NCBI GenBank assembly: GCA_005882275.1 | Contig: VBAK01000106.1 | Span: forward strand, 1 to 64,000 | Reading direction: 5' to 3' | Length of the DNA: 64,000 nucleotides | Source: Candidatus Segetimicrobium genomatis | GTDB lineage: Bacteria > Sysuimicrobiota > Sysuimicrobiia > Sysuimicrobiales > Segetimicrobiaceae | Shown: positions 1 to 64,000 of the stretch, piece by piece | How the letters are laid out: the number at the start of each line of letters is the position of its first letter | How positions within the stretch are numbered: the stretch's first letter is position 1 | Notes under the pieces: generated by a model | Told to the model about the DNA's origin: nothing | Databases searched by the model: none | The model's input: only the letters and a program-made list of their open reading frames with translations | Program-made: the position numbers and the translations under genes

Positions 1-769
1 GCTGGGGGGTCGTCACGATCAGCATCTCGGCCCGGGGCAGGGTCTGCGCAATCGACAGCGAGACGTCGCCCGTGCCGGGCGGCAGGTCGATCAGCAGCTC
101 CTGCGTGTCCCCCCAGTAGACCTCCCCGAGGAACGTGGTCACCGCCTTGTGCAGCATGGGACCGCGCCAGATCACCGCCTCGTTCTCGTCGACCATGAAC
201 CCCATGGAGATCACGCGGACGCCCTCGCGCTCCAGCGGAATGATCATCTGGTCGATGATCGTCGGCTTTCCCTGGACCCCCAGCATGTGGGGGATGCTGA
301 AGCCGTAGACATCCGCGTCCGCGATCCCGGCAATCCGTCCCCGCCTGGCCAGCGCGATGGCGAGGTTCGTGGTCACCGTGGATTTCCCGACGCCGCCCTT
401 CCCGCTGGCGACGACGATCACCCGGGTCGTCGACGTCGGCGAGAGCAGCGGCGACTGCTTCTGCGGGCCGGGCCGCAGCTGGCCCACCAGCGCCTGCCGC
501 TGCTCCTGCGTCATCACGCCGAGGTTCACGTCCACGCGGGCGACGCCGGGGAGCTCCTTGACCTTGGCCTTGATCGAATCGATGATCGTCTCCCGCAGCG
601 GGCACCCGCTGATCGTCAGGAGCGCGTCGACGCGCACGGACCCGTCCTGGATCGCGATCTCCTTGACCATGTTGAGCTCCACGATGCTCCGGTGGAGCTC
701 CGGGTCCATCACCCCGCGCAGCGCCTCGAGCACCTGCTCCTTGGTCACGCCGACCTTGTGGGCAAACAC
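1..769 (-). CDS. mrp: Mrp/ApbC-family P-loop Fe-S cluster carrier ATPase (3' end outside window)
   Basis: Mrp proteins bind and transfer 4Fe-4S clusters in the cytosol. About 256 residues are visible. The N-terminal ~95 residues form a MIP18/DUF59 domain (EQVLEALRGVMDPEL, then SGCPLRETI). The ParA-like ATPase domain follows, with the deviant Walker A motif VASGKGGVGKST and the TTNLAIALA helix. The GTG start at 769 is chosen because AGGAGG (775-780) lies 5 nt upstream. The C-terminal half, including the usual CxxC, is beyond base 1. It has its own promoter at about 854-883 and is the first of several Fe-S maturation genes in the window. Family assignment is secure; the client proteins are not known. 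Confidence 0.93.
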   Translation of the reverse strand, partial: MFAHKVGVTKEQVLEALRGVMDPELHRSIVELNMVKEIAIQDGSVRVDALLTISGCPLRETIIDSIKAKVKELPGVARVDVNLGVMTQEQRQALVGQLRPGPQKQSPLLSPTSTTRVIVVASGKGGVGKSTVTTNLAIALARRGRIAGIADADVYGFSIPHMLGVQGKPTIIDQMIIPLEREGVRVISMGFMVDENEAVIWRGPMLHKAVTTFLGEVYWGDTQELLIDLPPGTGDVSLSIAQTLPRAEMLIVTTPQ

Positions 770-853
770 CGATGCCTCCTGGGCTCCAGCCTGGGGATGG
801 GGGCGGAGGGCCGACCGCGCGGACTGCTGAGAGTAATTATCACTTGCACTTCG

Positions 854-883
854 AGCCTAGCACCGCTTGCCGAATGGTGTCAA
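854..883 (-). promoter_or_regulatory. Sigma70-type promoter of mrp
   Basis: On the minus strand TTGACA (883-878) is followed after 18 nt by TAGGCT (859-854). Transcription would start near 847 and give a leader of about 75 nt before the mrp GTG. The site lies between the end of the SRPBCC gene (891) and mrp, which suggests mrp has its own transcript. The -10 is imperfect. Confidence 0.6.
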
Positions 884-890
884 GGTGACA

Positions 891-1814
891 TCAAGAAGAC
901 GGTCCGCCTGGTCCACCGCCCTCAGCCTTGCCGTGCGACCGGCCGCGACGGCGATGCCGCCGCCGGCGGCGCCGTCCCGGCTGTCCCGGCTGCCCCGGCT
1001 GTCCCGGCTGTCCCGGCCGCCCGCGCTGTCCCTGCGGCGTCCTCGCCACGGACGATCCTGGCGCCTGCGCCCCGACCCGCGAAACGCCCTGCGCTCCTGG
1101 TGATCCCGCCGGATGGGCCCCTACCGGGGAAGCGCCCTGCGCTCCCTGCGCCGCCGGATGGGCGCCCTGCCCAGTCGCCGCGGGGCGCGCAGGCACGGCG
1201 GACCGGTCTTCAAACGCTCCAACGTGCGGTGCTCCCTCCCCGGGCTGCTCGTCCTCGGACGCCTCCAGAGCCTCCGGCCCCTCCGTGCCGCCTTCGTCCT
1301 GCACGCCGGCTCCGACGGTCTCCTTCTCCTCCTCGTCGTCGGCCGCGGCGACCCCGCCCCCGGGGGCCGCGGCGGGGCGCGGAAGCGGGGGCTTCCGCTC
1401 GGCGGCAAGCTTGATCCGTTGGAGAAACCGCTCGACGAACTGCACCAGGAATTGCCGGGCGGCGTCCTCGGAGATCATGGCGATGCCGAGGTCCACCTCG
1501 AGGCGGTACCGCACCTCGGTGCCGTCCTCGACGGCGGCGAGCGAGCACTGCCCGTTGAACATCCGCAGCGTGCCCCGCACCTGCTTGAATTCCAGGGCGC
1601 TCGGAGGCCGGAGGGTCACGCGCTGCACCGACTCGATCGGCAGGCCGATGAGGTACCCGGTCAGGGCCACCACCTGCGCGTTCCGGCGCTTCTCCACCGA
1701 CTCCGCGGTCATCCACAGGGGCGCCCCGTAGCGGGGCAGATGCTCGATGCGCCCGATATGCGCGAAGACCCGGTCGGGGGCCGCGTGCATCACCCGGCGC
1801 GCTTCGATGGCCAA
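891..1814 (-). CDS. SRPBCC/polyketide-cyclase-like protein with disordered Gly-Pro-Gln and poly-Arg tail
   Basis: 307 aa. Residues 1-145 look like an SRPBCC (START/polyketide cyclase-like) lipid- or cofactor-binding fold: AAPDRVFAHIGRIEHLP at the start, the fold's usual beta-strand pattern, and a long C-terminal helix ending FLQRIKLAAERK. The remaining ~160 residues are low complexity, rich in Ala, Gly, Pro and Gln. They contain four PGQ-type tripeptides encoded by 9-bp DNA repeats near 975-1015, then an Arg/His cluster (RRRRRRHRRRGRS) like the RNA-binding tails of some RNases. The start at 1814 is TTG and has no clear Shine-Dalgarno. It lies 20 bp after the second MetE-like gene and probably belongs to that operon. 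Ligand and role are unknown. Confidence 0.7.
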   Translation of the reverse strand: MAIEARRVMHAAPDRVFAHIGRIEHLPRYGAPLWMTAESVEKRRNAQVVALTGYLIGLPIESVQRVTLRPPSALEFKQVRGTLRMFNGQCSLAAVEDGTEVRYRLEVDLGIAMISEDAARQFLVQFVERFLQRIKLAAERKPPLPRPAAAPGGGVAAADDEEEKETVGAGVQDEGGTEGPEALEASEDEQPGEGAPHVGAFEDRSAVPARPAATGQGAHPAAQGAQGASPVGAHPAGSPGAQGVSRVGAQAPGSSVARTPQGQRGRPGQPGQPGQPGQPGRRRRRRHRRRGRSHGKAEGGGPGGPSS

Positions 1815-1834
1815 AACGGGCGGCGGAGGTGCGG

Positions 1835-2812
1835 CTATCGGGAGAGCTCCTCCCGCATGCGCCGGGTCCCTTCCGCCATCGAGGTCAGTTTCCCCACGGT
1901 CTCCTCGACGGTCCGGGTCTTCAATCCGCAGTCGGGCGTCACGTAGACCTGCTCGAGCGGGATCACCTTGAGCGTTCGCCGGATCCCCTCCACCACCTCA
2001 TCGGCCGTCTCCACGCGATGGCTGTGCGCGTCGAGCACGCCGAGCCCGATGTCCTTGGTGAACCGCGGCGATCGGAACGTCTCCAGGAGGGCGAAATCGT
2101 CGTTTTTCAGGGCGAGGTCGATCTGGTTCACGGCGAGGCGCAGCATCGCGGGGTAGATCCGCGGGACGTCCCCGTAGCAGACGTGCGTGATCGTGTAGGC
2201 GCGCAGGCCGCGGGTCACGATCTCCATCGCCTCGACGGCCAGATCGAAGTCCTCGTCCGGCCGCGTGTGAATCGCGGGTTCGTCGATCTGGATATAGCGG
2301 GCCCCGGCGCGCTCCAGGTCCACGGCCTCATCGTGGATCGCCCGGGCGAGATCCAGGACCAGTTCCCGGCGCGTCGGGTAGTGCTCGTTGAACGACCACT
2401 CCGCGATCGTGTACGGCCCGGTCAGCATGCCCTTGACCGGCCTGGGCGTCAGCCCCTGGGCGAACTTCCACCAGCCGACGGTGACCGGCGCGCGCCGTCC
2501 GACCGGCCTGACCACCGCGGGCTTGGGATAGTAGCGGTTGCCGTACGACCGCACCATCCCGGCGATCGCGAAGCCGTCCATCTGGTCCGCGAAGTACGCG
2601 ACCATGTCCCCGCGGTACATCTCGCCGTCCACGAGGATGTCCATGCCGATCTCCTCCTGCCGGCGGATCCACTCCTCGGTCGCCCGGCGCTCCAGCGCCT
2701 CGAGCTCCTCTTGCTCCAGCTGTTTGCGCGCCAGTTTGCGGCGCGCCTCGAGCAGATAGGGGGGCTTGGGGAAGCTTCCCACCGTCGTCGTGAGCAGTGG
2801 CTGCGCGGTCAT
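1835..2812 (-). CDS. Core-MetE-type (single-barrel) cobalamin-independent methionine synthase family protein with zinc ligands
   Basis: 325 aa. It corresponds only to the C-terminal catalytic barrel of MetE; the N-terminal barrel of E. coli-type MetE (about 750 aa in total) is absent. The zinc/homocysteine ligands are present: His210 and Cys212 in THVCYGD, and Cys295 in TPDCGLKTR. The family opening TTTVGSFPKP and the IDEPAI motif are also there. The expected reaction is methyl transfer to homocysteine giving methionine. Known core enzymes may use methylcobalamin or another methyl donor rather than methyl-folate triglutamate. Its ATG overlaps the TGA of the upstream paralogue (ATGA at 2812-2809), so the two are translationally coupled. 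Family assignment is firm; the methyl donor is not known. Confidence 0.88.
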   Translation of the reverse strand: MTAQPLLTTTVGSFPKPPYLLEARRKLARKQLEQEELEALERRATEEWIRRQEEIGMDILVDGEMYRGDMVAYFADQMDGFAIAGMVRSYGNRYYPKPAVVRPVGRRAPVTVGWWKFAQGLTPRPVKGMLTGPYTIAEWSFNEHYPTRRELVLDLARAIHDEAVDLERAGARYIQIDEPAIHTRPDEDFDLAVEAMEIVTRGLRAYTITHVCYGDVPRIYPAMLRLAVNQIDLALKNDDFALLETFRSPRFTKDIGLGVLDAHSHRVETADEVVEGIRRTLKVIPLEQVYVTPDCGLKTRTVEETVGKLTSMAEGTRRMREELSR

Positions 2813-3783
2813 GCCGCCTCCTCCCGGGCCTGCCGCACGCCGGCGGCCAGGACCTCCAGCTTCTGCCTCGCCACCCGCCGGGGGAGAAACTCCAACCCGG
2901 CGCTGGGGCCGACGTGCAGGTGGGACGGAGAGACGATCTCGGCGGCCCGCCGGCAGGCCTTGGCCACCGCATCGCGGGTCTCCATCTTGGTGTTCCGGGC
3001 GTCGAGGATCCCCAACCCCAGCTGCTTGGTGAACCGGGCCCGGCGGAGCACCTCCCAGTTTCTCGCCCCGGCGACAAAGTCGAGCCCGATGATGTCGACG
3101 GGGGTGTCGAGGATGGCCGGGTAGAGGCCGTCGACGTGCCCGAAGTACGTGTACAGCGCCCGGGTCGCGCTCACCCCCTCCCACAGCACGCCCATGGCCC
3201 GCTGAAACAGGGGGAGTCGATCCCGATGGGTCAGCAGCCCGGGCTCGTCCACCTGAATCAGCTTCGCGCCGGCCGCGGCCAGCGCCTTGAGCTCCTGGTT
3301 GAGCCCGGCGGCGAGCGCCATGACGAACTGGTCCAGGTTCCCATAGAACTCATCCCGGCTGAGGAGCGCGAGGGTCAGCGGACCGGTGACCACCGGCTTC
3401 ACCGGCCGCGGACTGTGCGCGGAGGCGAACTCGTAGGCGGCGACGCTGATGGGGCCGCGCCACGCGATCTCCCCGGTCGCCACGGGCTGACGGTAGTAGA
3501 CGTTGGTGTCGAAATAGCGCTGCAGGCTGTGGATCGTAAACCCGCCGAGCCCGCGGGCGAAGTAGGTCTGCCCGTCCTCCCAGCGGATCTGCCCATCGGT
3601 GACCACGTCGACCCCCGCCACGGCCATCTCGGCGAGCACCTCGGCGGTCACCTCATCTTCGATCCCGCGCATCTCCTCGGGGGTGATGTCGCCGCGCTGG
3701 AGCTTCTCCACCCCTGCGCGCCACCGTCCCGGGGCAGGCGGATCCGGGATCTTCGGATAACTGCCCACGACCGTCGAGTTCAC
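2809..3783 (-). CDS. Core-MetE-like paralogue lacking the zinc ligands
   Basis: 324 aa, GTG start preceded by AAGAGGGGTGGG. It shares the MetE barrel with its downstream neighbour: VGSYPKIPDP at the N-terminus, VVTDGQIRWED, VVTGPLTLALL and LIQVDEPGL. The three zinc positions differ. The counterparts of His210, Cys212 and Cys295 are Tyr211, Tyr213 (LYTYFGHV) and Ala295 (VGPSAGLEFL). It therefore probably cannot activate homocysteine thiolate by the usual mechanism. It may bind the methyl donor, act as a partner subunit of the downstream protein, or have another C1-transfer role. The gene order (zinc-less first, zinc-bearing second) recalls the two barrels of full-length MetE. The partner role is an inference. 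Confidence 0.8.
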   Translation of the reverse strand: MNSTVVGSYPKIPDPPAPGRWRAGVEKLQRGDITPEEMRGIEDEVTAEVLAEMAVAGVDVVTDGQIRWEDGQTYFARGLGGFTIHSLQRYFDTNVYYRQPVATGEIAWRGPISVAAYEFASAHSPRPVKPVVTGPLTLALLSRDEFYGNLDQFVMALAAGLNQELKALAAAGAKLIQVDEPGLLTHRDRLPLFQRAMGVLWEGVSATRALYTYFGHVDGLYPAILDTPVDIIGLDFVAGARNWEVLRRARFTKQLGLGILDARNTKMETRDAVAKACRRAAEIVSPSHLHVGPSAGLEFLPRRVARQKLEVLAAGVRQAREEAA

Positions 3784-3840
3784 ACCCCACCCCTCTTCAC
3801 ACCGCGCACCTGCGCCGGCGCGGATCCGGCCCGCCTCGGA

Positions 3841-4980
3841 TCAGGCCAGCGCCTCTTTGGCGATCAGCATCCGCTGGACCTCCGAGGTCCCCTCGCCGAT
3901 CTCGCAGAGCTTGACGTCGCGGTAGATCCGCTCGACCGGATAGTCTTTGATGAACCCATACCCGCCGTGAATCTGCACCGCTTTGGACGCCGCCCGGGCC
4001 GCGGCCTCGGACGCGTAGAGCTTCGCCATCGCGCTTTCCTTCTGGTAGGGCTGCCCCAGCGACGCCCGGTACGCTGCCTCCATGACCAGCAGCTCGGCCG
4101 CGTCGAGCTCGGTCGCCATGTCCGCGAGCATCCACTGGATCGCCTGGAACTCGGCGATGGGCTGACCGAACGCCCGCCGCTCCCGCGCATACCCCAATGA
4201 CGCTTCGAGCGCCGCGCGGCCGAGGCCCAGCGCCATCGCGCCGATCCCGATCCGGGCGCGCTCGAGCACGTGCAGCGCGTTCCGGTACCCTTCCCCCGGC
4301 GCGCCGAGCATCTGCTCTTCCGGGACCGCGCAATCCTCGAGGACGATCTCCGCCGTATCGCTGCTGCGCACGCCGAGCTTGTCCTCGTGCTTCCCGACAC
4401 GCAGCCCCGGCGTCCCGCGTTCCACGATAAAGGCGGAGATGCTCCGGTGCCCCCCCTCCGGATCGGTTCGCGCCAAGATGACGTAGACGCCGGCCAGGCT
4501 GCCCTGGGTGACAAACACCTTCGTCCCGTTGAGCACCCACCGGTCGCCCCGGCGCTCGGCCCGCGTCACCAGCGCCTTCGCATCGCTGCCCGAGCCGGGC
4601 TCGGTGAGGGCCCAGGCCCCCAGCGCCTCGCCGCTCACCAGCCGCGGCAGATAGGTCCGCTTCTGCCGCTCGCTGCCGGCGAGCACGATGTGGCCGGAGC
4701 ACAGCGAATTGTGCGACGCCACGGTCAGCGCCACCCCGCCGTCGGCCCAGGCGACGGCTTCGATGGCGAGCGCAAAGGCGACGGGGTCGAGGCCGGATCC
4801 ACCGTACTCCTGGGGGATCACCATCCCGAGGAGCCCCAGCCCCGCCAGTTTGGGGACGAGCGACGCGGGAAACCTGCCCTCGGCATCCCACCGCCGGGCG
4901 TGGGGACGAAGTTCGCGCGCGGCGAACTCCCGGATGGTTTCTCTGATCAGGCGCTGCTCTTCCGTGTATTCGAATCGCAC
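3841..4980 (-). CDS. Acyl-CoA dehydrogenase
   Basis: 379 aa flavoenzyme that oxidises acyl-CoA to 2-enoyl-CoA and passes electrons to ETF. The three domains are in order: an N-terminal helical domain ([22 protein letters not shown]), a central beta domain with [11 protein letters not shown] and FVTQGSLA, and a C-terminal helical domain with [15 protein letters not shown] and [15 protein letters not shown]. The catalytic Glu is in GEGTSEVQR, the position used by short- and medium-chain enzymes. The GTG at 4980 is chosen because GGAGG lies 9 nt upstream. A start further upstream would run into the terminator hairpin at 5021-5048. It precedes the two MetE-like genes. The branched-chain dehydrogenase cluster nearby suggests branched or short acyl-CoA substrates, but this is not proved. 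Confidence 0.93.
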
Positions 4981-5013
4981 GCTCAGCGGCCTCCGCGCGG
5001 CGCTTTCGCGCCA

Positions 5014-5048
5014 TAACAAAAGCCTCTCATGCTCTTCCATGAGAGGCT
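5014..5048 (-). terminator. Rho-independent terminator (or attenuator) after nfu, before acyl-CoA dehydrogenase
   Basis: A perfect 11-bp inverted repeat (agcctctcatg at 5021-5031; its complement at 5038-5048) has a 6-nt loop. On the minus strand it is followed by TTTTGTTA. It ends the erpA-nfu transcript. No clear new promoter is visible between the hairpin and the acyl-CoA dehydrogenase start at 4980, so partial read-through is possible. Confidence 0.8.
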
Positions 5049-5110
5049 CAGGGTACCTCTCAAACGCGCTTCGGGCGCGCAGGAGGCGCGCCCTCCGCAG
5101 GGCGAGACGA

Positions 5111-5380
5111 TCAGAACGGCGCGGCTTCGACCGCTTTGATCTCCGGAACCTGCTCCTTGAGCATCCGCTCCACGCCGGCCTGGAGCGTCATCATCGAGTA
5201 CATGCACCCGACACACGATCCGGCCAGCCGGATCTGCACGATCCCGTCCACGATATCGATGAGCTCCAGATCCCCCCCGTCCTGCTGAACGTAGGGACGG
5301 ATCTGGTCGAGCACCTTCTCGACCCGGGCGTGCAGGTCAGCGCCCGCCTGCGTCCCGGTCTCCGCGGTCTGCTGGTCCAT
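5111..5380 (-). CDS. nfu: NifU C-terminal-domain (Nfu-type) Fe-S scaffold/carrier
   Basis: 89 aa, essentially a single Nfu domain. It carries [20 protein letters not shown] and the cluster-binding CxxC in [21 protein letters not shown]. Nfu dimers bridge a 4Fe-4S cluster through the two CxxC motifs and deliver it to apoproteins. It lacks the degenerate A-type domain found at the N-terminus of E. coli NfuA. It is 26 bp after the erpA-like gene on the same transcript and is followed by the terminator at 5014-5048. Confidence 0.93.
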
Positions 5381-5406
5381 GGGCGTCCTCCAGTCGATGG
5401 CTGCGG

Positions 5407-5802
5407 CTACTGCGACTCCTGCTCTTCGCCGCAGGGGTCGGCGTGCCCCGCGTCTTCGCCCGTCTTGAACGAATGCCCGCAGCCGCAGGTGGACACCGCA
5501 TTGGGGTTGCGGATCGCGAAGCCGGTGGCCGTCACCGAGGTCACGTAGTCGATCTCCGATCCCCGCAGCACCCGTGAGCTCGTCTTGTCGATCAGGAGCC
5601 GGACCCCGCCCCGCTCGATCACTTCATCGTCTTCGGCGGGGGCGTCCCACGTCATCCCATACGAAAACCCGTCGCACCCGCCGGGCTGGACGAACACCCG
5701 GAAGCACAGACCCTGATCCTCCTGCTCCGAGAGCATTTCCTTGAGCTTGGCGACCGCGCTGTCCGTCAGGCTGATCGTTGGACGACCGACCTCAAGAACC
5801 AC
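5407..5802 (-). CDS. erpA: ErpA/IscA (HesB) A-type Fe-S carrier
   Basis: About 131 aa. A-type carriers receive clusters from a scaffold and pass them to targets such as LipA and Nfu. The three conserved cysteines are in GGCDGFSYGM and STCGCGHSF. A C-terminal extension with a further Cys (GEDAGHADPCGEEQESQ) is not typical. GTG 5802 is preferred because GAGG lies 8 nt upstream. An in-frame GTG at 5811 is the alternative and has no ribosome site. Co-transcription with nfu from the promoter at 5846-5874 makes an Fe-S delivery pair. Confidence 0.93.
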   Translation of the reverse strand: MVLEVGRPTISLTDSAVAKLKEMLSEQEDQGLCFRVFVQPGGCDGFSYGMTWDAPAEDDEVIERGGVRLLIDKTSSRVLRGSEIDYVTSVTATGFAIRNPNAVSTCGCGHSFKTGEDAGHADPCGEEQESQ

Positions 5803-5845
5803 GTGCTTCACCTCGTGTCATCGACGTATTCTGCACAGCCCTTCA

Positions 5846-5874
5846 ATTGTACCAAACGCGTCCCCCGCTGTCAC
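5846..5874 (-). promoter_or_regulatory. Promoter of the erpA-nfu operon
   Basis: Minus strand: GTGACA (5874-5869), 17-nt spacer, TACAAT (5851-5846) preceded by TGG, which makes an extended -10. The -35 overlaps the last codons of moeB, so this pair can be expressed apart from moeB. Predicted start is near 5839. Confidence 0.72.
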
Positions 5875-7046
5875 TCGGTCGGGTACTGGGCGTTGGCCCA
5901 GGCCAGGATCCCGCCGGTCAGGTTCAGGACCTTGTCGTAGCCCGCCTCTTGCAGCAGCGCGACCACCTTCGCGCTGCGCCCTCCGGAGCGGCAGTAGATC
6001 ACCGCGGGCGTGTTCTTGTCGATCTCCTGAAGACGGGAGCGGACCTCCCCCACCGGGATCAGCCGGCCGCCGGGGATGTGCGCCTCCTCGTACTCCCACG
6101 GCTCGCGGACGTCCACCAGTTGGACTCCGCCCCGCGCCAGGAGCGCCTTCGCCTCCTCCGGCGTCACCTGGGGAACCGGGGCCTTGGCCGGCGCCGCCGC
6201 GCGGTCGTGGGCCGGCATTCCGCAGAACTGCTCGTAGTCGATGAGCGCGCGGATCGTCGGCCGGTCGCCGCAGACCGGGCACTCCGGGTTCCGGTTCCAC
6301 CGCACGACCCGGGTCTCGCCCTCCAACGCATCGTAGATGAGCAGCCGGTTGGCCAGCGTCTCACCGACCCCGAGCAGCAGCTTCATCGCCTCGAGCGCCT
6401 GCCGGCTTCCCATGTATCCGCAGAGGGCGCCGAGGATGCCCCCTTCGGCGCAGCTCGGAACGGCGCCGGGAGGCGGTGGGGTCGGGAAGAGGCAGCGGTA
6501 GCAGCCGTGCCCCGGCACAAAGGTCGTCGCCTGGCCCTCCCACTTCAGGATGCTGGCGTCGACCAGGGGCTTGCCCAGGAGCACGCAGGCGTCGTTGACC
6601 AGGTAGCGCGTCGGAAAGTTGTCGCTGCCGTTGATCACCACATCGTAGGCCCCGATGATCTCCAGGGCGTTGGCGCTCGTCAGCACCGTCTGATGCGGGA
6701 CCACGGTGACGTCGGGATTGAGAACCCCCAGCGTCCGCTGCGCCGACTCTGTCTTCGGCCGCCCGAGATCCGGGGTGCCGTGGAGGATCTGCCGGTGCAG
6801 GTTGGTCACGTCGACCTGATCGCCGTCGACGATCCCGATGGTGCCGACCCCCGCGGCCGCCAGGTACAGCGCCGTCGGAGACCCCAGTCCCCCGGCGCCC
6901 ACGATCAGGACCTTGCTGCGGAGGAGCCGCGCCTGCCCCTCGATCCCCATCTCCTCCAGGATGATCTGGCGCGAATACCGCTCCATCTGGGCGGCCGTGA
7001 GCAGCGCTCCTGCCGGCTGCGCGTTGGCTACCCTGGTTGTGGCCAT
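5871..7046 (-). CDS. moeB: MoeB/ThiF-family adenylyltransferase with C-terminal rhodanese domain
   Basis: 391 aa. Residues 1 to about 270 are an E1-like adenylation domain that activates the C-terminal Gly-Gly of a sulfur carrier (MoaD/ThiS type). It shows VLIVGAGGLGSPTALYLAAAG for ATP, the Arg-rich RYSRQIIL, and two CxxC zinc pairs (CYRC; CPVC). The last ~100 residues are a rhodanese domain with the active-site loop YCRSGGRSA. Such fusions both adenylate and sulfurate the carrier protein. ATG 7046 is chosen because GGAGGGTGGAAG precedes it. It has its own promoter (7092-7120). No MoaD or ThiS gene is in the window. The nearby molybdenum enzymes (FDH and the sulfite-oxidase-like protein) make molybdopterin sulfuration a reasonable role. 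Confidence 0.93.
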   Translation of the reverse strand: MATTRVANAQPAGALLTAAQMERYSRQIILEEMGIEGQARLLRSKVLIVGAGGLGSPTALYLAAAGVGTIGIVDGDQVDVTNLHRQILHGTPDLGRPKTESAQRTLGVLNPDVTVVPHQTVLTSANALEIIGAYDVVINGSDNFPTRYLVNDACVLLGKPLVDASILKWEGQATTFVPGHGCYRCLFPTPPPPGAVPSCAEGGILGALCGYMGSRQALEAMKLLLGVGETLANRLLIYDALEGETRVVRWNRNPECPVCGDRPTIRALIDYEQFCGMPAHDRAAAPAKAPVPQVTPEEAKALLARGGVQLVDVREPWEYEEAHIPGGRLIPVGEVRSRLQEIDKNTPAVIYCRSGGRSAKVVALLQEAGYDKVLNLTGGILAWANAQYPTE

Positions 7047-7091
7047 CTTCCACCCTCCATCGCAACGGCCCCGCGGGCCTATGTCTCCCCC

Positions 7092-7120
7092 ACGATAAGA
7101 CGCGCCGTGGGGGCTGTCAA
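7092..7120 (-). promoter_or_regulatory. Sigma70-type promoter of moeB
   Basis: Minus strand TTGACA (7120-7115), exactly 17 nt, then TATCGT (7097-7092). The predicted start near 7085 gives a leader of about 40 nt to the ATG at 7046. Confidence 0.75.
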
Positions 7121-7206
7121 GGTCGCTCTTATTGGTCCTCAATGACGGAAACGCGCGGCGAATCCCGGCGCTTCCCCCGGCTCCAGTCGCCCGCCTGGGC
7201 CTCCGG

Positions 7207-7215
7207 TGGTATAAT
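7207..7215 (+). promoter_or_regulatory. Extended -10 promoter upstream of the ferredoxin-NADP reductase gene
   Basis: TGG followed by TATAAT, a perfect extended -10. No good -35 is visible 17 nt upstream. The leader to the ATG at 7378 would be about 155 nt, GC-rich, with short hairpins but no riboswitch that I recognise. A second AT-rich box (cataat, 7292-7297) is nearer the gene. Confidence 0.5.
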
Positions 7216-7377
7216 AACCGCTGGCCTCGAGACCCTCTCCGTTCCAGAACGGCGGATACGATGGCGCTGACCGGTGCAGACCTCCGCGGGGCATAATATG
7301 CGCAGGGGAACGTTGAGCGCCGCGGCCGCCGGCGCGGACGGCGGGGTGTGGAAAATTATCATGTGGGGGGATCGTTG

Positions 7378-8394
7378 ATGGCTCCAGACATGTACGACGT
7401 CACCATCCTGGGCGGGGGCCCGGTGGGGTTGTACGCCGCGTACTATGCCGGCTTCCGGACCCTGCGCACCAAGATCATCGAAAGCCTGAACGCCCTCGGC
7501 GGCCAGGTCACCGCGCTCTACCCCGAAAAGTGGATCTACGACGTCGCGGGGTTCCCCCGGATCATCGGCCGGCAGCTGGTGGACAACCTCACCGAACAGG
7601 CGATGCAGTACAAGCCCACGATCTGTCTGGGCGAAACCGTGAACAGCCTCACGCTGCTCCCCGACGCGACCCTTCAATTGAAGACGGAGCGCGCCGTCCA
7701 CCTGACCCGGACGGTGCTGATCACCGCCGGCATCGGCGCGTTCCACCCCAAGACCTTCAAAAACCCCTCGATCGACGGGTTCGACGGCAAGGGGCTCTAC
7801 TATTTCGTCAAGAGTTTCCAGGACTTCAAGGACAAGCGCGTCCTCATCGCCGGCGGCGGGGACTCGGCGGTCGACTGGGCCCTCGGGCTCCTGGGGATCG
7901 CGCGCTCGATCACGCTGATCCACCGGCGGGACCAGTTCCGCGCGGCCGAGGACTCGGTCCAAAAGATGCTCAAGTCGTCCATCCAGGTCAAGACCTTCTA
8001 CGAGCTGCGCCGCCTGGAGGGCTCGAACAAGGTCGAGCGCGCGGTCATCTACAGCAACAAGACCAACATCGACGAGACGATCGAGGTCGACGCGGTGATC
8101 GCCTCGCTGGGGTTCCTGAGCACCCTCGGCCCGATTCAGGAGTGGGGGCTCGACCTGGAGCACGACAGCATCCGGGTGAACACGCGGATGGAGACCAACC
8201 TCCGCGGGGTCTACGGCGCCGGCGATATCGTGACCTACCCGGGCAAAGTCAAGCTCATCGCCACGGGGTTCGGGGAGGGCGCGACCGCGGCCAACAACAT
8301 CGCCGCCTACATCAACCCCAAGGCGAGCGTCTTCCCGGGCCACAGCAGCTCGCAGGACGTCCACGAGAAGCAGAAGGTCTCGGCGAAAACCTAG
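7378..8394 (+). CDS. Ferredoxin/flavodoxin--NADP+ reductase, thioredoxin-reductase-like type
   Basis: 338 aa FAD/NAD(P)H enzyme related to Bacillus YumC. The FAD motif is ILGGGPVGLYAAYYAG. The NADPH motif is IAGGGDSAVDWALG and lacks the CxxC redox pair of true thioredoxin reductases. That absence is the family mark of this ferredoxin reductase type. A second FAD motif, GAGDI, follows. The ATG at 7378 has GGGGGGA 6 nt upstream; an in-frame start further upstream lacks one. It probably exchanges electrons between NADPH and the ferredoxin used by enzymes such as the nitrite/sulfite reductase. Its stop overlaps the convergent lipA stop by 4 bp. Confidence 0.9.
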   Translation: MAPDMYDVTILGGGPVGLYAAYYAGFRTLRTKIIESLNALGGQVTALYPEKWIYDVAGFPRIIGRQLVDNLTEQAMQYKPTICLGETVNSLTLLPDATLQLKTERAVHLTRTVLITAGIGAFHPKTFKNPSIDGFDGKGLYYFVKSFQDFKDKRVLIAGGGDSAVDWALGLLGIARSITLIHRRDQFRAAEDSVQKMLKSSIQVKTFYELRRLEGSNKVERAVIYSNKTNIDETIEVDAVIASLGFLSTLGPIQEWGLDLEHDSIRVNTRMETNLRGVYGAGDIVTYPGKVKLIATGFGEGATAANNIAAYINPKASVFPGHSSSQDVHEKQKVSAKT

Positions 8395-9257
8395 CGTGCC
8401 CCGGCTCCCACCGCCTGTTCGTCCGCGTGGTAGGAACTGCGGACGAGCGGGCCGGACTCCACGTGCCGGAAGCCCATCGCCAGCCCGTCGCGCTTGAACT
8501 CGGCGAACTCTTCGGGATCGTAGTACCGGGCGATCGGCGCGTAGTCCTTGCCCGGGCTGAGGTACTGGCCGATCGTGAGGATGTCGCACCCCACCGATCG
8601 CAGGTCCCGCATCGTCTCGAGCACCTCGTCCCGGGTCTCCCCCAGCCCCACCATCATCCCGCTCTTGGTGAGCCAACGCCCCTCCCCGGCCTTCGCCCGG
8701 GCGAGCAGATCGAGGGACCGGCGGTAGTTTCCGCCGCGGCGGACCGCCCGGAACAGCCTCGGGACCGTCTCGATGTTGTGGTTGAGGATGTCGGGGGCCG
8801 CATCGAGCACGGTGCGCAGCGCCGCCGGATCGCCTTTGAAGTCGGGGATCAGGACCTCGACCGAGCACTGCGGGCGGCGCTCGCGCAGCAGCCGGATCGT
8901 CCGGGCAAACATCGCGGCGCCCCCATCCGCCAGGTCGTCGCGGTCCACCGAGGTGACGACGACGTGGCGGAGCCCCATCGCGCTGGCGGCCTCGGCCACC
9001 CGCTCCGGCTCCCGGACATCCAGTTCGGTGGGCAGCCCGTGGGCGATGGCGCAGTAGGCGCAGTGCCGGGTGCAGACGTTGCCGAGGATCAGGAACGTCG
9101 CCGTCCGGCGCTCCCAGCAGTCCCCGATGTTCGGGCAGCGGGCTTCCTCGCACACGGTGTGCAGCGCCTGCGTGTGCATGATGCCCACCAGTTCCCGAAA
9201 GTTGGGCCCCGAGGGCAGCCTGACCTTGAGCCACTCCGGCCGCCGCGCCGCGCTCAT
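8391..9257 (-). CDS. lipA: Lipoyl synthase (radical SAM)
   Basis: 288 aa. Inserts two sulfur atoms into octanoyl groups on lipoyl domains. Both clusters are visible: the auxiliary 4Fe-4S ligands Cys36, Cys41 and Cys47 (CEEARCPNIGDC), and the radical-SAM CxxxCxxC at Cys62, Cys66 and Cys69 (CTRHCAYC). Family blocks VTSVDRDDLADGG and HNIETVPRLF are conserved. It lies 44 bp after the E2 gene, so it makes the cofactor of the enzyme whose operon it ends. No lipB or lipM is in the window. Confidence 0.97.
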   Translation of the reverse strand: MSAARRPEWLKVRLPSGPNFRELVGIMHTQALHTVCEEARCPNIGDCWERRTATFLILGNVCTRHCAYCAIAHGLPTELDVREPERVAEAASAMGLRHVVVTSVDRDDLADGGAAMFARTIRLLRERRPQCSVEVLIPDFKGDPAALRTVLDAAPDILNHNIETVPRLFRAVRRGGNYRRSLDLLARAKAGEGRWLTKSGMMVGLGETRDEVLETMRDLRSVGCDILTIGQYLSPGKDYAPIARYYDPEEFAEFKRDGLAMGFRHVESGPLVRSSYHADEQAVGAGAR

Positions 9258-9301
9258 CGCGTCCTCAGCCCGCGCCCCGCTTCTTGACCGGCTCGTCCAT
9301 A

Positions 9302-10666
9302 TCAGAACTCGGGGGAGTCCCCTGCGGGCGCAAACTCTTCCAGCTGCCGCTTGATATGGGTCAGGAACTGGACGCCCACCGCGCCGTCGAAGATCCGGTG
9401 GTCGAACGCCAGCCCCAGATTCATCATCTCCCGGATGGCGATCCCTTCGCCGACGACGACCGGCCGCCGCACGATCGCGTCCGTGGCGAGGATCGCCGCC
9501 TGGGGGTAGTTGATGATCGGCATGGAGATGATCGAGCCGAACACCCCGGGGTTGGTCAGCGTGAACGTGCCCCCCGAGACGTCCTCGAGCGCGAGCTTGC
9601 CCTCGCGCGCCAGGGTGGAGAGACGCGCGACCTCCTTCGCCAGGTCCGCCACGGACTTCTGGTCCGCGTGCTTGATGACCGGCACGATCAGCCCGTCGGG
9701 GATCGCGACACCGATGCCGACATGAATCGCCTGCTTGTGGAGGATCCCCTCCGGGGTAAACGTCGCGTTGACCATCGGGAACGCCCTGAGCGCCCGGGTC
9801 GCCGCGCGCACGATGAAGGCGGTGAGCGAGATGTTGATGCCCTCGCGGGCCTGCCACGCCGCCTTGTGGGCCTCCCGGTGCCGGACCAGGGCCGTGAGAT
9901 CCACCTCGATGATCCCGTAGGCGTGGGGGATCTCCCGCTTGCTCTGCGCCAGGCGCTCGGCGATCGTGCGGCGGATGGGCGTGAGCCTCTGGAGTTGATC
10001 GCCGGCGGCCGGGGACGGCGCGGCAGGGGCGGGCGCCCGCGTGGCCTGCGCGGGCGCCTGGGCGTTCTGAGCGCTCGCGCGGGTGGACGCGGCCGGGGCG
10101 CCGGCGGAGGGGGCCGCGCGGGCCTGGAGGTGGCGGAGCACGTCGTCCTTGGTGATGCGCCCGCCGTCCCCCGTCCCCGGGATCGATTCCAGTTCCTGGG
10201 CCGGGATCCGGTGCTCCTCCGCCATGCGGCGCACCAGGGGCGTCAGGCGGATCGACCGGTCGCGCGCCGGCGGCGCCCCGGTCGGACGCGCCCTGCCCCC
10301 GTCCCCGCTTGCCGCAGGCGCGCGGGCCGCGCCGGCGGCGGCATCGGAGGCCGGGCGGGCGGCGGACGCGGACGCCCCCGCCGCATGAGGGACCGCGGCG
10401 GACGGCCGGGCCGCCGCAGGCGCTCCGGCCGCTTCCTCGATCACGGCGATCGCCGTGCCGACCACGACCGTCTCCCCTTCCTTGACCAGGATCTGCTTCA
10501 GCACGCCGGCAAAGGGCGACGGCATCTCCACGTTCACCTTGTCGGTGATCACCTCGACGAGGGGCTCGTACTTGGCCACCGATTCACCGGGGCGCTTGAG
10601 CCACTTGCCGATCGTCCCCTCGTGGACGCTTTCACCGAGTTGGGGCATCTTGATGTCGGTCGCCAT
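9302..10666 (-). CDS. bkdB: Dihydrolipoamide acyltransferase (E2) of a branched-chain 2-oxoacid dehydrogenase
   Basis: 454 aa. Residues 1-80 are a lipoyl domain with the modified Lys43 in EVITDKVNVEMPSP. An Ala/Pro-rich linker follows, then a peripheral subunit-binding domain (RLTPLVRRMAEEHRI...GGRITKDDVLRHL). A second Ala/Pro linker precedes the catalytic acyltransferase domain, which ends with AFDHRIFDGA (active-site His and Asp). It moves the acyl group from E1 to CoA. ATG 10666 begins the lipoyl domain. It is 53 bp after E1beta. The branched-chain assignment comes mainly from the E1 sequences. Confidence 0.95.
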   Translation of the reverse strand: MATDIKMPQLGESVHEGTIGKWLKRPGESVAKYEPLVEVITDKVNVEMPSPFAGVLKQILVKEGETVVVGTAIAVIEEAAGAPAAARPSAAVPHAAGASASAARPASDAAAGAARAPAASGDGGRARPTGAPPARDRSIRLTPLVRRMAEEHRIPAQELESIPGTGDGGRITKDDVLRHLQARAAPSAGAPAASTRASAQNAQAPAQATRAPAPAAPSPAAGDQLQRLTPIRRTIAERLAQSKREIPHAYGIIEVDLTALVRHREAHKAAWQAREGINISLTAFIVRAATRALRAFPMVNATFTPEGILHKQAIHVGIGVAIPDGLIVPVIKHADQKSVADLAKEVARLSTLAREGKLALEDVSGGTFTLTNPGVFGSIISMPIINYPQAAILATDAIVRRPVVVGEGIAIREMMNLGLAFDHRIFDGAVGVQFLTHIKRQLEEFAPAGDSPEF

Positions 10667-10719
10667 CGTGGCTCCCTCTAGGTCGCGAACACTACGCGCT
10701 CGGTCGAGTCCGGGCTGCG

Positions 10720-11703
10720 CTAATAGGCCACCAGCGTGCGCGCGGCCGCCGCGATCTTGTCGGCGGTGATCATAAACCACTCTTCAATCGGCGCGGAGAA
10801 GGGAACGGCGGGGACCTCCGGACCGCCCAGCCGGGTCGGCGGGGCATCCAGGGACCTGAACCCTTCCTCGGCGATCGTCGCCGCGATCTCCGCCCCGAAG
10901 CCTCCAAACCGGTTGTCCTCGTGGACGATGAGCGCGCGGCTGGTCCGCGCCACGCTCTCGAGAATCGTCTTCGTGTCCAGCGGCCGCAGCGTGCGCACGT
11001 CCACGACTTCGGCCTCGATCCCTTCCCGGGCGAGCAGCTCCGCGGCCCCGAGCGACTCGTGCAGCATCAGCCCGTAGGCGAAGATGCTCAGGTCCCGGCC
11101 CGGGCGGCGGACGGCGGCGGGCCCGATCGGGACGGTGAAATCTCCGTCGGAGACGTCCCCGCGCACCGAACGGTACATCTTCTTGTGCTCGAGGTAGAGC
11201 ACCGGATCGTGATCGCGGACCGCGGACTTGAGCAACCCTTTGGCGTCCGCCGGCGTGGAGGGCACCACCACCTTCAGGCCGGGGATGTGCGCGTAGAAGG
11301 CCTCGATCGACTGCGAGTGGTAGAGGGCGCCGTGGACGCCGCCGCCGTACGGCGTCCGGATGACCATCGGGCACTCGAAGCCGTTGCGGGAGCGATACCG
11401 CATCCGGGCCGCTTCGCTCAGGATCTGATCGAACGCCGGGTGGATGAAGTCCGCGAACTGGATCTCCGCGATGGGACGCAGCCCGTTGACCGACATGCCG
11501 ATGGCGACGCCGACGATGCACGACTCCGCGAGCGGCGTGTCGATCACCCGCGCCTCCCCAAACGCTTCGTAGAGCCCGTCGGTCACCCCAAACACCCCGC
11601 CCTTCCGGCCCACGTCCTCGCCCAGGATGACGGTGGAGGGATCCCGGGCCATCTCCTCGTGGAGGGCATCGTGGATAGCGTCGAGGAAGCGCTTGTCGGC
11701 CAT
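10720..11703 (-). CDS. bkdAB: 2-Oxoisovalerate dehydrogenase E1 beta subunit
   Basis: 327 aa transketolase-like subunit. N-terminal FLDAIHDALHEEMARDPSTVILGEDVG is the family hallmark. TPYGGGVHGALYHSQSIEAFYAHIPGLKVV and EHKKMYR fit the branched-chain rather than the pyruvate enzymes. The C-terminal domain begins at GRDLSIFAYG. It pairs with the E1alpha encoded just upstream (3 bp gap) to bind ThDP and decarboxylate branched 2-oxoacids. Confidence 0.94.
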   Translation of the reverse strand: MADKRFLDAIHDALHEEMARDPSTVILGEDVGRKGGVFGVTDGLYEAFGEARVIDTPLAESCIVGVAIGMSVNGLRPIAEIQFADFIHPAFDQILSEAARMRYRSRNGFECPMVIRTPYGGGVHGALYHSQSIEAFYAHIPGLKVVVPSTPADAKGLLKSAVRDHDPVLYLEHKKMYRSVRGDVSDGDFTVPIGPAAVRRPGRDLSIFAYGLMLHESLGAAELLAREGIEAEVVDVRTLRPLDTKTILESVARTSRALIVHEDNRFGGFGAEIAATIAEEGFRSLDAPPTRLGGPEVPAVPFSAPIEEWFMITADKIAAAARTLVAY

Positions 11704-11706
11704 GAC

Positions 11707-12738
11707 CTACCGCTCCGCGTCGGGCTCGAAGTAGACGTACCGGAGGGCGGTGGCCGGGTCCGGCAGCGGGGCCGCTTCGGCGATCTCGGTGCCCAGGTCC
11801 ACCTCGCGCTGGATCCGCGCGCGGATCTCCTGCTCCCCCTCGGGGGTGAGCACGCCGCGCTCCCGCAGTTCCGCCGCAAAGACGTGGACCGGATCCTGCG
11901 CCCGGGCATGCGCGAGGTCCTCGGCGGTCCGGTACCGCTCCTGCCGGTCATCGCTGCTGTGCGCGGTGAGGCGCGGCACCTTCACCTCCAGCAGCGTCGG
12001 ACCCTCGCCGCCGCGGGCGCGCGCCACCGCCTGCCGCGCCGCGGCGTACACCTCGAGAACGTGGCTGCCGTCGACGGTCACCCCCGGCATCCCGTAGCCG
12101 GCCGCCCGCGCCGACACGTTGTCCACGGCCATCTGCTTTTTCTGGGGGACCGAGATCGCAAATCCGTTGTTCTCGACGACGAAGATCACCGGGAGCCGGT
12201 GCACCCCGGCGAAGTTCAGCGCCTCGTGAAAGTCGCCCTCGCTGGTGGCGCCTTCGCCCATGGCCGTGAGGCAGACCTCGCCCGTCCCCCGGACCTTGGC
12301 CGCGTAGGCGATCCCGGCGGCGTGCAGGCACTGGGTGGCGACCGGACTGCTGGTGGACAGGATCTTGTGCCGGGCATGCCCGTAATGGCCGGGCATCTGG
12401 CGGCCGCCGCTGCTGGGATCGGTGTCTTTGCCCAGCTGGATGAGGAAGATCTCCGCCGGCGGCATGCCCTTCATCAGCACCGCCGCGATGGACCGGTAGA
12501 AGGGGACCAGCCAGTCCAGCGCCCGATCCAGGGCGTAGACCGCGCCGACCTGCGCGCCCTCGTGCCCCTGGCCGGAGATCACAAACGCGGCCTTCCCCGA
12601 GCGCTGCAGCGCCCACATCCGTTCGTCCACGGCCCGGGCGAGACAGAGATAGTAGTACATCTCGAGCAGGGCGGTCGCGGCCGGCTCGCCTTTGTCCCGG
12701 GAAACGCTGGCCTGCGTTTTCGTGGCCTTCGGGCTCAT
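11707..12738 (-). CDS. bkdAA: 2-Oxoisovalerate dehydrogenase E1 alpha subunit
   Basis: 343 aa. ThDP-binding motif GEGATSEGDFHEALNFAG ending in ENNGFAIS. SSGGRQMPGHYG resembles the GRQMP-HYG block of branched-chain E1alpha. The phosphorylation-loop region is RLTAHSSDD. The N-terminal 25 residues are a variable tail. It catalyses ThDP-dependent oxidative decarboxylation together with E1beta. It is first of the E1-E2-lipA block and 121 bp after lpdA. Confidence 0.94.
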   Translation of the reverse strand: MSPKATKTQASVSRDKGEPAATALLEMYYYLCLARAVDERMWALQRSGKAAFVISGQGHEGAQVGAVYALDRALDWLVPFYRSIAAVLMKGMPPAEIFLIQLGKDTDPSSGGRQMPGHYGHARHKILSTSSPVATQCLHAAGIAYAAKVRGTGEVCLTAMGEGATSEGDFHEALNFAGVHRLPVIFVVENNGFAISVPQKKQMAVDNVSARAAGYGMPGVTVDGSHVLEVYAAARQAVARARGGEGPTLLEVKVPRLTAHSSDDRQERYRTAEDLAHARAQDPVHVFAAELRERGVLTPEGEQEIRARIQREVDLGTEIAEAAPLPDPATALRYVYFEPDAER

Positions 12739-12859
12739 GGACCCTCCCCTGCTTTGGTACCACGCCGCCCGCGAGATTTCCAGCGAGAGGTTCCCTCTCT
12801 CCGGGACAACGCTCCTCCCCCGGGATGGGTTCCCCGGCCGTCCCTGGGTGGACGCCGGC
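12739..12859. other. 121-bp gap between lpdA and the E1alpha gene
   Basis: Holds a perfect 6-bp hairpin (gagagg/cctctc near 12785-12800). I see no convincing promoter or riboswitch. A word resembling the T-box signature is present by chance (see rejected items). Confidence 0.3.
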
Positions 12860-14269
12860 TCACGTGTGCACCCCGCGGCCGAGCGCGCCGAGCGCGGCCT
12901 CTTTGACGGCTTCGGAGAGCGTGGGGTGCGCGTGCACGGCGTTGCCGATCTCCAGCACCGTCGCTTCGAGCGACTTGCCGAGGACCGCCTCGGGCAGCAG
13001 CTCGGTCACCTCGGGCCCAACGAGGTGCACCCCGAGAATCTCGCCCAGGGCGCGGTCTGCCACGATCTTCACCAGGCCTTCGGCGCGTCCGAGGATCCTG
13101 GCCCGGCCGTTGGCGATGAACGGGAACCGCCCCACGGTCACGTCGCGTCCCTGCTCGCGGGCCTGCCGCTCCGTGAGGCCCACGCTGGCGATTTGGGGAA
13201 TGGTAAAGGTCGCGCGGGGCGCGAGCGTCGGGTCCAGGGCGCCGGCGGTCTGACCGGCGACCGCCTCGACGGCGGCGGTCGCCTCCGCGGAGGCGACGTG
13301 GGCCAGCAGCAGCCCGCCGGTCACGTCTCCGGCGGCTGAGATCGACGGGACCGCGGTCTGGAACCGTCCGTCCACGGCGATCCCCGCCCGGCCCGGCACG
13401 AGCCCCACCGCCTCGAGACCCAGACCCTCGACGACGGGGGCCCGCCCCACCGCGACCAGGGCGTAGTCGGCCTCCAGCGTCTCGTCGCCGGTGCCCGTCC
13501 GCAGGGCGATCCGCACGCTGTCGCCGGCGGCGGTCACCCCGGTCACGGACGTCCCGGTCCGGATCGCCACCCCCCGCCGGCCGAGCTCCTTGGCGACCAC
13601 CCCGGAGAGCTCCTCATCCTCGAGCGGCAGAATCGCCGGCATCATCTCGATGAGCGTGACCGTCGACCCGAACGCGGCGAACGCGCTGGCAAACTCGGCG
13701 CCCACGGCCCCCGCGCCCAGGATCGCGATGGACCGCGGCACCTCCGGGAGCCGCAGCGCCCCCGCGTTGTCGAGGACGCGGTCGTTGTCGATGACCACTC
13801 CCGGCAGGCTGCGCGGGCGCGAGCCGGTCGCCACCAGGGTGTGCCGCGCCTCCAGGCTGACCTCGGAGCCGTCGGTGGCGGCCACGCGCACCTGGGTAGG
13901 CGTGACGAACCGTCCGGCGCCCGGAAACAGGGCGATGCCGTTCTTGCGCATCAGAAATTCGATCCCCCGGAAGTTCGCCGTGACCACCCGGTCCATCCGG
14001 CGGCGCACCTGGCCGTAGTCGAGTCGCACGTCCCCCACCTGCACGCCCATCTCACCCGCTCCGCGGATGTCCCCGAGCAGCTCGGCGGTATGGAGGAGCA
14101 CCTTGGTCGGGATGCACCCGACGTGCACGCAGGTCCCGCCGAGCTTCTCCCGTTCAACCAACGCCGTCTTGAGGCCGAGCTGGGCGGCGCGGATCGCGCC
14201 CACGTACCCCGCCGGGCCGCCGCCGATGATGAGGAGATCGTACGGCCCGCCGGCCGCGGGAGCGGTCAT
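12860..14269 (-). CDS. lpdA: Dihydrolipoamide dehydrogenase (E3)
   Basis: 469 aa. Reoxidises dihydrolipoamide with NAD+. FAD motif IIGGGPAGYVGAIRAAQLG; redox disulfide in GGTCVHVGCIPTK (two Cys separated by four residues, with VHVG replacing the common LNVG); NAD motif AILGAGAVGAEFASAFAAFG; second FAD motif SAAGDVTGG. The C-terminal catalytic HAHPTLSEAVKEAAL holds the His-Glu pair. Length is typical. Its ATG overlaps the stop of the DUF2203 gene (14266-14269). It serves the E1/E2 genes downstream. Confidence 0.96.
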   Translation of the reverse strand: MTAPAAGGPYDLLIIGGGPAGYVGAIRAAQLGLKTALVEREKLGGTCVHVGCIPTKVLLHTAELLGDIRGAGEMGVQVGDVRLDYGQVRRRMDRVVTANFRGIEFLMRKNGIALFPGAGRFVTPTQVRVAATDGSEVSLEARHTLVATGSRPRSLPGVVIDNDRVLDNAGALRLPEVPRSIAILGAGAVGAEFASAFAAFGSTVTLIEMMPAILPLEDEELSGVVAKELGRRGVAIRTGTSVTGVTAAGDSVRIALRTGTGDETLEADYALVAVGRAPVVEGLGLEAVGLVPGRAGIAVDGRFQTAVPSISAAGDVTGGLLLAHVASAEATAAVEAVAGQTAGALDPTLAPRATFTIPQIASVGLTERQAREQGRDVTVGRFPFIANGRARILGRAEGLVKIVADRALGEILGVHLVGPEVTELLPEAVLGKSLEATVLEIGNAVHAHPTLSEAVKEAALGALGRGVHT

Positions 14270-14685
14270 GCCTCGTCCCGCGGGAGCCGGTCGAGGGACT
14301 TGCGTCCCGCAAACCCCTCATCGGTCCCGTGCCAGAATCGAATCGCGGGCTCCCCCAGCTTCCAGCAGAGATAGACCATGGAGCCGCCGCGGGCGCGAAA
14401 CGGAAAATCGATCAGCCCCAGATCGAGATCGCGCAAGATGCACCCGGTCGATTCGATGTCGCCGGCGATGGCGACCAGACGCGTGGTGAGCCCGTCGAAC
14501 CGGCGCTGCTCGTCCCCCAGCTCGCTCAACACCGCTTCGCCGCCCTCGAGGCGCTTCCAGAGGAGATCCATCTGGGCCTTCTTGACGAGGGCTTCATCGC
14601 GCACCCGCCGGAGCGCGCCCATCAGTTCGGTCAGGCGGGAGAGCAGGCCCTCCGCCTCGTCCAGGGTGAAGTGCCGGATCGCCAT
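14266..14685 (-). CDS. DUF2203 family protein
   Basis: 139 aa. The N-terminal half is a helical hairpin opening with HFTLDEAEGLLSRLTELM. The C-terminal half has the family pattern GCILRDLDLGLIDFPF, VYLCWKLGEPAIRFWHGTDEGFAGRK. The function of DUF2203 is unknown. It lies between deformylase and lpdA and overlaps lpdA by 4 bp, so it is probably co-translated. Confidence 0.88.
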   Translation of the reverse strand: MAIRHFTLDEAEGLLSRLTELMGALRRVRDEALVKKAQMDLLWKRLEGGEAVLSELGDEQRRFDGLTTRLVAIAGDIESTGCILRDLDLGLIDFPFRARGGSMVYLCWKLGEPAIRFWHGTDEGFAGRKSLDRLPRDEA

Positions 14686-14692
14686 CGAGGCC

Positions 14693-15232
14693 CTATCCCG
14701 CCCGGCGCACGCGACGGCGCCGCCGGCGGAGCAGACGTCCGGGGTCGATGAACAGCACCCCGTTGAGGTGGTCGATCTCGTGCTGCACCACCCGGGCCAG
14801 CAGGTCCTCGCCGGTCACCACGATCCGCCGGCCGCGCAGATCACGGCCTTCCACCTCGATCGCGCGGGCGCGCCTGACATCGCCGTACACCCCGGGAATG
14901 CTGAGACAGCCTTCGATCCCCACCTGGCTCCCCCGCCGCCGGCGCACCCGCGGGTTGACCACGGCCAATGGACCCCGGCCGATGTCGGCCACGAACAGCC
15001 GCACCGGCACGCCGATCTGCGGGGCGGCCAGCCCGATCCCCTGGGCCCGGCGCATGCTCACCAGCATGTCGGCGACGAGTTGCCGGGTGGTGCGGTCGAC
15101 TGTGCGAATGGGCCGGCTGCGCCTCCTGAGCACCGCGGCATCGGAATCCCGCAGGGTGACGATTCGCCTGGGGCGCCCCCGAACCCCCCCAAGCCCCTTG
15201 ATGCGTCCGGCGGGCCGGCGGCTGCTCACCAT
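14693..15232 (-). CDS. def: Peptide deformylase
   Basis: 179 aa metalloprotease that removes the formyl group from nascent proteins. All three motifs are present: GIGLAAPQIG, EGCLSIP (metal Cys) and QHEIDHLNG (HExxH). Both ends carry basic extensions: an Arg-rich N-terminal ~25 residues and a C-terminal LLRRRRRRVRRAG, possibly for ribosome binding. It is 7 bp upstream of the DUF2203 gene. Confidence 0.95.
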   Translation of the reverse strand: MVSSRRPAGRIKGLGGVRGRPRRIVTLRDSDAAVLRRRSRPIRTVDRTTRQLVADMLVSMRRAQGIGLAAPQIGVPVRLFVADIGRGPLAVVNPRVRRRRGSQVGIEGCLSIPGVYGDVRRARAIEVEGRDLRGRRIVVTGEDLLARVVQHEIDHLNGVLFIDPGRLLRRRRRRVRRAG

Positions 15233-15251
15233 TATCCTCGGGCGGACGTGC

Positions 15252-16034
15252 TCAGATCAAGGATCGTGACTGGCCGCCGTCGACGTTCACGCAGGCCCCC
15301 AGCACCAGGCTCGCGGCGTCCGAGGCGAGGAACGCGACGACGCGGGCCACTTCGTCGGCCCGGCCGAGCCGCCCGAGGGGCAGGTCCGCTTTGATAAAGG
15401 CGGCCATCCCTTCCGGATCCTCGCGGAGCCGGCGGTCCCACCCGCCGCCGGGGAAGAGAATCGATCCCGGGGCGACGCTGTTGACCCGGATCCCGTACGG
15501 CGCCAGTTCCAGGGCGAGCGCTTTGGACATGGCGATTTCCGCGGCCTTGGCGGCAATGTAGGTGGGCCGGCGGAGATACGCCCCACCCCACTCACGCCCG
15601 TAGATCGACGCGACGTTGATGATGGCGCCGCCGCCGCGCTTGTGCATGTGCGGAACGACCAGGCGGCTGGCGCGCACCGCCGGCATCAGGTTGAGGTCGA
15701 TTGACCGCTGCCAATCGGATTCGCTGCTCTCCTGGAATGAGGTCCCAACGGATCCTCCGACATTGTTGACGAGGACGTCGATGCCGCCGAAGGTGCGCAG
15801 CGCAACGTCGACGACCTGCCGGATGCCCTCGGCGGTCGTGACATCGGCCGTCACCGCCGCCACGGGGGCGCCCAGCGCTCGAATCTCCGACGCCGCGGCG
15901 TCCAGGGCCTCGGCGCCCCGCGCGCACAGGCAAATGTGACATCCCTCGCGCGCGAGCTCGATGGCGATCGCCCGGCCGAGCCCGCGACTGGATCCGGTAA
16001 TCAGCACGGCCTTCCCACGAAGCTGAAGATCCAT
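15252..16034 (-). CDS. Short-chain dehydrogenase/reductase (SDR), 3-oxoacyl-reductase-like
   Basis: 260 aa classical SDR. Cofactor motif TGSSRGLG (14-20), NNVGG (90-94), catalytic Ser143, Tyr159 and Lys163 (YIAAK), and PG after the sixth strand. The ARG in CLCARG after beta2 is compatible with NADP(H). No substrate can be deduced. An insertion between Ser and Tyr (YGREWGGAYLRRP) is common in FabG-like gluconate and quinate dehydrogenases. It is 19 bp upstream of def. Confidence 0.9.
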   Translation of the reverse strand: MDLQLRGKAVLITGSSRGLGRAIAIELAREGCHICLCARGAEALDAAASEIRALGAPVAAVTADVTTAEGIRQVVDVALRTFGGIDVLVNNVGGSVGTSFQESSESDWQRSIDLNLMPAVRASRLVVPHMHKRGGGAIINVASIYGREWGGAYLRRPTYIAAKAAEIAMSKALALELAPYGIRVNSVAPGSILFPGGGWDRRLREDPEGMAAFIKADLPLGRLGRADEVARVVAFLASDAASLVLGACVNVDGGQSRSLI

Positions 16035-16108
16035 AGCTCCCCGCGGCGCTCCCGTGATTGACGTCGCGCCGACACGAGCGTTCGCCGCCGGTTCTTCATC
16101 CCCTCCGC

Positions 16109-16249
16109 GCGTTCGGCGCGGGCGAGGTGCTGGCGACGAGTACCGTGCGCGACCTCGTCTCCGGCTCGGGGCTCACCTTCGCCGAGCGCGGCGCGCAGGC
16201 GCTGAAGGGTGTCCCCGGCGAGTGGCGCCTCTACTCGGTGACGGGCTAG
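16109..16249 (+). pseudogene. Remnant of a class III adenylate/guanylate cyclase gene (C-terminal tail only)
   Basis: The frame reads [19 protein letters not shown], then [24 protein letters not shown], ending in a TAG. This is the very end of the catalytic domain as it occurs in many bacterial class III cyclases. Only about 45 residues remain. Upstream, the sequence runs into the SDR gene promoter side with no cyclase homology or start site. It is a 5'-deleted fragment, not an active gene. Confidence 0.75.
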
Positions 16250-16279
16250 CGCGTCGGCTCACAGCCACGCGACGGATGG

Positions 16280-17128
16280 TCAAGGAGGGACAGGGCCTGC
16301 CACGGCCGCCGGCCTTCCATCGGACGCGGCGCGGGCGTGATCCGGATCGCCGCACCACACGATCGATTCCGTGTTGCCCGCGGGCGTGAACCACTCCAGC
16401 GTCTCCCGGAGGCGCACGATCTCGCCGACGACGAGCACCGACGGCGGCTCCAGGCCCGCGCCCCCGGCGAGGGAGGCGAGCGTGGCGAGTGTGCCGGTGA
16501 TCACCCGCTGGCGCGGCGTTGTCCCATGGCTGATGATCGCGGCGGGCAGAGACGGCGGGGCCCCGTGGTGCATGAGCCGGCGGGTGATCGTTGAGAGCGC
16601 GCGGTGTCCCATCAGGACGACCAGCGCGGGCATCTTCGCGAGCGCGGCCCAGTCCAGGTCGTGATCGCGCCCGCACTCATGGCCCGTGACGACGGCAAAC
16701 CCGGAGGCATGACGGCGGTGCGTCACGGGAATGCCCGCGTAGGCCGGCACGGCCACCGCCGACGTGACGCCGGGGACGATCTCGAACCGCACGCGGGCGG
16801 CGCGGAGGGCTTCACATTCCTCGCCGCCGCGCCCGAAGATGAACGGATCGCCGCCCTTGAGGCGCGTGACGACCAGGCCGTCGCTCGCCCGAGCGATGAG
16901 GAGCGCGTTGATCTCTTCCTGAGCCGCCAGGTGACGCCCCGCGGCCTTCCCCGCGAAGATGCGCTCGGCGCGGGGGGCCTCCAGGAGCAGCGCCGGATGC
17001 ACGAGCCGATCGTAGACCACCACATCGCTCTCCCGCAGCACCGCCAGCCCGCGGACGGTGATGAGCCCCGGATCCCCGGGGCCGGCGCCCACGAGGTACA
17101 CGATGCCCCGGCGGCGGGCCATCGTCAT
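16280..17128 (-). CDS. cobA: Uroporphyrinogen-III C-methyltransferase (SUMT)
   Basis: 282 aa. Two SAM-dependent methylations convert uroporphyrinogen III to precorrin-2. Motifs: YLVGAGPGDPGLITVRG, VVVYDRLV, RLKGGDPFIFGRGGEE, VPGVTSA, AGIPVTHR and VLMGH. The ATG at 17128 overlaps the upstream stop (ATGA); ATG 17122 is an alternative. A C-terminal 30-residue extension is low complexity. It works with the two preceding genes to make siroheme for the reductase at 18864-20513. Confidence 0.95.
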   Translation of the reverse strand: MTMARRRGIVYLVGAGPGDPGLITVRGLAVLRESDVVVYDRLVHPALLLEAPRAERIFAGKAAGRHLAAQEEINALLIARASDGLVVTRLKGGDPFIFGRGGEECEALRAARVRFEIVPGVTSAVAVPAYAGIPVTHRRHASGFAVVTGHECGRDHDLDWAALAKMPALVVLMGHRALSTITRRLMHHGAPPSLPAAIISHGTTPRQRVITGTLATLASLAGGAGLEPPSVLVVGEIVRLRETLEWFTPAGNTESIVWCGDPDHARAASDGRPAAVAGPVPP

Positions 17129-17784
17129 CCGTCCCGTGCCGCCGGCGTGGCGCTCTCGAGCAAGGCCGTGACGCGCCGCCTCGCGCCGCCGGCGTCGCCG
17201 CGTTTGAGGTACGCCATCACGTCCGAGTCGACAAGCCGGTACCACAGCCGGGCGCGGCGGGCCAGATCGGGTTCGCGCGCGGCGACCTCTTCCCGCAGGC
17301 TGCCCAGCAAATCGAGAAACGCGGCGTACTCCTGGCCGACCAGGGCGCCGATGCGGTCCCGCAGGCGCACGCCGAGGGCCGGGCTCTTCCCCGCGGTCGA
17401 GACGGCCACCGTGAGATCGCCCCGCCGGACAATCGCGGGGGCGATGAAGTGGCAGTGCGGCATATCGTCCACCGCATTGAGGATGACGCGTTCGCGCTCG
17501 GCCTCGTCCCAGATCTCCGGATTCGCCCCGCGGGTCTCGCCGGCGGCGATGGCGAGAAAAGCGCCGCGGAGGTCTCCACGCCGGTAGGACCGTCGCATCA
17601 CCCGGATGGCGCCCTGAGTCTCGAGATCATCGAGGCGGGTGGTGAGCACCGGGGCGATCACGACGACGCGGGCGCCCGCGTCGAGCAGGCCCACCACCTT
17701 CTGTTCGGCGATGGGACCGCCCCCGACAACGACGCAGAGGCGCCGGTGCAGGTTCAAGGCGACCGGATAGAAGCGCGGCATCAC
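17125..17784 (-). CDS. Precorrin-2 dehydrogenase / sirohydrochlorin ferrochelatase (CysG N-domain/Met8p type)
   Basis: 219 aa. Opens with PVALNLHRRLCVVVGGGPIAEQKV, the NAD-binding Rossmann motif of CysG-B and SirC. The ILNAVDDMPHCHFIAPAIVRRGDL block and the following AVSTAGKSPALG match the family. It oxidises precorrin-2 and may insert iron. It overlaps hemD by 4 bp (17781-17784) and cobA by 4 bp, which implies tight co-translation of the siroheme module. Confidence 0.93.
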   Translation of the reverse strand: MMPRFYPVALNLHRRLCVVVGGGPIAEQKVVGLLDAGARVVVIAPVLTTRLDDLETQGAIRVMRRSYRRGDLRGAFLAIAAGETRGANPEIWDEAERERVILNAVDDMPHCHFIAPAIVRRGDLTVAVSTAGKSPALGVRLRDRIGALVGQEYAAFLDLLGSLREEVAAREPDLARRARLWYRLVDSDVMAYLKRGDAGGARRRVTALLESATPAARDG

Positions 17785-18629
17785 GGCGCTCCGGCCTGAG
17801 CGAAGTGCGCGGCCAGGGCGTCGACGAGCGGCGCCATTTTGGGGTGCGAGGGCTCGACGCCGGCGCGGACTCCTCGCCGGTCAAGCGCGCGCCGGGCGAC
17901 CGGTCCAACCACGGCGACCGTCACGCGGCTGTTGAGCGCCTCTCGAAGCGCGCCCCCCTCCCCTTGGGCCTCGGCCACCTCGAAGAGGTGCGTGACCTGC
18001 GGCCGGCTGGTGATCAGCAGGGCGTCAAAGGCCCCCGCTTGGAGTCCGGCGACCGCCTTGCGGAGCGGGTCGAGATTCGCGGGCAGGGCCCACCGGTACG
18101 GCAACGCGTCCACGGTCGTCGCCCCCCGCCGTTGGAGGTACTCCCGCAGGCGCTCGTTCATCTCGCCGTAGTGCTGCACAAAGGCCGTCTTCTCGGACAT
18201 GGGGTGCTCCGCAAGGGCGGCGCAGAGCTCGTCGGTCGTATACGGGCTGCGGGCGGCCAGCGCCGGATGGATTCCCCAGCGGTGCAAGATCGCCGCGGGC
18301 TTGGGACCGCGCACCGCCACGGGAAGGCTGCGCAGCGTCTCGAGGTAGGCGTCCCCCAACCCCAACCCCGTCGCCTGGCGGTGCAGGCACACCGTTCCGA
18401 CGCCCGTTTGCAGCACCACGAGATCGACCTTCCGTGCGCAGAGGAGCCCGAGCGGGGCGGCCACCGCGCTCGCGGGAGCCTCCACCTCGACGGCGACCGG
18501 GACGCAGACCGCCTCGCCGCCTCGGCGGGCGACCAGGTCGGCCAGGATGCTGGGGAGACGGGCCTCGAGGACCAGGATGCGCCTGCCGCTCAGTCCTGAG
18601 ACGACTCCCGCCCGCGCCTCGCCCTCCAT
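17781..18629 (-). CDS. hemD: Uroporphyrinogen-III synthase
   Basis: 282 aa two-domain HemD fold. The sequence shows LQTGVGTVCL, VAVRGPKPAAIL, VQHYGEMNERLREYL and the C-terminal AVVGPVARRAL. It cyclises hydroxymethylbilane to uroporphyrinogen III. HemD sequences are poorly conserved, but the fold blocks and the place in front of the precorrin-2 genes agree. hemA, hemB, hemC and hemL are not in the window. Confidence 0.88.
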   Translation of the reverse strand: MEGEARAGVVSGLSGRRILVLEARLPSILADLVARRGGEAVCVPVAVEVEAPASAVAAPLGLLCARKVDLVVLQTGVGTVCLHRQATGLGLGDAYLETLRSLPVAVRGPKPAAILHRWGIHPALAARSPYTTDELCAALAEHPMSEKTAFVQHYGEMNERLREYLQRRGATTVDALPYRWALPANLDPLRKAVAGLQAGAFDALLITSRPQVTHLFEVAEAQGEGGALREALNSRVTVAVVGPVARRALDRRGVRAGVEPSHPKMAPLVDALAAHFAQAGAP

Positions 18630-18637
18630 GGCGCCGC

Positions 18638-18835
18638 TCAGTCCTCCGGCCCCCGGGTCTCCACGATGTCCACGGTGATCAGAGGCCGGGGTTCGAGATC
18701 CGTGCGCACGAGGGCGGGCCGCCCGCGCGCGGACGCCGAGAGATCGATGCTTTTTCCCGCGAGGCCCAGGGTGACGGCGATCCCGCCGGGGAACACCACC
18801 GTGACCTCCATGTCGTCGCTGTGCACCGTCCGCAC
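18638..18835 (-). CDS. Small uncharacterised protein between the nitrite/sulfite reductase and hemD
   Basis: 65 aa. GTG at 18835 has AAGGA 7 nt upstream. The visible text includes MEVTVVFPGGIAVTLGLAGK and ends ITVDIVETRGPED. The MEVTV-FPGG opening recalls the first strand of OsmC-like proteins, but the rest does not follow that family. It is 8 bp before hemD and 28 bp after the reductase, so it is probably expressed with them. Function is unknown. Confidence 0.55.
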   Translation of the reverse strand: MRTVHSDDMEVTVVFPGGIAVTLGLAGKSIDLSASARGRPALVRTDLEPRPLITVDIVETRGPED

Positions 18836-18863
18836 GCCCGCGTCCTTTCCGGTCTGCCGCCCG

Positions 18864-20513
18864 TTACGCGGCCCCAGGCGCTTCCGCCCCCACCCGGGCC
18901 GGCTGGAGGTGCGCCTTGAGCTCGGCGTCGGTGTGGCGGCGGCAGAACGCGTGGAAACTCTCCCCGATCCGGCGCCCGTCCAGATAGATGCGCAACAGCC
19001 TGGCGAGGGTATCCGGGACATCGGCCGCGGCCAACCGGACGCTGACCCGGCGGGCAAACTGCGGCTCCGCGCCGAGTCCCCCGCCGAGGAACACGTCGTA
19101 GGCGTCGACCATCTGGCCGTTCACCTTGGCCTTCGCCCCCTGCAGCCCCACGTCCGCGATCCAGTGCTGCCCGCAGTCATTCGGACAGCCGGCGATGTGG
19201 ATCTTGAGGTTCGTATCGAAGTCCGGCACGCGCTCCTCGAGCGCCTCCACGAGCCACCGGGCGAACCCCTTCGTCTCCGCCACGGCCAGCTTGCAAAACT
19301 CCGAGCCCGTGCAGGCAATCGTCCCGCGCCAGAACGGGGAGCCTTCCAGCCGCAACCCGGCGCCGGCCGCCTCCTGCGCCAGCGCCGGCGTGCGCGCCGC
19401 GGCGATGTTCAGGATGACCACGTTTTGCATGGTGGTCAGGCGCACCGACCCGTCGCCGTAGCGGTCGGCCAGATCGGCGACCGTCCGGATGTCCTGGACG
19501 GTCATGCGGCCCCGCAAGATGGCGAACCCGGCGGAGCACAGCCCATCCTGCTTCTGGGCGTGAATGCCGACGTGGTCCCGGTACACGTCCGGCGGCGGTG
19601 TTTCAGGGACGTCGGGATCCAGGGCGAAGCCGATCCGGCGCGTGAGCTCTTCCAGGAACGTCTCCGCGGTCCACCCGTGACCGACAAAGAGATACTTGAG
19701 CCGGGCCCTGTCGCGATGTTCGCGCAGCACGCCGCTGTCGCGGAAGATCTCGGTAATCCCCCGCACGACCGCCAGCGCCTGGGACCACCGGACGAATGCG
19801 GGGAGCCGGACACCGAAGTGGGGGTGCGTCGAGAGACCCCCGCCGACGCGCGCGCTGAACCCGATCTCCCCGGTGGCCGGGTGCGCGATCCCCGTCAGAC
19901 CAATGTCGTTGATCTCGGGGGACGAGCACCACCGCCGGCAGCCGGTGATGCCGATCTTGTACTTGCGGGGCAGGTTGGAGAACTCCGGGTTCCCCGCCAG
20001 CATGCGGTTGGCCTGCAACAGGATGGGCGAGGCGTCGCAGATCTCCTCCCGGTCCACGCCGGCGAGCGGGCACCCCACGAGATTGCGGGTGACATCGCCG
20101 CACGCGCCGATGGTCGTGAGGCCCGCGCGCCACAACGTGTACAGCACGTCCGGCACGTCCTCGATGCGCAGCCAGTGCAACTGGACGTTCTGGCGGACCG
20201 TGACGTCGGCGACGCCCCGCGCGTACCGCTCCGCGAGATCGGCGATCGTCCGAACCTGGTGCGCGAACAGGAAGCCGTTCGGAATGCGGATGCGGGCCAT
20301 AAAAAACGGCGCCGCCCCGCCGAGGGCGCCCCGTCCGTCTCCCTGCGTGTACAGGCCCCACCACCGGAAGCGCAAGTTGAGGTCGTCCGGCGCGATGGAG
20401 TCGAAGCCGTGCCGGGCGTACCGGACGATGTCCGGGAGGATGGCCCACGGATTCCGCTCGAGCTTGAGCCGCTCAGCCTTCTGCGCGGTGGTTTCCTTGA
20501 CCGGTGCGTCCAT
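18864..20513 (-). CDS. nirA: Ferredoxin-dependent siroheme nitrite/sulfite reductase
   Basis: 549 aa with two NiR/SiR repeats. The siroheme/4Fe-4S cysteines are in CTGSEFC and CPNDCGQH (C-x5-C and C-x3-C). The first repeat has MARIRIPNGFL, TVRQNVQLHW, GACGDVTRNLVGCPLAG and TGCRRWCSS. It carries out a six-electron reduction of nitrite to ammonia or sulfite to sulfide. Sequence alone does not separate the two substrates; the GDVTRNLVGCP loop is common to both. ATG 20513 has GGAGG upstream. The siroheme genes follow in the same operon, and a consensus promoter precedes it. Confidence 0.9.
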   Translation of the reverse strand: MDAPVKETTAQKAERLKLERNPWAILPDIVRYARHGFDSIAPDDLNLRFRWWGLYTQGDGRGALGGAAPFFMARIRIPNGFLFAHQVRTIADLAERYARGVADVTVRQNVQLHWLRIEDVPDVLYTLWRAGLTTIGACGDVTRNLVGCPLAGVDREEICDASPILLQANRMLAGNPEFSNLPRKYKIGITGCRRWCSSPEINDIGLTGIAHPATGEIGFSARVGGGLSTHPHFGVRLPAFVRWSQALAVVRGITEIFRDSGVLREHRDRARLKYLFVGHGWTAETFLEELTRRIGFALDPDVPETPPPDVYRDHVGIHAQKQDGLCSAGFAILRGRMTVQDIRTVADLADRYGDGSVRLTTMQNVVILNIAAARTPALAQEAAGAGLRLEGSPFWRGTIACTGSEFCKLAVAETKGFARWLVEALEERVPDFDTNLKIHIAGCPNDCGQHWIADVGLQGAKAKVNGQMVDAYDVFLGGGLGAEPQFARRVSVRLAAADVPDTLARLLRIYLDGRRIGESFHAFCRRHTDAELKAHLQPARVGAEAPGAA

Positions 20514-20706
20514 CACATCCCTCCTGAGGCGCCACACTTCCCCGGCGGCCGCGCCGGATCGCCAATGCAGATGGCCCTGAGGACGCGACGTGGCGCGTTG
20601 GAGCATGGTGATGCCGTGAGTCAAAAAGCGGGGCGGCGGAGGGAGCCTAGCGGCCTATGCGGGTCCGGGGCGCAGGCTGCCTCCGCCCTGGACAGATGCA
20701 CTGCAG

Positions 20707-20725
20707 GTGACACAGCACGTGACAC
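20707..20725. promoter_or_regulatory. Possible operator: 7-bp direct repeat in the nirA leader
   Basis: Two copies of GTGACAC (20707-20713 and 20719-20725) have a 12-bp period, just over one helical turn. They lie about 20-40 nt after the predicted transcription start of the nirA operon. The spacing suits a dimeric regulator, but I do not recognise the site. The leader is about 230 nt. Confidence 0.35.
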
Positions 20726-20752
20726 AAGCGCAGCCCAATCATCTTAGTGGAG

Positions 20753-20781
20753 ACTCTACGGAATTCCACCGTGTTTGTCAA
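20753..20781 (-). promoter_or_regulatory. Promoter of the nirA-siroheme operon
   Basis: Minus strand TTGACA (20781-20776), 17 nt, TAGAGT (20758-20753). It lies between the end of the formate-dehydrogenase operon and nirA. The leader from about 20746 to 20513 contains the direct repeats noted above. Confidence 0.75.
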
Positions 20782-20814
20782 GGCGGGCCGATCCTGTCGT
20801 TGACCGTCACGCCG

Positions 20815-21756
20815 TCAGAACTGCGCGCTCCAGATGACGACGAACCGCATCAACAGCACGCCGAGCAGCACGCTGGCCACCATCGGCGTGCGGGAGGCCC
20901 CCGCCGCCCGGGCGACCGCCGCCGACCCGGAACCGGACGCCACCTGAACGGCCGGCCCCCCCATCCCCACCAGGGGAGGCACCAGGCTCGCCACGACCAG
21001 CGCCCAGAGCACGCCCCAGGGCTTCGCCAGCGCCCGCGCCAGGGTCCCGGCCCCGGCCAGGTTGGCGAAGACGAGCGCGATCAGCAGCAGCTCCATGATC
21101 GCAAAGTAGCGTTCCGCCTGGGCGAGACGCCACTCCGTCGCCTCGCCCTCCGGACGGTACCGGGCGAGCCAGGCGAGCAGCGCGGCCGACCCGCCGAGGC
21201 CCGACGCGAGGAAGAGTCCGCCCAACGCCCCCGTGTCGCTCCAGATCGGCTGGTTGGAGACGCTGAGCAGGATCCCGGTGTACGACGCCACGTAGAGGCC
21301 CAGGAGCGCCCCGACCACGTTGAATGCCCGGCCGGCGCCGCCGGCGAGCGCGTGGGCGATCGCGCGGGCGAGCGGAGCGCGCGTGCGCCCGTCGAGGGCC
21401 CGCACCTCGATGAACGAGACCAGGGCGAAGGCGCCGTAGACCAGCAGCGCCCAGCTGCCGACCGACATCGGCGACCAGTACTTGAACGCGAGGCCGCCGT
21501 GCCCGGGCGTGGTATCGACCAGCATGTGCCAGAAGCGGACCGGCCGGCCGAGGTCGATCGTGAGCAGGATGGGGCACAGCACCAGGAGCGGGAACGCGGC
21601 GAGGAAGCCGGTCCGGGCGGCCGCCTCATCGCGCGGGCTCCCCCAGAGCCGCAGCATCGTGGCCAGCGCGTACATGCCGCCCGCGAGCCCGCCCAGGAAG
21701 AAATACCCGAGGATGTACCACTCCCACCGCGGGGCGGCCACGAAGTGCTCAGCCAT
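20815..21756 (-). CDS. NrfD/PsrC-type membrane subunit of formate dehydrogenase
   Basis: 313 aa with about eight hydrophobic segments. Opens WEWYILGYFFLGGLAGGMYAL and continues with LDGRTRAPLARA and other loops of NrfD proteins. It anchors the catalytic FdhA-FdhB dimer to the membrane and should pass electrons to quinone. It has no heme ligands like cytochrome b FdnI. It is the last gene of fdhA-fdhE-fdhB-nrfD and starts 3 bp after fdhB. Confidence 0.88.
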   Translation of the reverse strand: MAEHFVAAPRWEWYILGYFFLGGLAGGMYALATMLRLWGSPRDEAAARTGFLAAFPLLVLCPILLTIDLGRPVRFWHMLVDTTPGHGGLAFKYWSPMSVGSWALLVYGAFALVSFIEVRALDGRTRAPLARAIAHALAGGAGRAFNVVGALLGLYVASYTGILLSVSNQPIWSDTGALGGLFLASGLGGSAALLAWLARYRPEGEATEWRLAQAERYFAIMELLLIALVFANLAGAGTLARALAKPWGVLWALVVASLVPPLVGMGGPAVQVASGSGSAAVARAAGASRTPMVASVLLGVLLMRFVVIWSAQF

Positions 21757-21759
21757 GGG

Positions 21760-22593
21760 CTACATCCTCCCCCCAGGACCCGACCGGCGGAGCGCGTCCT
21801 CGGCCCGCCGCGTCGCGCCCCGGTCCCGGAGCGCGACGAGCCCGGCCAGCGCGCCGAGGGCCGCCGTCACCACGGCGCCGAAATAGCCCGACCGGTTGTT
21901 CCGCCTGGGCAGGACGGCGTTCGCTTCATTGGGGAGCCCGTAGGCCTCCGGCTTGTCCATCAGCAGGAAGAACGCGTTCAGCCCCCCGTACACCTTCTCG
22001 TCCCGGCCGTACAGCCGCGCCTGGGTGGTCCCCTGGGCCTGCAGCGTGGCGAGGCGCGCATCGGCCTTCTTCTGCATCTCGCCGAGCGGCCCGAACTGGA
22101 TCGCCTGGGTCGGGCAGACCTTGGCGCAGGCCGGCATCAGGCCGCTCTGCAGCCGGTCGTAGCAGAACGTGCACTTGTGCGCGGTCCCGGTCTGCTCGCT
22201 GAAGCCGATCACCCCGAACGGGCAGGCGGCGATGCAGTCCCGGCAGCCGTTGCACACGTCCTGCTGGATGAACACGGTGTCGAACTCGGTCCGGATGATG
22301 GCGTTGGTCGGGCAGACCTCCATGCAGCTCGCGTGCTTGCAGTGCTTGCAGACGTCCGAGAACATCAGCCACGCCGCCCCGTTCCCCGTGGTCATGGTCG
22401 CCTCGGGGACCTTGTCGATGAACGCGACGTGGCGCCAGTTCTGGTCGTCGAGCCTGCCCGTGTTGTCGAAGCTGTCGGCAAGGAACGCGGGCGTGTTGCC
22501 CTTGAGCTGGTTCCACTCCTTGCAGGCGACCTCGCAGGCTTTGCAGCCGATGCAGACGCTGGTATCCGTGAAGAAGCCGACCGCCTCCGCCAT
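21760..22593 (-). CDS. fdhB: Formate dehydrogenase 4Fe-4S beta subunit
   Basis: 277 aa. Four 4Fe-4S motifs: CIGCKACEVACKEWN, CKHCKHASCMEVCP, CNGCRDCIAACPFG and CTFCYDRL...CAKVCP. A single C-terminal hydrophobic helix (GYFGAVVTAALGALAGLVAL) resembles FdnH/FdxH and anchors it beside the membrane subunit. It lacks its own signal peptide and is likely exported together with the Tat-signal alpha subunit. ATG 22593 is 17 bp after the fdhE stop. Confidence 0.95.
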   Translation of the reverse strand: MAEAVGFFTDTSVCIGCKACEVACKEWNQLKGNTPAFLADSFDNTGRLDDQNWRHVAFIDKVPEATMTTGNGAAWLMFSDVCKHCKHASCMEVCPTNAIIRTEFDTVFIQQDVCNGCRDCIAACPFGVIGFSEQTGTAHKCTFCYDRLQSGLMPACAKVCPTQAIQFGPLGEMQKKADARLATLQAQGTTQARLYGRDEKVYGGLNAFFLLMDKPEAYGLPNEANAVLPRRNNRSGYFGAVVTAALGALAGLVALRDRGATRRAEDALRRSGPGGRM

Positions 22594-22610
22594 CGTCCCC
22601 AGCTCCTCCC

Positions 22611-23513
22611 TCAGAGCCCCATGAGATTGGGCACGATCTTGGCGACCCCCTGTTCGCGGGCGTACAGGTCGAGCGGGATCGCCGCCATCTCGTCCACCAC
22701 CGGCACCGCGCGCGCCTCCCGGCTGAGATCCACGTTCAAGAGGTAGCGCGAGCAGGTCGTACACGCATGGATGCTGACGTGCGGCAGGCGTGCCGCCGGT
22801 CCGGGCGCGGCGCCGCGGCCTGCGCCCTCGAGCCCCCGCACCACCCTGCCCGCCGCCTCGGAGGCGGTCGCGCCCTCCTCCGCATGGATCGGCAGGCGGC
22901 GGCTCTCCGTCTCGCCGCAGGCCGGGCAGGTCATTCGAGGAAACGCCCAGCGGGACGCGCACCGCGAGCACTCCAGGTACCGGCGCGGGGCGACCAGGCT
23001 GTCGTCCGTGGGGACAAAGAGGCTGAGTTGAGGCAGCCCCCCGCAGCGGGGGCAGTGGCGCTCATCGCGGGGTCCCGCCCCGACCCCCGCGGCCGCCGCA
23101 CCGAGCGCTTCGAGCACCGGCCCCGCCGCCGCGCGGACCAGGTATCGGTCCACCGGAGACAGGTCTCCGTTCCCAAGCCAGCGGCTCACCGTCTCCTCCC
23201 ACCGACCCGTCAGACCGTTCTCCCCAGGCGGCGCATCCGCCACCGCGCGCGCCAGCGTCTCCGGCCCGCGGGCCACGGTCACCTCCCGCACCGGGGGCAG
23301 CGCCCGCTCCGCCACATAGGCCGCCAGCCGGGAAAGGTCGGACCAGTGCGCGGGGGGCAGCGACTGGGCCGCCTCGTACACCCGCTCCTGCGCCCCGAGG
23401 AGCGCGCCGTAGAAGGTCAGGACCTCCGAGGCGAACGGCCAGCGCCCCGCGAGATCCTCGGCGCGGCGCCGGCGTGCGGCCCACTGCCCGGCGGCGACGG
23501 CCGGCGCTCCCAT
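22611..23513 (-). CDS. fdhE: Formate dehydrogenase accessory protein FdhE
   Basis: 300 aa, rubredoxin-like zinc/iron protein needed for maturation of Tat-exported respiratory FDH. Four CxxC pairs are visible: CPRCGG, CSRCASRW, CPACGE and CTTCSRYLL. It closes with VPVVDEMAAIPLDLYA, a family signature. Its ATG overlaps the fdhA stop (TGATG). It lies between fdhA and fdhB, an order different from the enteric fdnGHI and fdoGHI-fdhE operons. Confidence 0.93.
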   Translation of the reverse strand: MGAPAVAAGQWAARRRRAEDLAGRWPFASEVLTFYGALLGAQERVYEAAQSLPPAHWSDLSRLAAYVAERALPPVREVTVARGPETLARAVADAPPGENGLTGRWEETVSRWLGNGDLSPVDRYLVRAAAGPVLEALGAAAAGVGAGPRDERHCPRCGGLPQLSLFVPTDDSLVAPRRYLECSRCASRWAFPRMTCPACGETESRRLPIHAEEGATASEAAGRVVRGLEGAGRGAAPGPAARLPHVSIHACTTCSRYLLNVDLSREARAVPVVDEMAAIPLDLYAREQGVAKIVPNLMGL

Positions 23514-26500
23514 CACATCTTCTCCACGCTGACCAGGAAGGCTTTGAACTCGGGCGTCCTGGCGTTCGCGTCCCCCACGAACGGGGTGAGCGCGTTGGCC
23601 AGCCAGTGCTGGGATTTTTCCGGGAACATGTCGGCCGAGACGCCGACGAACCCCCAGTGGATGGGGATGCCGATCTGGTAGACCTTTTTCCCGCCCAGAT
23701 CCAATTGCCCCAGCCGCCGGGTGACGACCGCGCGCACCTGGATCTCGCCGCGCTTCGACCGCACCCGCACCATGTCCCCGTTCTTGATGCTCTTCTCCTG
23801 CGCCAGGCCCTCCGGCAGCTCCACGAACGCCTCGGGCTGGAGCTGGACCAGGCGCTCCACCTGCTGCGTGATGTAGTGCTCGTGCTCCGTGAGCCGGTAG
23901 GTCGTGGCGATGATGGGAAACTCGTCCGGCGTCCCAAACCGGTTGGGGCGCCCCGCGGCCTGATCGTAGAGAAACGCGACGGGCGAGGCCGAGACGCTCG
24001 GGTGCAGCGCGTTCTCGACCGGGGACTCCACCGGCTCGTAGTGCTCCGGCAGCGGCCCATCCACCATGGAGGTGCTGAACAGCCGGCCCGTGCCCTCGCC
24101 GGTCATGATGAACGGCAGCCACGCTTTGGGGTCCTTCGGGTCCATCTTCGGCGGGTAGTCGGGCACGTCGCCGGTCCACTGCTGGCCGTCCCACCGGATC
24201 CCCGACCGCTTCGGGTCCCAGGGCTGGCCCGCGAGGTCCGCCGAGGCCCGGTTGTACATCACCCGCCGGTTGAGCGGCCAGCTCCACGCCCACCTCGGAT
24301 AGAAGCCCATCCCTGTCGGGTCGTTCTTCTCGGGATCCTGCACGCCCTCGCGCCGCTTGGAGAGGTTGCCCGATTCCGGGTACGAGCCCGTGTAGATCCA
24401 GTCCCCGGCGGCCGTCGTCCCATCGTCCTTGAGGGCGGCGAACGTCGACAGGCGCTTCTCGGTCACGTTGTCCTCGCCGTTGATCTCCGCGGCGATCTCG
24501 TCCAGTTCGGGCTTGAGCGGATCCTTGTAGTCCATGGAGAGGTTCATGATCGGATCGGGGAACTTGCCGACGTGCGGATCATGCTGATAGAGGCCCTTGA
24601 TCCGGTGGAAGAGGTCCGCGAGGATCCAGTGATCGTGCCGGGCCTCGCCCTGGGGCGGGATCACCTGATCCTTCCACTGCATCCACCGGCCGCTGTTGAC
24701 GAACGAGCCGTCCTTCTCGATCCAGTGCGTGCACGGGAGCAGGAAGACCTCGGTCTGGACCTTGGCCGGATCCATCCCCGGCCCGTGCCAGAACTCGGAA
24801 CTCGTGGTGGGGAACGCGTCCATGACGACCAGCCACTTGAGGTTCGCCAGGGCCTGGAGCACCTGGTTCGTGTCCGGGCCGATGCTCGTCGCCGTCATGC
24901 CCGAGAGGATGACCCCCTCCATCTTGCCCCGCAGCGCCTGGTCGTAGATGGACATCCAGGAGGAGTTGCCGGCCGGCTTCGGGATGTAATTGAAGGCGAA
25001 GTCGTTCGCCTTCGTTGCCGCGTCGCCGTACCAGGCCTTGAGCAGGCTCACCATGAACTTGCGGTAGTTGGTCCCGAAGAAGTTCCACGAGTTCGGGTCC
25101 AGCTTCTTGGGCGCCTTCTCCCTGACGTAGTCGTCCAGGGTCCGCTCGCCCGGCGCCGGGATGGCGAGGTAGCCAGGGAGGATCTCCCACGAGATGGCGT
25201 GATCGGTGTTCCCCTGGATGTTCGCGTGCCCGCGCTCGGCGTTCATGCCCCCGCCCGGGCGTCCCATGTTGCCCAGCAGCAGCTGGAGGACGGCGCCCGA
25301 CCGGATCAACTGGCCGCCGGTCGTGTGGTGGGTGAGCCCGACCGCGTAGACGATCGTCATCACCTTGTCGGGCCGGCCCATCTCGCCGACGAGCGTGGCG
25401 ACCTTCATGAAATCGTCCTGCGGAATGCCGGTGATCCGGGACACCATCTCCGGGGTGTAGCGGGCGTAGTGCGCCTTCATCAGCTGGAACACGCTGCGGG
25501 GATGCGCGAGCGTGAGATCGCGCCGGGCGAAGCCCTTCTCGTCCAGCTCGTATCCCCAGCTCGCGGTGTTGTAGGCGCGGTGCTGGGCGTCGTACCCGGA
25601 GAAGAGGCCGTCCTTGAAGCCGTACCCCTCTTTCACGATGAACGACGCGTTCGTATAGTGCTTGACGTACTCGTCGTGGTGGAGGTTGTTCTGGAGGACG
25701 TAGTTGATCAATCCGCCGAAGTAGGCGACGTCGGTGCCGGTGCGGATCCGGAGGTAGATGTCCGCCACGGCCGACGTCCGGGAGAAGCGGGGATCCGCGT
25801 GGATCATCTTGGCGCCGCCGCCCGCCCCGGGGCCGCGGGCGGGATCCAGCTTCGCGCGCATGAACCATTGGAACCCGACCGGGTGCGCCTCCGCCGGGTT
25901 GGCTCCGTTGATCAGGATCAGGTCGGCGTTCTTGATATCCCTCCAGTGATTGGTCATTGCCCCTCTTCCGAACGTGGCGGCCAAACTGACCACCGTGGGG
26001 CCGTGTCAGACCCGGGCCTGCTGCTCTAAGTAGACGGCGCCGAGGCCGCGCATTACCTTGGTGGCGAAGTAGCCTTCTTCGCTGCTGAACGCCGCCCCGC
26101 CGGCGAAGGCCATCCCCTCGCACCGGTTGACGATGTTGCCGGCCGCGTCCGTGGTGACAAATGTCCGGTCGCGGGTCGCCTTGATGTTCTGCGCGATCTT
26201 GTCGAGGACGTAGTCCCAGGAGACGGTCTGCCAGGTCGACGCCCCGGGGGCGCGGTAGAGGGGCCGCTCGACCCGCCGGGTGGAGATCGCCAGATCCATC
26301 GCCGTCGCGCCCTTGGGGCACAGCCGGCCTTCGTTCACGGGGCTGTCCGGGTCCCCTTCGATCTGCAGCAGCCTCGTGGTCCCGTCGGCCTCTTTCCGCG
26401 TGTACGCCAGGAGCGAGCAGCCGACGGCGCAGTACGGGCAGACGGAGTGGGCCTGGGTCGCCCCGGCGATGCGCAGCGTCTGGCGGACCGAGTAGGCCTG

Positions 26501-26590
26501 GGCGAGGTCGAACCCCAGTTCCGAGAGGGCGAGTGTTCCGGCGCCCACCCCCGTCCACTTGATGAAGTCTCGACGCGTGAGCGTGGCCAC
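23513..26590 (-). CDS. fdhA: Formate dehydrogenase alpha subunit, selenocysteine (UGA at 26006-26008) and Tat signal
   Basis: 1025 aa, read through one in-frame TGA as selenocysteine 195. The context QARV-Sec-HGPTV, FGRGAMTNHW is the active-site motif of FdnG-type enzymes (E. coli FdnG has Sec196). The N-terminus has a twin-arginine signal (LTRRDFIKWTG). The 4Fe-4S site is CPYCAVGC...GRLCPKG. Mo/W-bis-MGD domains continue to the end (KNADLILINGANPAEAHPVGF onward). GTG 26590 has GGGGGA upstream; an in-frame TTG at 26674 would add about 28 residues before the Tat motif. It oxidises formate outside the membrane. Decoding needs selA-selD, which are not in this window. Confidence 0.95.
25976..25994 (-). 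promoter_or_regulatory. Bacterial SECIS hairpin for fdhA selenocysteine
   Basis: Starting 11 nt 3' of the UGA (the distance known for E. coli fdhF), the mRNA folds GGTGGTC against GGCCGCC (7 bp with two G-U pairs) around an AGTTT loop. It lies within the coding region, as bacterial SECIS elements do. SelB binding is inferred. Confidence 0.65.
26006..26008 (-). other. In-frame UGA decoded as selenocysteine
   Basis: The only stop in a frame that is otherwise open and homologous to FdnG on both sides. It sits exactly at the Sec/Cys catalytic position before HGPT. This makes recoding far more likely than a nonsense mutation. Confidence 0.93.
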
Positions 26591-26716
26591 TGGGTTATCC
26601 CCCCAGAATGTCGTCTTGGCGGCGCTGGGTGCCTTGTTCGAACCTCTCCCAATATTACTTCGATATGACCCCAAATCTCCCCTCGCGGCTGTGAGCGCAG
26701 GCGCACATTTGTTTGC

Positions 26717-27901
26717 TCACTCCTGCCACAGGTGCGCCGGCCGGCCTTCCCACATCGCGGTATACAGGGAGCGCAGGCCCTGCGCGTCCAGGGGGCGGGG
26801 ATTGTTGGGACGTGGATACTGGGCGAGACATTCGTCCACCATCTCGGGAAGGCGCTCCCGCTCCAGGCCGAGCGCGCGAAGGGACTCCGGGATGCCGACG
26901 TCCTGGCACAGTCCCTGGACGCGGGCGATCGTGTCGCTCTCGGCGAACCCGGCCGCGCGGGCGACCAGCGCGAGGCGGGCGGCCGCCGGCCTCCGGCTGT
27001 ACGTCATCGCGTAGGGCAGCGCCAGCGCGCACGAGAACCCGTGCGGGCAGTGCAGCCGGTTCGCAATCGTGTAGGCGATGGAGTGTCCGACGACCATCCC
27101 GGCGTTCAGCGACAACCCGCCCAGATAGGCCCCCAACAGCATGTCGGCGCGCGCGGAGGCATCGCCGCCCTCCCGGTAGGCGCGCGGGAGCGCCCGGACG
27201 ATCAGCCCGATCCCCTGGGCGGAGGTGGCATCGGTCAGCGCCGACGCGTTCGTGGACAGCATCCCTTCGATGCAGTGGCTCAGCGCGTCCAACCCCGTCT
27301 CCGCGGTCACTTTGGCCGGCAGCGAGTACGTGAGCTGCGGATCGAGGAGCGCCGCGGCCGCCAGGAGCTGCGGGTGGTTGTTCGCAAAGGCCTTGAGGCT
27401 GCCTTTCGTCACCACGGCGTTCTGGCTCGCCTCCGCGCCCGTTCCGGCGGTGGTGGGGACGAGCACCGTGGGGACGCCGGGGGCATCAAACCGCCGCTTC
27501 ACGAACTGCGTGTACTCGAAGACGCTCCCCGGGTTCCGGACCAGCGCCGCGCTGAGCTTGGCGACATCCATCACACTGCCCCCGCCGACGCCGACCACCA
27601 GGGCCGGAGACAGCGCGCGGGCCGCCGCCACGGCGGAGTCGGCCACCTCCACGCTCGGCTCTCCCGGGATGTCGGAGTATCGGTGCAGCGCAAATCCGGC
27701 CGCGGTCAGCGACTGCGCGACAGGGCGCGCCAGCCCGAGCCGCTCGACGACGGGGTCCGTGACGAGGAGTGCGGGCCCGGGGGGCACGCCGATCTCCCCG
27801 ACGCATTCGGCGATCCTCCCGGACGCCCCCACGCCGAACCAGATCCGGCTCGGCGTCCGAAAAGGCCGGGCGATCTCGTAAGGCGTAAACGCTGCGGACA
27901 C
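26717..27901 (-). CDS. Iron-containing (group III) alcohol dehydrogenase
   Basis: 394 aa. NAD(P) motif GVGGGSVMDVAK; VPTTAGTGAEAS; metal ligands in LDALSHCIEG (Asp, His) and GHSIAYTIANRLHCPHG (two His). C-terminal helical domain complete; length typical. The GTG at 27901 is preferred (GGGAGG 8 nt upstream); GTG 27910 is possible. Substrate unknown: the family includes butanol, 1,3-propanediol, methanol and hydroxybutyrate dehydrogenases. It stands alone between the fdh operon and vapBC. Confidence 0.92.
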   Translation of the reverse strand: MSAAFTPYEIARPFRTPSRIWFGVGASGRIAECVGEIGVPPGPALLVTDPVVERLGLARPVAQSLTAAGFALHRYSDIPGEPSVEVADSAVAAARALSPALVVGVGGGSVMDVAKLSAALVRNPGSVFEYTQFVKRRFDAPGVPTVLVPTTAGTGAEASQNAVVTKGSLKAFANNHPQLLAAAALLDPQLTYSLPAKVTAETGLDALSHCIEGMLSTNASALTDATSAQGIGLIVRALPRAYREGGDASARADMLLGAYLGGLSLNAGMVVGHSIAYTIANRLHCPHGFSCALALPYAMTYSRRPAAARLALVARAAGFAESDTIARVQGLCQDVGIPESLRALGLERERLPEMVDECLAQYPRPNNPRPLDAQGLRSLYTAMWEGRPAHLWQE

Positions 27902-27927
27902 GACGGCCACCTCCCGAGGCGCACCAT

Positions 27928-28338
27928 CTACGGAATAATCGTGAACGCCTGCCCCCTGGCCGGCCGATACACGGCAAAGTGGCGGCGGTCCAGTGTAAAA
28001 ATCTCCTGAATGCCCTCACGCTCAGCGACTCGAACGAGAGTGGCATCAGCGAAATCCATCGGCAGTGCCCGAAACTTCTGCATCAATCGACGCATGGCGG
28101 GAATATCCTTCTCATCCAGCCCGGCAAGCCGAACACCACTCCCCTCGATCTTTGCCAGCAACGCATCTTGCGCCACCGGCGCATCCGAGAGAAGATACAT
28201 GGCTTCAGTGACCACCGGCCATGTCGTCAACGCGGTCGCAGGCAGGTGCTTCGACGCCTCGACGCATCGTCGATGGTCTCGATCGCCCTCGTCCAGGAGG
28301 GCCACCAGCGGACCCGCGTCAACCAGAACCCGCCTCAC
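27928..28338 (-). CDS. vapC: VapC-type PIN-domain toxin ribonuclease
   Basis: 136 aa. PIN acidic residues: Asp in LVDAGPLVALLD, Glu in VVTEAMYLL, Asp in MDFADATLV and TLDRRHF. The GTG start overlaps the antitoxin stop (GTGA, 28338-28335), the normal antitoxin-first layout. It should cleave RNA when free. Lower GC than its surroundings, in keeping with a mobile module. Confidence 0.9.
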   Translation of the reverse strand: MRRVLVDAGPLVALLDEGDRDHRRCVEASKHLPATALTTWPVVTEAMYLLSDAPVAQDALLAKIEGSGVRLAGLDEKDIPAMRRLMQKFRALPMDFADATLVRVAEREGIQEIFTLDRRHFAVYRPARGQAFTIIP

Positions 28339-28598
28339 CGCTTCGCCCGTCTTTTGGCGAACATCGCCCGTAGGAGCTCTTCACTCCTCGCCGCCCGGCT
28401 TCCCCTTCCACGGTTCACAATACCGATGACGTCCGCGATTGTGTCATGGAAGGTCGGGCCGGCGGGCGCTCCCGCAGTTTCCTCGCTCAAGCGCAAGATG
28501 GCATCCCGGATGATCGCCGACCTGCTCCGTCCTGATGATCTCGCCAGCCGTGTCAGCGAACGCTCTGTCTCTGGATCCAGGCGCACACTCGTAGTCAT
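28335..28598 (-). CDS. vapB: Ribbon-helix-helix (CopG/Arc-type) antitoxin
   Basis: 87 aa. N-terminal RHH DNA-binding domain (TTSVRLDPETERSLTRLAR, SRSAIIRDAILRL), then a C-terminal toxin-binding tail ending LLRAMFAKRRAKR. It should bind VapC and repress its own promoter, whose -10 carries a palindrome (28636-28646). ATG 28598 has GAGGG upstream. Confidence 0.88.
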   Translation of the reverse strand: MTTSVRLDPETERSLTRLARSSGRSRSAIIRDAILRLSEETAGAPAGPTFHDTIADVIGIVNRGRGSRAARSEELLRAMFAKRRAKR

Positions 28599-28634
28599 CC
28601 GTGCCCTCGCATGGCTCAGAATTTGTCATACTGT

Positions 28635-28663
28635 AGTGTAATACACACCTCCATTAAATGCAA
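28635..28663 (-). promoter_or_regulatory. vapBC promoter with overlapping palindromic operator
   Basis: Minus strand TTGCAT (28663-28658), 17 nt, TACACT (28640-28635). The palindrome GTGTA-N-TACAC at 28636-28646 overlaps the -10, where an RHH repressor would block polymerase. The leader is about 30 nt. Confidence 0.65.
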
Positions 28664-29018
28664 CTCTCGATTCACCCTGCTCCTGTGTGACGTTCTCTTG
28701 ACCGCCGGCCCAGAATGCGGGTAGGATTTTAACGAGTTCGCCGCTTGAAGACGGCTTCCGCGAATTTCCAAAGAGACGGGGCGATGCATGAGACGGGTCC
28801 GGCGGATCAAGAGGCTGAGACAGTCCGGGAAGTTGCGGCGCAGGAAGCGGTCCAGGGATCGCCGCATTCGAGCGGCTCAGGCCGCGATTCTCAAGGGGCC
28901 GGAGGCGACGGGCGCGGCGTCTCGCTCGTAACCCGCCTCACGGCTTCGCCCGCCGCGCGGCGAACATCGCCCGTAGGAGCGTGGCCATGATGCGCGAGAC
29001 GGGTCCGGGGGAAACCCG
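28664..29018. other. Roughly 350-bp region without a credible gene; contains a toxin-antitoxin relic
   Basis: Apart from the relic at 28930-28980, I see only a short Arg-rich open frame (28788-28931, plus) without a good ribosome site, which I do not call. There is no hairpin-plus-U terminator. Confidence 0.4.
28930..28980 (-). pseudogene. Relic copy of the vapB-vapC junction
   Basis: This 51-bp segment matches 28327-28377 at 45 positions. On the minus strand it still encodes an antitoxin C-terminus (LLRAMFAARRAKP-stop) overlapped by a GTG that starts VRRVT, after which toxin similarity ends. It is the scar of a second, deleted VapBC module or of a partial duplication. Confidence 0.75.
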
Positions 29019-30635
29019 CTACCCGAAGTGCACCTTCACCGTGTGGTATCCCTGGGGGCCGTCCGGCAGCGTCGGCTTCTGCTCCGCGGGCTGCACACGG
29101 CCGTCCCCGTCGGCCGCCCGCACCTGGATGAAGTAGTCGCCGGTACCGGGCGGGGTCCAGAGCAGCGACCAGAACTGCCAGCAGTTCTGCCCGAGCGGCT
29201 CTTTCACGGCCGCCGGGATCCAGGTCTTGCCGCCGTCGGGGCTGATCTCCACCTTCGAGATGCCCCGGCTGCCGGCAAACGCCCATCCGCCGAGGGCGAG
29301 CGCCGCGCCTTCTTTGGTCTCGACGCGGAACGCGCTGTTGGTCTTGACGATCGCCTCGTGGTCCCACCCCTGCTGCTCCCAGTACCCCTGGGTGCGCGCG
29401 TACTCGCGATCGGTGACCTCGATGGCGGTGAGCCACTTGGGCTGCTTCATGCCGTAGCGGTTGCGCAGCAGCACCCGGACCGGGGCGCCGTGCTTCTGCG
29501 GGATCGGCCCGCCGTTCATCTCGTAGGCGAGCAGGGATTCTCCGTCCGCGGCGATGTCCAGCGGGATCGACTCGGTGTATCCGTCCGCCGCGTGCCAGAT
29601 CACGGTCCGAGCGCCAGGCCGCACCTGCGCCAGCGCTAGGATGTCCTTGACGCGGACACACGTCCACCTGGCATTCCCGATGAGATCGCCGCCGATCTCG
29701 TTGCTGATGCACTCGAACGTCTGGTACCGCTCCACCGCCGGCGCCGCCTTCTTGAACTCGTCGAACGACAGCTTGAGCGGCTTCGCCACCAGCCCCTTGA
29801 CTTCGAGGGACCACCGGGCGGTGTCCACCGTCGGGTCGAAAAAGTTCTTCGAGACCTGGTAGAACCGGCCGGCCGGCGTCACCTCCTCGGGCATTCCCTT
29901 GAACAGCGCAAACGTCCGCGCGGCCGCCGCGGCCACCCGCGAAACGCCGCCGGCGATCCACGCGGCGCACCGGCTCCCCGCCGCCGCGGCGGCGAGTACG
30001 AGCGCCGAGCGCCGGAGCGCGTCCCGCCGGGAGACCGCATCCGGCGAAGCCCTCTGCCCGGCCTCGCCCGGCGCAGGGCGGGACTCGCCCCGCCGGGACA
30101 TCGGTCCTCCCGCGCCCTCCACGGGCCGGCGGCCGGCCGGATCGCTCCTCTGCCCGCCGGGGACCCCCGCGAGCAGCACCAGCACGGACGCGTAGACGGC
30201 GCTGGCCAGCGCCATCGGCAGAGTGGGAGAGGGGACCGCAACGGTCAGCGGGATACCGAGGACGCCGCCCTCGATGAACGGGAGGAAGCCGTACGTCAAG
30301 AACGCCCAGGTGATGACCGCGATCGCCAGGCCGAGCGCGGGACGCGGCCGCCGGGTCCCGCGGCTGACGCGGACGAAGAGCGCGCCGCCCAGCCCAAATC
30401 CGATCACGCTCGTGATGATGGCCATGACGAAGCCCAACGGCTTGGCGAGGTGCTGCAGCTTCGCCAGGAAGAGCGCGAAGACCTGATAGGGGAGCAGGCG
30501 GATCATGCGCTCGGCCAGGGCTTCCGGCAGCGTCGGCGTGCCCGTCGCGAACCGGTAGGCGAACAGCACGGCCAGCGCCGCGGCGCCGCCGGCGGTCCCT
30601 GCCCAGAACCCTCGTCTCAGGTCAGCCCATCTCAC
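29019..30635 (-). CDS. Membrane-anchored sulfite-oxidase-family molybdopterin oxidoreductase
   Basis: 538 aa. Residues 1-165 hold four hydrophobic segments. A Pro/Arg/Glu-rich linker follows. Around residue 200 there is a Tat-like stretch (SRRDALRRSALVLAAAAAG), then the Moco domain with the molybdenum-ligand Cys in FECISNEIGG and the dimerisation (Mo-co_dimer) domain from about residue 420 (GWAFAGSRGISKVEISPDGGKTW). GTG 30635 has GAGGTG 7 nt upstream. A second in-frame ATG at 30101 has GGGAGG 4 nt upstream and would give the Tat-Moco part alone. Substrate is not known; sulfite is only one option in this family. Confidence 0.85.
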   Translation of the reverse strand: MRWADLRRGFWAGTAGGAAALAVLFAYRFATGTPTLPEALAERMIRLLPYQVFALFLAKLQHLAKPLGFVMAIITSVIGFGLGGALFVRVSRGTRRPRPALGLAIAVITWAFLTYGFLPFIEGGVLGIPLTVAVPSPTLPMALASAVYASVLVLLAGVPGGQRSDPAGRRPVEGAGGPMSRRGESRPAPGEAGQRASPDAVSRRDALRRSALVLAAAAAGSRCAAWIAGGVSRVAAAAARTFALFKGMPEEVTPAGRFYQVSKNFFDPTVDTARWSLEVKGLVAKPLKLSFDEFKKAAPAVERYQTFECISNEIGGDLIGNARWTCVRVKDILALAQVRPGARTVIWHAADGYTESIPLDIAADGESLLAYEMNGGPIPQKHGAPVRVLLRNRYGMKQPKWLTAIEVTDREYARTQGYWEQQGWDHEAIVKTNSAFRVETKEGAALALGGWAFAGSRGISKVEISPDGGKTWIPAAVKEPLGQNCWQFWSLLWTPPGTGDYFIQVRAADGDGRVQPAEQKPTLPDGPQGYHTVKVHFG

Positions 30636-30745
30636 GGCGAATCACCTCGCGTCTCTCTCACGGCCGGCGCGCGGGAGCCGCGGGGCCGCCTCCCATGCTA
30701 GGCCGCCTGTGTAAAGGTCCGATAAAGTCCCCGGCGCCCCGGCGC

Positions 30746-31285
30746 TCAAGCGAGGCGGACCCCCCGCGCCACCCCCAGGGCGAAGTTCAGGGCCGGCCGC
30801 AGCGGGGCTTCGGCCCGCAGCGCAATCCCCGCGCACGCCGCCCCGACCACCATGCCGCCGAGAATGTCGGATGGATAGTGGACGCCAACGACCACCCGCG
30901 ACGCCCCGATGATCACCATGCCGAACAGGCCAAGACGTGCCCATCCGGCTGCCACCCCGCGCAGCGCTACCGCAACCGCGCAGGCGACCGCCGCGTGGTC
31001 GCTCGGAAAGGACGGATCGCGCGGGGGCGATGTGAGCAAGAGATGGGTGGGAAGCACGAGGAACGGGCGGGGCAGCGGAAGGAGGACGTCCAGCGCCGCG
31101 TTCACGCCCAGGGCGAGCCCCGCGGCCAGCACGGACAGGAGAAGCACCCGTCTCCGCGCATCCGGCTCGCCCGCGCCGCGCCACCACAGGCCGAGCAGCA
31201 GCAGCGGATACAGCCCGATACCGTAGATGGCCACCAGGACGGCGGCTGTGCCGAGCGCCGGCGCGCGCGCCGGCAGCCCATTCAT
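30746..31285 (-). CDS. PAP2-family membrane phosphatase
   Basis: 179 aa. The three phosphatase motifs are LPLPRP, PSFPSDHA and SRVVVGVHYPSD, set among about five hydrophobic helices. It probably dephosphorylates a lipid pyrophosphate such as undecaprenyl-PP or phosphatidate. ATG 31285 is the first standard start, but it leaves out a family-like lead (LPIDRAWFLYMNG) that would begin at CTG 31315, 6 nt after GAGGAG. It is the last gene of the suf-nuo run. Confidence 0.88.
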   Translation of the reverse strand: MNGLPARAPALGTAAVLVAIYGIGLYPLLLLGLWWRGAGEPDARRRVLLLSVLAAGLALGVNAALDVLLPLPRPFLVLPTHLLLTSPPRDPSFPSDHAAVACAVAVALRGVAAGWARLGLFGMVIIGASRVVVGVHYPSDILGGMVVGAACAGIALRAEAPLRPALNFALGVARGVRLA

Positions 31286-31333
31286 GTACAGGAACCACGC
31301 CCGGTCGATCGGCAGGACAGGCTCCTCGGATGG

Positions 31334-31999
31334 CTACGCGCGCGGTCCGCGACCTTCCCACGCTTCGCCCGTGGCGGCGATCTCGCGCTGCCGCTGGGTC
31401 GCGATGTCCACGAGCCATTGGGGGTCCTCGTAGACGTAGTCCTTGCGCAGCGGGTGGCCCTTCCAGTCGGCGCTCATCATGATGCGCCGGAGGTTGGGGT
31501 GCCCCTCGAACACGATCCCGAAGAGATCGAACGCCTCCCGTTCGTGCCAGTCGGCGCCGCGCCACACCTCGATGACCGACGGGATGCGCGCGTCATCCTT
31601 CGGGACCGGCACCTTCAGCATGACCCCGTGGCCCCGCGAGAGCGACGCCACGTGGTAGACGACCTCGAAGCGATCGGGCCAGTCGATCGCGGAGACGAAG
31701 GAGAGGTAGGCCATGTCCAGCTCCGGCGTGTCGCGCAGCCACCGGCAGACCTCGAGGATGTCCTCCCGGGCCACCCGGACCGTCGGGCCGTGGTGGTGGT
31801 AGACCTTGGACTCCTCGCGCTTGAGCGGGCGCGGGGCGGGCTTGCCCTCGGCCTTCGCCGCATCGGCCGCGGCCTGCCACTCCCGCTCTTTGGCCGCCCA
31901 CTCGGCGTCGGCCGTCGCGTCCTCGCCCTGCTGCTCGGCGACGAGATCGCGGGCGCGGGGAAAGCGCGCCAGCAGCTGCGCGATCCGGTCCGGGGTCAC
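31334..31999 (-). CDS. nuoC: NADH-quinone oxidoreductase subunit C (30 kDa)
   Basis: 221 aa. Family blocks DMAYLSFVSAIDW, VWRGADWHEREAFDLFGIVFEGHPNLRRIMM and HPLRKDYVY. A charged, Ala/Glu/Lys-rich insertion (about residues 25-60) is unusual. GTG 31999 overlaps the nuoI stop (GTGA). It belongs to the peripheral arm that contacts NuoD. Its position after nuoI is not the standard nuoABCD order. Confidence 0.94.
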   Translation of the reverse strand: MTPDRIAQLLARFPRARDLVAEQQGEDATADAEWAAKEREWQAAADAAKAEGKPAPRPLKREESKVYHHHGPTVRVAREDILEVCRWLRDTPELDMAYLSFVSAIDWPDRFEVVYHVASLSRGHGVMLKVPVPKDDARIPSVIEVWRGADWHEREAFDLFGIVFEGHPNLRRIMMSADWKGHPLRKDYVYEDPQWLVDIATQRQREIAATGEAWEGRGPRA

Positions 32000-32469
32000 G
32001 GGACCCTCCCGCCGATGATGCCGCGGGCGATAGGCTCCTTGGGGGCGGCCCGATGGAGGTCGTCGAGGTTGTACAGCAGCTGGTCGCGGTTGTACGTCGA
32101 GGCCTCGTAGTGCGGCACGAACACGATCGCCTCGGTCGGGCAGACTTCCACGCAGTACCCGCAGTAGCAGCACTTGTCCATCTCGATGTCGAACCGGGTG
32201 AGGACCCGCTCTTTGCCCTTCCCTTCCGCCTCGATGTGGATGCACCGGTCCGGGCAGATGCGCTCGCACTGGAAGCAGATGATGCAGAGGTCCTTGCCCG
32301 TCTCCGGATCGATCGGCAGCGCCAGGAGCCCGTGGAACCGGTTGGAGACGTCCACCTTGTCGATCGGGTACTTCACCGTGACCTTGCGGCGCAGCATCAC
32401 CCGGAAGCTCAGCGCCAGCCCTGTGGCGAGCGCGGTCACGGCTCGGGCGGCGCGGGTCACCAGCGGCAT
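31996..32469 (-). CDS. nuoI: NADH-quinone oxidoreductase subunit I (2 x 4Fe-4S)
   Basis: 157 aa. Two ferredoxin motifs, CIICFQCERICP and CCYCGYCVEVCP, carry clusters N6a and N6b. The N-terminal amphipathic helix region precedes VKYPIDKVDVSNRFHG. It passes electrons to NuoB. 10 bp after nuoD; the stop overlaps the nuoC start. Confidence 0.95.
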   Translation of the reverse strand: MPLVTRAARAVTALATGLALSFRVMLRRKVTVKYPIDKVDVSNRFHGLLALPIDPETGKDLCIICFQCERICPDRCIHIEAEGKGKERVLTRFDIEMDKCCYCGYCVEVCPTEAIVFVPHYEASTYNRDQLLYNLDDLHRAAPKEPIARGIIGGRVP

Positions 32470-32479
32470 CTCATTCCCC

Positions 32480-33583
32480 CTAGCGGTCGACGTCCGAGAG
32501 CACGATGTCGATGCTTCCCAGGATCGCGATCACGTCGGCGATCTTCCATCCCTTCATCATCTCGGTCAAAGCGTAGAGGTTGCTGAACGACGGGGCCCGG
32601 ATCTTCACCCGGTACGGGGTCTCGCCGCCGTCGCTCACCAGGTGGATGCCGAGGTCGCCCCGGGGCGACTCGGTGTGGACGTAGACCTCCCCGCGGGGCG
32701 CCTTCATCGTCATCGGCACGCGGGCGCGGATCTCGCCCGCGGGGAGGTTGAGCAGCGCCTGCCGGACGATCCGGACCGACTCCCGCATCTCCGCCAGGCG
32801 CACCAGATACCGGGCGTAGCAGTCTCCGTCGGTGAGCACGGGGACGTTGAACTCCATCCTGTCGTAGACCTCGTACGGCGCGGCTTTGCGCACGTCGTAG
32901 GCCACCCCGCTGGCGCGGGCCACGGGGCCGGAGGCGCCCATCGCGATCGCGTCGGCCCGGCTGATCGTGCCGACCCCCTTGGTGCGCGCCAGAAAGATGG
33001 GGTTCTTGGTCAGGAGCGTCTCGTACTCATCGACGCGCGTGAGGAAGTAGTCGAGGAAGGCGCCGCACTGCTCGACCCAGCCCTCCGGCAGGTCGGCGTA
33101 GACGCCGCCGAGCCGGTAGTAGACGTGGTGCAGCCGCCCGCCGGTGACCTTCTCGAAGAGGTCCAGGATCATCTCCCGCTCGCGGAAGCACCACAGGAAC
33201 ACGGTGGTGGCCCCCAGATCGATCGCCCAGGTGCCCAGCCAGACCAGGTGGCTGGCGATCCGGTTCAGCTCGTCGAAGATGACCCGGATGTACCGGGCGC
33301 GGTCCGGCGTCGCAATGCCGGCGAGCTGCTCCACGGCGAGGCAATACGCCTGCTCGTTGTTGAGCGCGATCAGGTAATCCATCCCCCGGTCGACCAGGGC
33401 GACGTTCTGGACGTAGGTCCGGTGCTCCATCATTTTCTCGACCGAGGAGTGGAGGTAGCCGATGTCGGGCTGCACGTCCATGACGTTCTCGCCGTCCAGG
33501 GTGACGACCAGGCGCAGCACCCCGTGCGTGCTGGGGTGCTGGGGGCCCATGTTGAGCATCAGCTCTTCGGTCCGCAGCGCCAT
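32480..33583 (-). CDS. nuoD: NADH-quinone oxidoreductase subunit D (49 kDa)
   Basis: 367 aa. GPQHPSTHGVLRLV near the N-terminus, then IGYLHSSVEKMMEHRTYVQ, TPYRVKIRAPSFSNL and the C-terminal SIDIVLSDVDR are typical. The NiFe-hydrogenase cysteine pairs are absent, as expected for complex I. With NuoB it forms the quinone pocket. ATG 33583 is 11 bp after nuoB. Confidence 0.97.
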   Translation of the reverse strand: MALRTEELMLNMGPQHPSTHGVLRLVVTLDGENVMDVQPDIGYLHSSVEKMMEHRTYVQNVALVDRGMDYLIALNNEQAYCLAVEQLAGIATPDRARYIRVIFDELNRIASHLVWLGTWAIDLGATTVFLWCFREREMILDLFEKVTGGRLHHVYYRLGGVYADLPEGWVEQCGAFLDYFLTRVDEYETLLTKNPIFLARTKGVGTISRADAIAMGASGPVARASGVAYDVRKAAPYEVYDRMEFNVPVLTDGDCYARYLVRLAEMRESVRIVRQALLNLPAGEIRARVPMTMKAPRGEVYVHTESPRGDLGIHLVSDGGETPYRVKIRAPSFSNLYALTEMMKGWKIADVIAILGSIDIVLSDVDR

Positions 33584-33594
33584 GCCCGTCGCCT

Positions 33595-34230
33595 CTAGGC
33601 CCCGCGCAGCGCCGCGGCGGCCTGCTGCCGGAGGATGGGCTCGCGCTTGATCTTTTCCTGGAGCTTGAGGATCCCCTCGATCAGCGCCTCCGGCCGCGGC
33701 GGACACCCCGGCACGTACACGTCGACGGGGATGACCTGGTCGATGCCCTTGAGGATCGAGTAGTTGTCGTAGTAGAACGGTCCGCCGCAGGTCGCGCACG
33801 ACCCCATCGAGATGACGTAGCGGGGCTCCGGCATCTGCTCCCACAGCCGGCGGACGATCGGCGCGATCCGGATCGTCGCCCGGCCGGCGACGATGATGAG
33901 GTCGGCCTGGCGGGGGGTGGCGCGGGGAATGATCCCCATCCGGTCCAGGTCGAACCGGCTGGCGTACGCCGCCATCATCTCGATCGCGCAGCAGGCCAGC
34001 CCGAACGTCAGCGGCCAGATCGACGAAGCGCGCCCCCAGTTGAGCGCCGCTTCCATCGTGGTGAGGATCAGGCCGCCCCCGGGGATCTGGTCCATGATCG
34101 CGACCGCATCGGCGATGGGCGCGATCTGGCTGCGGCGGGGGAGCGGCTGCGCGGCCGCGGAGCCGGGCGGGGGGGCGGCGGGCGTGGCGGAACCCGTGGC
34201 CATGGTGGGAGATGTCTTCAACGTGTTCAC
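33595..34230 (-). CDS. nuoB: NADH-quinone oxidoreductase subunit B (cluster N2)
   Basis: 211 aa. N2 ligands: tandem Cys in [11 protein letters not shown], then MGSCATCGG and [12 protein letters not shown] Pro/Ala-rich N-terminal ~40 residues precedes the fold. GTG 34230 is chosen because GGAGGAGG lies 7 nt upstream. It overlaps the sufU stop (GTGA), which couples complex-I expression to the SUF genes. Confidence 0.96.
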
Positions 34231-34649
34231 CGCGCCGCCTCCTCCAGGGCTCCCTCGAGGGTGAGCCAGCCCAGGATCGCGCACTTCACCCGCACCGGGA
34301 ACTTGCGGACGCCCTGCAGGGCCTCGAGGTCGCCCATCTCCTCGCCGGCCGTCTCCCCGCGCATCATCGCCTTGAACGCCGCGATCAGGCGGCCCGCCTC
34401 CTGCACGGGCCTGCCCTTGATCCGCTCCGTCATCATAGACGCGGACGCCTGGCTGATCGAGCATCCCTTGCCGTCGAACCGGACGTCCTGCACCACCCCA
34501 TCGCGCACGACCAGCGAGAGCCGGATCTCGTCGCCGCAGAGCGGGTTGGCCCCCTCGCGGGTCACGGTCGCCCCCTCCAGGGTCCCCTTGTTCCGCGGGT
34601 GGCTGTAGTGGTCCAGGATCACATCCCGGTAGAGGTCATCCAGCGACAC
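34227..34649 (-). CDS. sufU: SufU-type Fe-S assembly protein
   Basis: 140 aa. Zinc/cluster ligands in [24 protein letters not shown] and RVKCAILGW. SufU accepts sulfur from SufS in Gram-positive-type SUF systems. Its GTG lies inside the end of sufS (14-nt overlap) and its stop overlaps nuoB. Confidence 0.95.
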
Positions 34650-35871
34650 GGAACAGGTCCCTTGTCTTGAGCAGCGCCCGGGCCAGGATGTCGATCTCCT
34701 CCTTGGTCGTGTACACGTAGAAGCTGGCGCGGACGGAGGCGCCGAGGCCGAGCTTCCGGTGGAGCGGCTTGGTGCAGTGGTGGCCGGCCCGGACGCAGAC
34801 CCCCTCGGTGTCGAGCACCTGCGAGATGTCGTGGGGGTGCACCCCGTCGATGACGAAGGAGACCACGCCCCCCCGGTCCTCGAGTCCCGGGCCGAGGATG
34901 GTGAGGCCGGGGATCCCGGCGTCGCGCAGCCGCCGCAGGGCGTAGGCGGTGATCTCCCGCTCGTGCGCCTCCACCGCCTCCATGCCCAGGCGCTCCAGAT
35001 ACTCGACCGCCGCCCCCAGCCCGATGACGCCGCCGACGTCCTGCGTCCCCGCCTCGAACTTCCACGGCACCTCGTTCCAGGTGGCGTGGTCGAGCCAGAC
35101 GTCGCTGATCATCTCGCCCCCGCCCAGGAACGGGTCCATCTCCTCGAGCAGCGCGCGCCGCGCCCACAGCCCGCCGGTGCCCATCGGCGCGAGCATCTTG
35201 TGGCCGGTGAAGCCGTAGAAGTCGGCGCCGAGCTCGCGGACGTTCACCCGCCGGTGCGGGGCGCTCTGCGCCCCGTCCACGACCACCAGGGCCCCGCGCG
35301 CGTGGGCGGCCCGGGCGATCTCGGCGACCGGGTTGATCGTGCCGAACGTGTTGCTCACGTGCACGAGGGACACGATCTTCGTCCGCGGGGTGATCAGGCG
35401 ATCGAGGCCGGCCAGAATCAGCCGCCCCTGGTCGTCGAAGGGGATGTGCCGCAGGCGGGCGCCGCGCTCCTGCGCGAGCAGCTGCCAGGGCACGAGGTCG
35501 CTGTGGTGCTCCATCTCGGTGAGGAGGATCTCGTCGCCCCCTCCGATGTGGCGCCGGCCCCAGGCGTACGCCACGAGGTTGAGGGCCTCGGTGATGTTGC
35601 GGGTGAAGACGATCTCGGCCGGCTCCGCCGCCCCCAGGAATCGGGCGACCTTGGCGCGCGCCGCCTCGTACTCCGCGGTGGCGCGCTCGGCGATCGAGTA
35701 GACGCCCCGGTGGATGTTCGCGTTGTACTCCTCGTAGTACCGGACCACCGCCTCGATCACCTGGCGCGGCTTCTGCGAGGTCGACGCGCTGTCCAGATAC
35801 ACCAGCGGCTTCCCGTTGACGCGCTGGCGGAGGATCGGAAAATCGTCGCGGATCGTTGCCGGGATTCCCAT
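34636..35871 (-). CDS. sufS: Cysteine desulfurase SufS
   Basis: 411 aa PLP enzyme. The PLP lysine is in GFTGHKMLAPMG; the persulfide Cys is in RAGHHCTKPLH; other blocks are YLDSASTSQKP, HRGVYSIAERAT and VVDGAQSAPHR. Group II (SufS) type by the active-site loop. It supplies sulfur to SufU and SufBCD. 50 bp after the Rieske gene. Confidence 0.96.
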   Translation of the reverse strand: MGIPATIRDDFPILRQRVNGKPLVYLDSASTSQKPRQVIEAVVRYYEEYNANIHRGVYSIAERATAEYEAARAKVARFLGAAEPAEIVFTRNITEALNLVAYAWGRRHIGGGDEILLTEMEHHSDLVPWQLLAQERGARLRHIPFDDQGRLILAGLDRLITPRTKIVSLVHVSNTFGTINPVAEIARAAHARGALVVVDGAQSAPHRRVNVRELGADFYGFTGHKMLAPMGTGGLWARRALLEEMDPFLGGGEMISDVWLDHATWNEVPWKFEAGTQDVGGVIGLGAAVEYLERLGMEAVEAHEREITAYALRRLRDAGIPGLTILGPGLEDRGGVVSFVIDGVHPHDISQVLDTEGVCVRAGHHCTKPLHRKLGLGASVRASFYVYTTKEEIDILARALLKTRDLFRVAG

Positions 35872-35921
35872 TCGCCTGCGCTCCTCGCCCTCGCTCTCGC
35901 CCCGGGTCCCGCCGCGCCGGC

Positions 35922-36266
35922 CTATCGCCGGTGGGGCACCCCTGCCGTCCGCTGCGCCTCGGGGGAAACCAGCACCTCGTCGCCGTCGACCCGCACCGGG
36001 TAGACCGCCGCCGAGCGCACCGCCGGCAGCGCCAGCACCCGGCCGGTCTTGACGTGGAACCGGGCGCCGTGCTTCGGGCAGACGACCACCTCGCCGGTCA
36101 GCGTGCCCCGGCTGAGGGAGGCCTCCTCGTGGGTGCAGGTGTCGTCGATCGCGAAAAACTCGCCGCCGACGTTGACCACCACCACCGCGCGGCCGGCCAC
36201 CTCGACCCGCTTCATCGTCCCGGGCGCGATCTCGTCCGTGCGCGCCACGCGGACATACTCGCTCAC
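35922..36266 (-). CDS. Rieske-type 2Fe-2S ferredoxin of the SUF operon
   Basis: 114 aa. Rieske ligands CTHEEASL (C-x-H) and CPKHGARF (C-x2-H). This is a stand-alone dioxygenase-ferredoxin-like fold. GTG 36266 overlaps the sufD stop. Genes of this type occur within many SUF operons; a role as electron donor during cluster assembly is an inference. Confidence 0.93.
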   Translation of the reverse strand: MSEYVRVARTDEIAPGTMKRVEVAGRAVVVVNVGGEFFAIDDTCTHEEASLSRGTLTGEVVVCPKHGARFHVKTGRVLALPAVRSAAVYPVRVDGDEVLVSPEAQRTAGVPHRR

Positions 36267-37591
36267 ACGTAATCCTCCATCTTGCGCTCCACGGTCTCGC
36301 TGAGCCGCCGGCGCACCATCTCCAGCGGGATCCGGTCGAAGATCTCCGAGAGGAACCCGTCCACCATCATGCGGACGGCGACGGCCCGGGGCAGCCCGCG
36401 GCTCATCAGATAGAAGATCTGGTCGTCGTTCAGCCGGCTGGTGCTGGCCCCGTGGGTGCACCGGAGGTCGTTGGCCATGATCTCGAGCTTGGGCATGCTG
36501 TCGGCCCGGGCGCCCTCGGAGAGGATGAGATTGCGGTTGAGCTGGAACGCGTTGGTCTTCTGGGCGCCGTAGTCCGCCCGGATCAGCCCGGAGAACACCG
36601 ACCGCGCCTTGTCCTTGAGCACGCCCTTGTAGAGGAGGTCGCTCGTGGTGGACGGGGCGGCGTGCTCCTGCAGCGTGTGGTAGTCGAAGTGCTGGGTCCC
36701 GTCCCCGAAGGCCACGCCGAGCATCTCGGAGGTGCTCCCCTGGCCGCGCAGCGAGCTCTCCACGTTCGTCTTCACCAGCCCCGCCCCGAACGCCACCATC
36801 AGGCTGTGGACCGTGGCGTCGCGCTCCAGGACCGCGCGCACGATGCCGAACTCCCAGAGCTGCCGCCCCCACTCCTGCAGGTTGATGTAGCGGATCTGCG
36901 CGCCGGCCTGGGGAATCAGCTCGACCGCGTGGTTCACCAGCGCGCGCGCGGATCCCTCGGCGGACCCGAACACCTCGACGAGCGTCACCCGGCTGCGCTC
37001 CTCCGCCACGACCAGCGTGTGCGGGAGGAACGCGGCGCCCTCGCGGTCCAGCCACGTGCCCGTCACCAGCTGCACGTCGACCTCCAACCCCTTGGGCACG
37101 TAGAGGAACGTGCCGCCGCTCCACAGCGCCCCGTGGTGCGCGCGGAACTTGTTCTCGTCGTCCCGCACGACGGTGCCGAGGTACCGGCGGACGAGATCGG
37201 GATGCGCGGCCACCGCCTCGGACAGCGAGGTAAAGATGAGCCCGCGCTGCGCGAGGTCGCGCGCCGGCCGCTCCTCGATCTGGGCCCCGTTCACCACGAG
37301 GCGCATCCCCGCCGCGCCCGCCGGATCGCCGACCAGGGCGGCCAGCGGGGCGGGCGCCCGGCCCTTCTGCACGCGGTGGGGCAGCACGCCGAACGCGTCC
37401 AGGTCGAGGGCGCCGATATCGGTGCGCCGCCACTCCTCGTCGTTCGCGGACGGCAGCGGGAGGCGGACGAACGCCTCCCAGGCCGCGAGGCGGCGATCGC
37501 GGAGCCACGCCGGCTCTCCGGCCGCCCCGCTCATCTCCTCGACCAGGGCCCGGCTCAACGTGGCCGCCGATGCCGGGGAACTGTCACTCAC
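36263..37591 (-). CDS. sufD: Fe-S assembly protein SufD
   Basis: 442 aa beta-helix protein, partner of SufB and SufC. Family blocks: ANDEEWRRTDIGAL near the N-terminus, TFLYVPKGLEV, HTLVVAEERSRVTLVE and the C-terminal THGASTSRLNDDQIFYLMSRGLPR. The stretch FLSEIFDRIPLE is the SufC-contacting end. It overlaps the Rieske gene. Confidence 0.95.
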   Translation of the reverse strand: MSDSSPASAATLSRALVEEMSGAAGEPAWLRDRRLAAWEAFVRLPLPSANDEEWRRTDIGALDLDAFGVLPHRVQKGRAPAPLAALVGDPAGAAGMRLVVNGAQIEERPARDLAQRGLIFTSLSEAVAAHPDLVRRYLGTVVRDDENKFRAHHGALWSGGTFLYVPKGLEVDVQLVTGTWLDREGAAFLPHTLVVAEERSRVTLVEVFGSAEGSARALVNHAVELIPQAGAQIRYINLQEWGRQLWEFGIVRAVLERDATVHSLMVAFGAGLVKTNVESSLRGQGSTSEMLGVAFGDGTQHFDYHTLQEHAAPSTTSDLLYKGVLKDKARSVFSGLIRADYGAQKTNAFQLNRNLILSEGARADSMPKLEIMANDLRCTHGASTSRLNDDQIFYLMSRGLPRAVAVRMMVDGFLSEIFDRIPLEMVRRRLSETVERKMEDYV

Positions 37592-37621
37592 CGATTCCCT
37601 CCATCCTCGCAGGCGGGCGAA

Positions 37622-37647
37622 GAGGGCAGAGCCGCCGCCCTGCCCTC
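37622..37647 (-). promoter_or_regulatory. Hairpin in the sufB-sufD gap
   Basis: gagggcag (37622-37629) pairs with ctgccctc (37640-37647). No U-run follows, so it is not a standard terminator. It may stabilise or process the mRNA between sufB and sufD. Confidence 0.35.
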
Positions 37648-37724
37648 CCCGGTGCCTTCAGGCGCCGCCCCGGCAGACCCCAGGCGCCGCGCCTTGCTCC
37701 TCCTCGTGCGGGAGCGGACGGCGG

Positions 37725-39134
37725 TTAGCCGACCGACCCCTCCATCTCCAGCGCGATCAACTTGTTGAGCTCCACGCTGTATTCCATGGGCAGCTCCCGG
37801 GCGATCGGCTCGATGAACCCGCGGACGATCATGTTCATCGCCTCGTCCTGGTTGATCCCGCGGCTCATCAGGTAGAAGAGCTGCTCGTCCGAGACCTTCG
37901 ACACGGTCGCCTCGTGGGTGACCTGCACATCGTCCTCGTCGATCTCCATCGTCGGGTAGGTGTCCGACCTGGACCGCTCGTCGAGGATCAGCGCGTCGCA
38001 GCGCACCGCGCACTTGCTGCCCCGCGCCCCTGGGTAGATCTTCACCAGCCCCCGGTACCCGGCCCGCCCGCCGGACTTGCTGATCGACTTGCTGACCACG
38101 GACGACTGGGTGTGCGGAGCGGCGTGGATCACCTTGCCGCCCGGGTCCTGGTGCTGCCCTTCGCCGGCGAACGCGATCGAGAGGATCTCCGCCTTGGCCC
38201 CCGGCTCGAGCATGTAGACGCTCGGATACTTCATCGTCAGCTTGCTGCCGAGGTTGCCGTCCACCCACTCCATCGTCGCGTCGCGGTACGCCACGGCCCG
38301 CTTGGTGACGAGGTTGTAGACGTTCTTCGACCAGTTCTGGATCGTCGTGTACCGGACCCGCGCGCCCTCTTTCACGATGATCTCGACGACCGCGCTGTGC
38401 AGCGAGTCGCTGGTGTACGTCGGGGCGGTACACCCTTCCACATAGTGGACGTAGGAACCGGGCTCGGCGATGATCAGGGTCCGCTCGAACTGCCCCATGT
38501 TCTGGGCGTTGATCCGGAAGTAGGCCTGCAGCGGGATGTCCACGTGCACACCCGCCGGGACGTACACGAACGACCCGCCGCTCCAGACCGAACTGTTGAG
38601 CGCGGCGAACTTGTTGTCCTCGGGCGGCACCACCGTTCCGAAGTACTCTTTGACGATGTCGGGGTGCTCCCGCAGCGCGGAGTCCATGTCGAGGAAGACC
38701 ACGCCCTGCTTCGTCCACTCCTCGCGCAGGCTGTGGTAGACGACCTCGCTCTCGTACTGCGCGCCGACGCCCGCCAGGAACTTCTTCTCGGCCTCGGGGA
38801 TCCCCAGCCGGTCGAACGTCTTCTTGATGTTCTCGGGGACCTCTTCCCAGGTCTTCCCCTGGTTCTCCATCGGCTTCACGTAGTAGTAGATGTCGTCGAA
38901 GTTGATCTCGCCGACGTTCCCGCCCCAGGTCGGCGTGGGCTTCTTCTCAAAGACCCCGAGCGAGTGGAGCCGGTACGCCCGCATCCAGTCGGGCTCGGAC
39001 TTCATATGGGAGATCATCTGCACGATCTCGCGGTCGAGCCCCTTCCGGGACTTGAACGCGTAGGTATCCTCGGGATCGCGGAACCCATACTTGTACTGGT
39101 CGAGGTCGATGCCGAGCGGGTTTGCCACCGCCAT
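37725..39134 (-). CDS. sufB: Fe-S cluster scaffold SufB
   Basis: 469 aa. The central beta-helix shows [23 protein letters not shown] and [14 protein letters not shown]. The C-terminal [21 protein letters not shown] is typical. SufB is where the cluster is built in the SufBC2D complex. ATG 39134 is 18 bp after sufC. Confidence 0.97.
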
Positions 39135-39152
39135 GGTGCGTACGCCTCCTCG

Positions 39153-39989
39153 CTAGTGCCTGACCCAGAAGACCTTGCCGGCGCTGCGGACCTCACCCTC
39201 GTGGGCGACGTCCGCGGCGACCTGCTCGTACTGCGCCCGGATCCCGTCGTACCCGATCTGATCCAGCTCGTCGGCCAGCTCCGCGTCTCCGGACGTCACG
39301 ATCCGGCCGTCGAACATCACGTGCACCGTGGTCGGCTGGATGTACTTGAGAATCCGCGGGTAGTGGGTGATCACGAGCACCCCGAGCGTTCGCCCGGAGG
39401 TCTCGTACATCCTGTTCACCCCCGCCGCGACGATCTTCACGGCGTCGACGTCGAGCCCCGAGTCCGTCTCGTCCATGATCGCGATCTCCGGCTCGAGGAC
39501 GGCCATCTGGAGGATCTCGGCGCGCTTCTTCTCGCCGCCGCTGAACCCCTCGTTCACATACCGCCCGAGGACCGCCGGGTCGACCTGCAGCTCCTCGACC
39601 TTCGCCCTGACCAGTTTCTGGAACTCCGCGAGGCTCATCAGGCCGTCCTTGTCGAAGCCCCGCCGGGCGCTGACGGCCGTGCGGAGGAAGCTGGCCATCG
39701 TTACCCCGGGGATGCTCACCGGGTACTGGAACGCGATGAACAGGCCCTTGCGGGCCCGCTCGTCCGGGGCCATCGCCACCAGATCCTCGCCCTTGTAGAG
39801 CACCTCCCCCTTCGTCACTTGATAGAAGGGGTTGCCCATCAGCACGTTGGCGAGCGTGCTCTTCCCCGAGCCGTTCGGGCCCATCAGCGCGTGGATCTCC
39901 CCGGTGCGCACGGTCAGGTTCGTCCCCTTGAGGATGACCTTGTCCTCGACCTGCGCCCAGAGATCCCTGATGGAGAGTTCGGCGTTCAT
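39153..39989 (-). CDS. sufC: SUF system ABC-type ATPase SufC
   Basis: 278 aa. Walker A GPNGSGKST, Q-loop in FIAFQYPVSIPGV, signature FSGGEKKRAEI, Walker B IAIMDETDSGLD and the switch His in VITHYPRIL. It is soluble and couples ATP use to SufB-SufD rearrangement. First gene of the run. About 25 residues longer than usual at the C-terminus (ADVAHEGEVRSAGKVFWVRH). Confidence 0.97.
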   Translation of the reverse strand: MNAELSIRDLWAQVEDKVILKGTNLTVRTGEIHALMGPNGSGKSTLANVLMGNPFYQVTKGEVLYKGEDLVAMAPDERARKGLFIAFQYPVSIPGVTMASFLRTAVSARRGFDKDGLMSLAEFQKLVRAKVEELQVDPAVLGRYVNEGFSGGEKKRAEILQMAVLEPEIAIMDETDSGLDVDAVKIVAAGVNRMYETSGRTLGVLVITHYPRILKYIQPTTVHVMFDGRIVTSGDAELADELDQIGYDGIRAQYEQVAADVAHEGEVRSAGKVFWVRH

Positions 39990-40093
39990 CCACTCCTCCG
40001 TTCGGCGCCCCAGCCCCGGAAGCCTCGCCTCAGGCGCAGGCAGAGCGGGGGTAACTCCGGATTCTGGACTAATTTGATCACCTTTCTTCCTCC

Positions 40094-40122
40094 ATTCTAT
40101 GGACGGGCCCGCAGAATGTCAA
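40094..40122 (-). promoter_or_regulatory. Consensus promoter of the suf-nuo operon
   Basis: Minus strand TTGACA (40122-40117), 17 nt, TAGAAT (40099-40094): eleven of twelve consensus positions. Predicted start near 40087 gives a leader of about 100 nt to sufC. I see no Rrf2/IscR-like palindrome that I can name. Confidence 0.85.
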
Positions 40123-40275
40123 CAGAGCACTTGCATAAGTAGGGCGAACCCGCCGAGGGGCCGGAAGGCGCTGCAGCGCCGCCCGGGGGACCCGCAGCGA
40201 TCTCGGCGAACCATGAGGGTGCGGCGGGAGCGGGGACGCACGGCCGCCGCGACGGTCATCCGGGGGGAGCGAGCG

Positions 40276-41097
40276 ATGCCTGAGGCCACGAGCGACCTGT
40301 TTCGAACGGTCATCGGCAAGCGGGTGTACGATCTCGAGCAGCCGCGGACGGCGGGGATGCCGGTCCATCCCAACCATCGTCCCGGGTACGCCTACTTCCT
40401 CTACCGCCGGCACCGGGACGCCTACGCGCCGAAGCAGCGCGGCCCGCGCACCAGCGCGTCGGGCACCGTCGTGATGATGGAACACACCGGCACCCACATC
40501 GACGCCCTCTCCCACCAGGCGGCCGACCTCCGGCTCTACGGCGGGGTGGAGGTCACCCCTCAGGTGGAGACGGCGCAGGGATTCACCGCGCACGGCATCG
40601 AGACGATGGCGCCGATCGTTGCCCGCGGCGTGCTCCTGGACGTCGCCGCCGCGAAGGGCCAGGATCCGCTTCCCGAGCATTACCGGATCACCCCTTCCGA
40701 CCTCGAAGCGGCCGCGCGGGCCGGCGGAGTGACCGTGCAGCCCGGCGATGCCCTGCTCGTGCGGACGGGATACGCCAGGTTGTGGGGAGATGAAGGACGC
40801 TACCTGGCTGCGGCCGGGGTGGGACGGGCCGCATCGGAATGGGTGGCGGCGCGCAAGGTTCGGTGCGTCGGGTGCGACAACATGACCTGGGATGAGACCG
40901 AGGAGCGGGACCCCGAGACGGGGGGGATGCTGTTTGCGCACCTGCACCTCATCGCCCGGTGCGGAATCCCGATCATCGAAAACCTGGATCTGGAAGCCCT
41001 CAGCCGGGACCGGTGCCGGGAGTTCCTGTTCATCTGCACGCCGCTGAAGCTGGTGGGCGCGACGGGATCGCCGGTGCGCCCCATCGCGCTCGCCTGA
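40276..41097 (+). CDS. Cyclase-family (kynurenine-formamidase-like) metal hydrolase
   Basis: 273 aa. Metal motif HTGTHIDALSH (HxGTHxDxxxH) at about residues 70-80, then PGDALLVRTGYARLW and CVGCDNMTWD. The family includes kynurenine formamidase and isatin hydrolase; the substrate here is not known. ATG 40276 follows GGGGGGAGC. It is divergent from sufC and convergent with pyrE (3-bp gap). Confidence 0.9.
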   Translation: MPEATSDLFRTVIGKRVYDLEQPRTAGMPVHPNHRPGYAYFLYRRHRDAYAPKQRGPRTSASGTVVMMEHTGTHIDALSHQAADLRLYGGVEVTPQVETAQGFTAHGIETMAPIVARGVLLDVAAAKGQDPLPEHYRITPSDLEAAARAGGVTVQPGDALLVRTGYARLWGDEGRYLAAAGVGRAASEWVAARKVRCVGCDNMTWDETEERDPETGGMLFAHLHLIARCGIPIIENLDLEALSRDRCREFLFICTPLKLVGATGSPVRPIALA

Positions 41098-41100
41098 GCC

Positions 41101-41673
41101 TTACGGCACCGGCCAATCGCGCATGTTGTAGAGCGCCTCGTACGGGTACCCGGCGGCCTGGACGCCGGCCGCGCCGCCCTCGTTCCGGTCGACGACCGCG
41201 AGCACGAGCAGCACCTCCGCCCCGGCGGAGGCGACCGCGCGGGCGGCCCGCACCACCTGCGCGCCGGTTGTGACAACGTCCTCGAGCACCACCACCCGGT
41301 CCCCCCGATCCAGGATCCCCTCGATCGTCCGCGCGGTGCCGTGGCCCTTGGTCTCCGGCCGGACGATCACAAACGGGAGGCCGGTCTCCAGCGCAACCGC
41401 CGTCGCGATCGGCACCCCGCCGACGGCCGCGCCGGCCAGGGCGGTCGTCCCCGGAGGCAGGGCCTGGGCGAGGAGCCGCGCGATGTCCCGGAGGAGATCC
41501 GGGCGCGTCTCGAACCGGTATTTATCGATGTAGTGGCTGCTCTTCCGCCCCGAACTGAGCACGAACTCGCCGCGGAGAAACGAAGCCTGGATGAGCCGGG
41601 TCCAGGTCCGCTCGCGGAGGGCGCCGAGCACCGCGCCGGGAATCCGCTCCACGGCCGGGACGTCCTGGCTCAC
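41101..41673 (-). CDS. pyrE: Orotate phosphoribosyltransferase
   Basis: 190 aa. PRPP motif VVVLEDVVTTGAQ; FVLSSGRKSSHYIDKYRFET; LAGAAVGGVPIATAVA; VRPETKGHG catalytic loop. Converts orotate and PRPP to OMP. The GTG start and the first codons (reading VSQDV) lie inside unit 1 of a five-copy 23-bp repeat. No clear Shine-Dalgarno is seen, so the start is less sure than the gene. Confidence 0.94.
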   Translation of the reverse strand: MSQDVPAVERIPGAVLGALRERTWTRLIQASFLRGEFVLSSGRKSSHYIDKYRFETRPDLLRDIARLLAQALPPGTTALAGAAVGGVPIATAVALETGLPFVIVRPETKGHGTARTIEGILDRGDRVVVLEDVVTTGAQVVRAARAVASAGAEVLLVLAVVDRNEGGAAGVQAAGYPYEALYNMRDWPVP

Positions 41674-41776
41674 GCCGTAGGCACGTTTTGGCTCACGCCG
41701 TAGGCACGTCCTGGCTCACGCCGTAGGCACGTCCTGGCTCACGCCGCAGGCACGCCTTGGCTCACGCCGCAGGCAC
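41662..41776. repeat. Five tandem copies of a 23-bp unit over the pyrE start
   Basis: Units at 41662, 41685, 41708, 41731 and 41754, each built on gtcctggctcacgccgtagg plus cac, with up to four changes at positions 2-4 and 16-17. Each unit contains a GTG on the minus strand in the same context as the pyrE start. The 23-bp period is not a multiple of three, so copy-number change would shift frame if initiation were upstream. Confidence 0.95.
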
Positions 41777-41796
41777 CCGGAAGGGCGGCTGCGGCG

Positions 41797-42432
41797 TCAA
41801 CGAGACGCCGCGGGAGAGACCGCGAACCCCACGCTCAGCAGCAGGAGCTGGGTGAGGGGCGCGAGCACCTCTTCGAGCGGATCCGGCTTTCCGGTGTTGA
41901 CCCACCGGAGGACCACTTCGCTGATCGCGCCGATCCACACGTATGCCGCCGTCTCGGTGTCCTGCGCGGCAATCTTGCTGTCCTCCACCGCGCGGTCGAG
42001 ATACCCCCGCAGCACTTCGACCAGCATCGCCTTGAGCGCGATCCGCCTCCCCTGAAACTCCGCCCCGACCGACGGCCAGTCGACGAGCACGATCTTGGCA
42101 AGATCCCGGTCGGCCTGGAAGATGCGCACCAGCGTCGCCACCGCCGCTTCGACCTGCGCCACCAGGCCGCGGGCCCGCTGAACCGCCCCCTGGATTTCTC
42201 GGGCGAGGGACGACGCAAAGTCCTCGACCAGGGAGAGAAAGATCTGTTCCTTGCTCTCGAAATAGAAGTACACCGCCCCCTTGGAGGTCCCGGAGGCTTT
42301 CACGATGTCGTCGACCACGGCGCTGTGAAATCCCTTGGCGGCGAAGACCTGCGCGGCGGATCGGAGGATCTTCCTGCGGGTCTCTTCGCGCTGCAGCTTC
42401 TTGGTTAATCGATCCAAGGTAGTGGTGGCCAT
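41797..42432 (-). CDS. TetR-family transcriptional regulator
   Basis: 211 aa. HTH: RRKILRSAAQVFAAKGFHSAVVDDIVKASGTSKGAVYFYFESKEQIF. The C-terminal ligand domain is of the type seen in fatty-acid/acyl-CoA-responsive regulators (FadR-like TetRs), but this is only suggestive. ATG 42432 has GAGG 5 nt upstream; a GTG two codons earlier is possible. Its own promoter and a near-palindromic operator precede it, so autoregulation is likely. Other targets are not evident. Confidence 0.92.
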   Translation of the reverse strand: MATTTLDRLTKKLQREETRRKILRSAAQVFAAKGFHSAVVDDIVKASGTSKGAVYFYFESKEQIFLSLVEDFASSLAREIQGAVQRARGLVAQVEAAVATLVRIFQADRDLAKIVLVDWPSVGAEFQGRRIALKAMLVEVLRGYLDRAVEDSKIAAQDTETAAYVWIGAISEVVLRWVNTGKPDPLEEVLAPLTQLLLLSVGFAVSPAASR

Positions 42433-42448
42433 TGTCACCTCTCACCTC

Positions 42449-42466
42449 AGACTGACCGGTCGGTCT
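42449..42466. promoter_or_regulatory. TetR-type operator
   Basis: AGACTGACCGGTCGGTCT is an 18-bp near-perfect palindrome (one mismatched pair). It is centred on ACCGGT, like operators of FadR/TetR-type regulators. It lies just downstream of the -10 at the predicted start of transcription, the right place for self-repression. Confidence 0.8.
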
Positions 42467-42475
42467 ACCCTGCGC

Positions 42476-42504
42476 ATTGTACAGCGGCCAGGCAACGTTG
42501 TCAA
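42476..42504 (-). promoter_or_regulatory. Promoter of the TetR gene
   Basis: Minus strand TTGACA (42504-42499), 17 nt, TACAAT (42481-42476). The -35 abuts the stop of the zincin gene, so the TetR gene is transcribed on its own. Confidence 0.82.
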
Positions 42505-42506
42505 AT

Positions 42507-42878
42507 TCACCCGTCATCGGGGCCGTTCTCTTCCCAGGCTTCCATCTGGTCATCGGTCAACCCGAAGTGGTGCCCGACCTCATGGATCACGGTCTTGCGA
42601 ATCTCGTCGATGATCTCGGCGTCGGTCCGGCACACCGCTTCGATGTTGTCCTGGTAGATCACGATCACCTCCGGGAGCTCGTACGGAGCCATGGGCGACT
42701 GCTCCATCTCGCTCGCTCCCTGGTACAACCCGAGGATGTCGGCGCCGAGATCGCGGGCCACCTCGCGGGACGGACGGGGTTCCACCATGACGGCGATGTT
42801 CGTGAGCCGCCGGGCGAACTGCGGCGGGAGCGTGTCCAGCGCCTGAGCGACGAGGCGCTCGAATCGGGCTCTCTGCAC
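42507..42878 (-). CDS. Zincin-like metallopeptidase family protein
   Basis: 123 aa. HEVGHHFGL gives the HExxHxxG zinc motif; PEVIVIYQDNIEA precedes it. Small single-domain minigluzincin-like family with no signal peptide. The biological substrate is not known. It is 6 bp after the Nfu-N gene. Confidence 0.88.
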   Translation of the reverse strand: MQRARFERLVAQALDTLPPQFARRLTNIAVMVEPRPSREVARDLGADILGLYQGASEMEQSPMAPYELPEVIVIYQDNIEAVCRTDAEIIDEIRKTVIHEVGHHFGLTDDQMEAWEENGPDDG

Positions 42879-42884
42879 CGGGCA

Positions 42885-43166
42885 TCACGCCGCAGGTCCG
42901 AGGTGCTGCCGGATCAGTGTTTCCGCGCTCGCGACCACGCCCTCCCAGGCCACCCCGGCCTCGCGCGTCACCGTGATGAAATCATTCAGGAAGAAGACCT
43001 GGCGCACGCCGGGGATGCCGAGCAGGTCACGGGCCAGCGGGGACGTCGCGGTGCTCGGATCGGTAAACGTCTGGCTGCGTCCCTCCGTCATCCGCCGGTT
43101 GACCACGAACTTGAGGGCGTTTTCGTTCGGGGTCGGTTGAACGGTCACCCGAAGCGGGTCTGGCAC
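42885..43166 (-). CDS. Nfu N-terminal-domain (scaffold Nfu/NifU-N) protein
   Basis: 93 aa. QPTPNENALKFVVN, TATSPLARDLLGIPGVRQVFFLNDFITVT is the Nfu_N pattern. It lacks the CxxC C-domain, so it is the isolated N-domain form. The separate Nfu C-domain protein at 5111-5380 could complement it. GTG 43166 has GGGAGGGG 7 nt upstream. It overlaps the 3' end of the PASTA gene by 140 nt in another frame. Confidence 0.85.
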   Translation of the reverse strand: MPDPLRVTVQPTPNENALKFVVNRRMTEGRSQTFTDPSTATSPLARDLLGIPGVRQVFFLNDFITVTREAGVAWEGVVASAETLIRQHLGPAA

Positions 43167-43899
43167 GACAACACCCCTCCCGGTCTGTCGGAGTTGGGGC
43201 CGCCCCCGCTCGTCCCGGCTGGATCGAGGCGGCGATCTGCGGGCGCGCCGGGGGCGCATCCGGCGGGATCGGGGACGCCGGCGCGGACGGTCCGGCCCAC
43301 GCCGCAGGTCCGGCCGGTGCATCCGGTCCCGTGCTCACCATCACATCCACCGGGCCGCCGGCGGCCACCTGTCTTCCCGGAGGCACGAACTGCTCGAGCA
43401 CGGTGCCCGGCGCCGTGTCGTCGTTCAGGTAATAGACGCGCCCCAGCCGGAGGCCGGTCGCCTCCAGCTGCTGGGCCGCCTTGTGCACCGGCATGTGCCG
43501 CAGCGCCGGGACAACGCCGGAGCCCTGGCTGATCGTCAGTTGAATGACCGAGCGCGCGAAGAGCAGACGGCCGGGCGCGGGATCCTGGGCCAGGATCACC
43601 CCAACGGGCGCGTGGGGATCCTGACGGAACCCGGCGACGATCACCCCAAAGTGCAGAGGCACGACCACCTCGGCCGCCGAGTCCACCGTCCGGCCCAGAA
43701 GGCTCGGCAGGAGATGGGCTTCCCCCCATCCGGCGCGCTGAGCGGCGACCGCCAGCGTGCCCAGCCACACCGCGCACGCCGCCAGGATCACCGTCCCCAT
43801 CAGGACCCGCTTCGAGGGCCGGGGAACGGCCGCCCCGTCCTCCTGCGGCTCCGCCGGCCGATCACGTCCAACCATAGAAGAACAGCCCCGATGCCGCAT
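43027..43899 (-). CDS. PASTA-domain protein with one transmembrane helix
   Basis: 290 aa. A cytoplasmic ~35 residues, a TM helix (LMGTVILAACAVWLGTLAVA), then one degenerate and two better PASTA repeats (VIVAGFRQDPHAPVGVILAQDPAPG and TGLRLGRVYYLNDDTAPGTVLEQ). A Pro/Ala tail follows. PASTA domains bind peptidoglycan or muropeptides; no kinase or transpeptidase domain is attached. ATG 43899 follows AAGGGGG. The last ~47 codons overlap the Nfu-N gene and look non-conserved, so the true 3' end may be earlier or altered by a frameshift. Confidence 0.75.
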   Translation of the reverse strand: MRHRGCSSMVGRDRPAEPQEDGAAVPRPSKRVLMGTVILAACAVWLGTLAVAAQRAGWGEAHLLPSLLGRTVDSAAEVVVPLHFGVIVAGFRQDPHAPVGVILAQDPAPGRLLFARSVIQLTISQGSGVVPALRHMPVHKAAQQLEATGLRLGRVYYLNDDTAPGTVLEQFVPPGRQVAAGGPVDVMVSTGPDAPAGPAAWAGPSAPASPIPPDAPPARPQIAASIQPGRAGAAPTPTDREGCCRARPASGDRSTDPERKRPQVRGQPADDGGTQPDVYRSEHRDVPAGP

Positions 43900-43984
43900 C
43901 CTGCCCCCTTCCGCGGCATGCCCCCCCGGGCAGCGCACGTCCATGCGGATAATGCTCCGGCGGCGCGATCCTCCCCTGCTCTCG

Positions 43985-44887
43985 CTAGTGAAGCCGCTGG
44001 CTGGTCGAGAGCCCGGGCAGCTCCGTGGTCCACGAAGCGCGGCGGGCAAACGTGATGATGGCAGGGAGGTAGGCGCGGATCTGCGAGATCACGCGCTCGG
44101 GCACCATCGCGGCGCTGCCGCTGAGCAGCGTCCACCGGGTCTCCACCATGGCCGCGAGGTGCAGCGCGAGTTCCATCGGGATGATCCCGATGTCGGCGAG
44201 GGGCAAGAACACTTCCCATCGCCGGCTGGGACGCGGGATGCTGAACGTCGTGAGCATCGCCTTCGCGATCCCGGTGGTGGCTCCGCTCGCGTTCCCGAAG
44301 ACGCCGATGATCTGGGTGACCCGCTCGGCATCCTGGGCCACGGCCTCAACGTCCCGCGTGAACATTTCGATGATGGGCACGGAGGTGAGCACCCGGCCGA
44401 AGCGCCAGCCGATCCGGACCGGATCGAGGGGCCGCGAGAACTGCGCCATGGTAGGCACCGGATCCCCCGCGGCGGGGAGCCCGAAGGTCCGGGCCTGCAT
44501 GATCGATTCGTGCGCCTCCTCCAGCAACCGCGGCCGTTCCTGTTCCAGGCGCTCGGCCATGCGCCGCACAAACCCTTCGCGCTCCGCCGGGTCGTTGTCC
44601 GCGACCAGCCGGCCCCAGGTGACCACCTCGTGGATGACCGGGAGGATGTGGGCGTTCAACGCAAACGGCATGAGGATCCCAGGAGATTCTCCGAGCGGGT
44701 TGCTGCTCGTCAGCCCCTCGAGATACTCCGCGACCGCCTCGGGGGTCATCGTGTTGCGAAAGAGGAGCCCGATCTCGATGTCGGAGTCCGGCCACGTGCG
44801 ATCCGTTGCCGGCTGGCCGTACAGGTAGGCCGCGGCCACCTCTTCTTCGCCGCTGAAAAACGCCCCCAGATGCTCGAACGCCGTCAT
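43985..44887 (-). CDS. Single-chain MNT-nucleotidyltransferase/HepT-like protein with degenerate active sites
   Basis: 300 aa. Residues 15-120 follow the minimal nucleotidyltransferase (MntA) pattern. YLYG24-Q25-x10-D36-x-E38 has the exact spacing of GSx10DxD but with Ser to Gln and the second Asp to Glu. HEVVTWGRLVADNDPAEREGF is typical of MntA. Residues 150-285 are all-helical and HepT-like; the RNase motif Rx4HxY appears as R251-x4-S256-x-S258. ATG 44887 follows GGGG. A role as an inactive or regulatory toxin-antitoxin-derived protein is an inference. Confidence 0.55.
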   Translation of the reverse strand: MTAFEHLGAFFSGEEEVAAAYLYGQPATDRTWPDSDIEIGLLFRNTMTPEAVAEYLEGLTSSNPLGESPGILMPFALNAHILPVIHEVVTWGRLVADNDPAEREGFVRRMAERLEQERPRLLEEAHESIMQARTFGLPAAGDPVPTMAQFSRPLDPVRIGWRFGRVLTSVPIIEMFTRDVEAVAQDAERVTQIIGVFGNASGATTGIAKAMLTTFSIPRPSRRWEVFLPLADIGIIPMELALHLAAMVETRWTLLSGSAAMVPERVISQIRAYLPAIITFARRASWTTELPGLSTSQRLH

Positions 44888-44922
44888 CCCCGCTGCGCCC
44901 CCGGCTATTGCCCCGACTATTG

Positions 44923-44931
44923 ATTCTAGCA
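44923..44931 (-). promoter_or_regulatory. Extended -10 upstream of the MNT-HepT-like gene
   Basis: TGC-TAGAAT on the minus strand (44931-44923). No -35 is recognisable. It lies in the 75-bp gap after gltB. Confidence 0.45.
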
Positions 44932-44962
44932 CAGGGCGGCGCCGGCGATCGGCCCGGGCGCC

Positions 44963-49492
<4,530 letters not shown>

Positions 49493-49576
49493 GGGCGACC
49501 CTCCTCGTTCTCCGGCGCGGTGCGCGGCGGGCCGCGCCGCCTCCTGCCCCCCGCCTTGCGCCCCGACTGCCTATGC

Positions 49577-49628
49577 AAAAAGCCCGAGGGAGCGATCCTC
49601 TGAGTGAGAGGAACCTCTCCCTCGGGCT
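49577..49628 (-). terminator. Riboswitch-controlled intrinsic terminator before gltB
   Basis: AGCCCGAGGGAG (49628-49617) pairs perfectly with CTCCCTCGGGCT (49592-49581), followed by five U (49581-49577). The 5' arm is also the 3' strand of the ykkC-type aptamer, so aptamer folding and terminator folding exclude each other. Ligand binding should therefore turn gltB on. Confidence 0.88.
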
Positions 49629-49720
49629 TTTATCCCGAAGGTGTGGCGCCGCGTGGGCTGCCCGTGCCGCTCGGTCCTGACCGGCCGCTCGTGGAGGCCG
49701 CGGAACCCTAGGCACGCTCC
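49605..49720 (-). ncRNA. ykkC-family riboswitch, probably subtype 2 (ppGpp or PRPP-like), upstream of gltB
   Basis: In transcript order: CGTGC then CTAGGGTTCCG (49711-49701); hairpin CGGCC/GGCCG; GGACCGAGCGGCACG (P1 closes CGTGCC with GGCACG, 49716-49711 with 49668-49663); then ACACC and GGGATAAAAGCCCGAGG (about 49635-49618). These are the conserved words of ykkC RNAs in the right order. The CCGAGCGGCAC form, with P1 closing directly, fits subtype 2 better than the guanidine class, whose word is CCGAGAG. Known ppGpp-class members control amino-acid biosynthesis, including glutamate synthase, which fits gltB. Subtype was judged by eye. Confidence 0.82.
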
Positions 49721-49837
49721 CTCTCGCGCCTGACGGCGGAATCGGGACTCAGCGATGCCGCTGATCCGCGTTCTACACGACCGCCGCCGGCCGAAAGTAT
49801 GGACCCGGACTCCATCTGCCGATCCGGATATTAGGAA

Positions 49838-49867
49838 ATTACTATCAAAAGACGAACAGGTTGTCAA
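49838..49867 (-). promoter_or_regulatory. Promoter of the gltB leader
   Basis: Minus strand TTGACA (49867-49862), then a TAGTAAT box (49844-49838) at 17-18 nt. Start near 49830 gives a leader of about 340 nt containing the riboswitch. The surrounding 120 bp are notably AT-rich for this genome. Confidence 0.68.
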
Positions 49868-49991
49868 GAAAACCGGTAATTGTTCGGATTCTCCGCCGCC
49901 CAAATCATCCCCGCTCGCATTCGAGCATAATATCGGCCGGTCGTTTGGTGCAATTCGGAAAATCCCGGACCGCGGGTAGGGGACGCTCGCC

Positions 49992-51152
49992 TCATCCCCG
50001 GGCGCCGCGCCGGAAGGCCACCTCGCCGGAGACCAGCGTGAGGGCCACGTCTCCCTCTCGATCCAGCACGACGAGATCGGCATCGCAGCCCGCGGCGATC
50101 CGGCCCTTGCGGCTGAGGCCGAGCAGGCGCGCCGGCACGAGGGTCGCGCACTGGACCGCCTCCCGCAGCCCCACCGACGCCGCGCGCGCGAAGTTGTGGA
50201 CGCCCCGGATCATCGCCAGCACGCTGCCCGCCAGGGTGCCGTCGGCCAGACGCGCCACCCCGTCCCGGACGTCGACGCTCTGAGCCCCGAGCGTAAAGCT
50301 CCCCCGCCCCATCCCGGCGGCCGAGATGGCGTCGGTCACCAGGGCCACGCGAATCGGTCCCGCCACGCGCGCGATGAGTTGAATCGCGGCGGGGTGGAGG
50401 TGGACGAAGTCGGCGATGACCCCGAGCGTCAGCGTGGGGGTCAGCAGCGCGGCCCCCGCCGCGCCGGGCTCGCGGTGGTGGAACCCCCGCATCGCATTGA
50501 ACACGTGCGTGACCATGCGGGCCCCCCAGGCCGCGGCGGCCGCCACCTCGTCGGCCGTGGCATCGGTGTGCCCGATCGAGACGATGACATGCTCGGCGGC
50601 CAGCCGGCGGACGACGGCCTCGGCGCCTTCGAGTTCGGGAGCGAGCGTGACCATCCGCAAGAGCCCGCCGGCGCGGCGGTGGGTCTCCTCGATCTCAGAA
50701 ACCGACGGGTGACGGAGGTCCTGGGCGCGGTGGGCGCCGCGGCGCAGCGGATTCAGGTACGGCCCCTCCAGATGGACGCCCAGGATCTGGGGCAACGGCC
50801 GGCGCCGCGCCGCCGCGGCGCCGGCGCAGGCCGCGGCCCGGCGCATCTCCTCGAGCGGGGCGCTGACGATGGTCGGCAGGTACGCGGTCACGCCGGTGGC
50901 GGCAAGATACCGGCCCAGGATCTCGTAGCCCTCGGGGCCGCACCGAAGACAGTCCACGCCGGCGCCCCCATTGACCTGCAGGTCGATCAGGCCGGGAATC
51001 AGCGTGCCGTCTGGAAAGGCCGCGGCCGGACCGGGGGCGTCCGGCGCCGGGGTCCCGGCCGCGACCCGGACGATCCGGCCCTCCTCGACCACGACGTATC
51101 CGGGGCTGAGATCGCGATCGGGGGCGAGCACGGTGCCGGCGGACACGATCAT
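49992..51152 (-). CDS. nagA: N-acetylglucosamine-6-phosphate deacetylase
   Basis: 386 aa amidohydrolase. PGLIDLQVNGGAGVD, GVHLEGPYLNPLRRGAH, SIGHTDA (metal His), THVFNAMRGFHHREPG and the catalytic Asp in LVTDAISAAGM. Converts GlcNAc-6-P to GlcN-6-P and acetate. It is divergent from the murein-salvage genes that generate its substrate. ATG 51152 lacks a strong ribosome site. Confidence 0.95.
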   Translation of the reverse strand: MIVSAGTVLAPDRDLSPGYVVVEEGRIVRVAAGTPAPDAPGPAAAFPDGTLIPGLIDLQVNGGAGVDCLRCGPEGYEILGRYLAATGVTAYLPTIVSAPLEEMRRAAACAGAAAARRRPLPQILGVHLEGPYLNPLRRGAHRAQDLRHPSVSEIEETHRRAGGLLRMVTLAPELEGAEAVVRRLAAEHVIVSIGHTDATADEVAAAAAWGARMVTHVFNAMRGFHHREPGAAGAALLTPTLTLGVIADFVHLHPAAIQLIARVAGPIRVALVTDAISAAGMGRGSFTLGAQSVDVRDGVARLADGTLAGSVLAMIRGVHNFARAASVGLREAVQCATLVPARLLGLSRKGRIAAGCDADLVVLDREGDVALTLVSGEVAFRRGARG

Positions 51153-51261
51153 GGAGGCGTTGCTTTCGGCCCACGCGTTCCACCTCCTGCGTTCGACGAC
51201 CGCCGCGCGGCGCGATCCCATCGCGGATGTGGAAGGCCCGCGGCGGCGGTCCGGAGAATAC

Positions 51262-51750
51262 GTGCCTGTGACGATCCGGCCGTTGGTCGAGGCCGACGTG
51301 GACGCCTGCGCCGCCATCATGCTCGCAACCCCGCTGCTGGCGCGCTATGGGGTCACGACGGCGGCGGCCGCGCGGGGCGCGCTCGCCGACGTGTTCGCAG
51401 GCCCGTGCCGGGGCCTGGTCGCGGAGGAGGCCGGCCGCATCATCGGGTTCGCCGTCTACAGCGTCCGGGGAACGTTCGCGCACAGCGGGTACGTGCGCAC
51501 CATCGCGGTCGCGCCGGACGCGCAGCACCGGGGTGCCGGCCGCCGGCTGATGGACGCCGTGGAAGCGGCCATCTTCGATCACGGACCGAACGTGTTTCTG
51601 CTCACCTCGGCCTGGAACGCGGAGGCGCAGCGATTCTACGAGCGCCGCGGGTACCGGCGGATCGGCGAGATCCCCGACTACGTGCGCAGCGGCATCACGG
51701 AGGTCCTGTACCGCAAAACGCTCGGCCCGATCCAGGGAACGGGCGCATAG
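51262..51750 (+). CDS. GNAT-family N-acetyltransferase
   Basis: 162 aa. IRPLVEADVDACAAI at the start, acetyl-CoA loop VAPDAQHRGAGRRLMDAVE, then NAEAQRFYERRGYRRIGEI. RimI/YpeA-like type. GTG 51262 has GGAG 5 nt upstream. It is 10 bp before the transporter binding protein, so it is the first gene of the salvage operon. The acceptor (amino sugar or protein N-terminus) is unknown. Confidence 0.88.
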   Translation: MPVTIRPLVEADVDACAAIMLATPLLARYGVTTAAAARGALADVFAGPCRGLVAEEAGRIIGFAVYSVRGTFAHSGYVRTIAVAPDAQHRGAGRRLMDAVEAAIFDHGPNVFLLTSAWNAEAQRFYERRGYRRIGEIPDYVRSGITEVLYRKTLGPIQGTGA

Positions 51751-51760
51751 GGGGTGCTCG

Positions 51761-53296
51761 ATGCCATCGAGGCGGTGTCTGGCTCTTGGACTGGCGCTGG
51801 CGCTCGCGGCCGGACCGGCCGCGGGTTCCTTCGCGCCGAGGACGCAGGCGGCCGGCGCCAGGGCGACGCTGACGCTCGGCGTCGATCAAGAGATCGTCGG
51901 CCTGGATCCCAACAAGGTCACCGCCTTCTCCTCGTTCCGGCGGGTCGACCTCCTGTACAACAAGCTGGTCACCTACGACGCCGACCTGCGCGTGGTCGGG
52001 GACCTGGCGGAGTCCTGGGACACCCCCGACGCCCGGACCTACGTCTTCCACCTCCGCAGGGGCGTGCTGTTCCATGACGGCGAGGAGATGACCGCCGACG
52101 ACGTCGTCTTCACGATCGAGCGGATCCTCGACCCCAAGACCGCCTCGCCCGGCCGGTCCTACCTGGATCCCGTGGACACCGTCACGGCGGCGGATCGCTA
52201 CACGGTCCGCCTCCACCTCAAATACCCGCTGGCCTCGATCTTTTCCGGGCTGGCGTCCGGGAACGCCGCGATCGTCGAGAAGGCCGCGGTCCTCCGCGCC
52301 GGCGACCTCCAGAAGACCGAGGCCGGCACCGGACCGTTCACGCTGGCCGAATGGGTGCCCGACAACTTCATGCGCCTGACCAGGAACCCCCGCTACTTCA
52401 AGCGGGGGCTGCCGAAAGTGGACGAGGTGGTGTTCCGCATCATCCCCGAACAGGCCTCGCTGCTGGCCGGCGTCCGGACGCGGAGCGTCGATCTGGCCAC
52501 GATCTCGGACGGCAGCGTCGTCAAACAGGCGCAGGGCGACCGCGGGCTCGTCGTCGCGCAGATGCCCGGCCTCAACCTCCGCATCTTCTCGTTCAACACG
52601 ACCCGCGCGCCGTTCACGGACGCGCGGGTGCGGGACGCGATCGCCTACGCCATCGACCGCGACGCGGTCGTCAAGGCCGCGGAGTTCGGGCTCGGCGTGG
52701 TCAGCGGCCCGGTGCCGGCGCCGGCGAAGCTCTGGGCGCTCCCGGTGGGCGCGTTTCCCGAGTATCATCCGAACCCGGCGAAGGCCCGGCAGCTGCTCCA
52801 GGACGCGGGCGCCGCCGGGGCCGCGTTCAAGATCGTCGCGTCGCCGACCTACGAGGGCGGGCTGGCGGTGGCCGAGGTGATCCAGAACCAGCTGCGCGGC
52901 GTGGGGCTCGCCCCCACCATCGAGAACATCGAGTGGGGGACCTACATCAACCGCTGGGTCAAGCGCGACTTCGACACGATGATCGAGCTCCGCGGCGGCG
53001 ATCCCGACCCGGACCGGTTCCTGTACCGGACGTTCTACAGCACCGGCGCGGTGAACAACTTCCTCTTCAAGGACGCCGCGGTGGACAGGCTGCTCGACCG
53101 CGGCCGCGTGCACGTGGCGGCCGCCGAGCGCAGGCCGATCTACGACGACCTCCAGCGCGCCCTCGTCGAGAAGGCGCCGGCGGTCTTCCTGTACGCCCCC
53201 TACGAGTCGGCGGTCCTGCAGCCGTACGTCAAGGGGTTTCGCCTGATCCCGACCGGGGCGCTCACCTACCTGGAACAGACCTCGATCGAGCGATGA
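51761..53296 (+). CDS. ABC transporter substrate-binding protein, peptide (family 5) type
   Basis: 511 aa. Signal peptide (LALGLALALAAGPAAG), then an SBP_bac_5 domain: VGDLAESWDTPDARTYVFHLRRGVLFHDGEEMTADDVV, GTGPFTLAEWVP, VRDAIAYAIDRDAVV. No lipobox Cys is clear. Context (murQ, anmK) suggests muropeptides or amino-sugar peptides as ligand; this is an inference. Confidence 0.92.
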   Translation: MPSRRCLALGLALALAAGPAAGSFAPRTQAAGARATLTLGVDQEIVGLDPNKVTAFSSFRRVDLLYNKLVTYDADLRVVGDLAESWDTPDARTYVFHLRRGVLFHDGEEMTADDVVFTIERILDPKTASPGRSYLDPVDTVTAADRYTVRLHLKYPLASIFSGLASGNAAIVEKAAVLRAGDLQKTEAGTGPFTLAEWVPDNFMRLTRNPRYFKRGLPKVDEVVFRIIPEQASLLAGVRTRSVDLATISDGSVVKQAQGDRGLVVAQMPGLNLRIFSFNTTRAPFTDARVRDAIAYAIDRDAVVKAAEFGLGVVSGPVPAPAKLWALPVGAFPEYHPNPAKARQLLQDAGAAGAAFKIVASPTYEGGLAVAEVIQNQLRGVGLAPTIENIEWGTYINRWVKRDFDTMIELRGGDPDPDRFLYRTFYSTGAVNNFLFKDAAVDRLLDRGRVHVAAAERRPIYDDLQRALVEKAPAVFLYAPYESAVLQPYVKGFRLIPTGALTYLEQTSIER

Positions 53297-53338
53297 CCGA
53301 CCGCCGGGCCGGGCGCGCTCCCGGCCCGGCCGGGCCGC

Positions 53339-54292
53339 GTGGCCGCGTTCATCCTCGCCCGGCTCCTCACCCTCCTGCCAGTCCTCTGGGGGGTGTCGGT
53401 TGTCGTCTTCCTGCTCATCCACCTGATTCCGGGGAACGCCCTCCAGATGTTCCTCGGCACCCAGGTGGACATGACCCCGGCGCAGATGGATGAGCTCCGG
53501 CGCCTCTTTGGCCTGACCAAGCCGCTCCCGCTCCAGTACGCCGACTGGCTCGGCCGCATCGTCCGGGGAGACTTCGGCGTCTCGCTGCGCACCGGCCGTC
53601 CGGTGCTGCCCGACATCCTCGCCCGGCTGCCGGTGAGCGTGGAGTTGACCCTGCTGGCGCTCGTCTTCGCCCTCGCCCTGGCGCTCCCCATCGGGATCGC
53701 GTCCGCGATCCGGCGGGGGACCGCCGAAGACGCGGCCATCCGGGTGGGGGGACTGATCGGCCTCAGCATCCCCAACTTCTGGCTGGCGACGATGCTGCTG
53801 CTCTTCCTCCCCGGGCGCGTCCTCCCGATCGCCTCGATCGGCGTCTACGTCCGCTTCTTCGCCGACCCCATCGGCAACCTGACGGTGCTGGCCCTCCCGG
53901 CGTTCTCGCTCGGGGTCGTCCTGACCGCGGTGCTCATGCGGTTCGTCCGCTCCTCGCTGCTCGAGGTCCTCGGGCAGGACTACGTCCGGACGGCGCGGGC
54001 GAAAGGGCTGCGGGAACGCCTGGTGATCGACCGGCACGCGCTGCGCAACGCGCTGATCCCGGTGATCACCGTGGTCGGCTTTCAGGCCGGGTATCTCCTC
54101 GGCGGCACGGTCGTGATCGAGGAGGTGTTTGCACTGCCGGGCATGGGCCGGCTGGCGCTCAACGCGATCGCCCAGCGGGACTATCCGGTGGTGCAGGGCG
54201 TGGTCCTCGTCATCGCCATGCTGTTCGTGCTGACCAATATCGCGGTGGACGTGCTGTACGCGTACGTGGATCCGCGGGTGCGGTACCGATGA
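53339..54292 (+). CDS. ABC transporter permease, DppB type
   Basis: 317 aa, six TM segments. N-terminal LARLLTLLPVLWGVSVVVFLLIHLIPGN; EAA loop GQDYVRTARAKGLRERLVIDRHALRNALIPV. GTG start. It ends by overlapping the DppC-type gene (ATGA). No ATPase gene is in the operon. Confidence 0.94.
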   Translation: MAAFILARLLTLLPVLWGVSVVVFLLIHLIPGNALQMFLGTQVDMTPAQMDELRRLFGLTKPLPLQYADWLGRIVRGDFGVSLRTGRPVLPDILARLPVSVELTLLALVFALALALPIGIASAIRRGTAEDAAIRVGGLIGLSIPNFWLATMLLLFLPGRVLPIASIGVYVRFFADPIGNLTVLALPAFSLGVVLTAVLMRFVRSSLLEVLGQDYVRTARAKGLRERLVIDRHALRNALIPVITVVGFQAGYLLGGTVVIEEVFALPGMGRLALNAIAQRDYPVVQGVVLVIAMLFVLTNIAVDVLYAYVDPRVRYR

Positions 54293-55173
54293 GCGGCCCC
54301 CCGGCGGCGCGCCGGCCGCGGCCGGCGGCGCCGCCGCGCCCGCGCCCCACCTTCGCCGTTCGGCTCCTGCGGACGCCTGTCGCGGTGGCGGGGGCCGTGA
54401 TCGTGGGAACCTATCTCCTGGCCGCCGGGGCGGCTCCCGTGCTGGCGCCCGGCGATCCGCTCGCCATGGCCCCCCAGGCCCTCCTGGCCCCGCCGGGCGG
54501 ACCGCATCCGTTCGGCACCGACCAGTTCGGGAGAGATGTCGCGAGCCGGCTGCTCTACGGAGCGCGCGTGTCGCTGTCCGTGTCGTTCGCGTCGGTCCTG
54601 GTGGCCCTGGTGACGGGAGGCGCGGCCGGCGTCGCCGCGGGGTACTTCGGCGGGACGCTCGACGGGGTGCTGATGCGCGCGATGGACGTGATCTTCGCCT
54701 TTCCCGCGGTGCTGCTGGCGATCGCCATCATGGCGGCCGCCGGCACGGCGGTGTGGACGATCATCGCGGCGATCGGTATCGTCTACACGCCCCAGTTTGC
54801 CCGGGTCAGCCGGGCCGGCGCGCTGGCCGTCCGCGGCCTGGAGTACATCGATGCGGCCGCCGCGCTGGGAGCCGGGACCGGGCGAATTCTCTGGAACCAC
54901 ATCCTGCCGAACATCGCGGCGCCCTTGATCGTGCAGACATCGCTCAGCCTGTCGCTGGCGATCCTCACCGAATCCGCGCTGAGCTTCCTCGGCCTCGGCA
55001 CGCAGCCCCCCACGCCGTCCTGGGGGAACATGCTCGCCGAATCCCGCCGGTTCATGGCCCTTGCCTCGTGGACCGCCGTCTTCCCGGGGGCGGCGATCGC
55101 CCTGATCGTGCTCGGCTTCAATCTCATCGGCGACGGCCTCCGCGACCTCCTGGATCCGCGCCTGCGGGTGTGA
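54289..55173 (+). CDS. ABC transporter permease, DppC type
   Basis: 294 aa. Pro/Arg-rich N-terminus, then six TM segments with HPFGTDQFGRDVASRLLYGARVSL and EAA loop GLEYIDAAAALGAGTGRILWNHILPN. Partner of the preceding permease in a peptide-type importer. Confidence 0.94.
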   Translation: MSGPPAARRPRPAAPPRPRPTFAVRLLRTPVAVAGAVIVGTYLLAAGAAPVLAPGDPLAMAPQALLAPPGGPHPFGTDQFGRDVASRLLYGARVSLSVSFASVLVALVTGGAAGVAAGYFGGTLDGVLMRAMDVIFAFPAVLLAIAIMAAAGTAVWTIIAAIGIVYTPQFARVSRAGALAVRGLEYIDAAAALGAGTGRILWNHILPNIAAPLIVQTSLSLSLAILTESALSFLGLGTQPPTPSWGNMLAESRRFMALASWTAVFPGAAIALIVLGFNLIGDGLRDLLDPRLRV

Positions 55174-55243
55174 GACCGGCGGGCCGAGAACCGGTATGAG
55201 ATCCGGACGACCTGGGCATCCAACGTAGGTGACGAGGTGCGGC

Positions 55244-56140
55244 ATGCGCGACTCTGAGCTCCTGACCGAAGCCATCAACGAGCGCACGCGAGACCTGGAC
55301 CTCCGCGCTCCGCTCGACCAGGCCCGGGTGATGAACGAGGAAGACCGGCGCGTCCCCGCCGCGGTGGAAGCCGTGCTCCCGCAGATCGCGGACGCCGTGG
55401 TCCGCATCGCCGCAGCGCTGCGCCGCGGGGGCCGGCTGATCTACGTCGGCGCCGGGACCAGCGGCCGGCTCGCCGTGCTGGACGCGGCGGAGTGCCCGCC
55501 CACGTTCGGCACCCCGCCGGACCTCGTGCAGGCGGTGCTGGCGGGAGAGGCGCAGGCGGTAACCGAGGCTGTGGAGGGCGCCGAGGACGACGAGGCCGCG
55601 GGCGAGCGGGCGATGGACGCGCGGGGCGCCGGGCCGGACGACGTGGTCGTCGGGATCGCGGCGAGCGGACGGACGCCGTTCGTCGTCGCCGCCGTCCGCC
55701 GCGCGCGGGCGCGCGGGGCGGCCACGATCGCCGTGGCCTGCACGCCGGCCTCGCCGCTCGAGGCCGCGTGCCATCTGAGCATCGTGCCCCTGGTGGGCCC
55801 CGAAGTCATCGCCGGAAGCACGCGGCTCAAAGCCGGGACCGCCCAGAAGCTGGTGCTGAACATGCTGAGCACGCTGACGATGGTCCAGCTCGGCAAGGTC
55901 TACGGGAACCTGATGGTGGACCTGACCGCGACGAACGCCAAGCTCCGCCGGCGGGCGGTCCGGATCGTGGCGGCCGCGGCCGAGGTCGCCGAACCCAAGG
56001 CCGTCGAGGCCCTCGCCCGCGCCGGCGGGCGTGCGCCGGTCGCGATCATCATGCTCCGCGCCCGTCTCGACCCGGAGGCGGCGGCGGAGCGGCTGGCGCG
56101 CGCCGGGGGAAGCGTCCGCCGGGCGCTGGCCGGGCCGTGA
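55244..56140 (+). CDS. murQ: N-acetylmuramic acid 6-phosphate etherase
   Basis: 298 aa SIS-domain protein. Family blocks: LLTEAINERTRDLD, YVGAGTSGRLAVLDAAECPPTFG (catalytic Glu), GIAASGRTPFV, EVIAGSTRLKAGTAQKLVLNMLST and YGNLMVDLTATNAKL. Splits MurNAc-6-P into GlcNAc-6-P and D-lactate. ATG 55244 has GAGGTG upstream. Confidence 0.97.
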   Translation: MRDSELLTEAINERTRDLDLRAPLDQARVMNEEDRRVPAAVEAVLPQIADAVVRIAAALRRGGRLIYVGAGTSGRLAVLDAAECPPTFGTPPDLVQAVLAGEAQAVTEAVEGAEDDEAAGERAMDARGAGPDDVVVGIAASGRTPFVVAAVRRARARGAATIAVACTPASPLEAACHLSIVPLVGPEVIAGSTRLKAGTAQKLVLNMLSTLTMVQLGKVYGNLMVDLTATNAKLRRRAVRIVAAAAEVAEPKAVEALARAGGRAPVAIIMLRARLDPEAAAERLARAGGSVRRALAGP

Positions 56141-56180
56141 CCGCGGGACCCGTGACGGCGCCCCCGGCGACGCCCCGCCC

Positions 56181-57392
56181 ATGACCGCCGACCCGTTCGC
56201 CCGCATTCGGGCCAAGCCCACCAAGACGATCATCGGACTCATCTCCGGCACCTCCGCGGACGGCATCACCGCGGCTGCCGTCGAGATTACCGACCGGCCG
56301 GGGGACCGGCCCGGCATCAGCCTCCGCGGCTGGGCCACCACGCCGTATCCCGACGGCGTGCGGAACCGGTTGGTCGACCTGTTCACCGAGCCGGCCACGA
56401 TGCAGGACGCGGCCTCCCTCAACTATCTCCTCGGGGACTTGTTCGCCTCCGCCGCCGAGGCGGCGGCCCGGGCGGCCGGGTACGGGATGGAGTCGGTCGA
56501 CCTCATCGCCTCGCACGGCCAGACGGTCGCCCACGTCGCCGTCGGCGACCCCGCCGATCCGCTGAGCCGCGCCGCCACGCTCCAGCTGGCGGAGGCGGCG
56601 GTGATCGCCGAGCGCACCGGCCGGCCGGTCATCGCGGACTTCCGCGCCGCCGACATGGCGGCCGGAGGGGTCGGCGCGCCGTTCGTGCCCTACGCCGACC
56701 TGCTCCTGCTCGGCGGACCCACCGGCCGGATCGCGCTCAACCTCGGCGGGATCTCCAATTTGACGGTGCTGCCGGCCGGGGCGCGGCGCGAGGACGTGTA
56801 TGCCTTCGACTGCGGCCCGGGCAACATGATCATCGACGGGCTCGCCCGCCACGTGTTCGGGGAGCCCTTCGATCGCGACGGCGCGCATGCGGCCCGCGGG
56901 CGCGTGCACCGCGAGATGCTGGCGTCGCTGATGAGCCACCCCTTCGTGGCCGCCGCCCCGCCGAAAGCGGCCGGGCACGAGCAGTTCGGCCGCCCCTTCC
57001 TCCGCGATCTGCTGACCCGATGGGGCACGGTCCCACCCGACGACCTGCTGGCCACCGCGACCGCCTTTACAGCCCAGGCGGTCGGGCTGAATATCTCCCG
57101 GCACGTGCTGCCCCGCCATCCCGTCGAGGAGATCGTCGCCTCGGGCGGAGGCGTCCACAACCCGACCCTGCTGCGGGACCTCGCCGCCGCGGTGGCGCCC
57201 TTGCGCGTGCGTCGAATCGACGAGTTCGGCGTCCCCTCGGACGCGAAAGAAGCGCTGGCCTTCGCGCTCCTCGGCCACGCGTCCCTGATGGGCCTCCCCG
57301 GGAACCTCCCCCGGGTCACCGGGGCGCGCCACGCCGCGGTGCTGGGAAAGTTCACGTGGCCGCCGGGCGCGGCGGGCGGCCGCCCCTCGTGA
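56181..57392 (+). CDS. anmK: Anhydro-N-acetylmuramic acid kinase
   Basis: 403 aa. LISGTSADGITAAAVE, SHGQTVAH, ADFRAADMAAGGVGAPFVPYAD, NLGGISNLT and FDCGPGNMIID are the AnmK blocks; EALAFALLG near the end. It opens and phosphorylates 1,6-anhydroMurNAc to MurNAc-6-P for MurQ. The TSADGI has Ala in place of the usual Met (GTSMDGI). Confidence 0.96.
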   Translation: MTADPFARIRAKPTKTIIGLISGTSADGITAAAVEITDRPGDRPGISLRGWATTPYPDGVRNRLVDLFTEPATMQDAASLNYLLGDLFASAAEAAARAAGYGMESVDLIASHGQTVAHVAVGDPADPLSRAATLQLAEAAVIAERTGRPVIADFRAADMAAGGVGAPFVPYADLLLLGGPTGRIALNLGGISNLTVLPAGARREDVYAFDCGPGNMIIDGLARHVFGEPFDRDGAHAARGRVHREMLASLMSHPFVAAAPPKAAGHEQFGRPFLRDLLTRWGTVPPDDLLATATAFTAQAVGLNISRHVLPRHPVEEIVASGGGVHNPTLLRDLAAAVAPLRVRRIDEFGVPSDAKEALAFALLGHASLMGLPGNLPRVTGARHAAVLGKFTWPPGAAGGRPS

Positions 57393-58534
57393 GAGCGCGC
57401 GGAGACGCGGAGGAGATGCGCGGGGCGGTCGGGGACCCGCGCCGCGTTCCTCCCGCGCTGGCGCCGGTCCGCGCGCTGCTCGAGGAGGGCATCGGCCGCG
57501 CCTATCCGGGCGCGGTGCTGGCCGTCCTCCACCGCGGGGAGAGGATCATCCGGTGGGCGGTCGGGGACCGGTCGCTGACCCCGACCCGGCAGCCCGCGGC
57601 GCCGGAGACGATCTACGACCTGGCGTCCCTGACCAAAGTCGTCGTCACCGTCCCGCTGATCCTCCAGGCCGCGGCCGAAGGCCGGCTTGCGCTCGACGAT
57701 GCCGTCGCCGCGCATCTCCCCGAGTGCGGCCCCTCCGCCGTCACGCTGCGTCACCTGCTGTCCCATACCGCCGGCCTGCCGGCCTGGATCCCGTTCTACC
57801 TGGAGGCGGCGGGATACGACGCCGTGGTCGCGCGCGCGGCGGCGCGGGTGTCCGGCGCCGTCCCCGGGGGGCCGGCCGTCTACAGCGACCTGGGGTTCAT
57901 CCTGCTCGGCGAGGTCGTGCGCCGGACCTTGGGCGCGCCGTTGGACGTCCTCGCCCGAGGGCGCATCTTCGGTCCCCTCGGCATGATCGACACAGGCTAC
58001 CTGCCCGATCGCGCGCTCCTCGAGCGCATCGCGCCGACCGAGGACGGCACCGCCATCGAGCAGGGGATGGCCGGCGAGGCCGGCCGGAGACACACGTGGC
58101 GGCGGCGCCTCATCTGGGGCGAAGTGCACGACAGCAACGCCTACGCCATGGGCGGGGTTTCCGGTCACGCCGGCGTGTTCGGCACCGCGGACGACCTCAT
58201 CGCCTATTGCCGCCTGTGGCTCGACGGCGGAGGGGGCCCCAACGGCCGCCTCCTCGATGCCGCCCTCGTCCGCGAAGCGACGGCGGATCAGACGCAGGGA
58301 GCCGGCCGCGGCCTCGGATGGGCGCTCACGGGCCCGCAGGGGTGGTGGGGAGCGTCGCTCTCGCCCCGGGCGTTCGGGCACACCGGCTTCACCGGCACCT
58401 CGATCGTGATCGATTCGCAAGACGATCTGGCCATCGTCCTCCTCACCAACGCCATCCATCCGGGACGGGACCGCACCGAGATCCTCGCCCTCCGTCCCAG
58501 GATCGCCGCCGCGGTGGCCGCCGCCCTGCTCTGA
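57389..58534 (+). CDS. Serine hydrolase of the beta-lactamase/AmiE family, cytoplasmic
   Basis: 381 aa. Penicillin-recognising motifs: SLTK (about residue 80), YSD and HTGFTG. No signal peptide, so it should act in the cytosol. Bacillus AmiE, an N-acetylmuramyl-L-alanine amidase of the MurNAc recycling cluster, belongs to this family. An AmiE-like muropeptide amidase role fits the neighbours but is inferred. GTG 57389 overlaps the anmK stop; ATG 57416 is the alternative. Confidence 0.87.
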   Translation: MRARGDAEEMRGAVGDPRRVPPALAPVRALLEEGIGRAYPGAVLAVLHRGERIIRWAVGDRSLTPTRQPAAPETIYDLASLTKVVVTVPLILQAAAEGRLALDDAVAAHLPECGPSAVTLRHLLSHTAGLPAWIPFYLEAAGYDAVVARAAARVSGAVPGGPAVYSDLGFILLGEVVRRTLGAPLDVLARGRIFGPLGMIDTGYLPDRALLERIAPTEDGTAIEQGMAGEAGRRHTWRRRLIWGEVHDSNAYAMGGVSGHAGVFGTADDLIAYCRLWLDGGGGPNGRLLDAALVREATADQTQGAGRGLGWALTGPQGWWGASLSPRAFGHTGFTGTSIVIDSQDDLAIVLLTNAIHPGRDRTEILALRPRIAAAVAAALL

Positions 58535-58611
58535 TCGGTGCGCCACAGGGACCCGAGCACCATCCGGGAGCGGGAGGATCGGCCGCGGCGGTCCGAGAAG
58601 CCTGCTCGCCC

Positions 58612-59601
58612 ATGGAATATTTTCTCGGCGTCGACGGCGGCGCCACGAGCACAGCCCTGGCGCTGTGCGACCGCGAAGGGCGCGTCCTCGGCATCGGCCA
58701 CGGCGGTCCCAGCAACCACATCCTGGCGCCTGGGGGAGAAGAGCGCGCGCGCAGCGCCGTCCTCACCGCGCTGAACGGGGCCCTGGCCGGCGCGGGGCTC
58801 GAGTCGCCCGCGTTCGAGGCGGCGCATTTCGGCATGACCGGCATCAGCCGGGACAGCGAGCCCGCTCGGGCGTTTGCCGCCGTCGTCGCGCCGCTGCTCA
58901 CGGCGCGCATCGTGCGGATCGAAAGCGATGCGTCGGTCGCGCTGGCGGGCGCCCTCGCCTGCCGGCCCGGGGTGGTGGTGATCGCCGGCACGGGGTCCGT
59001 GTCCTTGGGCCGGGATCCTCTGGGCCGGGAGGCGAGGGCCGGCGGATGGGGATACCTCTTCGGAGACGAGGGGAGCGGGTTTGCCTTGGGCCTGGGCGGC
59101 GTGCGCGCCGCCCTGCACGCGCATGACGGCACGGGACCGTCCACCGTGCTCGAGACCGAGATCCCGCGCCGGTTCGGCCGGAGCCTGGGGGAGATCCCGC
59201 TGCTCTTCTATGAGGGCCGCGTTCAGCGGCCGGAGATCGCGGCCCTCGCGTCCGCCGTCACGGCCGCCGCGGCCGCGGCCGATCCGGTCGCGGTCTCCCT
59301 CGTCAACACGGGGGCCGAAGGACTCGCCGCGATCGCCGCCGCGGTCGTCCGCAGGCTCACCTGGCCTGATGGAACGGCGGCGGTGGCCCCGGTCGGCGGC
59401 GTCTTCAGGGCGGGTTCGGTGATCCTCGCCCCGCTCAAAGCCGCCATCGCGGCGCGCGCCCCCGGCGCGGTGCTGGTCCCGCCGAGGTTCGAGCCGGCGG
59501 TCGGAGCGCTGCTGCTGGCGATGCAGGCGGCGGGGGTGGCGCACTCCCCCGAGCGGCTGGCGCTGCTCGCGGCGACCTGGGAGCTGCGCAGCAGAACGTG
59601 A
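58612..59601 (+). CDS. N-acetylglucosamine kinase-like (BadF/BadG ATPase family)
   Basis: 329 aa. Phosphate loop LGVDGGATSTALAL; VVVIAGTGSVSLG; GGWGYLFGDEGSGFALG; PVGGVFRAGSVI. This matches the eukaryotic-type GlcNAc kinase branch (NagK/MurK). It likely phosphorylates GlcNAc and/or MurNAc. Stop overlaps the nanE start. Confidence 0.9.
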   Translation: MEYFLGVDGGATSTALALCDREGRVLGIGHGGPSNHILAPGGEERARSAVLTALNGALAGAGLESPAFEAAHFGMTGISRDSEPARAFAAVVAPLLTARIVRIESDASVALAGALACRPGVVVIAGTGSVSLGRDPLGREARAGGWGYLFGDEGSGFALGLGGVRAALHAHDGTGPSTVLETEIPRRFGRSLGEIPLLFYEGRVQRPEIAALASAVTAAAAAADPVAVSLVNTGAEGLAAIAAAVVRRLTWPDGTAAVAPVGGVFRAGSVILAPLKAAIAARAPGAVLVPPRFEPAVGALLLAMQAAGVAHSPERLALLAATWELRSRT

Positions 59602-60299
59602 CGCATCCGATCCTCCCCCGGCTGCGCGGCCGCCTCATTGTCTCCTGCCAGGCGCTCCCCGGCAGCCCGCTTCGGGATCCCACGATCATCGCCGCCCTGG
59701 CGCAGTGCGCGGAGCGGGGCGGGGCCGGCGGGGTGCGCGTCGATGGGCCCGACGACATCGCCGCGGTCCGCCGCGTTGTGGCCATTCCCGTCATCGGCCT
59801 CTACAAGATGCGGGAGTCGTCGCCCGTGTACATCACCCCCACCTTCGACGCCGCGCGCGCCGTCGCCGCGGCCGGCGCCGATATCGTGGCGGTCCAGGCA
59901 ACCCGGGAGCGCGCCGTGACTCCGCACCCCCTTCCCCAACTGATTGCCCGCATCCACGAGACCTGCCGTGTCGCGGTGATGGCGGACGTCTCCACCCTGG
60001 ACGAGGGAGTGGCGGCCGAGGCGGCGGGCGCCGATCTGGTCGCCACCACAATGGCCGGGTACACGCCCCACAGCCGCCAACTGCCGGGACCCGACCTGGA
60101 ACTCATCCGGGAACTGGCCGGCCGCGTCTCCGTCCCGGTGGTGGCCGAGGGCCGGATCGGGACGCCTGAGCAGGCGGCCGCCGCGCTCCGGGCCGGCGCC
60201 TGGGCCGTCGTCGTGGGCCGGGCGATCACGATGCCGGACGCGATCACCGAGGGATTCGTCCGCGGGATGGCGGGCGCCGGCGAGGCTGGAACCGTTTAG
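59598..60299 (+). CDS. nanE: N-acetylmannosamine-6-phosphate 2-epimerase
   Basis: 233 aa TIM barrel. LIVSCQALPGSPL, VIGLYKM, YITPTFDAARAVAAAGADIVAVQAT, MADVSTLDEGVAA and VAEGRIGTPEQA. Interconverts ManNAc-6-P and GlcNAc-6-P. GTG start in an ATGA-type overlap with the kinase. No nanA or nanK is seen. Confidence 0.94.
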   Translation: MTHPILPRLRGRLIVSCQALPGSPLRDPTIIAALAQCAERGGAGGVRVDGPDDIAAVRRVVAIPVIGLYKMRESSPVYITPTFDAARAVAAAGADIVAVQATRERAVTPHPLPQLIARIHETCRVAVMADVSTLDEGVAAEAAGADLVATTMAGYTPHSRQLPGPDLELIRELAGRVSVPVVAEGRIGTPEQAAAALRAGAWAVVVGRAITMPDAITEGFVRGMAGAGEAGTV

Positions 60300-60361
60300 G
60301 CTGTGCGCCGCGGGGAGATCGGCGCATCACCGCGCCATGAAGCGGGCCCGACCGCGGCCGG

Positions 60362-61096
60362 TTATTTGTGCCGAATGCTGATCAGCTCAGTCCTTCCCAA
60401 GCCAACGGCAGGGGTTTCCAAGACCACTCCGGCGTCAGGACAGTAATACTTGTATTCGGCCGGGTAGGGGTGGCGCGCATCCCAATCTTTGGTCTTGACG
60501 CAGTTGGTGTAAGTGCCGGCCGGCACGGTGACGGTCTCGGTGGTACCGAGCACTTGCGCCATATCCTCCGCGACGCCTTTGGAGTATTCCTGTCTCCACG
60601 ACTCATCGACCTGAGGATGCTTTTTCATGATGATCCCCGGCAATGCGCCGTTCTTTCCCGCTTCCCAGGTGCCCGCCTTGCTGACAGCCTTCCCATGCTT
60701 ATACACCGTTGTATCCTCGCCGAAGTACCACACGTCCCCGTTTTTGTCCTGCGCGTACCAGTCGTAGGTATCCTCGATCAGCTCGTTGTTTTTATTGACC
60801 TCTCGATCCCGGACCTGAGTGGTCTTCACGCCCATGATCGTCTTCGTTTCGCCCGTCACGACCATCGTCTCGGTCGCCCCGCTCCCCGCTCCTCGCGACA
60901 CAAAGGTGGTCCCTGGGGCGAGGGGGAAATACCTGTTGTCCACGCGCCCAACAAAGTCGGCGGGCCTGATGACAGGAGCGTAGGCTTCTTGCGCCTGCGT
61001 CGCAGCCGGCCTGATCCGGCTGAGCGCGAGCCCGCCGATGCCGACGGCAACGACTGCGACGAGACTGATGATCAACCTTTTCGGTTCAGAGTTCAT
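60362..61096 (-). CDS. Secreted protein of unknown function
   Basis: 244 aa. N-terminal signal peptide or anchor (LIISLVAVVAVGIGGLAL). The mature part is beta-rich: DNRYFPLAPGTTFVSRG, TYDWYAQDKNGDVWYFGED and VPAGTYTNCVKTKDWDARHPYPAEYKYY. Two or three Cys are near the C-terminus. GC is visibly lower than in the neighbours, which suggests recent transfer. It stands alone between the salvage operon and the PHP gene. I do not recognise a named family. Confidence 0.78.
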   Translation of the reverse strand: MNSEPKRLIISLVAVVAVGIGGLALSRIRPAATQAQEAYAPVIRPADFVGRVDNRYFPLAPGTTFVSRGAGSGATETMVVTGETKTIMGVKTTQVRDREVNKNNELIEDTYDWYAQDKNGDVWYFGEDTTVYKHGKAVSKAGTWEAGKNGALPGIIMKKHPQVDESWRQEYSKGVAEDMAQVLGTTETVTVPAGTYTNCVKTKDWDARHPYPAEYKYYCPDAGVVLETPAVGLGRTELISIRHK

Positions 61097-61334
61097 GGCT
61101 TCGTCCCCCTATGGGCCCGGGTGCGCTGAGACGCCGCCCCTGGCGTTTTGCCTCAGCATCAAAATACGCGGCGCCCATCCGGGCCGGAATCCGGTGAACA
61201 CCGACCGCCAAATGGGCAGCAAGAGTCACAAATGGGCAGCGAAAGTCGAACATGAAAGATCTCTCATGTTCTCCGCCGGCGCCTCAGCGGCGGTGGCCCG
61301 TGCCACGGCCGCCGTCGCAGGGTAGCTCGGCGGG
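61097..61334. other. Intergenic 238 bp with a short tandem repeat and a hairpin
   Basis: A 21-bp direct repeat begins caaatgggcagc (61209 and 61230). An 8-bp inverted repeat gaacatga/tcatgttc (61248-61255; 61264-61271) follows. No U-run on either strand and no gene seen. Confidence 0.5.
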
Positions 61335-62246
61335 CTACCGCTCGAGAAACAGCGGGTTCGTCCAGGCCTGCTCACCGGAAGGCGTGATGATCTCGATCCG
61401 GACGAACTTCTCGCGCCCGCGCAGCGAGTAGGTGGCGCGCTCGAGCGGCGGCCCCTCGGCGACCACCCGCTGACCCCACCGGCGGTCGCAGATGAATCGG
61501 ACCTCGGCGGCCCCGGGCGGCGGAATCCGCACGGCCACCGTCGCGCCGTCGAAGGCGACGTTCTCCAGCACCGCCCCGGTCGACGCGTAGAACGCCCCCG
61601 TGCCCAGGGCTTCCGCGACGGCCTGGGGCGTCAGGCTCTCGAGCCGCAGCATCGTCCAGGCGCGGCCGTAATCCCGGAGGCGCCAGTGCGCGTCGTCGTT
61701 CGCCGCCCCGAGCAGGAGTTTCCCGCGGCTCAGGCAGTCGTCCCAGTGGACGCCGCTGTAGCCTTTGCCGATGTCGACCTCCGTATTGGCGTTGAACACC
61801 TCGATGCCGGCGACGCCGTGGAGCGGAAGGAGATCCTCGACCACCAGCCCGCTCCAATAGGGGTGGGCCACAAACACGGTCGCGGCGGCCTTCCGGAGCG
61901 CCTCGATCACGGCCTGGACGTCCAGGCCGTGGCGCGCCGCGACGTCGCGGGGGAGATCGATCATCTGGCGCAGGCCGATCCCCAGGATGTGGTACGGCTC
62001 GCCGAGCCGGGTTCGCCCGACATCGACCTCCGTGCCCGGGATGACCAGCGGGCGATCGCGGCGGGGATCGGGAACCCGCGTCATCTGGTTGTGATCGGTG
62101 ATGGCGACGACATCGTATCCCTGTTCCGCGTACCACGCGATCACGGACTCCACCGGGCGGTCGCCGTCGGAGTTCGTGGAATGGCAGTGAAACACCCCGC
62201 GGTACCACCGTCCTGGACGGGCGAACGGGTTGAGCAGCTGCGGCAC
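61335..62246 (-). CDS. PHP-domain metallohydrolase (CehA/McbA-like)
   Basis: 303 aa. Metal ligands in FHCHSTNSDG, AITDHNQM, VIPGTEVD, FVAHPYW and ANDDAHW: the five PHP motifs. A C-terminal beta domain (~240-303) follows. The family includes carbaryl and phosphoester hydrolases; the substrate is unknown. GTG 62246 has GAGGAGGGGG upstream. It is 30 bp after glpK, so probably co-transcribed. Confidence 0.85.
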   Translation of the reverse strand: MPQLLNPFARPGRWYRGVFHCHSTNSDGDRPVESVIAWYAEQGYDVVAITDHNQMTRVPDPRRDRPLVIPGTEVDVGRTRLGEPYHILGIGLRQMIDLPRDVAARHGLDVQAVIEALRKAAATVFVAHPYWSGLVVEDLLPLHGVAGIEVFNANTEVDIGKGYSGVHWDDCLSRGKLLLGAANDDAHWRLRDYGRAWTMLRLESLTPQAVAEALGTGAFYASTGAVLENVAFDGATVAVRIPPPGAAEVRFICDRRWGQRVVAEGPPLERATYSLRGREKFVRIEIITPSGEQAWTNPLFLER

Positions 62247-62276
62247 GAATCCCCCTCCTCTGGGCTGTGGGTCCTG

Positions 62277-63839
62277 CTACGCTGTGGGCGGGGCCGCCGC
62301 CCAGCCGCGCGCGCGCGCCACCGCGCGCCGCCAGCCGGCGTAGCCCGCCTCGCGGCGGTCGGCCGACCAGGCCGGCTCGAACGTGCGCTCCACCTGCCAC
62401 TGCTCCCGAAGGCGCTCCAGCGACTCCCACACTCCGGCGGACAGCCCGGCGGCATACGCGGCGCCGAGCGCGGTGGTTTCGCTCACCGTCGGACGGATCA
62501 CCGGGACGCCCAGAATGTCGGCCTGGAGCTGCATCAGCAGTGCGTTGCGCGACGCGCCGCCGTCCACCCGGAGGGCCGCGAGGTGGATGCCCGCGTCCCG
62601 CTCCATCGCCTCCAGCACCTCCCGGGTCTGGTAGCAGATCGCTTCGAGCGTGGCGCGGACGAGATGCGCGCGCGTCACGTAGCGGGTCAGGCCGACGATC
62701 ACCCCCCGGGCGTCCATATCCCAGTGGGGCGCGAAGAGGCCGGAGAACGCGGGGACGAAGTAGATCCCCCCGGCGTCTTCCACCGAGGCGGCCACGGACT
62801 CGGTGTCGTCCGCGGCGGCGATCAGGCCCAGGTTGTCCCGCAGCCACTGCACGGCCGCGCCCGCGACGGCGATCGACCCTTCGAGGGCGAACGCCGTCTG
62901 CCGGGGAAGCGCGTACGCGACCGTCGTCAAGAGGCCGCTCCGGCTCGGCACCGGCCGGTCGCCGGTGTGCTCGAGCAGGAAGCAGCCGGTGCCGTAGGTG
63001 TTCTTCGCATCGCCGGGCCGGCAGCAGGTCTGCCCGACGAGCGCGGCCTGTTGATCGCCCAGGTCCGCGCAGACGGGCACGGCGGCGCCGAACGGGCCGT
63101 CCGGGACCGTCGCCCCGTACCGGTCGCTGCTCAGGCGGATCTCGGGGACGGCGGCGCGCGGGATCCGGAAGATGCCGAGCAGCTCGTCGTCCCAGGTCCG
63201 GGTGTGCAGGTTCATGAGCAGCGTGCGCGACGCGTTCGTCGCATCGGTCACGTGCACGCCGCCCGCGGGCCCTCCGGTCAGCCACCAGATCACCCACGAA
63301 TCCATCGTGCCGAAGCAGACGTCGCCCCGCTCCGCGTGCGCCCGGACCCCGGGGACGTGATCGAGGATCCACGCCGCCTTGAGCGCCGAAAAGTAGGTGG
63401 CGACCGGCAGGCCGGTGCGCGCGCGCACGGACGGCTCCAGCCCGCGATCGATCAGCGCCCGGCAGGCGTCGCGCGTCCGGGTATCCTGCCAGACGATCGC
63501 CCGATAGAGCGGGCGGCCGGTCCGGCGGTCCCAGAGGACGCTGGTCTCGCGCTGGTTGGTCACCCCCACGGCCGCGAGCCGGCCGGCCGCGCCGTCCGCC
63601 AGACCCGCCTGCCCCAGCGCGCCGCGGATCACGTCGACGGTCTTCTGCCAGATCTCCTCCGGATCGTGCTCGACCCACCCCGGCTGGGGAGTGAGTTGGG
63701 CGTGCTCTTCGTAGGCGCTCGCCCGCTGCCGGCCGGCCGCATCGAACAGGATGCACCGGGTCCCCGTCGTTCCCTGGTCGATCGCGGCAACGAGAGGCCC
63801 GGATCCCTCGGGCGAGCGGTGCGATCGGGCCGTGCTCAC
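62277..63839 (-). CDS. glpK: Glycerol kinase
   Basis: 520 aa FGGY kinase. [60 protein letters not shown] and [21 protein letters not shown]. Converts glycerol to glycerol-3-phosphate. GTG 63839 has AAAGGA 7 nt upstream. Slightly longer than usual at both ends. No glpF or glpD is in view. Confidence 0.94.
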
Positions 63840-63881
63840 GGCGCAGTCCTTTCCACGCCGACGGCGCCCCATCCCTGCGCG

Positions 63882-64000
63882 CGGATCTTCCAAACCGCGC
63901 GCGGCGAGATCGTCCTCTACCCGGCCTCAGGGACGGGCGCCCGGGAAGCCTCCCCGGTCAACACCGTCGGCCCCGGCGACCGCGCGCCCGCCTTCACCAT
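63882..64000 (+). pseudogene. Fragment of an alanine/serine-glyoxylate aminotransferase gene (runs off window)
   Basis: The plus-strand frame reads [20 protein letters not shown], then REASPVNTVGPGD. This matches the cofactor-phosphate region of class V AGAT/SGAT enzymes (usual pattern SSGTGAWEAALVNTLSPGD) with several substitutions. The ~60 residues that should precede it are absent because glpK starts 43 bp upstream. It is 5'-truncated and probably decayed. Confidence 0.6.

Follow-up and report, generated by a model that had tools for sequence, protein, structure and literature searches.

A probable split MetE with a variant zinc site in a Segetimicrobium-like bacterium of the phylum Sysuimicrobiota

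Described methionine synthases and the gene pair

The cobalamin-independent methionine synthase MetE is a single protein in most bacteria. Its canonical form consists of two homologous barrels, the first of which lost zinc and homocysteine binding after the duplication, and in the N-barrel of the T. maritima enzyme Cys620 is replaced by Tyr232, His618 by Phe230, and Glu642, the fourth zinc ligand and a residue that has been termed invariant, by Asp253 (PMC539065). The split MetE enzymes of Price et al. (2021) include that of the bacterium Sulfobacillus sp. hq2; their parts are usually encoded next to each other, a methyl-pterin donor is predicted for them, and they are the sole methionine synthase in 106 of the 107 genomes of that study, which also states that the two parts from Pyrococcus furiosus have been reported to form a complex (PMC7857596). 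The core methionine synthases MesA, MesB, MesC and MesD are catalytic single barrels of the same superfamily that work without a folate barrel.

The two overlapping genes examined here come from a Segetimicrobium-like bacterium of the phylum Sysuimicrobiota and lie on the minus strand of the window, which is the whole stretch of 64,000 nucleotides that was analysed. With their neighbours they are as follows.

5040-3841, minus strand: acyl-CoA dehydrogenase, upstream neighbour of the pair
3783-2809, minus strand: zinc-less MetE-type barrel gene, GTG start, 324 aa
2812-2809, minus strand: ATGA stop/start overlap, read directly from the sequence
2812-1835, minus strand: zinc barrel gene (downstream), ATG start, 325 aa
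1814-891, minus strand: SRPBCC (polyketide-cyclase-like) protein, encoded next to the catalytic gene on its downstream side

The pair is very likely a split MetE that would act as a heterodimer, its methyl donor and activity likewise being predicted, and it is a known kind of enzyme with a variant zinc site, as split MetE has already been described, mainly in archaea. Like PF1268/PF1269 of P. furiosus, it consists of adjacent N-type and catalytic-type single-barrel genes for proteins of less than 400 aa, and a pterin-type donor is predicted here as it was by Price et al.; unlike that pair, it is bacterial and not archaeal, its N part fails the scoring rule of those authors (PMC7857596), and Ala takes the place of its fourth zinc ligand. 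Compared to full-length MetE, it is made of two separate chains with no linker, and compared to MesA, MesB, MesC and MesD, it has the folate barrel as a partner.

The ATG of the second gene (2812-2810) overlaps the TGA stop of the first (2811-2809) and a GGAGGAGG run is read shortly 5' of the start of the second, and together the ATGA overlap and this run make translational coupling of the two barrel genes likely. Both proteins match PF01717, the zinc barrel at 2.2e-81 and the zinc-less barrel at 4e-31, and both were complete barrels in AlphaFold2 models (mean pLDDT 92.7 and 94.3, respectively). With 324 and 325 aa and overlapping genes they agree with the description of split MetE as two separate proteins of no more than 400 aa from adjacent genes. 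When compared to three relatives of the same family, dN/dS was 0.15-0.21 for the zinc-less gene and 0.11-0.15 for the zinc barrel gene; both are therefore under purifying selection, and the possibility that the zinc-less gene is a decaying copy is ruled out. The original prediction had described adjacent MetE-type barrels overlapping by ATGA, an upstream protein that keeps its barrel despite the loss of its zinc ligands and is not decaying, and an acyl-CoA dehydrogenase and an SRPBCC protein on the flanks, and all of this is borne out. Riboswitch control of the pair was also sought, and it was rejected because neither the window nor four relatives matched any Rfam family at the gathering score.

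Ancestry and association of the two barrels

In a careful tree of 53 rows, the zinc-less barrels and the N-halves of MetE fall on one side of a branch with 100/100 support, and the zinc barrels, the C-halves of MetE and three single-barrel relatives fall on the other. A quick tree of 105 rows likewise has a branch with support of 100 that parts N-type from catalytic-type barrels. These trees took 53 and 105 of 171 aligned rows, fragments of less than 240 aa having been left out of the alignment; set A1 comprised 30 of the 32 zinc-less relatives and set A2 27 of the 32 zinc-type matches, with X rows, short rows and L127 excluded. Judged by sequence and tree placement, the upstream zinc-less protein corresponds to the N-terminal barrel of MetE, present as a separate and presumably non-catalytic subunit, and the downstream protein to its C-terminal catalytic barrel. 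The label core-MetE that had been given to both proteins is therefore wrong: enzymes of that type work with one barrel, and here the N-barrel partner is present. Since the zinc-less partner is a known MetE N-terminal barrel, the new C1 reaction that had been suggested for it is not supported.

The zinc-less protein scores 108.9 bits with the catalytic-domain family PF01717 and 89.4 bits with the N-domain family PF08267, for which the cut-off is 27, and it therefore fails the automatic rule of Price et al. for N parts, by which PF08267 must score higher than PF01717; that rule is a detection aid and misses true members (PMC7857596). For catalytic parts the same authors ask for at least 200 bits against PF1269 of P. 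furiosus (PMC7857596), and by blastp the zinc barrel scores 236 and 249 bits against the archaeal catalytic parts in L128 and L124, which served as proxies for PF1269. Against NF003317 it scores 401.6 bits, slightly below the cut-off of 406. In fold searches the model of the zinc barrel fits C-barrels with Z about 40, and that of the zinc-less barrel matches the N- and C-barrels of MetE alike (Z 35.6-37.6). The assignment to N- or C-barrel is thus carried by sequence and tree, as the fold search does not separate the two for the zinc-less barrel.

Among the 193 genomes that were searched with the zinc-less protein, the zinc-less barrel was identified in 43, some weaker matches being left unclassified, and the zinc barrel was present in 42 of these 43. 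It was encoded directly downstream in 39 and elsewhere in the genome in three (G015, G051 and G112). No partner was found in the remaining genome, G024, in which about 150 bases separate the end of the zinc-less gene from that of the contig. In a second collection, which partly consists of the same genomes, the partner adjoins 31 of 32 zinc-less loci, the exception (L108) being the contig of G015. Thus zinc-less members without a partner, whose widespread occurrence would have counted against a dedicated partner as first suggested, are not widespread, and the zinc branch accompanies the zinc-less branch. By record title the zinc-less loci belong to relatives in Sysuimicrobiota and to Chloroflexi, Omnitrophota, Elusimicrobia, Zixibacteria, Nitrospinae, Rokubacteria and archaea. 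A gene pair that was puzzling at first would in this way be settled as a split MetE, and split MetE would be spread over several bacterial phyla.

Active-site residues and the altered zinc site

In the alignment the zinc-less barrel has Tyr211, Tyr213, Asp235 and Ala295 in the zinc columns, and the earlier reading that Tyr, Tyr and Ala stand opposite His210, Cys212 and Cys295 of the downstream protein holds. Tyr213, Tyr211 and Asp235 fall in the columns of Cys620, His618 and Glu642 of T. maritima MetE, respectively. A zinc-less first barrel with Tyr for Cys620 and Asp for Glu642 is likewise found in full-length MetE of E. coli and T. maritima (PMC539065). At the position of Glu642, Asp is present in 65 and Glu in the other 4 of 69 zinc-less rows, a set that excludes the single-barrel relatives L067 and L072. 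The folate-contact residues Lys18 and Lys104 of T. maritima MetE are Arg22 and Arg89 in the zinc-less barrel of the window; the column of Lys104 is Arg in 68 of the 69 rows, the remaining one being unreadable, and that of Lys18 is Arg in 61. The contact made by Arg15 is lost, with Gly19 in its place. On the whole the zinc-less barrel has the residues that one would look for in the N-terminal barrel of MetE, a point that had been overlooked. The partner barrel of a pair from family f6 (L049:3138-4106, genome G032) has His, Cys, Asp and Cys in the zinc columns and may therefore not be zinc-less.

The zinc barrel keeps His210, Cys212 and Cys295, as had been noted, but it had been overlooked that the fourth ligand, Glu, is replaced by Ala234 (codon 2113-2111, minus strand); the alignment is unambiguous around this site. 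As one of the four zinc ligands of MetE (His, Cys, Glu, Cys) is changed, we regard the protein as a variant. At the fourth-ligand column, 61 of 87 catalytic-type rows have Glu and 26 have Ala, in an unfiltered count that includes 13 MetE C-halves and single-barrel relatives. The Ala rows are all 26 catalytic subunits that were recovered from families f1 (that of the window), f2, f4 and f5 (11, 7, 7 and 1 genomes, respectively); Glu is present in family f6, which belongs to this order as well. These 26 sequences, which come from one order, probably trace to one event. Along with the loss of Glu there is a shift at His182, Glu138, Val216 and Phe189. His182 (codon at 2267-2269, minus strand, in the DEPAIHTR loop) is present in all 26 Ala rows and in none of 39 comparison rows, which were picked for Glu, Met and Trp so that only the other columns are informative; it stands in place of Ser, Thr, Ala or Pro. 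His182 lies five residues past the homocysteine-binding Asp177 and might serve as a substitute fourth zinc ligand.

The remainder of the catalytic site resembles the second barrel of full-length MetE, with His-Cys-Cys, the homocysteine Ser, Glu and Asp, the DMV motif and Trp539 (PMC539065). The homocysteine contacts Ser411, Glu462 and Asp577 of T. maritima are kept as Ser13, Glu64 and Asp177, the pterin-stacking Trp539 as Trp139, and Arg493 as Arg93. In contrast to full-length MetE (PMC539065), besides the changes of Glu642 to Ala and of Lys104 to Arg and the loss of the Arg15 contact, the pterin-binding Glu583 is Thr183, Glu being found at this column in none of 65 split catalytic rows (a set selected for Met468 and Trp539, both of which are 100% by construction), and the Arg496 contact is lost, with Pro96 in its place. 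At the fourth-ligand position, characterised MesB has Asp and MesC of one lineage has Gly, and zinc binding by these Gly-bearing MesC proteins was doubted by Price et al. (PMC7857596). In open-licence papers on the MetE zinc ligand or on methionine in Sysuimicrobiota we did not find a Glu to Ala zinc-site variant. That most families of Sysuimicrobiales rely on a MetE-type synthase whose zinc is bound by only three protein residues, or by His182 as a fourth, is to our minds evenly poised; if true, the "invariant" glutamate, which is central to the zinc-inversion model of MetE, would be dispensable in nature. The Glu to Ala change is a natural test of how far MetE needs its fourth ligand and zinc inversion, and it is this three-ligand zinc site that merits experiment.

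That every one of the 26 catalytic subunits from these four families has Ala234, and that His182, Glu138 and Val216 shift along with it, would also be expected of a methyltransferase whose acceptor or metal site has changed, methionine then coming from the homocysteine methyltransferase domain of a homocysteine methyltransferase/MTHFR fusion protein or from a third MetE-like protein. A homocysteine methyltransferase domain is indeed present in 41 of 43 genomes of the order, including that of the window, and in the fusion of G012 its cysteine motif is intact. The genome of the window also encodes a third MetE-like protein (G000:C45:10845-11768, L095), which is PRK06520/1ypx-like and has the four ligands His-Cys-Glu-Cys. 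We nevertheless consider such a change of function unlikely, as the residues that bind homocysteine (Ser, Glu and Asp) are intact, the fusion also lies beside pairs that keep Glu (L050 and L119), and a family scan of one fusion protein gave no folate-binding and no corrinoid domain. Moreover, proteins like L095 are widespread in the order without being universal, and five well-assembled relatives lack them. In G001, G012, G014, G015 and G027, which are at least 93% complete, PF01717 is represented by this pair alone, and PF02965 and PF02607 are both absent. If the pair did not make methionine in these genomes, the homocysteine methyltransferase domain of the fusion would be the other candidate.

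Gene neighbourhood and methyl donor

In families f1, f2, f4, f5 and f7 the pair, or the zinc-less gene, has an acyl-CoA dehydrogenase gene as its upstream neighbour, and in f1, f2, f4 and f5 the catalytic gene is followed by an SRPBCC gene, the order in f1 and f4 being acyl-CoA dehydrogenase, pair, SRPBCC. The tail of the SRPBCC protein of the window (891-1370) is long, of low complexity and rich in Gly, Pro, Ala, Gln and Arg. In f2 and f7 the homocysteine methyltransferase/MTHFR fusion gene is placed between the acyl-CoA dehydrogenase gene and the pair; counted from domain positions, it immediately precedes the pair in each of the eight f2 genomes with the zinc-less gene and in the single f7 genome, with the gene order drawn for G012, G021, G030 and the f7 contig (L098). 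The copy in G012 is PRK08645, with 717.7 bits against a cut-off of 453. The fusion adjoins pairs in other lineages as well, upstream in L050/L103 and L102 and downstream in L119 and L123. In f1, the family of the window, it is not adjacent to the pair, and in the f1 genomes G001, G006, G009 and G011 it is on the contig of the pair, about 22-36 kb away. The original prediction that this is not a standard methionine context needs qualifying, since the context has a partial relation to methionine through the homocysteine methyltransferase/MTHFR gene beside the pair in the sister families.

This placement in the sister families points to methyl-tetrahydrofolate as the donor, and the presence of the fusion beside the pair in some phyla supports a folate donor for bacterial split MetE. 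Methyl-tetrahydrofolate is also favoured because PF02219 (MTHFR) is present in 42 of 43 genomes of the order and markers of MetH and of corrinoid proteins are mostly absent: the MetH activation domain (PF02965) is absent from 39 of the 43 genomes, that of the window included, and the corrinoid cap domain (PF02607) from 32 of them, including all 12 f1 genomes and with them that of the window. As the contacts of Glu583, Arg15 and Arg496 are lost, this donor is not proven. The loss of the pterin-binding Glu, together with the single-barrel length of the downstream protein and the use of methylcobalamin by core enzymes (PMC7857596, PMC7005905), would fit a MesA/MesB-like core synthase that is methylated by a corrinoid protein, with the zinc-less barrel as a docking partner. 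We think this very unlikely, since by the tree the zinc-less barrel descends from the N-barrel branch of MetE and the MTHFR gene adjoins the pair in sister lineages. The two corrinoid families that were searched, PF02607 and the CoFeSP family PF03599, are absent from all 12 genomes of f1, that of the window among them; docking of a corrinoid protein, as had been proposed earlier, is accordingly disfavoured. The absence of CoFeSP from this family also sets the pair apart from MesA, MesB, MesC and MesD.

The least credible alternative, to which we give almost no weight, is that core-MetE was duplicated independently in this Sysuimicrobiota lineage and then lost the zinc site, without relation to the MetE N-barrel, as the identity of about 34% between the two barrels and the higher score of the zinc-less protein with PF01717 than with PF08267 might suggest, but a tree that forces both split barrels into one clade is rejected by the AU test (p-AU 6.1e-9), the 100/100 branch speaks against it, and archaea as well as many bacterial phyla have zinc-less partners.

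In the split MetE that we favour, the two barrels would most likely sit face to face as a heterodimer, in which the catalytic barrel would hold zinc and homocysteine and the cleft between the barrels would bind methyl-tetrahydrofolate, produced by the PRK08645-type fusion protein with its MTHFR domain, the methyl group then going straight to homocysteine to give methionine. Because the fourth protein ligand is lost with the change of Glu to Ala234, zinc would be held by His210, Cys212 and Cys295 and by another group, which may be water, the substrate or a substitute residue, for which His182, being co-conserved, is a candidate. The observations on which this scheme is based are barrel homology and placement, co-occurrence, gene order, the homocysteine residues and some of the folate-contact residues, and purifying selection. 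Finally, in the f6 genomes G016, G029, G035 and G037, where PF01717 is not found, corrinoid cap domains, CoFeSP and homocysteine methyltransferase are found in short frames, and this pattern of domains suggests that these genomes may use a split MetH instead.

Follow-up and report, generated by a model that had tools for sequence, protein, structure and literature searches.

What senses the metabolic state ahead of the glutamate synthase gene in this genome, and in which direction would the signal act? The 64,000-nucleotide stretch analysed here (the window) stems from a draft genome with 93% completeness and 5.9% contamination, and carries on its minus strand a leader located between a nagA-like gene (51320-49992) and gltB (44963-49492). 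A preliminary description had assigned to this leader a promoter, a ykkC-type aptamer and an overlapping terminator. In all likelihood, the leader harbours a ykkC subtype-2a riboswitch that senses (p)ppGpp and acts as a transcriptional ON switch, a reading in which ligand binding, direction and physiology are deduced from RNA architecture and gene context.

The gene under presumed control is well defined. GltB, the large subunit of glutamate synthase, scores 1724 bits against NF008730 (cut-off 1047) and comprises four Pfam GOGAT domains, which confirms gltB as the target named beforehand. A Shine-Dalgarno sequence, GAGGAGGG, is located at 49499..49506 (minus strand), but the start codon is unusual: no ATG, GTG or TTG exists in 49573-49433 (minus strand), the segment delimited by the in-frame stop and by the Cys1 motif (CGVGF). 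The most suitably positioned candidate is ATC (49492-49490), six bases past GAGGAGGG, and same-genus relatives possess ATG near this position; the codon may be a rare AUC start, or the assembly may be wrong here. For the small subunit GltD, nothing exceeded the TIGR01317 cut-off in any of the 12 genomes of the family of G000, which points to a GltB that operates as a single-subunit, perhaps ferredoxin-dependent, synthase. Upstream, the postulated promoter (49839..49867, minus strand) consists of an exact TTGACA -35 element (49867-49862), a 17-nt spacer and a weak, TG-extended -10 element, TAGTAA (49844-49839). A strict promoter scanner called no promoter at the leader; the assignment comes from a comparison with relatives, as each of the 16 leaders checked in the order bears an exact TTGACA at a distance of 35-139 nt ahead of the aptamer segment.

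The three sequence words of the ykkC family reported earlier, CTAGGGTTCCG, GGACCGAGCGGCACG and GGGATAAAAGCCCGAGG, are present in this order on the minus strand of the gltB leader. A covariance-model scan of the region, proposed as a check in the preliminary description, was performed with cmscan against all 4227 Rfam families (801 bases) and retrieved RF00442 (Guanidine-I) at 49722-49615 (minus strand) over the full length of the model (1-107), with an E value of 7.3e-8 and 50.2 bits. As this score falls short of Rfam's gathering line of 63, nothing is listed when the window is scanned at gathering level. No other riboswitch family was matched at the gltB leader with E values up to 5, and no match to the purine riboswitch occurred in the window. 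The sequence and structure of the leader hence place it in the ykkC family, though below the gathering score, and it was also scored with two covariance models built from leaders of the order. R2, constructed from 29 sequences of the same order, all outside the window's own taxonomic family, scored 115.2 bits at this site (E 1.8e-25 over 64 kb), with a runner-up site at 15.4 bits. The latter (5045-5163, minus strand; E 0.08) probably represents a chance match. R1, constructed from 37 leaders of the order including the window copy itself, scored this copy at 122.7 bits, among the scores of its relatives. Together with the covariation detailed below, these matches delimit a ykkC subtype-2a (ppGpp-type) aptamer at 49606..49725 (minus strand).

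A guanidine-sensing RNA would be the literal reading of the Rfam match, RF00442 being the sole riboswitch family matched and four relatives exceeding its gathering score. A pyrimidine replacing A46 separates subtype 2 from guanidine-I RNAs (PMC6031431), and the window carries a C at this position (49669, minus strand; CCGAG[C]G), which corresponds to C49 of the PRPP aptamer. Guanidine-I RNAs have an adenosine there. Moreover, the RNA possesses a P0 helix and an ACAC...AGG pocket, and its targets belong to amino-acid biosynthesis, not to guanidine export or carboxylation, leaving guanidine with next to no probability as the ligand. RF00442, R2 and the marker residues thus uphold the assignment to ykkC subtype 2 made earlier. 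The Rfam Guanidine-I model half-detects ppGpp-type RNAs or mislabels them under the wrong ligand name, which constitutes an annotation hazard: four loci (L120, L121, L122 and L125) exceed its gathering score as Guanidine-I, yet at the key positions they carry the residues of ppGpp aptamers.

The secondary structure comprises four helices. P0, an add-on helix formed by 5' and 3' extensions as in subtype 2a, pairs GAGAGGGA (49718..49725, its last A being the equivalent of A5) over 8 bp with UUCCUCUC (49606..49613), the latter strand being common to P0 and the upper stem of the terminator. The P1 domain (49663..49716) contains P1a (49716-49711 with 49668-49663) and the words CTAGGGTTCCG and GGACCGAGCG. 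It is followed by the P2 hairpin (49645..49662), in which compensatory changes affect four of the six pairs across the order, and by P3 (49619..49641), whose 8 pairs (49641-49634 with 49626-49619) lack the bulged G96; the missing nucleotide would fall between 49623 and 49622. All these elements are located on the minus strand. In the alignment of 37 sequences, P0-P3 are paired in 91% of cells, as compared to 34-52% when the partners are slid by 1-3 columns, and changes on both sides occur in 18 of 38 pairs versus 9.1 in shuffles. For P0, 86% of cells are paired and five of the 8 bp display compensatory changes. With this strong covariation, the 37 aligned aptamers represent a ready set. In the window copy, P0 and P3 are fully paired, and RNAfold, applied without constraints to the 126-nt aptamer alone, predicted P0, P1 and P3 essentially as proposed.

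The ligand class depends on few residues, the numbers of which were assigned via conserved motifs and do not form one common coordinate system. Numbering via a T. mathranii sequence did not reproduce the published numbering and was replaced by motif mapping combined with gene context. The equivalents of A74 C75 A76 C77 are the ACAC at 49641..49644 (C75 at 49643), and those of the phosphate-contacting A103 G104 G105 are the AGG at 49614..49616, both on the minus strand (PMC6031431); the A-G preceding P1 is also present in the window aptamer. G96 is conserved in more than 97% of PRPP aptamers and is absent or replaced by a non-G in ppGpp aptamers, and in the G96A structure, the base-pairing partner of the ppGpp guanine is C75 (PMC6031431). 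In the window, the C at 49669 provides the pyrimidine expected of subtype 2a at the C49 position, nucleotide 96 is absent (CCC-GAG-GG spacing) and C75 is retained.

The diagnostic value of G96 was assessed with 118 named loci, collected from species genomes by pattern search, by parsing the motif beside the downstream gene. G96 was present in all 92 loci upstream of purine or nucleobase-permease-type genes and absent in all five upstream of glutamate-synthase-like, ilvE and acetolactate synthase genes. The purine labels derive from sequence clustering and recognition of representatives, with NCBIfam confirming FGAM synthase and the non-purine clusters; one cluster initially called leuA is actually acetolactate synthase according to NCBIfam. 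One G96-bearing, PRPP-like aptamer in a Chloroflexi MAG (L073, 3022-3100, minus strand) precedes a histidine-phosphatase-like gene and serA, with no obvious purine operon. Inspection of the G96-equivalent residue, likewise suggested beforehand, revealed that neither the window nor any of the 27 parsed loci of its order possesses it.

These residues bear directly on sensing of phosphoribosyl pyrophosphate by a subtype 2b RNA of the same architecture. Very few positions distinguish subtypes 2a and 2b, both of which have C49, ACAC, AGG and P0 (PMC6031431), so that discrimination falls to G96 and the linked genes: the former is lacking throughout the parsed loci of the order, none of the order's 44 loci precedes a purine gene, and G96-bearing loci are almost all located before purine or nucleobase-permease genes. 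PRPP is accordingly a very unlikely ligand. Thus, the earlier designation "ppGpp (or PRPP)" narrows to ppGpp, since G96 is absent and no purine gene is linked in the phylum; as judged from marker residues and context, the switch very probably senses ppGpp.

A closer competitor is a subtype-2 aptamer with shifted specificity, directed at a related nucleotide (pGpp, pppGpp or an NDP) instead of ppGpp. The column corresponding to the G79-C98 pair of the PRPP aptamer displays a G.G mismatch in most relatives and is unpaired in 30 of 37 rows, and the P3 pocket is therefore, at the level of the aligned sequences, not identical to the solved one. The lower P3, devoid of a bulged nucleotide and with this mismatch in most relatives, agrees with altered recognition, as does the finding that one substitution alters ykkC-family specificity about 40,000-fold (PMC6031431); furthermore, an NDP-sensing subtype 2c exists (PMC7266159). 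Against this stands the gene set of glutamate synthase, branched-chain biosynthesis and T-box tandems, which is that of the ppGpp class, whereas aptamers for nucleoside diphosphates precede NUDIX and HAD hydrolases (PMC7266159). A shift in specificity is hence considered improbable, and only a slight chance is likewise given to a P3 pocket that is remodelled across the phylum, lacks the bulge and favours a different alarmone, e.g. pGpp or pppGpp over ppGpp. If true, the latter would add a further ligand specificity to the ykkC scaffold.

The favoured ppGpp reading gains a plausible output from the intrinsic terminator at 49577..49631 (minus strand; -38.3 kcal/mol), in which 49631-49617 pairs with 49592-49578 and a U5 tract occupies 49581-49577. 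The uninterrupted stem consists of 11 pairs formed by GCCCGAGGGAG and CTCCCTCGGGC plus four A-U pairs running into the U5 tract. Of the perfect 12-bp terminator stem described previously, the terminator itself stands, but its length was undercounted, as the stem has 15 bp. Also correct was the claim that the terminator reuses the aptamer 3' strand: GCCCGAGGGAG represents the 3' strand of P3 and beyond, the upper stem additionally takes the 3' strand of P0, and the terminator is mutually exclusive with both helices. Upon addition of the downstream strand to the fold, the terminator prevailed (-80.0 versus -67.5 kcal/mol with P0 enforced), a predicted preference that fits, as expected, a default-OFF, ligand-ON switch. 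A generic terminator scanner did not call this terminator because of its long loop; relatives served to establish it instead. MicroRNA matches on the terminator hairpin were dismissed as inverted-repeat artefacts.

Three-way covariation links pair 82-94 of P3 with the corresponding terminator nucleotide: G82-C94 coincides with a terminator G in 17 of 37 leaders, A82-U94 with a terminator A in 12 and with a terminator G in 5, and the combination G-U-A in 2. This is the best evidence presented here that P3 and terminator alternate. As P3 and P0 both give up their 3' strands to the terminator, a conflict echoed in the three-way covariation, occupancy by the ligand is expected to turn gltB on. The ON-switch layout inferred in the preliminary description is thereby upheld by mutual exclusivity and covariation, from which the direction of control is deduced.

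A course of events can be proposed on this basis. RNA polymerase would start near 49832 and transcribe the aptamer in the order P0-P1-P2-P3. Without ligand, the downstream complement would capture the 3' strands of P3 and P0, generating the 11-15-bp terminator and halting transcription before gltB. Amino-acid starvation would raise ppGpp, whose guanine would fill the place of the missing G96 and pair with the C75 equivalent, its phosphates contacting the P0-proximal A and G as well as the AGG residues. Bound ppGpp would then lock P0 and P3, block the terminator and allow GltB to be made.

The aptamer is widespread in the phylum. A search with RF00442 in 61 genomes around the window produced matches in 33 of them, and R1 matched in 33 of the 43 genomes of the phylum (best E < 1e-19 in each), including 23 of 28 genomes of high quality. 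Among the ten genomes without an R1 match, six yielded no gltB match, one contains gltB at a contig edge, and three possess gltB but have a decayed aptamer or none before it. These three form a natural loss series: G002 (L169, about 1254-1353) retains a decayed aptamer of 28.8 bits before gltB, G022 (L171) and G019 (L172) contain no aptamer upstream of gltB, and in all three, the gene is still preceded by a TTGACA promoter and by a GC-rich hairpin that resembles a terminator and ends in T. Such decayed or aptamer-less leaders with a retained terminator provide a precedent for the window copy being a relic as well, i.e. an inactive aptamer before a constitutive terminator. The window copy, in contrast, keeps every pocket residue, scores among its relatives and has fully paired P0 and P3 helices, which makes inactivity extremely unlikely.

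Judged by tblastn, the genes downstream of the order's 44 loci encode glutamate synthase (gltB, 24), acetolactate synthase (15) and citramalate synthase (2), and two of the remaining three loci precede acetolactate-synthase-like proteins; purine genes were absent from this set. With gltB, the window copy thus has a target of the kind expected for subtype 2a (branched-chain metabolism, glutamate synthase or amino-acid transport), and a small regulon of glutamate synthase and branched-chain synthesis emerges in the phylum. At five loci (L123, L129, L131, L141 and L143), a T-box above the Rfam cut-off follows the aptamer by about 40-60 nt, before acetolactate-synthase-type genes; these tandems resemble the published ppGpp/T-box AND-gate and represent a two-input arrangement. 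RelA/SpoT is encoded by one copy in the window's own genome and is present in all 43 genomes of the phylum, so that the proposed ligand can be made. The lineage, represented by fragmented draft genomes, is presumably uncultured.

In the work of Sherlock et al. 2018 (PMC5912903), RNAs tied to glutamate synthases, to natA transporters and to branched-chain metabolism were assigned to subtype 2a and confirmed to be ppGpp riboswitches, and a review counts glutamate as one of the products made by genes that ppGpp activates (PMC7266159). The link to gltB, previously regarded as new, was therefore already listed for the ppGpp class: function, target and mechanism are known, and what is added is this member and its lineage. 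By this reading, direct RNA sensing of ppGpp would extend to a phylum-level lineage known here from genomes alone. As a separate observation, eight alphaproteobacterial ykkC variants (L003, L004, L025, L035, L041, L088, L105 and L111) whose 3' end resembles GGAGACGTCGAGA lie immediately before EamA-type small drug/metabolite-transporter-like genes and possibly belong to orphan subtype 2d.

Among known systems, the Guanidine-I riboswitch (RF00442) shares the P1-P3 scaffold and the core sequence words, but needs an A where C stands here, is devoid of P0 and has guanidine-related targets. The PRPP riboswitch (subtype 2b; T. mathranii, 6CK5/6CK4) shares the scaffold, the P0 helix and most contact residues, but has G96 and purine targets, neither of which was seen here. 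Closest is the ppGpp riboswitch (subtype 2a; Sherlock, Sudarsan and Breaker 2018), with which the gltB leader has in common the P0-P1-P2-P3 architecture, C49, ACAC/AGG, the lack of G96, the overlapping ON-switch terminator, glutamate synthase and branched-chain targets, and T-box tandems in relatives. It differs from this class by its occurrence in an uncultured phylum-level lineage, by a bulge-less P3 with a G.G mismatch in most relatives, and by a gltB product that seems to have no GltD partner in its genome.
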